This document shows positions 1 through 32,111 of a stretch of 32,111 nt of DNA, one piece after another; the first letter of the stretch is position 1; every line of letters starts with the position of its first letter. Location: assembly GCA_009873635.1 (NCBI GenBank), contig WAHY01000004.1, positions 1,844 through 33,954 of the forward strand, given 5' to 3'. A model generated the notes under the pieces. The model ran no database searches, was not told where the DNA came from, and saw only the letters and a program-made list of their open reading frames with translations. This DNA is from Nitrospinota bacterium (GTDB lineage Bacteria > Nitrospinota > Nitrospinia > Nitrospinales > VA-1). The translations under genes and the position numbers were made by a program.

Positions 1-2123
1 ATATTGGCACGGAGCATCTTCTCTTAGGGCTTTTGAAGGAGAAAGAGGGTGTTGCTTGCAGGGTTCTGAATAGTTTTGGAATGTTCTTTGATGATGTCCG
101 CGAAAAAATTGTGGAAATGTTCAAAGAACCTACCGAGAGCAACCGTGAGGTAGGCAAAACGCCAACCCTGGATGAATTCAGCCGTGACCTTACTAAAATG
201 GCAATCGACGGAAAGCTGGATCCTGTGATCGGCCGGGCCAAGGAAATAGAACGGGTGATCCAGATACTCAGCCGACGTACAAAAAATAATCCTGTTTTAA
301 TTGGCGAGCCTGGAGTTGGTAAAACTGCAATCGTTGAAGGCTTGGCACAGCTAATTGCTGAACGTGAAGTTCCTGATACCCTTTTTGAGAAGAGGGTGGT
401 TTCCCTGGACCTGGGTTCCCTCATTGCGGGCACAAAATACCGTGGTCAGTTTGAAGCCCGTCTCAAAGGTATTATGAAAGAAATCATTCAGAATGACAGT
501 GTCATCCTTTTTGTAGACGAGCTGCATACTTTGGTTGGAGCTGGAGCCGCTGAAGGTTCGGTTGATGCTTCAAATATGCTCAAGCCAGCTCTTTCCCGTG
601 GTGAAATTCAATGTATTGGTGCAACCACTTTGGAAGAGTACAGAAAATATATTGAAAAAAATGGTGCTTTAGAAAGACGTTTCCAGCCCATCATCGTTAA
701 TCCTCCAACGGTTGAAGAAACGATTGAGATTATTAAAGGGCTGAAAGTTCCATATGAATTGCATCACAAGGCAAAAATCTCTGACGACGCGATTGTAACT
801 GCGGTCCAGTACTCTGAACGTTATATCAGTGATCGTTTTCTCCCGGATAAAGCCATTGACGTGATTGATGAGGCTGGTTCCAGGGTGCGCTTACGTGAAG
901 TGACTCAATCTCCTGAGATGAAAAAAATTCAGCGGGATATAGACATTGTGATTCGCGATAAAAAAGTATGCATTGAAAACCAGGAGTTTGAAAAGGCCGT
1001 TGAGTTGCGCGATAAAGAAGAAGAGTTGCGCGATAAACTGGATATGGTGAAAGCAGATTGGGATAAAGACCGTGATGATAGTGAACCAAGCATCACTGAG
1101 GATGATATTGCCGATGTTGTTTCGAGTATGACTGGAATTCCTCTCTCTCGCATTGAAGAGAAGGAAAGCGCTCGCCTCATAAATATGGAAAATGAACTGG
1201 CTGGAAAAGTAGTGGGCCAGGGTGAGGCGATTAAAGTGTTGACGAAGGCGATTCGAAGATCCCGCTCTGGATTGAAAGATATGAAAAGGCCGATTGGGAC
1301 CTTTTTGTTTCTTGGTCCAACTGGTGTTGGCAAAACAGAGCTGGCTAAGGTTCTGGCCGAATTTCTGTTCGGCAATGAAGACGCTCTCATACGACTGGAT
1401 ATGTCTGAGTATATGGAAAAATTTAATGTTTCGCGCCTGACAGGAGCACCTCCAGGATATGTTGGATATGAAGAGGGAGGTCAATTGACAGAAAAGGTAC
1501 GACGCAAACCTTATTCTGTGGTCCTCTTTGACGAGATAGAAAAGGCAAACTCTGACATCTACCATCTCTTGTTGCAGATCATGGATGATGGTCGGCTGAC
1601 CGATAGTTATGGCCGGGTGATAGATTTCAAGAACACGGTTGTGATTCTGACTTCTAACATAAGCTCCCGAATGCTTGAAAAGGGAACCAGTCTCGGGTTC
1701 CATAAGGATGATGAAGAATTGAATTACGATAAAATGCAAAAGGAATTGAAACAGGACTTGAAGAAAACTTTCAACCCTGAGTTCCTCAATCGTTTGAGTG
1801 AGACGGTAGTTTTCCGTCCTCTGGAATTGGATAATATTGTCGAGATTCTAGATGTTCAATTAAATATTCTCAATGAGCAGTTGATCCAGCAAGGGTTGAC
1901 CATTGACGTAACACCGGGTGCGAAAAGATGGCTGGCTGAAAAAGGCTATGACCCGAATTTTGGAGCCCGGCCTTTAAAACGAGCGATTCAAAAACATTTG
2001 GAAGATGTTTTGTCCGATGAAATGCTCAAAGGGCGGTTTAAAAATGGCGGACTCATTGAGGTCAGTTTGCAGGATGACAGCTTGGTATTTGTAGAAAAGT
2101 CCGGAGCTGTGAATGTTGGCTGA
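1..2123 (+). CDS. clpC: ATP-dependent Clp protease ATPase subunit ClpC (5' end cut by window edge)
   Basis: AAA+ unfoldase that feeds proteins to the ClpP peptidase in the cytoplasm. The reading frame is open from base 3, and its first residues ([16 protein letters not shown]) are the second half of the Clp N domain, so the real start lies left of the window. A TTG at 33 is internal. Two AAA+ modules are visible. D1 has Walker A GEPGVGKT (bases 303-326) and Walker [10 protein letters not shown]2 has GPTGVGKT (1314-1337) and [14 protein letters not shown]-like coiled segment ([19 protein letters not shown], around bases 985-1045) between them separates ClpC from ClpA and ClpB. A TSLGF segment in D2 fits the ClpP-docking loop. 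The C-terminal small domain ends normally with [12 protein letters not shown]. It is followed by an intrinsic terminator, so it is a transcription unit separate from bamA. No adaptor gene is visible. Confidence 0.95.
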
Positions 2124-2170
2124 TAAAATTTTCTTCGCTTGAGCGAAGCAATGATGATAAAAAATATTTA

Positions 2171-2220
2171 AAGTATTAAGTTTCAGTGGGTTATACTGCT
2201 GAGGCTTGATACTTTTTTTT
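2171..2220 (+). terminator. Intrinsic terminator after clpC
   Basis: A long stem-loop is formed by 2171-2186 (AAGTATTAAGTTTCAG) and 2199-2214 (CTGAGGCTTGATACTT). All 16 positions pair, three of them as G-T wobbles, around a 12-base loop. An unbroken run of eight T (2213-2220) follows. It lies 47 bases past the clpC stop and ends 63 bases before bamA. This is a good Rho-independent terminator read from sequence alone. Confidence 0.85.
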
Positions 2221-2283
2221 GTCTGGAAATACAGGTGATGAATCTCCCTGATAACTCTAAAAATTTCAGATAGTTCTGGCCGA

Positions 2284-4554
2284 ATGTTAAAAAAAGCCCA
2301 CATTTTTTTTGCGGCCTTAATTGGCATTATTCTAGTTTCCCTGGTCCCTTGTGCTTTGGCTCAAGAAGGTGAAATCGTTGAGTCTGTAAAGATTTCTGGT
2401 AACAAGCGGATTGATGAATCTACCATCCTCTATTACATTCGGACCAAGACAGGCTCCATTCTTTCCAAAAAACAGATCCGTGAGGACATTGAGCAAATAT
2501 ACAGCCTTGGGCAATTCAAGGATATTCGTGTTGAAACACGGGAGACGTTGAAAGGGCTGGAATTAGAGTTTATTGTTGAAGAGATACCTTCAATCGGAGA
2601 TGTTGATATTGTTGGTAATGACAAGATAGACGCAAACGATATCCGGGAAAAAATAGGACTCAAAAGAGGGGCGACTTTTAATGACCATATGGTTTTGGAA
2701 AGTAGCGATGAGATCCTAAAACTATATCGTGAGAAAGGTTACTTTTTTGCGCAAGTCGATATAGATACCCAGTCCGGAAAGGGAAACCTGGTAAATATTT
2801 CGATAAGGATCAAGGAGGGGGAAAAGGTAAAGATTGAAAAGATTCGTTTTTCAGGTAACAAGGCATTTCCTGATGATGACCTCCTGGATCAGATGGAAAC
2901 CCAAGAGACGTCTTGGTTTTCATTTCTGGATGATTCCGGGGTGTATCAGAAAGATATCTTAAAGCTGGATTTATTTCGGGTAGAAGGTTTTTACCATGAC
3001 AACGGTTATCTCAGGGTCAAGGTGCTGGAGCCGCGTATTGATATAAATAAAAAAGCCAGAGAGGTTCATATTACTATACCGGTTGAAGAGGGCCCTCAAT
3101 TCCGCGTAAAGAGTTTGAAGTTAAATAGTGATGATGCGGTTTCAGCGGATGAAATCCAAAAAAGCATAAAGACTAAAGTAGGTGAGGTCTACAATGTATC
3201 TGAGTTGCGTGAGGATATTTTAACAATCACTGATTTGTATTCTAAGAAAGGTTATGCTTACGCGGATGCGAACCCGGTTTCTAAGCTGAACGATGCTGAC
3301 CGTACTGTTGAGTTGTCCATCGAGGTTGATAAGGGTAAAAAGGTATATGTTGGCAATATTGAAATACTCGGAAACATCAAAACCCGGGATAATGTTATCC
3401 GCAGAGAATTTCGTTTAAAAGAAGGAGAACTATTCGATAGCTCCAAATTGAAGCGAAGCAAACAAAGGATCAACAACCTTAATTTTTTTGAAGATGTTAA
3501 AATAGATACCCATCGAGGTTTGGACCCTGACCTCATTGATATTTTAACGACAGTGACCGAAAGACCGACTGGGAATTTCACAGTTGGGGCAGGTTTTAGT
3601 TCTGTGGAAAATCTTATTTTTACGACCGCCATTACCCAGAATAACCTTTTTGGAAATGGCCAGAGTTTGAGTTTAAATGCCCAGCTTTCTTCTATCCGTG
3701 CGGATTTTAGCTTGAGCTTTACTGAACCACGTTTGTTAGATTCAGAAATATTACTGGGGATTGATGCCTTTAACAGGGACCAGGATTTTCTCAGTTTTAG
3801 TTCACAGTCAACGGGTGGTGGGTTTCGCCTGGGTAAAAATGTTTCCGAATATGATTCGGTTAATTTTAGATACCGTTTTGAAACTGTAGAACTTTCTGGT
3901 CTGGCTGCTGCCGATGAAACCGAGTTTTTTAAAAATGAAACCCGTGTGACCAGCAGGGTGGCGCCAACTTATGTCCATGATTCACGTGATAATTTTTTAA
4001 ACCCTTCCACGGGGTGGAGGCATGTGATAGGATTTGAGTTTGCCGGGCTGGGTGGTGCGAAATTTACCAAGTCTGTTTATGAAGTGACTTATTATCATCC
4101 TCTCATAGGGAAACTTGTTGGTGCGGCCCATGGTCGGATTAACTATGGGGATGGGTATGGTGGTGAAGAGCTTCCGGGCTTTGAAAGGTATTTCATGGGA
4201 GGTCCTAATTCCCTGAGAGGTTTTACAATTCAGGATGTTGGGCCAAAAGATGGTGATGGCGACCCTGTTGGAGGTGAGCAATCACTTCTTATCAACTTGG
4301 AATTGCAGTATCCCTTTACTAAGTCTTTTCGCGGGTTTTTATTTTATGATCGCGGAAATGTTTATGGTAGCGGCACTGATACCAGTACTACTGCGAAAAG
4401 TTTTGACCTTGCTGAAATGCGAAGCAGTATTGGGGCCGGCATACGCTTTTTAAGCCCTTTTGGTCCGCTGGGCTTTGCTTATGGAATTAAACTGGATAAG
4501 CAATCCGGCGAAGAAGCAGCGCAATTTCATTTCTCGGCAGGAAGCGCATTCTAA
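2284..4554 (+). CDS. bamA: Outer membrane protein assembly factor BamA (Omp85)
   Basis: Central beta-barrel of the BAM complex, which folds and inserts outer-membrane proteins. The 756-residue product starts with a signal peptide (KK, then a hydrophobic run, likely cut after ALA at 26). About five POTRA repeats follow to residue 420, each with the G-N-x-x-x-x-x-x-x-I pattern (VKISGNKRID, IDIVGNDKID, IRFSGNKAFP, IEILGNIKTR). The rest is a 16-strand Omp85 barrel. The barrel holds the conserved LRGF (RGF/RGY) loop-6 motif near residue 645 and ends in the C-terminal Phe typical of BAM substrates. ATG at 2284 is the first start after the clpC terminator and gives a clean signal peptide, though no strong Shine-Dalgarno is visible. 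It leads an envelope operon, with skp starting 29 bases downstream. Length is close to the usual 750-800. Confidence 0.96.
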   Translation: MLKKAHIFFAALIGIILVSLVPCALAQEGEIVESVKISGNKRIDESTILYYIRTKTGSILSKKQIREDIEQIYSLGQFKDIRVETRETLKGLELEFIVEEIPSIGDVDIVGNDKIDANDIREKIGLKRGATFNDHMVLESSDEILKLYREKGYFFAQVDIDTQSGKGNLVNISIRIKEGEKVKIEKIRFSGNKAFPDDDLLDQMETQETSWFSFLDDSGVYQKDILKLDLFRVEGFYHDNGYLRVKVLEPRIDINKKAREVHITIPVEEGPQFRVKSLKLNSDDAVSADEIQKSIKTKVGEVYNVSELREDILTITDLYSKKGYAYADANPVSKLNDADRTVELSIEVDKGKKVYVGNIEILGNIKTRDNVIRREFRLKEGELFDSSKLKRSKQRINNLNFFEDVKIDTHRGLDPDLIDILTTVTERPTGNFTVGAGFSSVENLIFTTAITQNNLFGNGQSLSLNAQLSSIRADFSLSFTEPRLLDSEILLGIDAFNRDQDFLSFSSQSTGGGFRLGKNVSEYDSVNFRYRFETVELSGLAAADETEFFKNETRVTSRVAPTYVHDSRDNFLNPSTGWRHVIGFEFAGLGGAKFTKSVYEVTYYHPLIGKLVGAAHGRINYGDGYGGEELPGFERYFMGGPNSLRGFTIQDVGPKDGDGDPVGGEQSLLINLELQYPFTKSFRGFLFYDRGNVYGSGTDTSTTAKSFDLAEMRSSIGAGIRFLSPFGPLGFAYGIKLDKQSGEEAAQFHFSAGSAF

Positions 4555-4583
4555 AACTTATTTTCTTTAAAAGGATCAGATTT

Positions 4584-5126
4584 ATGCGGTTAACAAATTT
4601 ATTACAGTTTAGAGGTGTTAGTCCTCTCCTCATCTTGGTTTTTCTGCTTTGCGGACCTTTTGTCGTTTCTTCGTTTGCGGCAGATAGTCGAATTGGTTTT
4701 TTGAATATTCAAAAAGCAGTTTCCAGCACTAAAGAATGGAAAACAAACTTTGAAAAATTTAAGGCGGAATTTAATAAAGAAAAGAAGAGAATCAAGATCA
4801 GGGAGCAGAAGATCAAAAAAATGTTGACGAATCTGAGTAAGCAAAGTTTTGTTCTGGATCCGGAATTAAAGAAGAAAAAAGAAGAAGAGTTTAGAAAGGA
4901 AAAAATCGAGTTTGAAAGATATGTGCAGGACCAGAACACGGAGTTTGGAAACAAGGAAAAGGAAATGACCCAGAAAATGTTGATTAAAATGATGGGAGTT
5001 ATTAAAAAAATTGGTAAAGAAAAGAAATATACAATGATTCTGGAAGAGAAAGTTGTTCTCTACCATGATAAGGGCAACGATTTGACGAGTGTTGCTACAC
5101 GGGCTTATGACCGATCAAATAAATAA
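4584..5126 (+). CDS. skp: Periplasmic chaperone Skp/OmpH family
   Basis: Holdase chaperone that carries unfolded outer-membrane proteins across the periplasm to BamA. The 180-residue product has a signal peptide (cut probably after SFA at 32) and the family opening RIGFLNIQKAV. A long, very charged Lys/Glu-rich helical region (about residues 50-150) forms the coiled-coil tentacles. It closes with a short beta/alpha return (YTMILEEKVVLYHDKGNDLT) that matches the Skp trimerisation body. An AAGGA Shine-Dalgarno sits about 8 bases before ATG 4584. The position directly after bamA is the classic arrangement and supports the call. The usual next gene, lpxD, is missing. Confidence 0.92.
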   Translation: MRLTNLLQFRGVSPLLILVFLLCGPFVVSSFAADSRIGFLNIQKAVSSTKEWKTNFEKFKAEFNKEKKRIKIREQKIKKMLTNLSKQSFVLDPELKKKKEEEFRKEKIEFERYVQDQNTEFGNKEKEMTQKMLIKMMGVIKKIGKEKKYTMILEEKVVLYHDKGNDLTSVATRAYDRSNK

Positions 5127-5229
5127 GCCGGTTAAACTTCGGCTAAATCAGTCTGCTTGATTCCGCACTTGTGTTCTCAGGTTCTTCCAGAAAAAAAACG
5201 GCTTTCAACAGAAAGTTTGGGCTCCCACT

Positions 5230-5661
5230 ATGATTGATATTAATGAAATAAAAAAGATCATCCCTCACCGATACCCTTTTTTGCTGGTGGATAAGATTAT
5301 TGAGTGTGATATGGACTCCAGAATTGTCGGTATCAAAAATGTGACAATTAATGAACCTTTTTTTCAGGGACATTTCCCAGAGTTTCCGGTCATGCCAGGT
5401 GTCCTTATTATTGAAGCCCTTGCCCAGGTTGCCTGTATTTTAGGAGTTAAAATTATGAACAGGGAAGGCCAGTCTTCCGTGTTTTTTACCGGTATTGACG
5501 GTGCAAAATTCAGGAAACCTGTTGTTCCTGGTGACCAGCTAAGGTTGGAGTTGACGAAAATCAAGCAAAGAGGAACTCTTTTCCGATTTGAAGGCAAAGC
5601 ATATGTGGGGGATGCTTTGGCCACAGAGTGTACTATTCAGGCTATGCTCGGCAAGGACTGA
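5230..5661 (+). CDS. fabZ: 3-hydroxyacyl-[acyl-carrier-protein] dehydratase FabZ
   Basis: Dehydrates (3R)-3-hydroxyacyl-ACP to trans-2-enoyl-ACP in fatty acid elongation. It draws on the same hydroxyacyl-ACP pool that LpxA uses for lipid A. The 143-residue hotdog-fold protein has the N-terminal IPHRYPFLLVDK motif and the active-site block GHFPEFPVMPGVLIIEALAQ. His48 and Glu62 are the expected catalytic pair, and the length is normal. ATG 5230 begins MIDINEIKKIIPHR, as in typical FabZ. The 103 bases between skp and fabZ hold only a weak 5-bp hairpin. It sits in the lipid A operon ahead of lpxA, an order common in proteobacteria. Confidence 0.96.
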   Translation: MIDINEIKKIIPHRYPFLLVDKIIECDMDSRIVGIKNVTINEPFFQGHFPEFPVMPGVLIIEALAQVACILGVKIMNREGQSSVFFTGIDGAKFRKPVVPGDQLRLELTKIKQRGTLFRFEGKAYVGDALATECTIQAMLGKD

Positions 5662-5731
5662 TTTGCAACGGCGCACTATTATTTTGCGTGTTTTTCAGAT
5701 CAATCATCAAGATGGTTTTACCCTTTAGAAC

Positions 5732-6502
5732 GTGACAATTCATTCCAGCGCAGTTATTCATAAAGATGCAATTCTGGCCGAGGGAGTCGAGGTGGGTCCT
5801 TTTACCACTATTGGCCCGAAAGCCAGGATTGGAGAAGGAACGATTGTAGGCCCTAATGTATTGATTGAAGGGGATACAGTTATCGGCCGGAACTGCAGGA
5901 TTTTTCATGGTGCTTCTCTGGGAGGAGAACCGCAAATAAAGAACTTTAAGGATGTTCCTGCTTCCCTGGAAATTGGTAATGAAACGGTTATTCGTGAGTA
6001 TTCTACCATTCACCGTTCGGGATTTGAAAATGGTGTGACCCGGATTGGAAATGGTTGTTTGCTCATGGCCTATTCACACGTGGGCCATGATTGTGAGATC
6101 GGAAATGAAGTGGTTATTGTAAATAGCACGGCTTTATCTGGTCATGTGATTGTGGAAGATAAAGCATTTATTTCAGGTTTGGTGGGCATCCATCAGTTTG
6201 TTCGAATTGGGCAGTATGCTATGGTTGGAGGAATGGCGCGTGTGAATCAGGATATCCTTCCCTTTTCTACTGTGGAAGGAAATCCGGCTAAAATGTTCGG
6301 TGCAAATACAATTGGTCTTAAGCGCGCAAACTTTAAGCCAGATGTCAGGGCGGAAATAAAAAAAGCTTTGAAATTGATTGCCCAGCCAGAGCTGAATACA
6401 AATCAGGCTGTTGAAAAAATCGAAGCGGATATTAAAATGATTGATGAAGTTCAATATCTTGTAAATTTTATAAAAAATTCCTCCAGAGGAGTGACTAAAT
6501 AG
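5732..6502 (+). CDS. lpxA: Acyl-ACP--UDP-N-acetylglucosamine O-acyltransferase LpxA
   Basis: First step of lipid A synthesis: moves a 3-hydroxyacyl chain from ACP to the 3-position of UDP-GlcNAc, in the cytoplasm. The 256-residue protein is a left-handed beta-helix built from hexapeptide repeats (IGPKARIGEGTIVGPNVLI and following). It carries SHVGHDC, where His119 matches the catalytic His125 of E. coli, and the GIHQFVRIG turn. A helical C-terminal domain follows. The start is GTG at 5732, which gives the family opening TIHSSAVIHKDA; no upstream ATG fits. The stop TAG shares its G with the GTG of the next gene, so translation is probably coupled to the oxidoreductase. With that neighbour, the true substrate could be a 3-amino sugar nucleotide, which the sequence cannot settle. 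Confidence 0.95.
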   Translation: MTIHSSAVIHKDAILAEGVEVGPFTTIGPKARIGEGTIVGPNVLIEGDTVIGRNCRIFHGASLGGEPQIKNFKDVPASLEIGNETVIREYSTIHRSGFENGVTRIGNGCLLMAYSHVGHDCEIGNEVVIVNSTALSGHVIVEDKAFISGLVGIHQFVRIGQYAMVGGMARVNQDILPFSTVEGNPAKMFGANTIGLKRANFKPDVRAEIKKALKLIAQPELNTNQAVEKIEADIKMIDEVQYLVNFIKNSSRGVTK

Positions 6503-7467
6503 TGGCTAAGGTGAAAGCTGGTGTAATTGGAGCAGGAAGAATGGGCGGGTATCATGTAGGTGTCTTATCCGAAATGCAGGGAGTCGACCTGGCAGGGGTT
6601 GTGGATAATGACCCTGAGCGTCGAAAGGCCATTCAGGAGACTCAACATGCTCCAACTTTTTCAGACTTTAAAGAAATTATTGGCCGGGTTGAAGTGGCCG
6701 TTGTCGCAGTGCCTACAACGCTGCATTACCCCATTGCTAAAGAACTGCTTAGTAATGGTATTCATGTTTTGTTAGAAAAGCCCTGTGCTAACAGTCTTGA
6801 TCATGCACGAGAACTCTTCCAGATAGCTCAGGACAAGAATCTTACCTTGCATATTGGTCATGTGGAACGGTTTAATGGAGCTGTTCAGGAATTACATAAA
6901 ATTGTTGAAACTCCCCTGTTTGTAGAGTGTAAGCGAACCGGTCCTTTCAATGAAAGAATCAAGGATGATGGGGTGATACTGGACATAATGATTCATGATA
7001 TTGATATCATTCTCAACCTGATCCAATCTAAAGTGACTACTTCGCATGTACTTGGGGCTTCAGTTTTTTCTGACAAGGATGATCTTGTGAGCGCTCAACT
7101 TGAGTTTGAAAATGGTTGTATTGCAAATATTGTTGCAAGTCGCGCGTCTCAAAATAAAGTCCGCACTTTGTCAGTAACACAGAAAGATTCTTTCGTGGTT
7201 TTGGATTACACCGATCAGGAAATTTATGTTCACCGTAAATCCTCATCGGAGCACCAAATGAGCAAGGGGTCGCTAAGGTATAAGCAGGAATCGCTGGTCG
7301 AAAGGATTTTTGTTCATAAAGATAATCCTCTAAAACTTGAGCTCCAGCATTTCATTGATTGCGTTAAAAATGGAAGTCCTCGAAATGTCGCAGTGAATAA
7401 CGAACTTTATTCGTTGGAAATTGCTCTTGATATATTGGACCAGTTCAATAAGAAAAGAAATAATTAG
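6502..7467 (+). CDS. Gfo/Idh/MocA family oxidoreductase of the lipid A cluster
   Basis: NAD(P)-dependent sugar dehydrogenase-like protein of 321 residues. The Rossmann domain opens with GVIGAGRMGGYH. The family signature EKP is at residues 92-94, with Lys93 the expected catalytic lysine. GHVERFN and the DIMIHDIDI block (equivalent to the catalytic Asp/His region) lie in the C-terminal alpha/beta domain. The start is GTG 6502, with AGAGGA 7-12 bases upstream inside lpxA and a one-base overlap with the lpxA stop. The same gene type lies between lpxA and lpxI/lpxB in several diderm phyla. GnnA, which oxidises UDP-GlcNAc for 3-amino lipid A, belongs to this superfamily and is also lpxA-linked. 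The partner aminotransferase GnnB is not in this window, so the substrate remains unknown. Confidence 0.88.
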   Translation: MAKVKAGVIGAGRMGGYHVGVLSEMQGVDLAGVVDNDPERRKAIQETQHAPTFSDFKEIIGRVEVAVVAVPTTLHYPIAKELLSNGIHVLLEKPCANSLDHARELFQIAQDKNLTLHIGHVERFNGAVQELHKIVETPLFVECKRTGPFNERIKDDGVILDIMIHDIDIILNLIQSKVTTSHVLGASVFSDKDDLVSAQLEFENGCIANIVASRASQNKVRTLSVTQKDSFVVLDYTDQEIYVHRKSSSEHQMSKGSLRYKQESLVERIFVHKDNPLKLELQHFIDCVKNGSPRNVAVNNELYSLEIALDILDQFNKKRNN

Positions 7468-7563
7468 TTTCTCTATCTGTTAAAGATCGCATCGTAGTCT
7501 CATTATTACCCCAGTTACGATACAGGCACTCCTTACGTTAATTCTTCTTTTTTGTCCGTTAAT

Positions 7564-8370
7564 ATGGATAGCACCCATGAAAAAATAGGCCTTGTAGCAG
7601 GATCGGGAGAGGTTCCAATATATTTTGCGCGTAAAGCCAGCCAGTTGGGGATAAAAATTATAAGTGTTGGATTTTCTGATGAGATCCAAAACGACCTGAA
7701 ACCCTACTCTGAAAACAGTTACTCTATTGGTGTAGGTCAGGCAGGAAAAATTCTTGCGACGTTTCAAAAGAATAATGTAAAGGATTTGCTGATTCTGGGT
7801 AAAGTGGATAAAGGTATTGTTTTTAAATTGCAAAAATTTGATCTTAAGGCTCTCAAGTTTTTAAAAAACATCGTGACGCATGAAGATAAGGTACTTTTGC
7901 TGGGAATGATTGGTGAGCTTGAAAAAGAAGGATTCAAAGTTTTGAGCCAAAAAGAATTTTTGTCGGAAATTTTTCCGTCAAAAGGAACCTTGACGCGAAG
8001 AGAACCTACAAAGCAGGAATTGGCGGATATTGAGTTTGGGCTTCCCATTGCCAGAAAACTGGCTGATATGGAAATCGGTCAGACGCTCATTGTAAAAAAT
8101 AAAACTGTTGTGGCTGTAGAAGCTTTGGAGGGAACTGACAGAGCTATCCAAAGAGGGTGTGAGCTTGCTCAGGGTAAATGTGTGGTGATCAAAGTTAGCA
8201 GGACTAATCAGGATTATCGTTATGATAGCCCGGGTATCGGACCACAAACTATTCGTATGTTGAGCGAAGGTTCAGTTTTGGCATTGGAAGCAGAGCGGGT
8301 AATGGTGGTGGAACAGGAAAAAGTTCTTGAATTGGCGGATGCATCGAAAATTTCTGTAACCTGTTGTTAG
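7564..8370 (+). CDS. lpxI: UDP-2,3-diacylglucosamine pyrophosphatase LpxI (DUF1009)
   Basis: Hydrolyses UDP-2,3-diacylglucosamine to lipid X and UMP, the fourth lipid A step, replacing LpxH in many non-enteric bacteria. The product (268 residues from ATG 7564) has the N-terminal KIGLVAGSGEVPIYFARKA motif. The DUF1009 C-terminal domain has TLIVKNKTVVAVEALEGTDRAI and a further KVSRTNQDYRYDSPGIG block. Length is normal. The frame stays open to a TTG at 7552, but ATG 7564 gives the usual short N-terminus. Neither start has a visible Shine-Dalgarno. It lies 96 bases after the oxidoreductase and just before lpxB, which acts on its product. Confidence 0.93.
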   Translation: MDSTHEKIGLVAGSGEVPIYFARKASQLGIKIISVGFSDEIQNDLKPYSENSYSIGVGQAGKILATFQKNNVKDLLILGKVDKGIVFKLQKFDLKALKFLKNIVTHEDKVLLLGMIGELEKEGFKVLSQKEFLSEIFPSKGTLTRREPTKQELADIEFGLPIARKLADMEIGQTLIVKNKTVVAVEALEGTDRAIQRGCELAQGKCVVIKVSRTNQDYRYDSPGIGPQTIRMLSEGSVLALEAERVMVVEQEKVLELADASKISVTCC

Positions 8371-8431
8371 TTTTAACGCAAGGTGGCAGGGACATCAAAT
8401 TGCAAAACTTCATCCCGATTTTAAAAATCTA

Positions 8432-9631
8432 TTGAATTTTAAGGCTGGCGAGAGGCTGGCCAGTGGAGGCTTTCTGAACTATTTGATCATAGCTGGAGAG
8501 GCATCTGGAGACTTGCATGGCTCAAAACTGGTGTCGGCATTAAAGGCTCGCTCGCCCGAGGCTGGTTTTAAAGGTATGGGTGGAGCCAAAATGAGGGAAG
8601 CCGGTGTGGATACGCTGTTTGGAATTGAGCGTATGGGCGCAGTCGGAATTGTCGAGGTTCTGGGAGACTTTGGCCATTATTACAAGGTCTATCGGACGCT
8701 GATGAGGGAAATTGCCTCGCGAAGCTATGATGCTCTGATTCTTATAGACTATCCTACGCTAAACCTTAGATTGGCAAAACAGGGAAGGCGTTTCGGTTGC
8801 CCGGTTTTCTTTTTCATCAGCCCCCAGATTTGGGCCTGGAGAAAAGGAAGAATTAAGGAGATCCGGGAATCCGTTAGTAAAATGTTTGTCATTCTCCCTT
8901 TTGAAGAGAAGTTGTATTTGGATGCTGGAGTGGACGCGGAATTTTTGGGGCATCCGTTTGTGGACCATGTTCAGCCCAGCCGGTCTCGTGAAGAAAGCCA
9001 GATAAAATATTCCTTGGATTCCAAGGTTAAAACAATTGGACTTCTGCCTGGAAGCAGAATGAATGAGATCGACTCTCTATTGAATGTAATGGTTGAGGCA
9101 GCTGAAAAAATTCGCAATGAACTGGGAGACTGTCAGTTTCTTCTGCCTGTCGCTAACTCTATTGATCCAGTTATTCTTAAACAGCGTTTGGGAACCAACC
9201 CTCTTGGTATAAAGTTGATTGAGGGTGAACCTTATGATGTGATGAATAGCTGCGATATGCTGATCATTGCGTCAGGCTCAGCTACATTGGAAGCGGGAAT
9301 GCTGGGTTGTCCCATGGTTATCATTTATAAGTTGAATCGATTGACCTACTGGTTGGCAAAGTTATTGGTCGATGCACCATTGGTGGGCCTGGTGAATATT
9401 GTTGCCGAGGAAGAGGTGGCGAAAGAATTAATACAGGATAAAGTGACAGTGGAGAATATTTCTGCGGAAGTGCTTGCTGTATTGCAGAACCCTGAAAAGG
9501 GAAAAGCGATTCGCGAGCGGCTACTGAAAATTAAGAACACTTTGGGCAGGCCCGGGGTTATGGAAGCCGTCGCGAAACGCATTGCTGATTATATGGATAA
9601 ATATAGAGACAATGAAAAAACTCCTGTTTAA
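8432..9631 (+). CDS. lpxB: Lipid-A-disaccharide synthase LpxB
   Basis: GT19 glycosyltransferase that joins lipid X and UDP-2,3-diacylglucosamine into the lipid A disaccharide at the inner membrane. Family motifs are in order: IIAGEASGDLHG, FKGMGGAKM, MGAVGIVEVLG, FFISPQIWAWRKGR, FLGHPFVDH, LLPGSRMNEI and ASGSATLEAG. No ATG lies near the expected N-terminus. The frame is open to TTG 8432. A GTGGAGG Shine-Dalgarno at 8463-8469 instead points to CTG 8474 (4 bases away) or TTG 8483 (13 bases away), which would start at MNYLIIAGE or MIIAGE. The coordinates give the longest supported frame, and the true start is probably 42-51 bases later. It overlaps the following acyltransferase by 20 bases. Confidence 0.94.
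   Translation: MNFKAGERLASGGFLNYLIIAGEASGDLHGSKLVSALKARSPEAGFKGMGGAKMREAGVDTLFGIERMGAVGIVEVLGDFGHYYKVYRTLMREIASRSYDALILIDYPTLNLRLAKQGRRFGCPVFFFISPQIWAWRKGRIKEIRESVSKMFVILPFEEKLYLDAGVDAEFLGHPFVDHVQPSRSREESQIKYSLDSKVKTIGLLPGSRMNEIDSLLNVMVEAAEKIRNELGDCQFLLPVANSIDPVILKQRLGTNPLGIKLIEGEPYDVMNSCDMLIIASGSATLEAGMLGCPMVIIYKLNRLTYWLAKLLVDAPLVGLVNIVAEEEVAKELIQDKVTVENISAEVLAVLQNPEKGKAIRERLLKIKNTLGRPGVMEAVAKRIADYMDKYRDNEKTPV
8463..8469 (+). promoter_or_regulatory. Shine-Dalgarno inside the 5' end of the lpxB frame
   Basis: GTGGAGG is the best ribosome-binding match around the lpxB 5' end. It lies 4 bases before CTG 8474 and 13 before TTG 8483, both in frame and right where LpxB homologues begin. This suggests a non-ATG start downstream of TTG 8432. 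Experimental N-terminal data would be needed to decide. Confidence 0.45.
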
Positions 9632-10256
9632 TTATGTACTCCCATACCTGCTTTTCGGGTTGATTTATATTTGGTGCCTGACTCTGCGAGAAAAAAACCT
9701 CAATAAAGAAGGGGAAAACCAATTCAAGCAAAACCCAGGTCCCTATATCCTGACCTTGTGGCATGGAAGAATTTTTTACCTGTTCTATTATCTTCGCAGA
9801 AACCCGGATTATTTCCTATTGATCAGTCCTAGTGAAGATGGAGATCTTCTTGCGCGTCTTGCCCGACTGATGGGCTACTCAGTAATACGAGGATCAACAT
9901 ATAAAAAAGCTGTTCCAGCAGCCCGGTCTCTGATTAAAGTCTTGCGTCGGAATAAACGGATCATCATCATTGCGGATGGTTCCCGTGGACCAAGATGCGT
10001 AGCCCAGCCAGGTTCGATTCAACTGGCAGCAATTACCGGGGTGCCTGTTTTCCCGATGACATTCGGGTCCAAAAATAAGGTGGTTCTAAAAACCTGGGAC
10101 CGGTTTGTCATTCCTATCCCTTTTACCCGTTGTACTCTTAATTTCTCATCCCCGATTTCTCTCGCCCGTAAGCCTTCAGAACAAAGTGTTGAGGAAAACC
10201 GAATTATGCTTGAAAATTCGCTGAATCATATAACCCAAGCCAGTGATGAGGCCTAA
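9612..10256 (+). CDS. DUF374 lysophospholipid acyltransferase-family membrane protein
   Basis: Member of the LPLAT-like DUF374 family, often encoded next to lpxB or kdtA and presumed to act on lipid A or another envelope lipid; the reaction is not established. From ATG 9612 the product has 214 residues. It has an N-terminal membrane segment (about residues 3-23), then ILTLWHGRIFYL, SPSEDGDLLARLARLMGY, VIRGSTYKKAVPAARSL, IIADGSRGP and WDRFVIPIPF, all in DUF374 order. The canonical acyltransferase HX4D box is not formed: WHGRIFY has Tyr at the Asp position, as is usual for DUF374. The start lies inside the last codons of lpxB (20-base overlap). A TTG at 9582 would add ten unlikely residues. It is the last gene of the envelope operon. 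Confidence 0.85.
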   Translation: MKKLLFNYVLPYLLFGLIYIWCLTLREKNLNKEGENQFKQNPGPYILTLWHGRIFYLFYYLRRNPDYFLLISPSEDGDLLARLARLMGYSVIRGSTYKKAVPAARSLIKVLRRNKRIIIIADGSRGPRCVAQPGSIQLAAITGVPVFPMTFGSKNKVVLKTWDRFVIPIPFTRCTLNFSSPISLARKPSEQSVEENRIMLENSLNHITQASDEA

Positions 10257-10319
10257 AAAAGCTTTAAATATAATCATTTCCGACCCTCATATACCTTAAT
10301 TTTAAGCATCTATACGTGT

Positions 10320-10348
10320 TTGAATTTGACTATGGGTTGTGGTATAGT
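10320..10348 (+). promoter_or_regulatory. Sigma-70-type promoter for glnB
   Basis: TTGAAT at 10320-10325 is followed by a 17-base spacer and TATAGT at 10343-10348. TGG directly before the -10 makes it an extended -10 element. The expected transcription start near 10355 leaves a leader of about 205 bases before the glnB ATG. Confidence 0.6.
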
Positions 10349-10420
10349 TCGCCCAGTTACGAATCCCTTTAAATCTATAGGTTTTTATAAGGTTCATCAT
10401 GAGATTGGGCAAGTTCTCAT

Positions 10421-10436
10421 TGGCATGAATATTGAA
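10421..10436 (+). promoter_or_regulatory. Possible sigma-54 (-24/-12) promoter before glnB
   Basis: TGGCATGAATATTGAA resembles the RpoN consensus TGGCAC-N5-TTGCA. The spacing is correct and the -24 GG is intact, but the -12 element reads GA instead of GC. Nitrogen genes are often RpoN-controlled, so it is worth noting, but the imperfect -12 keeps this tentative. Confidence 0.3.
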
Positions 10437-10491
10437 TTAATTCTTGTAACTGGTTAGGGGGTTTCCGAGTAGGAATCGTTATGGTTTGTAA

Positions 10492-10899
<408 letters not shown>

Positions 10900-11021
10900 T
10901 TTTATTTTTTGTTAGTATAAAGACTTGTTGTTTACATGCCTTGGTCTGATTTCCATATGTTTCTATTTTTGTTATGACACTCTGGGATTTAAAGCGCAGC
11001 CGGTTAACTAGCCCCTGATAT

Positions 11022-11049
11022 TTTACGTTTTAATTTTTTTGAATATAAT
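11022..11049 (+). promoter_or_regulatory. Sigma-70-type promoter for glnA
   Basis: A perfect TATAAT (11044-11049) lies 16 bases after TTTACG (11022-11027, four of six consensus bases). Transcription from about 11056 would give a 24-base leader carrying the AGGAG Shine-Dalgarno at 11067-11071. I found no convincing sigma-54 site in the 180-base glnB-glnA gap. Confidence 0.6.
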
Positions 11050-11079
11050 TCTTAACTATTTTATGCAGGAGATACATTA

Positions 11080-12492
11080 ATGACTCCAAAAGAGGCAGTA
11101 GATTTCGCAAAAAAGAATAATGCTAAAATTGTAGATGTTAAATTCATGGATCTTCTTGGGTCTTGGCAGCATTTTTCTGTTCCTATGAGTGAATTGGAAG
11201 AAAGTTTATTTGAAGAAGGATTGGGTTTTGATGGCTCCAGCATTCGTGGCTGGCAAGCTATTAATAATAGCGATATGCTCGTCATTCCCGATCCTGCTAC
11301 TACGGTGATGGATCCATTTATGAAAATCCCAACTGTAAGTATGATTTGTAATATTGTCGATCCAATTACAAAAGAAAAATATAGCCGAGACCCTAGAAAC
11401 GTTGCTCAAAAGGCCGAAGCTTATCTAAAGTCTACAGGTATAGGTGATACAGCTTTTTTTGGACCAGAAGCTGAATTCTTTCTTTTCGATAATATTCAAT
11501 ATGATTCTAATGTGAATGAATCGTTCTATTCGATTGACTCTGTAGAAGGAACTTGGAATACCGGTAGGGATGAAGACCCTAACCTTGGACATAAACCGAG
11601 GCATAAAGAGGGTTACTTTCCAGTTGCTCCTAGCGATACTTTGCAGGATATCCGGTCTGAAATGATGTTGCTAATGGAACAAGTTGGAATCACAATGGAA
11701 TGTCATCATCATGAAGTGGCAACTGGTGGTCAATGTGAAATTGATATGCGTTTTGCTCCACTGGTTAAATGTGCAGATAGCTTAATGTGGTACAAATACA
11801 TAGTTAAGAATGTTGCAAAAGCGCATGGCAAGACAGCTACTTTCATGCCTAAACCAATGTTCGGCGACAATGGTACAGGAATGCATACCCATCAGAGCAT
11901 TTGGAAGGATGGAAAGCCATTGTTTGCTGGGAATAGCTATGCTGGGTTCAGTGAAATGGGAATGCACTACATCGGTGGTATTTTGAAACATTCTAGGGCA
12001 ATATGTGCATTTGCTGCACCAACAACTAATTCCTACAAACGATTAGTGCCAGGTTTTGAAGCACCTGTTAATTTGGCTTATTCAAGTCGCAACCGGAGTG
12101 CTTCTATAAGGATACCAATGTATTCTCCAAGTCCCAAAGCTAAGCGATTGGAAATTCGTTACCCGGATCCTTCCTGTAATGGCTATTTAACTTTTGCAGT
12201 TATGCTCATGGCAGGTCTGGATGGTATCCAAAATAAAATTGATCCAGGCGAGCCACTAGATAAAAATATTTACTCACTCGGACCGGAAGAGTTGGCAAGC
12301 ATTCCAACTTTACCACATTCATTAGATCAAGCTCTCGATGCTCTCGAAGAAGACCATGATTTTCTTCTCAAGGGTGATGTTTTTACTCAGGACTTGGTCG
12401 AAACATGGATCGATTACAAACGTGAAAATGAGATCGATCCACTTCGACTCAGACCACATCCACTTGAATTCGAAATGTATTACGATTGCTGA
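11080..12492 (+). CDS. glnA: Type I glutamine synthetase
   Basis: Makes glutamine from glutamate, ammonia and ATP; cytoplasmic dodecamer and the main ammonia-assimilation enzyme. The 470 residues show the beta-grasp N-terminal domain ([14 protein letters not shown] and the [13 protein letters not shown] Asp latch) and the metal and ATP ligands in [11 protein letters not shown]. Also present are [16 protein letters not shown] and the substrate flap region [16 protein letters not shown]. The C-terminal KNIYSL places Tyr398 at the adenylylation site of the GSI-beta class, matching the glnE gene just downstream. ATG 11080 has AGGAG at a spacing of 8. A strong terminator follows. Codon choice seems more biased than in the neighbours, as expected for high expression. 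Confidence 0.98.
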
Positions 12493-12517
12493 TTCCAAAA
12501 TTATATTTATACTTTAT

Positions 12518-12548
12518 AACCCCCTGGGTTCTCCCAGGGGGTTTTTTT
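12518..12548 (+). terminator. Intrinsic terminator after glnA
   Basis: Nine-base-pair GC-rich stem, CCCCCTGGG (12520-12528) with CCCAGGGGG (12533-12541), around the loop TTCT. Seven T follow (12542-12548). Two upstream A can pair with the first T of the tract. It lies 27 bases after the glnA stop and separates glnA from glnE. Confidence 0.95.
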
Positions 12549-12606
12549 ATATGATAAATTAGGCAGGTATCAGGACTAGAATTCCAGACTCCATAAATAT
12601 AACTCC

Positions 12607-15600
12607 ATGATAGAAGAACTGATCCAACGAATTCATGAACGCAAGCCGTGGGATGAATCCTTGCTAGAGCCTATGCGCGGCTTTTCTCTTCGCGATCCTG
12701 AAAATGCATGGAAAGACATTATTGCTTTGGCAGGCCATGCCCAATTTGAAAAGTTATATCCCGGGTTTTTCAAAGTCTTGTTAACGCTGATTTCAAGTTC
12801 GCACAATGCGGATATGGCTTTGCACAACTTCGAGCGTTTTTCAGAGAAAATTTTAGATAAGGATTATTTATACACTCAACTGACCGATTCTCCCTCCTTG
12901 TTTGAAGCTTTGATCTTTTTGTTCTCTGGAAGCCAAATTCTCACCGATACACTCCTGAAGGAACCTTCATACGTAGATTGGTTGAGTCGCCCTGAAACCC
13001 TGGCCAATTCAAAATCCAAGGATATGTTAATGAGAGATTTCTATGAAATGGCTGGAGAAGAGTTTCAAGGAAAGAATATTTTCCCATCTCTCAGAAAATT
13101 CAAAAAAAGAGAATACATTCGCATTGGGTTAAGGGACTTGCTGGGGAAAGTTGACTTCAAGGAAACTGTTGAGGATATTTCTAACCTTGCGGATGTATGT
13201 TTGCAGGCCGCCTATGAGCATGCCGACCGTGAACTGCGAAAAAAATATGGGGTTCCTGTTTACCAGGATGCTGATGGGGATTGGAAGGAATCGGAATTTG
13301 CAATTCTCGGTATGGGTAAGCTGGGAGGTTGTGAGCTTAACTACAGTTCCGACATTGACTTGATTTATATTTATACTTCGAGTCAGGGAGTAACCCGCCC
13401 TGTTCACGAAAACGATTCTTCTACCATGAGTATCTCGAATCACGAGTACTTTAGCAAGCTGGCGTTGGAAATTTCAAAGTCCCTTAATGAAATAACTTCA
13501 GATGGTAATGTGTTTCGTGTAGACCTTGAACTGCGTCCAGAAGGCAAAAGTGGAGAAATTGTAAATTCCCTGGCCAGTTGTGAAGTTTACTACCAGTCCT
13601 GGGGAAGGACCTGGGAGAGGCAGGCTCTCATCAAGGCACGCGTTTCGGCGGGCAGTGAAAGTCTCGGTCAGGAATTTTTCGAAATGATTGAACCTTTTAT
13701 TTACAGGCGAAGCCTGGACTTTGATGCTATTGAGGAAATAAAGTCCATGAAGCGCAGGATCAATCAAAGCCTCAAAGGAAAACATTCAAAGGGAAATATC
13801 AAGCTTGGGTTCGGAGGAATTCGGGAAGTTGAATTCTTTGTCCAGGCCTATCAGTTACTTCTGGGTGGCAGGGATAAAAGCTTACGTGTCAGAGATTCGC
13901 TCGGCGCCATGAAAACGCTTTGTGAAAAAAATATTATCTCGTATGAAGACCACGAGCAACTTCGCGACGCTTACATATTTTTGCGAAACCTGGAAAACCG
14001 TGTGCAGATTACTTTTGGATTGCAAACATATCTCCTTCCAGAAAAGGAAGCCGACTTGGCTGTGTTAGCAAGAAAAATGAGAGTGATGGGTGATAGCCAG
14101 AAGTTTTTGGCAGATAACCTGATGAAAGAATATGAAAAGCACACCCGGTTTGTGGGAAAAATATTTGCGGAACAATTTGTTGAAAAAGAAAAAAGAGAAG
14201 CTGCAGAAACCATTTCCAGTGAATGGGATCGCTCTCGAATTGGCGAGGAGCAATTCACAATAAGCCATCTTGAACAAATCCCATTTCTTCCAGACCCCAA
14301 GAGGGCTTATCGATTTCTGGTGTCCTTTCGAGATGGTGCCCAGTTTTCACATCCTTCTGTGCAAAGTATCCAGGAGTTTTACAGCATCATTCCTAAAATA
14401 TTACAGCAGTGCAGAAAAGTGCCTCTTCCTGACTCGGCAATTGAAAACCTGTGCCATTTTGTGGAAGCAACAGGGGCACGGGACTCATTTATCAGCTTGT
14501 TTCAGGAGAATGAGAAGTTTTTGGAGTTATTGCTTATTCTTTTTGGCAGCAGTGGAATGCTGTCACAAATTCTTATAAGACGGCCTGATTTAGTGGATGT
14601 GTTAACAGATATGGATAGCATCTACCGCTTTAAGAAGGCTGAAAAAATCAGGGAAGATTTGGACCGGGCTTTAAAAAATGCCACAGACCTTGAATCCAGG
14701 TCGATAACACTCCGACGCGTAAAACAGGCGGAAGAACTTCGAATAGGTGTGCGCTACCTGATCAAGGAAGCGGACCTGGCTGGAACGCTGGAAGACCTTT
14801 CCAATCTTGCGGATGTATTTCTGGAAACGGTTTTTCAAATTTCATGCGAAGAACTGGAAAAAAAATCCGGTAATCCTTGCCTGAATAATTTTTGCATCAT
14901 TGGTATGGGTAAGCTGGGCGGTCATGAATTGAATTTCGGTTCAGATCTCGATGTTATTCTGGTCTACGGTGAAGGAGAAACCGATCCCCCGCCTGAGGGT
15001 TTTGCCAGTTATTATTCAGCATTGTCACAGTTAATCTATAAACTGACTTCTGAGATGACTTCCGCGGGTTATGCCTACAAAATTGATACTGAGCTCAGGC
15101 CAGAGGGCGATGCCGGGGTCCTGGTTCTTTCAATAGATGGATACGAAAAATACTTCGAGTCTCGCGCAAGAATCTGGGAACAACAGGCTTTGGTAAGAGC
15201 AAGATTTACAGCCGGTAATGTTGGGGTTGGTGAAAAATTTATAGAATCTTCCCAACGATTTGTTTATCAGGGCAAACTCGAATATGGAGCGCTTATAGAA
15301 ATTTCGCGTTTGCGGGAAAGAATGGAGATCGAACTGGCAAAAGAATCCACCAAAGGAAAAAATGTGAAGTTGGGATTTGGAGGATTAGCGGATATTGAGT
15401 TTGCGGTTCAAATTCTCCAATTGATGCACGGAAAAAAGTTTTTGCGTCTCAGGCAAACGAACACTCTCCTGGCTTTGAAAAGTTTTGTCGATCTCGGTTT
15501 GGTGGACCAGGTTTTGGCGGAAGAACTTATGGACAGTTACCTTTTTCTAAGGAACCTGGAATGTGTTTTGCGAATCATCCGACAGACACCAACCAATATT

Positions 15601-15768
15601 CTCCCAAAAGATAACATTGAGCTGGCACCTTTAGCCCGAATGCTCGGATATGAAGGTGATGAAGCGGAAAGCCTGGCGAGTTCCTTACTTGAAGACTATG
15701 CACGCCATACCCAACAGGTGCGTAAGCACTACCGAAAAATAATTGGCAACCTGCTCCGCGCGCACTAA
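12607..15768 (+). CDS. glnE: Bifunctional glutamine synthetase adenylyltransferase/adenylyl-removing enzyme
   Basis: Attaches AMP to, and removes it from, the GlnA tyrosine under PII control, setting glutamine synthetase activity. The 1053 residues hold two homologous nucleotidyltransferase halves. The N-terminal half (deadenylylation) has GMGKLGGCELNYSSDIDL near residue 235. The C-terminal half (adenylylation) has GMGKLGGHELNFGSDLDV near residue 766. Each is followed by a DxELRPEG motif and a helical GlnE-type regulatory region (LGFGGIREVEFFVQ and LGFGGLADIEFAVQ). Both sets of acidic metal ligands look intact. It is about 100 residues longer than the E. coli enzyme. ATG 12607 gives a natural start, though the Shine-Dalgarno is poor. 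Confidence 0.96.
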   Translation: MIEELIQRIHERKPWDESLLEPMRGFSLRDPENAWKDIIALAGHAQFEKLYPGFFKVLLTLISSSHNADMALHNFERFSEKILDKDYLYTQLTDSPSLFEALIFLFSGSQILTDTLLKEPSYVDWLSRPETLANSKSKDMLMRDFYEMAGEEFQGKNIFPSLRKFKKREYIRIGLRDLLGKVDFKETVEDISNLADVCLQAAYEHADRELRKKYGVPVYQDADGDWKESEFAILGMGKLGGCELNYSSDIDLIYIYTSSQGVTRPVHENDSSTMSISNHEYFSKLALEISKSLNEITSDGNVFRVDLELRPEGKSGEIVNSLASCEVYYQSWGRTWERQALIKARVSAGSESLGQEFFEMIEPFIYRRSLDFDAIEEIKSMKRRINQSLKGKHSKGNIKLGFGGIREVEFFVQAYQLLLGGRDKSLRVRDSLGAMKTLCEKNIISYEDHEQLRDAYIFLRNLENRVQITFGLQTYLLPEKEADLAVLARKMRVMGDSQKFLADNLMKEYEKHTRFVGKIFAEQFVEKEKREAAETISSEWDRSRIGEEQFTISHLEQIPFLPDPKRAYRFLVSFRDGAQFSHPSVQSIQEFYSIIPKILQQCRKVPLPDSAIENLCHFVEATGARDSFISLFQENEKFLELLLILFGSSGMLSQILIRRPDLVDVLTDMDSIYRFKKAEKIREDLDRALKNATDLESRSITLRRVKQAEELRIGVRYLIKEADLAGTLEDLSNLADVFLETVFQISCEELEKKSGNPCLNNFCIIGMGKLGGHELNFGSDLDVILVYGEGETDPPPEGFASYYSALSQLIYKLTSEMTSAGYAYKIDTELRPEGDAGVLVLSIDGYEKYFESRARIWEQQALVRARFTAGNVGVGEKFIESSQRFVYQGKLEYGALIEISRLRERMEIELAKESTKGKNVKLGFGGLADIEFAVQILQLMHGKKFLRLRQTNTLLALKSFVDLGLVDQVLAEELMDSYLFLRNLECVLRIIRQTPTNILPKDNIELAPLARMLGYEGDEAESLASSLLEDYARHTQQVRKHYRKIIGNLLRAH

Positions 15769-15846
15769 CGCCCGATCTTTACAATTACTTCATAAACATT
15801 CCAGTAACCAGAAATCTCGAGGGAAGTTTCAGATGGTTGGGCGTTA
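15766..15846. repeat. Inverted repeat spanning the convergent glnE and cimA stops
   Basis: TAACGCCC at 15766-15773 and its exact complement GGGCGTTA at 15839-15846 are separated by 65 bases. The left arm contains the glnE stop, and the right arm, read on the minus strand, contains the cimA stop. The right arm is followed on the plus strand by TCGGTTTTTATTT. A weak two-way terminator is possible, but the loop is long. Confidence 0.4.
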
Positions 15847-17409
15847 TCGGTTTTTATTTAGCTTGTGATCAATGCTGTCGATTAAGGCCTGCCAACTGGC
15901 TTCGATGATATTTTCAGAGACACCTACAGTTCCCCATTTTGAATGATGGTCGCCAGACTCTACCAGGACTCGCGTTTTTGCGCTTGTACCTTTTTTTTCA
16001 TCCAGGATACGAACCTTGTAATCGTAGAGGTTGACTTCTTCCAGTTCCGGGTAAAATTTCACCAAAGCTTTTTTGATGGCTTTATCCAGAGCATTGATGG
16101 GACCTGTTCCTTCAGCGGCCGAGACTTCCTGAACACCATTTACCCTTAACTTAACAGTGGCTTCAGAAATGGGCTCTTCATCTTCTTTGCGTTTTTCAAC
16201 GATGACACGGAAGCCTATAAATTCAAAAAAGACTTCTTTCTGCCCTAGCGCATCACGCATCATTAGTTCAAATGAAGCCTCTGCACCTTCAAACTGAAAG
16301 CCCAGGTTCTCTGACTCCTTAAGGGAGTTGAGGATTTTTGCAACCTTGGGATCTTTATCATCAACATCGATGCCGTATTCCCTGGCCTTATGAAGTACAT
16401 TACTTTTTCCTGAAAGGTCTGAAACCAGAATGCGCTGGTGGTTGCCAACTCTTTCAGGTTCGATGTGTTCATAGGTCAATGCGTTTTTGCGTACCGCACT
16501 TACGTGCACACCTCCCTTATGCGCAAAAGCACTTTTCCCTACAAACGGTTGCTGGTTCCAGTGTGCCCGGTTGGCCAGTTCATCTACAAAAGCGGAAACG
16601 TCTTTCAGGGTTTGCAATTGTTCATCGGTCATGCAGTCGATGCCCATTTTAATTTTAAGATTGGAAATAATAGAAACCAGATTAGCGTTTCCACAGCGCT
16701 CACCAATTCCATTGATAGTGCCCTGAACCTGCCCGGCCCCTGATTGAACAGCGGTGAGAGAGTTGGCGACCGCCACTTCCGAATCGTTATGGGCATGAAT
16801 CCCCATGTTGACAGATATGGACTTTTTAACATCATCGAAAATCGCGCGAACTTCATGTGGAAGTGTGCCGCCATTGGTATCGCAAAGGACAACCCAGTCG
16901 GCCCCTGCAGACTCTGCTTCCTTGATTGTCTTGAGGGCATATTCAGGATTATTTTTATAGCCATCAAAAAAATGTTCGCAATCAAAGAGAACTTCATCGC
17001 GATGTTTTTTCATATAGGCGATGCTTTCATAAATCATGCGAAGATTTTCATCAAGGTTGGTGCCCAGGGCATCTTGCACATGCAGGTCCCAGGTTTTCCC
17101 AAACAGGGTTACCACTTGGGTTTCTGTTTTTAAAAGAGCTTGCAGAACAGTATCGCTTTCCACAGTTTTTCCGGGATAGCGAGTGCTTCCAAAAGCAGTG
17201 ATCCGTGTTTGTGAAAAAGTAGCGCGGTTGGCTTTTTCAAAAAAATCGATATCCCTTGGATTCGATCCCGGCCATCCTCCTTCTACATAATGCACTCCCA
17301 GCTCGTCCAGTTTGTGGGCGATGCGGATTTTATCCTCAACGGTGAACGAAATTCCTTCCGCTTGGGATCCGTCTCTGAGCGTGGTGTCATAAATTTTTAC
17401 GGAACTCAT
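15844..17409 (-). CDS. cimA: (R)-citramalate synthase CimA
   Basis: Condenses pyruvate and acetyl-CoA to citramalate, the entry to 2-oxobutyrate and isoleucine without threonine deaminase. The 521 residues show the LeuA/HMGL TIM barrel, opening [18 protein letters not shown]. They also show [14 protein letters not shown] with the metal-binding His-x-His, [15 protein letters not shown], and a C-terminal LeuA-type allosteric domain ([22 protein letters not shown]). The FGSTRYPG region and the length match the CimA branch rather than isopropylmalate or homocitrate synthase. Its ATG overlaps the lysC stop as ATGA (17406-17409), so it is translationally coupled. It is the last gene of the minus-strand operon and meets glnE tail to tail. 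Confidence 0.95.
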
Positions 17410-18677
17410 TTTTTAGCAGTGCTCTTTTTTTTTGCTGTTTTCTTTTTGGTTTTTTTGTCTTCGAGTTCAAAAGCACCATGCAATGCAACAACAGCCTGTT
17501 TGGAATGTTTTTGCTGAATAATACAAGATACTTTTATTTCTGAAGTACTTATCATCAATATGTTAATTTTATGCGCGGACAGGGTTTTAAAAATTTGCGC
17601 CGCAACTCCAGAGTGGCTTCTCATGCCCGCACCGACAATTGAAACTTTAACAATTTTGGCATCCGCACTGACGTTGGCAGCTCTAATTTTTTTTGCCACT
17701 TTATTCATTATGACCATAGCTTCATCGAGTTCTTCCCGTTGTAATGTGAACGAAAGGTCGGTGTGCCCCTGTTCGCTGACATTCTGGATGATCATATCAA
17801 CAGAAATTGACGAGGCCGCCAATGGTTCAAAAATATTAGCTGCAATACCCGGCTGGTCTGGAACTTCCTTCAGGGTAATTTTTGCCTGGTTTTTGTCGCA
17901 CATGATTCCAGAAACAACCGGTTGTTCCATTTTTGGATCCTCCTCACAGATCAATGTTCCTTTGCCCTCTTCGGTAAACGATGATTTAACGAGCAGGGGC
18001 ATCTTGTATTTATGGGCAAATTCCACACAACGAATTTGCAGGACCTTGGCTCCCAGGCTGGCCATTTCAAGCATTTCATCATAAGATACCACATCCAGCT
18101 TTTTGGCCTGAGGTACGATTCTTGGGTCAGTGGTGTAAACGCCATCGACATCCGTATATATTTCGCATTTCCCGGCACCGAGTGCTACAGCAAGGGCCAC
18201 AGCAGTGGTGTCTGTTCCGCCTCGACCCAAAGTGGTCACATCGCCTTCCTCATTGATACCCTGGAACCCGGCGACCACGATCACATGATTTTTCTTCAAC
18301 ATTTTCAGGGCTCGCTTGGCATCAATGTTCTGTATGCGAGCCCGGGTGTGGGTGCTGTCTGTTTGCATACCGATCTGTCTCCCGGTCAGGGAAAGAGCTG
18401 GAATGCCCCTGGACTGCAGGGCAATAGTTAACAGGGCCGCTGAAATACGTTCTCCGGAAGACAAGAGCAGGTCTATTTCCCTGTTGGCCGGGCTTTTGGT
18501 CAGGCTCCTTGCCATTTTTAACAGCTTGTCGGTTTCTCCTGCCATTGCGGAAACGACAGCAACAATATCTGTTCCAGTTGCGCGGACTTTGGCGATGCGG
18601 TCCGCCACATGCTCAATGCGTTCCAAGGTGCCGACAGAGGTACCGCCATATTTTTGTACGATTAAAGATTTGTTCAT
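17406..18677 (-). CDS. lysC: Aspartate kinase with Lys-rich C-terminal tail
   Basis: Phosphorylates aspartate, the first step to lysine, methionine, threonine and diaminopimelate. The 423 residues start [14 protein letters not shown], with catalytic Lys9 and the ATP loop. The kinase domain continues with [21 protein letters not shown] and [14 protein letters not shown]. Two ACT domains follow (about 265-400; [21 protein letters not shown] and [19 protein letters not shown]) and should bind lysine and/or threonine. After the usual family end (ALHGAFELE) comes an extra tail of about 17 residues, ten of them Lys (residues 407-423), encoded by A-rich DNA with an A9 run. ATGA overlaps join it to both neighbours (18674-18677 and 17406-17409). 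Confidence 0.97.
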
Positions 18678-19867
18678 AGCTGATCAGTTAAAAAAGCATT
18701 TAATAGATCGGGAGCATTGTCGAAAAACTTCCCTGTTTCTAAAATTTGTTCATCGTATTGCCCCGTGTTCCCTGATGCAACGGGATAAACAAGATAAGGA
18801 ACCGGAGACCTTTCGTATTTCATGGACATTGCAGAACTTACATGATTAACCACCACCATCATTTTTATATTTTCCATCGTTTCCATTGCCTGAGCCAGGG
18901 GTTTTACGACTTTGGCATCGAAATCTTCGATCATTAAAATCTTATCGTCAATATCGCCTTTGAGTGACGCTTCCTCTCCCGCTGAAATATGCAAGAAAAC
19001 CACATCTTTGGTTTCCAGTTCCTTAAGGGTAGCGGTGACTTTGCCGGCGTAATCAGTGTCTGAAAAGCCTGTCGCACCTTTTACATCTATAACATCGATA
19101 CCAGTAAGTCTTCCAATTCCTTTAACCATCAGGGACGCGGTTATAATAGAAGCATTCTTATCATACCTCTCTTTAAAGGACGGCATGCCGGGCAATTCAC
19201 CGTTTCCCCAAAACCAAATGCTGTTAACCGGATCTTTTTTTTCAGCAACACGTTTTTTATTGAAGACATGATTGTGCAAAATAATTTGCGCTTGATTCAT
19301 GACAAAAATCAGGTCACGAGAAGAATCTCCTTCTGGCATGAATTGGCGAATGCCTTCACCAATAAGTTCGTTTGGTGTATATAACCTTTCCTGAATAGGT
19401 GGACTTTTAATAAACATCAGGTTGTGGTGTCCTCCACCCTTATGGAAGGTAACAGGAGCATCAATCACTTGCTCATTAAGTGCATTGATAAGTAGTCCTG
19501 AATCATCAGCTGAAAGATGTCCTCCAGTATAATCTTTCATGACCATATCGTCATGAGTGGGTTGCAGGGTTACTAAATCACAACAGAGTGCGGTTTCATC
19601 CTCTGCGGGATTTATTCCCAGGCCCATAGCAGTAAGCGGAGCATGACCTGAATTATATTGTTTGGGGTCAAGACCCAAAAGCCCCAGGCAGGAAACTTCA
19701 TTACCCGGATGCAGCTCATCAGGAATTGTTTGAACAGGTCCACAAGTTGCGTTTTTGGTCAGGGCATCCAGATTTGGGGTGTCGGCCAACTGCAACGGGG
19801 TTTTATTATCTTTTTCCGCGAAGGGCTTATCTGTCAGGCCCGCCACGATAATAACGAGGTATTTCAT
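18674..19867 (-). CDS. Archaeal-type (ApgM) phosphoglycerate mutase-like protein, active site degenerate
   Basis: The 397-residue protein clearly has the layout of cofactor-independent phosphoglycerate mutase of the ApgM/COG3635 type: KTPLQLADTPNLDAL, PGNEVSCLGLLGLDP, SGHAPLTAMGLGI, SPVPYLVYP. Nearly all catalytic positions of that alkaline-phosphatase-superfamily fold differ. The first metal Asp (DG motif) is Ala9. The nucleophile Ser (GSD) is Asn56. The Asp and His of the DEAGH motif are Glu298 and Leu302. The Asp of DHS is Asn341, although His342 remains. The later His before PVP is Tyr351. Intact relatives often sit beside threonine-pathway genes and have been suggested to replace homoserine kinase. 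Here it is first in the lysC-cimA operon (ATGA overlap). Ordinary mutase activity seems unlikely, and a regulatory or altered role is inference. Start ATG 19867. Confidence 0.85.
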   Translation of the reverse strand: MKYLVIIVAGLTDKPFAEKDNKTPLQLADTPNLDALTKNATCGPVQTIPDELHPGNEVSCLGLLGLDPKQYNSGHAPLTAMGLGINPAEDETALCCDLVTLQPTHDDMVMKDYTGGHLSADDSGLLINALNEQVIDAPVTFHKGGGHHNLMFIKSPPIQERLYTPNELIGEGIRQFMPEGDSSRDLIFVMNQAQIILHNHVFNKKRVAEKKDPVNSIWFWGNGELPGMPSFKERYDKNASIITASLMVKGIGRLTGIDVIDVKGATGFSDTDYAGKVTATLKELETKDVVFLHISAGEEASLKGDIDDKILMIEDFDAKVVKPLAQAMETMENIKMMVVVNHVSSAMSMKYERSPVPYLVYPVASGNTGQYDEQILETGKFFDNAPDLLNAFLTDQL

Positions 19868-20291
19868 TTCTTTAGGGATACAAGGATCGAGAACTCAAGC
19901 ATATTCAGGAATCTGCAATTATAACTTAATTTTTGATTTTTCCATAACTTATTGAGAAACAAGGTTGACTACTGGGTTAGAGGGTCTCGTACATTTGTAA
20001 TTATTTATCAAATTGTGACTTTGCTGAGTTCTTTTCCGATGTAAGGTGTTTATGCTTGCACTTTGGCTTCATTTATCTGAATTAGAAACGGTTGTATTGC
20101 CCTGATTTAGACTTCGATAAGACTGTTTTTATATATAAATCATACTGTTATGGACGGGGAATGGCTTTTATGGTACCGTTTCACGATGCAAAATTTGCCA
20201 GTACACTAAAGCTATAGTATCTGCATGTTTATAATGGTGTTATTTTGATCAATGTGTTCGGGGAGATAAACGGGAAGATAAAGGAGAGAAT
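19868..20291. other. Divergent intergenic region between the PGM-like operon and the MBL operon
   Basis: 424 bases with no supportable gene on either strand. Near the left edge, on the minus strand, is a TATAAT box (19918-19923). To the right there is about 340 bases of AT-rich DNA ahead of the metallo-beta-lactamase gene, ending in a good AAGGAG Shine-Dalgarno. I see no convincing -35/-10 pair on the plus strand, no terminator, no tandem repeat and no riboswitch I recognise. Confidence 0.6.
19918..19923 (-). promoter_or_regulatory. Possible -10 element for the PGM-like/lysC/cimA operon
   Basis: Read on the minus strand this is a perfect TATAAT, 50 bases upstream of the first ATG. The matching -35 position (TTATGG or TATGGA) is poor, so an activator may be needed or the match may be chance. 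Confidence 0.35.
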
Positions 20292-21176
20292 ATGTATGAA
20301 GTGAACGAGATTTGCAAAGATGGCAAACCTCTACCTTTAACTACCGATGGGCATCTCCGGATAGTATTTATTGGTACAGGCTCAGCTTTTGCCAAGCGAC
20401 GGCGGCAATCTAACATACTGGTCATTCAAGGCAACCATCATATTTTGATTGATTGTGGCACCCAGGGGCCTCTTGCCCTTAATGATTTGGGATTAAGTGT
20501 TTTAGATGTGCGTTGTTATCATCCTACCCACAGTCATGCGGATCATATTGGTGGATTCGAGGAAGTGGCGTTGATGAACCGGTACACTCCAAATATTTCC
20601 AAACCTGACATGATTATTTTGCGGGACTATCAGGATATTTTATGGAGCAAAAGCCTTTCCGGGGGTTGTGAATATTGCGAGGCAAATCAAGGCAGGCCGC
20701 TACAACTGACAGATTTTTTCAACATACTTCGTCCCCAGAATATTGAAATTGATGGAAGAAAATTCTGGGCTTATAAACATGGCCCGATTGAATTGGTCAT
20801 AATGAGAACTCGACACTTTCCTGATACGGCAATAAGTGTGGACGAGTCGCAGTGGTGTTCTGGAGTTTTTATCAATCGTCGTGCCTGGATATCAGGCGAT
20901 ACTATGTTTGACTCCGACTACCCCATACGTTTTGCCAAGTCGGCAGAAGTAATGTTTCACGATACGCAACTATTTTTTGGCGGTGTCCATGCTTCTTACC
21001 AGGAGTTGATGACTTTGCCTGATGAGGTACGGAAAAAAATGTATCTTTATCATTATGGAGATAATTGGGACAACCCGGAAACCTGGGCCAGCGGATCTGA
21101 TAAATATACGGGTGATCCGATTACGGACGGGTTTTTAGGTTGGGCAGAACAACGCAAAGCATATGATTTTTTCTAA
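20292..21176 (+). CDS. Metallo-beta-lactamase-fold hydrolase
   Basis: Cytoplasmic metallohydrolase of unknown substrate, 294 residues, no signal peptide. It opens the fold with LRIVFIGTGSAFAKRRRQSN, similar to RNase Z-type and other tRNase/phosphodiesterase-like members. It has the full binuclear metal set: THSHADHIGG (His80, His82, Asp84, His85), RHFPDT, ISGDTMFD and a late YHYGDNW His. An unusual insert between the first and second metal motifs has a Cys pair (GGCEYCE, around residues 123-128). ATG 20292 has AAGGAG at good spacing. It is the first of five same-strand genes (DUF898, M48, GT39, hldD), 51 bases before the next. It is not a clear RNase Z by length or C-terminus, so no symbol is given. 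Confidence 0.88.
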   Translation: MYEVNEICKDGKPLPLTTDGHLRIVFIGTGSAFAKRRRQSNILVIQGNHHILIDCGTQGPLALNDLGLSVLDVRCYHPTHSHADHIGGFEEVALMNRYTPNISKPDMIILRDYQDILWSKSLSGGCEYCEANQGRPLQLTDFFNILRPQNIEIDGRKFWAYKHGPIELVIMRTRHFPDTAISVDESQWCSGVFINRRAWISGDTMFDSDYPIRFAKSAEVMFHDTQLFFGGVHASYQELMTLPDEVRKKMYLYHYGDNWDNPETWASGSDKYTGDPITDGFLGWAEQRKAYDFF

Positions 21177-21227
21177 TTTCTTCTTTTTAGGGGTTGCCAG
21201 TTTTTGATGCAGTTATAGGGATTCTTC

Positions 21228-22466
21228 ATGAGTTACCAAATTACCTTAAACACTTGGTCTGGAGCGAGTAAAAAAGAGGCCGCTGAAAAGCTTGCATCAG
21301 TGTTCCGGATGAACAACGAGAAGTCTATGGGTATTCTGGATAATTTATGTGAAGGGTTTCCCTGGCGGTTTGACCAATGTATTCCCGATCATCAGGCAGA
21401 TATGGCATCTACCTATCTCAGCGGTTTGGGTTTTGCCGTAGACATTAAACCTGTTGCAGGAGATATCGAGCCATTACCAGGACCCACTGTTACAGAAGAA
21501 GCCCCAGCAGAAGAGATTGCCCAATCCTACGGTGACGACTATAGCTTGAAGTTTCAGGGAGACGGCCGCACCCTTTTGAACATTAGCCTTGCTAATCTGA
21601 TCAAGACCGTATTCACTCTGGGTATCTACCGATTTTGGGCCAAAACCAATGTGCGCCAGTATATCTGGAGCCAAACATTGTTTGCCGGGGATCGTTTTTC
21701 CTATCATGGAACCGGTAAAGAATTACTCAGCGGGGCGTTTCGATTCGGTGGTATTCTTGTTTTATTGGGATTAATTAACGTCTATATTTTTTTTAATATT
21801 GGTCCTGCAGAAGGCGAAATATTTTCAGACCTTCTTTCACTGATTATTCTTTTTATGATACCTGCACTTTTGGTAGGTGCATGGAGATACCGGCTTTCCC
21901 GAACTGCCTGGAGAAATATCCGCTTTTCCTTCCGGGGGAAAAAGATGGATGCGTTTATGTTATATTTTTTGGGAGGAATTTTTTCCGTCTTGACGTTGGG
22001 TCTTTATTGGCCGTTTTTTAAAATGAAAAGCGAAAAATTCTGGCGCGAGAACTCATGGTTTGGAGATGTACAGTTTGGTTTTTCCGGTATAGGTAAAGAT
22101 TTTTTTAGAAAGTTTTTGTTTGCCATTATTCTCACACCTCTTACCGTTGGTTTTTATTTTTTCTGGTTTGCCGCAGACTTAAAGCGCTATTTATGGTCAC
22201 ACACTCATGTAGGGGGGGCGACTTTCAATTTTCCGATTAATGGAAAAGATTATATGAGATTAAAAGTGATTAACTTTTTTATTCTTATAGCTTCGTTTGG
22301 GCTGGGTTACCCTTGGGTAGTGGTACGTAACCAGAAATTTTTAACAGACAACCTGACTCTTGCCGGAAATATTGAATTAAATCATATCGTCCAGGAGATG
22401 AAAACCAGCGGAGCATTTGGCGAGGAAGCCCTGGACGCAATGGACGTTCCTATTGAAATTGGATAA
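21228..22466 (+). CDS. DUF898 (YjgN-like) multi-pass membrane protein with an extra N-terminal domain
   Basis: Inner-membrane protein of unknown function, 412 residues. Residues 1-75 form a small soluble alpha/beta domain (ASKKEAAEKLASVF, then FPWRFDQCIPDHQADMAS and YLSGLGFAVDI). Its pattern resembles the short helix-rich domain that precedes several bacterial membrane proteins and, loosely, the L7/L12 C-terminal fold. An acidic linker follows (about 80-105). The rest is DUF898, with two repeated units of the type LGIYRFWAKTNVRQYIWS and VGFYFFWFAADLKRYLWS, each followed by a short glycine-containing stretch and hydrophobic helices (about six in all). The pairing with an M48 peptidase immediately downstream is recurrent for this family and suggests a joint role in the membrane. 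ATG 21228 has AGGGA upstream. Confidence 0.87.
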   Translation: MSYQITLNTWSGASKKEAAEKLASVFRMNNEKSMGILDNLCEGFPWRFDQCIPDHQADMASTYLSGLGFAVDIKPVAGDIEPLPGPTVTEEAPAEEIAQSYGDDYSLKFQGDGRTLLNISLANLIKTVFTLGIYRFWAKTNVRQYIWSQTLFAGDRFSYHGTGKELLSGAFRFGGILVLLGLINVYIFFNIGPAEGEIFSDLLSLIILFMIPALLVGAWRYRLSRTAWRNIRFSFRGKKMDAFMLYFLGGIFSVLTLGLYWPFFKMKSEKFWRENSWFGDVQFGFSGIGKDFFRKFLFAIILTPLTVGFYFFWFAADLKRYLWSHTHVGGATFNFPINGKDYMRLKVINFFILIASFGLGYPWVVVRNQKFLTDNLTLAGNIELNHIVQEMKTSGAFGEEALDAMDVPIEIG

Positions 22467-22527
22467 CCGCATATCGTAAACTTTCCAGTTGTAAGGTTTT
22501 TGTTTAATCCCTTTCAAAGGAGCGGGC

Positions 22528-23658
22528 ATGAATGCCCGAAAGCTGCAATTTTCTGGTATCTTGTTTGATGGCAAAAGTGCCAGGAAACACACCGTTGAAA
22601 TTGAACTCACTCCACGCGAAATAATAATCAAACAGCAAGGTCTTTCACCCTTTCACTGGTCTTATTCCAATCTCAGATGGGCCGCAAGTGTTAACAGTCC
22701 TTTCCATTTAGAGCACGGAGATTTAGATAGTCCCTTCCAGGAAACTCTGGTGGTGGACGATCCTGTTTTTTATGAAAGCGTTTCCAGCATTGCTCCGAGT
22801 AACCTTTCTACCAATGGCAACCAGACAGAATTTAACTGGAAATTTTATGTTGCGGGAATATTAATTCTGATATTTTCCGCTTACATACTTATTAAAACAG
22901 TCCCCACATTTCTTGCTGATAGAATGGTTGAAAAAATCCCTGTCGAACTGGAAGTGATTTTAGGCCAGTCGATGCTAAATATGCTTCCGTTGTTACAGGA
23001 ACCCGACAAGAAAATTCTCATGGTATTGCAGGATACGGTTGACTTGCTCGAGCAGTCAGTCGAAGGTTACCAGCCTTATAACATGAAGGTTTATATTTTG
23101 CCGGGGAAAACAGTTAATGCGCTGGCCTTGCCCGGTGGCAGTATCGTTGTGTTTGAAGGATTGCTTCATAAAGCTGAGTCTGCTGAAGAGATAGCGGGAG
23201 TTCTTGCACATGAAATTCAGCATATTCTCCTCCGGCATTCTACCCGGGGTATTCTTAGGAACGTGGCACAAAGCATGCTGCTGTCTCTTTTCATTGGAGA
23301 TGTGAACGCAGTCATGGAAGGGGTAACCAATCTCGCGGGAGAACTGGAAACTCTGGGGTTCAGCCGTGAAATGGAAACTGAGGCCGACAAAAAAGGAATG
23401 GAATTAATTCTAAATGCCAATATTAATCCTTACGGTATGGTTCGAATGTTTGAAAAGATTTTACAAGATGAAGTCAAGAGTCTGCCCGGGAATAAAAGCA
23501 CGAAAAACGAAATGGAGCTTCTTTCTTATCTTTCCACCCACCCTTCAAGTCGTAGCAGGTTGAAAATGCTGGAGAAACAAATTGAGGGTCATGAAAACAG
23601 AACCTGGGAACCTCTTTTCCCCGAGTTAGACTGGAATGAAATAAAACCAGAAAATTAA
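22528..23658 (+). CDS. M48 family membrane metalloprotease
   Basis: Zinc protease of 376 residues. An N-terminal beta-rich soluble domain (1-105; the pattern SGILFDGKSARKHTVEIEL with FHWSYSNLRW is typical of M48 proteins paired with DUF898) is followed by one membrane helix (about 111-130). The catalytic domain is next. HEIQH (His228, Glu229, His232) gives two zinc ligands and the general base, and FSREMETEAD supplies the third ligand (Glu283 in ExxxD). STHPSSRSRLKML is the usual C-terminal M48 motif. It is complete and should be active. ATG 22528 has AAAGGAG at 7-8 bases. Its stop shares a base with the start of the next gene (TAATG). Likely role: processing or quality control of membrane or periplasmic proteins; the substrate is unknown. 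Confidence 0.92.
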   Translation: MNARKLQFSGILFDGKSARKHTVEIELTPREIIIKQQGLSPFHWSYSNLRWAASVNSPFHLEHGDLDSPFQETLVVDDPVFYESVSSIAPSNLSTNGNQTEFNWKFYVAGILILIFSAYILIKTVPTFLADRMVEKIPVELEVILGQSMLNMLPLLQEPDKKILMVLQDTVDLLEQSVEGYQPYNMKVYILPGKTVNALALPGGSIVVFEGLLHKAESAEEIAGVLAHEIQHILLRHSTRGILRNVAQSMLLSLFIGDVNAVMEGVTNLAGELETLGFSREMETEADKKGMELILNANINPYGMVRMFEKILQDEVKSLPGNKSTKNEMELLSYLSTHPSSRSRLKMLEKQIEGHENRTWEPLFPELDWNEIKPEN

Positions 23659-25691
23659 TGCCTGCTCCTAAACTTTCCACGACAGATAGTTTTCAAAGAC
23701 AAACCGTTCTGGGATTGTTAGCCATCCTTTTTATTTTTGCCGTGTTCAGATTGCCGGGGCTCGGAGTACCGCTTGCTTCAGATGAGCTTGCTACAGTCTC
23801 CCTCTGGGCACAAATGCCTTATCTAAAAATTCTTTCCAACTATCAATACCCCAACAACCATATTTTTCTAAGCCTTGTTCTAAGCTTTTTGCTCAAGGCA
23901 TTTGGGTTGAAGGAATGGCTATTACGAATGCCCTTGCTTGCATGTGGGCTTGCCAGCATTTATTCAGGTTACCTGCTGGGTAAGAAAGTTACGGGAAGTA
24001 ATAGAGTGGGACTATTCACTGCTTTTCTAATGACTATTTGTGAGAAGCATATTTTTTACTCTACAAATGCCCGAGGGTATATCGTGAACATGTTCTTGGC
24101 CTTATTGGCAGTAATTATTGTTCAAGATAGATTAAAGGGGATCACTTTTAAAATTAAGAAACTTTCGTATGTATTTAATCAAGGGCTGGTTTTTATCGGT
24201 TGGTCTTTGATTTGGATTATTGGGACCTGGACGGTTCCCACATTTTTATTTTTTGAAGTAACCATTGCTTTATTTCTGACGGCAATATTGTTGACGGGAA
24301 AACAATTTCAACCTTTGCGAAAAGAACATTTGTTAATTCCAGTTACTTCATGCCTGATTGGTGGATCAGGGTTTTATTTTCAATTTTACGTGCTGATAGA
24401 TTCAGCCATGTTGGCCGATGCGACTGCGCGAGCTGCAACAACAACTTTGCCCCTGTTTTTTCCAGCAATATTGAATGAATGGTTTAGCCCTTTTGAGCAG
24501 GCCGGTGTATTGTTTCTTTTTCTTGCGTTGCTGGGGGCAAGAAACCTGTTCCGAAATAATCAAATCATTGCAATGCTGATAAGCTGTGTTTGTTTGGGAC
24601 CTGTCTTTATCGGGATAGTGGGATATTTGTTGGGAATACTTCCTGGTATTCCGCACCCCAGGACGTATTATTACCTGCAACCTTTTGTCTTGATGCTTAC
24701 GGTGTCTGGCGTCCGGGAAATTGGAATGGGATTCCCATTAGCAATAAACAAAAAATTTAATGCGAAACAGAACCTGGCTATACCAGTTGTTATAGCAGTT
24801 ATTTTATTCGTAATTTCGTGTTTGAATTTCTTTCAACATATTTATCCCAAGCGCGTATCGCGGGATCCTTTGGATAAGGTTCAGGAATTTGTAGAAAAGT
24901 TAGAACCCAATGACCTGGTTCTGGTTTCGAAAACTATGCATGTAGGATTTTACCTGTATGGGGCTCGCGCTATGCGAGAAAGAGTCGAAAATATTCTTCA
25001 GGATGGGAAAATGGGAGAGGTTTATTTTTTAGGGTATAAGAAAAACAGGATTTCGATAAATCAGGAGATAGCAACAAAAGATAGTCACTTATTTAACTTT
25101 CCCGTGTTAACCCGTAATGCTAAAAAGAAAGGACCAGCCCTTCCTGAAAAGGCTTTAGAGGTTGCGGGGCATTTTGGCCCATTTGTATTTTATCAATTAA
25201 AAGAGGGTTGGTTGCAGCCCTTGGAGGGATGGGAGAAATTAGGTCTAAACCCCGCCATTTTTGGTGCAGGGCCGTTTGTATGGGAAAAATTCTTAAGCCC
25301 TTCAGGAACCAGACCCTTGATTCGATTTCGGGATTCTTTTACGGTTGCTATCGAAAACAAGAAACTTTTATCTAATGAGGCCCAGGGTTTGATTCTGAAC
25401 TTAGTGGAAGTTTCTGGATTCAAAAAGGATTTTTCTGCGGCTTTTGTGGGAGGAAACATGGATAGAAATAGTATAATTCTAGATCCCAGTTGGCTGCCTA
25501 ATGATTGGGTGATAGACCATCCCTACGGGGGTAATATATTTAATCGAAGTTGGAATCCTGCGATATTTGTTTCACAAGGAACAGGTAGTTTGTCTGTGAT
25601 GGATGTTAAGTTTAAAAGACATCCCCGACAAGGAGCATTCAGGAAATTTTTAAGTTATCGCATTAAAGAACCAGGAGTGGATAATAAATGA
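23658..25691 (+). CDS. GT39/ArnT-like polyprenyl-linked membrane glycosyltransferase
   Basis: Integral membrane protein of 677 residues. The first helix (about 17-33) is followed by the periplasmic loop SDELATVSLW, where Asp42-Glu43 match the acidic pair required in the PMT/ArnT (GT39, GT-C) superfamily. YPNNHIFLSLVLSFLLKAFG and STNARGYIVNMFLALLA are also typical. About ten hydrophobic helices extend to residue 395. A soluble C-terminal region of about 280 residues without recognised motifs follows. Such enzymes move a sugar from an undecaprenyl-phosphate donor to lipid A, protein or polysaccharide. The target is unknown, but the neighbours hldD and M48 suggest the cell envelope. It is coupled to M48 (TAATG) and to hldD (ATGA overlap). 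Confidence 0.82.
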   Translation: MPAPKLSTTDSFQRQTVLGLLAILFIFAVFRLPGLGVPLASDELATVSLWAQMPYLKILSNYQYPNNHIFLSLVLSFLLKAFGLKEWLLRMPLLACGLASIYSGYLLGKKVTGSNRVGLFTAFLMTICEKHIFYSTNARGYIVNMFLALLAVIIVQDRLKGITFKIKKLSYVFNQGLVFIGWSLIWIIGTWTVPTFLFFEVTIALFLTAILLTGKQFQPLRKEHLLIPVTSCLIGGSGFYFQFYVLIDSAMLADATARAATTTLPLFFPAILNEWFSPFEQAGVLFLFLALLGARNLFRNNQIIAMLISCVCLGPVFIGIVGYLLGILPGIPHPRTYYYLQPFVLMLTVSGVREIGMGFPLAINKKFNAKQNLAIPVVIAVILFVISCLNFFQHIYPKRVSRDPLDKVQEFVEKLEPNDLVLVSKTMHVGFYLYGARAMRERVENILQDGKMGEVYFLGYKKNRISINQEIATKDSHLFNFPVLTRNAKKKGPALPEKALEVAGHFGPFVFYQLKEGWLQPLEGWEKLGLNPAIFGAGPFVWEKFLSPSGTRPLIRFRDSFTVAIENKKLLSNEAQGLILNLVEVSGFKKDFSAAFVGGNMDRNSIILDPSWLPNDWVIDHPYGGNIFNRSWNPAIFVSQGTGSLSVMDVKFKRHPRQGAFRKFLSYRIKEPGVDNK

Positions 25692-26650
25692 TAATTGTTA
25701 CTGGAGGCGCGGGGTTTATAGGCAGTGCTCTGGTGCATGGGCTGAACCAGAAAGGGATTGATGATATCTGGCTGGTGGATGATGTGGATCACCCGGAAAA
25801 GCAGAAGAATCTTGATAATCTTAATTATTCCAGATGGGTGGGTAAAGACGATTTTTTAAAGGAGGTGCCGGGGATCAAGGGGTGTTCTGCTATCCTGCAT
25901 ATGGGGGCATGTTCATCCACTACTGAAACTAATGAAGCCTACCTGCGTGAAAATAATTTCGAGTACACGCAATCTCTGGCCAAGTTCTGCATGGAAAAGG
26001 ACGTTCGTTTTATATACGCCTCGAGTGCTGCAACTTATGGCGCAGGTGAAAACGGTTACTCCGATGATGAATCATATTTGGAAAACCTTGTCCCCCTCAA
26101 TTTATACGGTGCCAGCAAACAGTGGTTTGACTTGTGGGCCAAAAAAGTGGGTGCCTTAACGACCATTGTGGGATTGAAATACTTTAATGTGTTTGGTCCA
26201 AATGAATATCATAAAGGCGACATGCAAAGTATGGTTCGTAAGGGATTTATGCAGATACGTGATTCGAGAAAATTAAATTTGTTCAAGTCTTATAAGCCCG
26301 AATATGGCGATGGAGGTCAGGAGAGAGACTTTTTATATGTCCGTGATGCGGTAGCAATGACCCTGTTTTTTCTGGAACATAAGGATATTGGTGGAATATT
26401 TAATGTGGGTTCAGGCAAGGCGAGAAACTGGAATGACCTCGCCTCATCGGTTTTTCTTGCGATGAATCAAGAAGTGAATATTAATTATATTGATATGCCT
26501 GAATCGATCAGGGATCAATATCAATACCACACTTGTGCAGAAATGGAAAAAATTCGGTCAGCGGGCTATGTGGAGTCGATAACTTCGTTAGAGGAGGGAA
26601 TTTCAGATTATGTTAAAAACTTCCTTATTCCCGATAAGCACCTGGCGTGA
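25688..26650 (+). CDS. hldD: ADP-L-glycero-D-manno-heptose 6-epimerase HldD
   Basis: Last step in making ADP-L-glycero-D-manno-heptose for the LPS inner core. The 320-residue SDR epimerase opens IIVTGGAGFIGSALVHGL (NAD(P) binding). It has HMGACSSTTETN, ASSAATYG, the catalytic YGASK (Tyr-x-x-x-Lys), KYFNVFGPNEYHKGDM and QERDFLYVRDAV, all specific for HldD rather than GalE. Length is typical (about 310-330). The start overlaps the GT39 stop as ATGA (25688-25691). Its partners gmhA and hldE lie immediately downstream on the opposite strand, 22 bases away, so the heptose set is split between two convergent operons. Confidence 0.96.
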   Translation: MIIVTGGAGFIGSALVHGLNQKGIDDIWLVDDVDHPEKQKNLDNLNYSRWVGKDDFLKEVPGIKGCSAILHMGACSSTTETNEAYLRENNFEYTQSLAKFCMEKDVRFIYASSAATYGAGENGYSDDESYLENLVPLNLYGASKQWFDLWAKKVGALTTIVGLKYFNVFGPNEYHKGDMQSMVRKGFMQIRDSRKLNLFKSYKPEYGDGGQERDFLYVRDAVAMTLFFLEHKDIGGIFNVGSGKARNWNDLASSVFLAMNQEVNINYIDMPESIRDQYQYHTCAEMEKIRSAGYVESITSLEEGISDYVKNFLIPDKHLA

Positions 26651-26672
26651 AATTTTTTGAGATGATTGAGGA

Positions 26673-28142
26673 TCAACTGGCTTTATGTTTTTCCAAAATT
26701 TGTTCCAGGGTCCCTGTGGTTGAATGCCCTTTAACTATAGGAATGAGTTCGACTTTTGCTCCATAACCTTCAACGATTTCCCGACCGACCACTTCATCGA
26801 TTTTATAATCGTCTCCTTTTACCAGAATATCCGGTCTGATTTCCCGGATGAGTTTTTCCGGAGTGGTTTCATTAAACATGGTTATGTAATCTATATATTT
26901 CAAAGCCGAAAGAATATTTGCACGTTCCCTTTCATTTTTAATAGGTCGATTTTCCCCTTTTAATTTTTTAACGGATTGATCGGTATTTAGTCCCACTACA
27001 AGGATATCCCCTAGAGATTTTGCTTTTTGCAGGAACTCAATATGTCCTCCGTGAATAAGATCGAAGCAACCGTTAGTGAATACAACCTTTTTATCTGTGC
27101 TCTTCGCCATGCTGATTATTTTTTTCAGTTCTTCAAGACCCAGGACAGTATGAGAAGTTCGTAACATTTCCTCTTGCAGAAACTCATTAATCTCTTCAAG
27201 GGTTACGACAGCAGTTCCCACTTTGCCGACAACAACACTTGCAGCCATATTTGAAAGCCATGCTGCTTCCTGGTAATCGAAACCTACAAACATTGCCATG
27301 CTAAAAACACTGATGACAGTGTCTCCCGCTCCGGTTACGTCAAAGACTTCTTTGGCTACAGTAGGAATTGATATAAGTTTTTCTTTGGATTTATATAATG
27401 ACATCCCATCTTTACCCTGTGTGATGAGGATAGCCTGTGCTTTTGTCAAATTTAACAGATATTCGGCGGCGCGACCCAGATCTTCCTTGTCTTTGATCTT
27501 AATGGGAACCGAGCTTGCAACCTCCCTCAAGTTTGGGGTGATAACAGTGGCACCTTTATAAAGTGAAAAATCCGAGTTTTTGGGATCGACAATAACAGCC
27601 TTTTCTGATTTCTGGGCTTTGCGCATAACAGCCTTGATAACTTTTTCCGTCAGAATACCTTTGTGATAATCAGAACAGATGACCCCATCCATTGTTGGAA
27701 TAACCTGGTTAATATATTGGATTAATTTTTTTTCTGTTTCTTCTGTGATAGGCCGGTTATCTTCTTTGTCGACACGTAGAATCTGCTGGTTGTGGGCGAT
27801 TATTCTAATCTTGGTAGTTGTTGGGCGATGAACAAACCGGAAAATCCCTTCCGTTTGAATAGACCGGTCATGGATGGTTTTTAAAAGTTTGTCACCTTTT
27901 TCGTCCTGTCCGATGGCACCGCATAGATGGACTTCGCAACCAAGCCCAACAAGGTTGTTAGCAACATTGGCTGCTCCTCCCAGGGCAAGATTTTCGGAGC
28001 GTGTTTCCAGAATGGGAACGGGTGCTTCTGGAGAGATTCGACTCACACCTCCCCAAATATATTCATCAAGAATCAAGTCGCCGATAACAAGGATTTTGGG
28101 CCGTTCATCACTGCTGAAAAAATATTTAAACTTTTCTTTCAT
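26673..28142 (-). CDS. hldE: Bifunctional heptose 7-phosphate kinase/heptose 1-phosphate adenylyltransferase HldE
   Basis: Carries out the kinase and nucleotidyl-transfer steps from D-glycero-beta-D-manno-heptose 7-phosphate to the ADP-heptose precursor. The 489 residues contain a PfkB-type kinase domain (1 to about 325; ILVIGDLILDEYIWGGVSRI, LGGAANVANNLVGLG, and DVTGAGDTVISVF with the catalytic Asp). A cytidylyltransferase-like domain follows (about 350-489; VFTNGCFDLIHGGHIEFLQ with the HxGH motif, and VKGDDY). Both halves are complete and fused as in E. coli. Its ATG directly abuts the gmhA stop (no bases between). The GmhB phosphatase needed between the two activities is not in the window. 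Confidence 0.97.
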   Translation of the reverse strand: MKEKFKYFFSSDERPKILVIGDLILDEYIWGGVSRISPEAPVPILETRSENLALGGAANVANNLVGLGCEVHLCGAIGQDEKGDKLLKTIHDRSIQTEGIFRFVHRPTTTKIRIIAHNQQILRVDKEDNRPITEETEKKLIQYINQVIPTMDGVICSDYHKGILTEKVIKAVMRKAQKSEKAVIVDPKNSDFSLYKGATVITPNLREVASSVPIKIKDKEDLGRAAEYLLNLTKAQAILITQGKDGMSLYKSKEKLISIPTVAKEVFDVTGAGDTVISVFSMAMFVGFDYQEAAWLSNMAASVVVGKVGTAVVTLEEINEFLQEEMLRTSHTVLGLEELKKIISMAKSTDKKVVFTNGCFDLIHGGHIEFLQKAKSLGDILVVGLNTDQSVKKLKGENRPIKNERERANILSALKYIDYITMFNETTPEKLIREIRPDILVKGDDYKIDEVVGREIVEGYGAKVELIPIVKGHSTTGTLEQILEKHKAS

Positions 28143-28703
28143 TTACAAGCCTTCTTCAATAAGTTCGCAAATAATATGTCCGATAGTTATATGCACTTCC
28201 TGAATTCTAGCAGTGTCATTGGAAGGAACAACAATTGATAAGTTTGCGACCTCCTTTATTTTACCCCCATTGTTACCCAGCAGTCCAATAGTCTCTGCAC
28301 CTATTGAATTAGCTTTTTCCAGAGCTCTCACAACATTTTTCGAATTACCGCTTGTGCTAATACCAACCACCGCATCATTTTCCCGACCCAAAGCTTCGAA
28401 TTGCCTTGCAAAAATGGTTTCAAATCCATAATCATTACCCAAGGCGGTTAGCGAAGAGGTGTCTACAGTTAATGCGATAGCTGGAATGGCCTGGCGTTCT
28501 TTTTTGAATCTACCCACAAGTTCAGCGGCTATGTGTTGTGAATCAGCGGCACTCCCCCCATTACCCATTAAAATAAGTTTTCCACCCTTTTTAAGGCGGG
28601 CATTTATTCGGTTGGCGGCTTCAAGAATGTCTCCTGAAAGAGTGTCGGCGACCTTCTTTTTTAATTCTGCGCTGGTATAAAGGAAATCCCTAACTCGTTG
28701 CAT
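28143..28703 (-). CDS. gmhA: Phosphoheptose isomerase GmhA
   Basis: Turns sedoheptulose 7-phosphate into D-glycero-D-manno-heptose 7-phosphate, the first committed step to LPS core heptose. The 186-residue SIS-domain protein has GNGGSAADSQHIAAELVGRF (the His and Glu of SQHIAAE are zinc ligands), GISTSGNSKNVVRALE, and the C-terminal RIQEVHITIGHIICELIE with the matching Gln and His. Length is typical. ATG 28703 has a good GAGGAG Shine-Dalgarno. It feeds hldE directly and is downstream of the broken radC; the upstream gap is 55 bases. Confidence 0.96.
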   Translation of the reverse strand: MQRVRDFLYTSAELKKKVADTLSGDILEAANRINARLKKGGKLILMGNGGSAADSQHIAAELVGRFKKERQAIPAIALTVDTSSLTALGNDYGFETIFARQFEALGRENDAVVGISTSGNSKNVVRALEKANSIGAETIGLLGNNGGKIKEVANLSIVVPSNDTARIQEVHITIGHIICELIEEGL

Positions 28704-28758
28704 AGCTCCTCATTTGTGAAATCGGTTAATAAAAATTTTACAATCAGATGTTTCTATT

Positions 28759-29441
28759 CTACAGCAAGCCTTCATCAGCAAAACTAAAAAACCCGCTTCC
28801 TGCAATAATAATGTGGTCGATCATATGGATACCTACAATCTTTCCAGTCTGGTTTAGACGATGAGTGATCTCAAAATCCTTTTGGCTTGGAGAAGGGTCC
28901 CCGCTTGGGTGATTGTGAAGCAAGGCAAATGAAGCTGCGGACTCACGAATAGCCGGAATCATTACTTCTCTTGGGTGGACAATGCTGGCGTTTAAGCTTC
29001 CTTCAGATACGGTCAAATCCTTTATGAGTTGTAATTTATTATCCAGCAAAACGATTTTTACAATTTCTTTTTTCAGGTTTCTCATAAACGGCGCAAATTA
29101 CGTTACCAACGCCTGGCTGGATTTCAATTCGGTCTTTAAGCTTGCTGATTTAGAGGACATTCGCTTTCCAACCTCAAGCGCTGCTTTGGCAGAGCCTATT
29201 CCTTTTACCTGGCATATTTCATTTACTGTTGCCTGATCTATGTTTTCCAGGCTGCCAAATACCTTGAGTAAATCTCTACTTAAATCCACCGCATTTTTTT
29301 TGATCGCCGATCTCCAGAGCCAATGAGGATACCCAATAGATGTGCGTCAGATAATGAATTGCTTCCGTATCTTATCAGTCTTTCACGCGGGCGCTCGTCT
29401 TCCGGCCAGTATTTTATGGCAGATTTGTTTTTTCCCGTCAT
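28759..29441 (-). pseudogene. radC: radC pseudogene (JAB/MPN domain protein, frameshift plus nonsense)
   Basis: Three pieces in order make one RadC. From ATG 29441 the N-terminal part reads IKYWPEDERPRERLIRYG and DAHLLGILIGSG. An A8 run on the minus strand (29294-29301) then throws the frame into a stop at 29280-29282. One more A would continue into KNAVDLSRDLLKVFG and the helix-hairpin-helix VKGIGSAKAALEVGKRM (29289 to 29101). This frame ends in TAA (29098-29100) after SSQALVT. The same frame resumes at once with FAPFMRNLKKE and the full JAMM metal domain (HNHPSGDPSPSQKD) to 28759. The TAA falls where relatives usually have an aromatic residue, so a Tyr codon to TAA change fits. Two independent lesions argue against sequencing error or recoding. 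An AGGA Shine-Dalgarno still precedes ATG 29441. Confidence 0.85.
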
Positions 29442-29457
29442 GTTGGAGTCCTGGGTT

Positions 29458-30393
29458 TCAGGATTGCACTTTTTCTTTAAAATATTCCAGGGTTGATTGA
29501 AGTCCCTTATCTAAATCCACTACGGGTTCCCAGTTTAAATATTTTTTAGCGCGCGTGATATCGGGCTGACGTATTTTGGGGTCGTCTTCAGGTAAAGGAA
29601 CGTGAACAATCTTACTCTTGCTGTCAGTAGCTTGCAAAATTTTATTGGCCATCTCCTGGACGGTCATTTCATTGGGGTTGCCTATATTTACAGGGTTATT
29701 CTGGTCTGACATGAGCAGGCGATAAATGCCTTCAATGAGGTCCGATACGTAACAGAAACTCCTTGTCTGGGAACCTTCTCCGTAGACTGTTAAATCTTTT
29801 CCTGTGAGTGCCTGTTTTAAGAAATTGGGGATGGCGCGTCCGTCGTTAACTCGCATGCGCGGGCCATAGGTATTAAAAATACGAACGATCTTGGTGTTAA
29901 TACCATGAGTCCGATGATAGGCCATGGTTATGGCTTCCGCAAACCGCTTGGCTTCATCGTAGACACCACGGGGGCCAATGGGGTTGACGTTTCCCCAATA
30001 TTCTTCTGGTTGTGGATGGATCAAAGGGTCTCCATAAACCTCTGAAGTGGAAGCAAGAAGAAAAGTGGAGTTTTTGGCTTTCGCAAGCCCAAGAGCGTTG
30101 TGAGTGCCCAGTGCTCCGACTTTAAGGGTTTGAATAGGGAGTTCCAAATAATCAATCGGGCTGGCAGGGGAGGCGAAATGCAGAATATAATCCAAATCGC
30201 CCTCCAGGTCGATAAACTCAGAGACGTTATGTTCGATAAATTGAAATTTCTCGCTTTTTATACCGGATATATTATCTCTGGATCCGGTGATGAGATTGTC
30301 CATGCAGACTACCTCATGGCCTTTATCTAAAAAATACTCGCATAAATGCGAACCCAGGAATCCTGCGCCACCTGTTATTAATGTTCTTGGCAT
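29458..30393 (-). CDS. UDP-glucuronate decarboxylase (UDP-xylose synthase)
   Basis: Extended SDR enzyme (Uxs type) that converts UDP-glucuronate to UDP-xylose, a donor for surface polysaccharide or LPS. The 311 residues open [19 protein letters not shown], then [39 protein letters not shown], and [15 protein letters not shown] with the catalytic Tyr-x-x-x-Lys. [21 protein letters not shown] and [15 protein letters not shown] also match the Uxs group closely. ATG 30393 is preferred because a GAGG Shine-Dalgarno (30399-30402) lies just upstream. The longer frame to 30450 would run into fmt. It follows fmt after 7 bases and precedes the radC remnant by 16. Confidence 0.93.
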
Positions 30394-30400
30394 GCTAACC

Positions 30401-31354
30401 TCATGATTGGTTGGGAGATGGGGCTGGGTCAAACAAGGTTCCCCGTTCAATTTTATGTCCAGCCATAAAACTTTTGGCTGACATGCTTTTTTTTCCTTCC
30501 GGTTGAAGTTCTGTGATGATCAGTCGTCCTTCTCCGGTGCCCACTTCAATACCTATATCGGTAATTCGAGCAACTTTACCCGGAACATCATCAGGAGCAC
30601 CATCGCTAATAATGACCTTCAATATTCGCAATCTTTTTTTGTTCAACAAAGTGTAGGTTCCTGGCCATGGGGTCAGACCTCTAACCTGATATGAAATGAT
30701 TTTTGCAGTTTGTTCCCAATGAATCAGGCCCTCTTCTTTTTTTAACTTTGCCGCATATGTGGCTTGACTGTGATCTTGCGGAGTGGGCAGCAGGGTATTT
30801 TCTTCGAGTCTTTTGATAGTCTCAATAACAAGGGCGCCTCCTGTTTCAGCCAATGTATCATGCAGCGTTTGCGCGTTGTCATCCTCATTTATCGGGATTT
30901 CTTTCATTAAGAGAATATCTCCCGTATCCATTCCTTTATCCATTATCATAGTGGTGACTCCCGTCCTGGTATCACCATTAAGGATTGACCGATGAATGGG
31001 GGCAGCGCCCCTGTATTTCGGCAAAAGCGATGAATGCAGGTTAATACAGAACTGTTTGGGTATTTTAAGAAAAGCCTCGCTCAATATTTGTCCAAAAGCG
31101 ACCACTATGATCAAGTCAGGTTGATTTTTTTTTAACGACTCAATGAACTCAGGGTCGTTAACTGTTTTTGGTTGCAGTGTTGGCAGATTGGAATCCAGCG
31201 CATATTGTTTTATTGGCGAAAGAATAAGTTTCTGTCCCCGTCCTTTTGGCTTGTCGGGCTGAGTGATGACAGACAATATGGAATGAGAGGAATGATGCAG
31301 GGCTTTCAGGGTTGGAAGCGCAAATTCTGGCGTTCCCATAAAAACAATTTTCAT
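30401..31354 (-). CDS. fmt: Methionyl-tRNA formyltransferase
   Basis: Formylates initiator Met-tRNA with 10-formyl-tetrahydrofolate. The 317 residues start [18 protein letters not shown] and contain the folate-binding [16 protein letters not shown] (LPxYRG/AP signature), [16 protein letters not shown], and the C-terminal domain with [21 protein letters not shown]. Length and domains are standard. ATG 31354 overlaps the def stop as ATGA (31351-31354). The paired def-fmt order is classic: one adds and the other removes the formyl group. Confidence 0.97.
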
Positions 31355-31863
31355 GCATCCTGCTCTTTTAGTTTCTTTTTGAACTTCCGTTTTAAAATAT
31401 CGCGCTTCATTTTACCCAGCTTGTCCCAAAAAAGAACCCCGTTTAAATGGTCCATTTCATGCTGAAATGCTCTGGCCAAATATCCCTCGGCTTCATAGCG
31501 AACTTCATTGCCATCCAGGTCATAGCCTTTAATTTCTATCTGGCTGGCCCGGTTGACCTCTGCAATCACATCGGGAATACTCAGGCAGCCTTCTTCGCCG
31601 AGCTCGCTTCCTTCCATTGCGGTAATTTCCGGGTTGACCACCGTAACAAGATTTTCTTTGTCAGTTTCAACACCAATATTGACCACAAACAGTCTCCACG
31701 GCAAGCCAATCTGGTTGGCGGCCAGGCCCACCCCCGGTGCTGCGAGAGTGGTTTCCACCATATTTTCTGCAAGAGTGACAAGTTCTCCGTCAATATTTTC
31801 GACGGGAAGGCATAATTTCCTCAAAACAGGGTCCAGACAGTTTTTAATTTCCAGCAAAGCCAT
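31351..31863 (-). CDS. def: Peptide deformylase
   Basis: Removes the formyl group from the N-terminal Met of new proteins. The 170 residues show the three metal motifs in order: GVGLAANQIG, EEGCLSIP (the Cys is a ligand) and QHEMDHLNG (HExxH). This is a type 1 bacterial deformylase. The C-terminus is basic (KRDILKRKFKKKLKEQ), as in the type 1 class. ATG 31863 has AAGGA about 10 bases upstream. It is coupled to fmt by an ATGA overlap. The 107 bases to argJ hold no clear promoter or terminator. Confidence 0.97.
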   Translation of the reverse strand: MALLEIKNCLDPVLRKLCLPVENIDGELVTLAENMVETTLAAPGVGLAANQIGLPWRLFVVNIGVETDKENLVTVVNPEITAMEGSELGEEGCLSIPDVIAEVNRASQIEIKGYDLDGNEVRYEAEGYLARAFQHEMDHLNGVLFWDKLGKMKRDILKRKFKKKLKEQDA

Positions 31864-31970
31864 TCTTGGTTTTCCTTATCGGTCGTTGGGAAAAAATCAT
31901 CAGGGTCTATTAGCTTTTAATTTTAATACAGAATGGATCAGGTATCCAGCGGCGTGTGGAGGTATTCCGC

Positions 31971-32111
31971 CTAGGTTGTGTATTCCGCATTGATTTTGAC
32001 GTAGTCATAAGAAAAGTCACAAGTGAAAACTTCTTCCCACTCTTTTCCACTATTCAGATCGATGGTTATATTGATTTCATGTTGCCGCATTGCTTTGACC
32101 AGTTTTCGTGG
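31971..32111 (-). CDS. argJ: Glutamate N-acetyltransferase/amino-acid acetyltransferase ArgJ (C-terminal end only)
   Basis: Only the last 46 codons are inside the window. The minus-strand frame reads RKLVKAMRQHEINITIDLNS (starting two bases in from the edge codon), and later WEEVFTCDFSYDYVKINAEYTT ending at TAG (31971-31973; the quoted parts are separated by SGKE). The CDxSYDYVxINAxYTT ending is the diagnostic ArgJ C-terminus. ArgJ recycles the acetyl group in arginine synthesis. The body of the gene lies to the right. It reads in the same direction as def-fmt, but common transcription is not shown. Confidence 0.88.
   Translation of the reverse strand, partial: PRKLVKAMRQHEINITIDLNSGKEWEEVFTCDFSYDYVKINAEYTT

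Follow-up and report, generated by a model that had tools for sequence, protein, structure and literature searches.

M48 metallopeptidases bind zinc through an HExxH motif and a downstream glutamate. They include the BepA-type proteases, which act on LptD (PMC8423444). The window analysed here, 32,111 nucleotides from a Nitrospinota bacterium, encodes an M48 protease with the same catalytic domain as BepA, LoiP and 3c37, including HExxH and the downstream glutamate. It differs from BepA and LoiP in scoring far below their equivalog cut-offs (70.2 of 570 bits for BepA, NCBIfam NF052400; 60 of 365 for LoiP). It also has an additional N-terminal DUF7092-like domain, a transmembrane helix and, as its neighbour, a gene for a DUF898 membrane protein.

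The literature we searched holds almost nothing on DUF898, a family found in several phyla and in Escherichia coli, and nothing on DUF898 and M48 together. A 101-amino-acid DUF898 protein is listed in a biofilm screen, and another paper gives the name 'DUF898' to the membrane-embedded domain of PuuD, a urate oxidase. If that label were correct, the picture of DUF898 would change; the domain is probably DUF989, with two digits swapped in the label. A named member of the family is YjgN of E. coli. Both proteins have the PF05987 membrane core, but the window protein carries an N-terminal domain resembling ClpS and the L7/L12 C-terminal domain and is encoded next to M48, whereas in E. coli no M48 gene adjoins yjgN.

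A third comparison is with the class II phosphodiesterases Apyc1 and YhfI. A metallo-beta-lactamase-fold (MBL) protein encoded upstream of DUF898 shares with them a PF23023 match and conserved metal ligands. It is a predicted hydrolase, and it differs in being chromosomal and apparently inherited vertically in Nitrospinota.

What joins these genes, and why do they stand beside hldD? We propose, with moderate confidence, that DUF898 and M48 form a two-gene membrane proteolysis unit, most likely for quality control of envelope proteins and expressed together with a heptose gene.

Composition of the cluster

Five adjacent same-strand genes with short gaps or overlaps had been noted, and the open reading frame positions verify this (Table 1). 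Gaps of 51 bp (MBL-DUF898) and 61 bp (DUF898-M48) are followed by overlaps of 1 bp (M48/glycosyltransferase, TAATG) and 4 bp (glycosyltransferase/hldD, ATGA), all read in the sequence. The genes are presumably co-transcribed. A promoter scan, in which promoter-like sites were fewer than in shuffled sequences, neither supports nor opposes a single transcript; terminator-like sites are near chance (10 versus 7.5 ± 3.4).

Table 1. Features of the cluster and the adjoining heptose genes (positions within the window).
Feature	Position	Strand	Basis
MBL-fold hydrolase, Apyc1 / class II phosphodiesterase-like (predicted), 294 aa	20292..21176	+	PF23023, solved chains, metal ligands
DUF898 membrane protein, 412 aa	21228..22466	+	PF05987 251 bits; core model
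DUF898 protein N-terminal domain, residues 1-77, ClpS / L7-L12-CTD-like fold	21228..21458	+	structure model
M48 metallopeptidase, 376 aa, with a DUF7092-like domain at its N terminus and a single transmembrane helix	22528..23658	+	PF01435, PF23368
Glycosyltransferase, probably of GT-C type, 677 aa, not always present	23658..25691	+	borderline PMT_2 in homologues
hldD, ADP-glyceromanno-heptose 6-epimerase, 320 aa	25688..26650	+	TIGR02197
hldE and gmhA, convergent, rest of ADP-heptose pathway	26673..28703	-	TIGR02198/TIGR02199, TIGR00441 above cut-offs

The MBL protein belongs to PF23023 (Apyc1; 91.1 bits, curated cut-off 50), and its nearest solved chains are 7t28 (E 1.2e-39), 7u2r and 7u2s. 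H80, H82, D84, H85, H175, D203 and H254 are invariant in 19 sequences, and the gene is the most conserved of the cluster (69-91% identity in alignment A3). At the other end, hldD scores 374.6 bits against the TIGR02197 equivalog (cut-off 274.6); the organism's own genome contains one hldD match at E <= 1e-40.

The DUF898 protein is a clear member of PF05987 (251.5 bits, curated cut-off 28), whose membrane core shows repeated F-x-G ... TLGxY units in the alignment. Sequence searches found no solved relative up to E 10. We folded the core (residues 103-395) separately because a structure search with the full-length protein was filled by matches to the N-terminal domain; the resulting model has a pLDDT of 96.3 and a pTM of 0.89. 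Foldseek gave it no match in the PDB (lowest E 5.0, no probability above 0.05) or in a viral structure library (best E 2.5), and by VIA the best Z among 45 chains is only 2.6. Missing matches in these libraries do not prove a new fold. The N-terminal domain (residues 1-77; model pLDDT about 84) has no Pfam match. Its model is predicted to adopt the beta-alpha-alpha-beta-alpha-beta fold of ClpS and the L7/L12 C-terminal domain, with VIA Z scores of 9.8 to 6vlz_TC, 9.4 to ClpS 9ayo_B and 9.1 to 1ctf and superpositions at rmsd 1.8-2.5 over 68-76 residues. The likeness is one of fold only: identity is 4-16% (4-14% for ClpS chains), the best Foldseek E is 0.07, and here the domain is fused to a membrane protein.

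The M48 protein matches PF01435 with 91.4 bits (curated cut-off 20.3), and its N-terminal part matches DUF7092 (PF23368) with 26 bits. H228, E229 and H232 (HEIQH) together with E283 are invariant in 23 sequences. The closest solved relatives are 3c37 (E 1.1e-45) and BepA 6sar (6.7e-20). In all 23 sequences the N side of the membrane helix is the more positive, which indicates an N-in orientation; because there is one such helix, the protease domain should be periplasmic.

The fourth gene had been called 'GT39-like', and this label is weak. The window protein itself draws no Pfam match up to E 1 and so falls short of the PMT_2 cut-off. Borderline PMT_2 matches do appear in homologues: three of the nine rows in alignment A4 show one, with E values down to 1.7e-5, and a more distant homologue, L189, scores 27.0 bits where the cut-off is 26.1. 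GT-C enzymes are characterised by two acidic residues side by side in their first extracytoplasmic loop. D42 and E43 are invariant in nine aligned sequences and may be such a pair; the protein is probably a GT-C-type glycosyltransferase. The only matches to solved structures, two to TarM, are weak (E 0.007, about 50 residues) and were set aside, TarM not being a GT-C enzyme.

A recurrent pair in a variable slot

DUF898 and M48 had been described as a recurrent pair, and a survey of 80 loci, the top-ranking ones among 464 confirmed relatives (36 in Nitrospinota, 44 outside), bears this out. In all 44 outside loci of this set an M48 gene lies downstream of DUF898 on the same strand, scoring at least 100 bits in 42 and 77 and 54 bits in L125 and L135. 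In Nitrospinota the same holds for 35 of the 36 loci; the exception, L100, stops at its contig end. Clustering the genes of the 44 outside loci gave DUF898 in 44, M48 in 43 and a next largest cluster of 6, apparently from closely related genomes; no third family is shared across the set. One further bacterial phylum has M48 beside DUF898 in 22 of 30 loci, with at least one of the other eight cut by a contig end and one broken. The pairing is not universal.

Within the order, 39 of 64 genomes (G000-G063) have both genes, 7 the DUF898 core only, 1 the M48 type only and 17 neither, the M48 type being set apart by a score drop from 344 to 147 bits. Where genus g10 has lost M48 (L070, L072), DUF898 is 35 and 32% identical to the window copy, compared with 40-47% in four M48-retaining loci of that family (L067, L068, L069, L071). 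MBL identity, where measured, is 73-75% in g10 versus 74-76% in the M48-keeping loci. Lineage may account for part of this faster DUF898 divergence, since g10 shows lower identity in hldD too (59-60 versus 63-64%).

The surroundings of the pair are another matter. In the same set of the best 80 relatives, MBL frames it in 30 of 36 Nitrospinota loci and hldD in 29, versus 0 of 44 elsewhere for either gene. The original prediction staked itself on conservation of the five-gene order in near relatives, and six other named loci keep it apparently intact (L074, L076, L079, L080, L082, L085); L078 has all five genes, but its DUF898 is interrupted by an internal stop. The glycosyltransferase is an optional member, broken or absent in many relatives. 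It also occurs as MBL-glycosyltransferase-hldD in g7 and another family of the order, an arrangement without DUF898 and M48, on account of which a late insertion of the gene was rejected; loss and decay fit equally. Where the pair is missing, the slot contents vary from genome to genome: MBL and the glycosyltransferase (G042, G034, G047, split in G044, cut in G054), MBL alone (G045, G040), nothing (G004, G023, G041) or, in G012 only, type I restriction genes. The cluster is thus layered: an old DUF898-M48 core, a Nitrospinota-specific frame of MBL and hldD, and an optional glycosyltransferase.

Competing explanations

The original prediction connected the protease with LPS or surface glycan modification through the overlap of M48 with the glycosyltransferase. 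Such a module, in which the protease regulates or processes the glycosyltransferase or LPS assembly, could draw on the overlapping reading frames from M48 through hldD, on the adjoining hldE and gmhA, and on the action of BepA-type proteases on LptD. We consider it unlikely. With the gene so often broken or missing, and also present without the pair, its coupling to M48 is not supported as the functional link, and in all 44 outside loci among the best 80 relatives DUF898-M48 occurs without a glycosyltransferase, MBL or hldD of these kinds. Adjacency to hldD within one phylum is thus the sole link to LPS. Less probable still, indeed improbable, is a nucleotide-signal or anti-phage slot, in which MBL would hydrolyse cyclic nucleotides and defence-related or surface-changing genes would gather. 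The Apyc1 family match and the restriction genes of G012 speak for it, but those genes occur in one relative only, PADLOC has no match for MBL, DUF898, M48 or the glycosyltransferase, and a search of the organism's own genome for class III cyclases (PF00211), the only class searched, found none. MBL, as the most conserved gene, is also unlike a typical defence gene.

A more serious contender, though one we rate below an even chance, is synteny without shared function: DUF898-M48 would be self-contained, and MBL, the glycosyltransferase and hldD would only share a slot bounded by apgM on one side and the heptose genes on the other. The independently varying slot contents and the lack of MBL and hldD beside the pair in the 44 loci outside Nitrospinota fit this. 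However, the order MBL-DUF898-M48-hldD shows overlaps or short gaps and is repeated across family and order while both outer flanks change (L059, L069 and L071 versus L034), and this recurrence argues that it is more than chance.

In the proteolysis unit that we favour, M48 would be an inner-membrane-anchored zinc protease facing the periplasm, its N-terminal domain in the cytoplasm. DUF898 would be its dedicated multi-helix membrane partner, presumably in physical complex with it, whose most probable task is to hold substrates or present them to the protease. The N-terminal domain of DUF898 would be cytoplasmic; it is ClpS/L7-L12-like in Nitrospinota, and many other phyla have a zinc ribbon in its place. 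In Nitrospinota the pair would have come to lie between hldD and the phosphodiesterase-like MBL gene. That slot also accepts other genes, namely the glycosyltransferase and, in a single relative, type I restriction genes. Like M48 proteases of the BepA/LoiP type, the pair would most likely serve the quality control of envelope proteins, and it would be expressed together with the heptose gene.

These findings correct the idea of an LPS module: the heptose-gene context of DUF898-M48 is specific to Nitrospinota. Should the two proteins work as one machine, they would offer a first handle on DUF898 and add a new layout to membrane proteolysis, in which an M48 protease facing the periplasm has a dedicated partner in the membrane with a lineage-dependent cytoplasmic domain. 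Tentatively, we suggest that DUF898 is a membrane fold with no solved relative that presents substrates to M48 across many phyla, exchangeable cytoplasmic recognition domains (ClpS-like or zinc ribbon) feeding or regulating a periplasm-facing protease.

Pairing of DUF898 with M48

The cluster consists of five ORFs on the + strand, with the coordinates originally predicted (see the table). They encode an MBL hydrolase, a DUF898 protein (PF05987), an M48 protease, a glycosyltransferase (GT) and HldD. The overlaps claimed for them can be read in the sequence: M48 and GT share 1 base (TAATG), and GT and hldD share 4 (ATGA). To the left of the cluster lie an apgM-like gene and lysC, which share 4 bp; to its right is convergent hldE-gmhA. 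Against the 'proposed homoserine kinase' profile TIGR02535 the apgM-like gene scores 342.7 bits, under the cut-off of 446.3. The radC ORF is 108 aa long and covers only the C-terminal part, while relatives mostly carry 232 aa at this place; disruption of the gene or an error in the sequence is the probable reason. The genome (G000) comprises 54 contigs and 2.62 Mb.

Among the best 80 of 464 relatives of the DUF898 protein, the closest named ones (71-81% identical) come from Nitrospina and Nitrospinaceae/Nitrospinota MAGs. M48 lies downstream in 35 of the 36 named Nitrospinota loci (L073-L108), the exception, L100, being cut by a contig end; in L094 it is reduced to a 123-bit fragment. Outside Nitrospinota, M48 follows DUF898 in 44/44 loci, with a median gap of 10 bp. 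Those with a label are Methylomirabilota/NC10, Rokubacteria, Deltaproteobacteria, Acidobacteria, Nitrospirae, Latescibacteria, Gemmatimonadetes and, once, 'Proteobacteria'. MBL, hldD or GT of these kinds was found in none of the 44, although several loci are short and distant neighbours would escape. In the phylum of genome G092, DUF898 matches occur in 53 of 296 genomes, many just one repeat long; M48 adjoins DUF898 in 22 of the 30 best loci and not in the other 8. Many of these genomes have one-repeat matches in ORFs of about 105-150 codons, a sign that one unit may exist by itself. E. coli K-12 yjgN, between yjgM and valS, has no M48 gene within the 14 kb inspected.

A variable slot between apgM and hldD

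MBL is upstream of DUF898 in 30 of the 36 named Nitrospinota loci, and 29 have hldD downstream in the same orientation. Among the seven without hldD, five (L075, L084, L089, L100, L106) end at or near a contig end; in L094 and L099 it is absent at that place. GT looks intact in seven of the 36 (L074, L076, L078, L079, L080, L082, L085) and is in pieces in five more, one cut by a contig end; stops interrupt GT matches in G033, G002, G013 and G011. Two genomes of family f4, G050 and G052, have DUF898-M48-hldD; a search of each whole genome for MBL of this type found none.

Features at the locus and contents of the slot in Nitrospinota genomes
Feature	Position	Genomes
apgM-like gene and lysC	window 17406-19867	G000
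Five-gene cluster	window 20292-26650, +	G000
radC ORF	window 28759-29085	G000
MBL-DUF898-M48-GT	apgM to hldD	window and close relatives
MBL-DUF898-M48	apgM to hldD	Nitrospinota genomes
MBL-GT	apgM to hldD	G042, G034, G047; G044 (split GT); G054 (cut)
MBL alone	apgM to hldD	G045; G040 (with 60-codon ORF)
None	apgM to hldD	G004, G023, G041
MBL remnant, DUF898, M48, type I restriction system	apgM to hldD	G012
HsdR, HsdS, HsdM	L205:5765-11648, between M48 and hldD	G012

The MBL remnant of G012 is 130 aa long, and locus L205 shares a contig with L081 (Nitrospina sp. LS_NOB).

By our reading of the search results for the 64 genomes of the order, many of them incomplete MAGs, DUF898 and M48 are both present in 39 and both absent from 17. 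Seven have the DUF898 core alone (G010, G016, G029, G060, G046, G049, G059); of these, G016 has an M48 fragment and G029 and G060 are at contig ends. The one genome with this M48 type alone, G043, is also at a contig end. From these counts and the slot contents, therefore, MBL, GT and the DUF898-M48 pair are gained and lost separately, and DUF898 and M48 travel together. As an observation the original prediction is confirmed; as an interpretation it is supported in part, the recurrence of the DUF898-M48 pair holding in 44/44 outside loci.

In genus g10 (L070/L072; G049, G046), M48 has been lost and a strongly diverged DUF898 still adjoins hldD. DUF898 identity there is 32-35%, versus 40-47% in g14; MBL identity is nearly equal in the two genera and that of hldD slightly lower in g10.

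Domains of the DUF898 protein

Folded alone with 67 sequences, the membrane core gives a very confident model (pLDDT 96.3, pTM 0.89) of five units, each a strand, two helices and a beta-hairpin. Helix length sets the second unit apart: its helices are long, at 28 and 32 residues, against 17 and 14-15 in the others. In each of these short units the second helix is polar; we infer that the short units are re-entrant hairpins on the cytoplasmic side. Searches by sequence and by structure found no solved relatives of the core, and no viral ones.

In the full-length model (pLDDT 83), residues 1-77 form a domain of beta-alpha-alpha-beta-alpha-beta order. Its best matches in the structure comparison VIA are mitochondrial L7/L12 (Z 9.8), ClpS (9.4) and, at 9.1, the L7/L12 of E. 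coli, alike in fold at 4-16% identity, with PBP3 also matched (Z about 7); Foldseek E-values were not significant (best 0.07). In family f2 the domain stands alone immediately upstream of DUF898 (108-112 aa; 165 aa in L066/L103), and elsewhere in the order it is fused to DUF945, GAF and DUF4234-like proteins. It is thus a mobile module in this order. Its loci beyond fused DUF898 are L207, L208-L211, L212-L214, L215-L217 and L066-L072; three examples scanned had no Pfam match. At least two CxxC motifs replace it in 22 of 35 DUF898 sequences from other named groups, versus 0/16 from the G092 phylum.

Function of the pair

The MBL product matches PF23023, its nearest solved chains being 7t28, 7u2r and 7u2s, and its seven metal-site residues are invariant in 19 sequences. 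A search of G000 found no class III cyclase, which counts against a signalling role. GT itself has no Pfam match and its homologues have borderline PMT_2 matches; the hldD assignment reaches equivalog level.

M48 combines PF01435 with an N-terminal DUF7092, and its catalytic residues are invariant in 23 sequences. Because the side preceding its single hydrophobic helix is the more positive in 23/23, the positive-inside rule predicts that the protease domain should be periplasmic. Given the pairing across phyla, the parallel loss, an intact active site and this predicted topology, DUF898-M48 is best read as a membrane proteolysis unit, in which DUF898 would act as a scaffold or substrate presenter. 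The likeliest process served would be envelope-protein quality control, since the nearest characterised relatives of M48 by sequence are BepA-type. The LPS connection originally proposed is possible, its basis being that the pair adjoins hldD within a single phylum, Nitrospinota. M48 belongs to a known protease family; DUF898, conserved and uncharacterised, would be its membrane partner.
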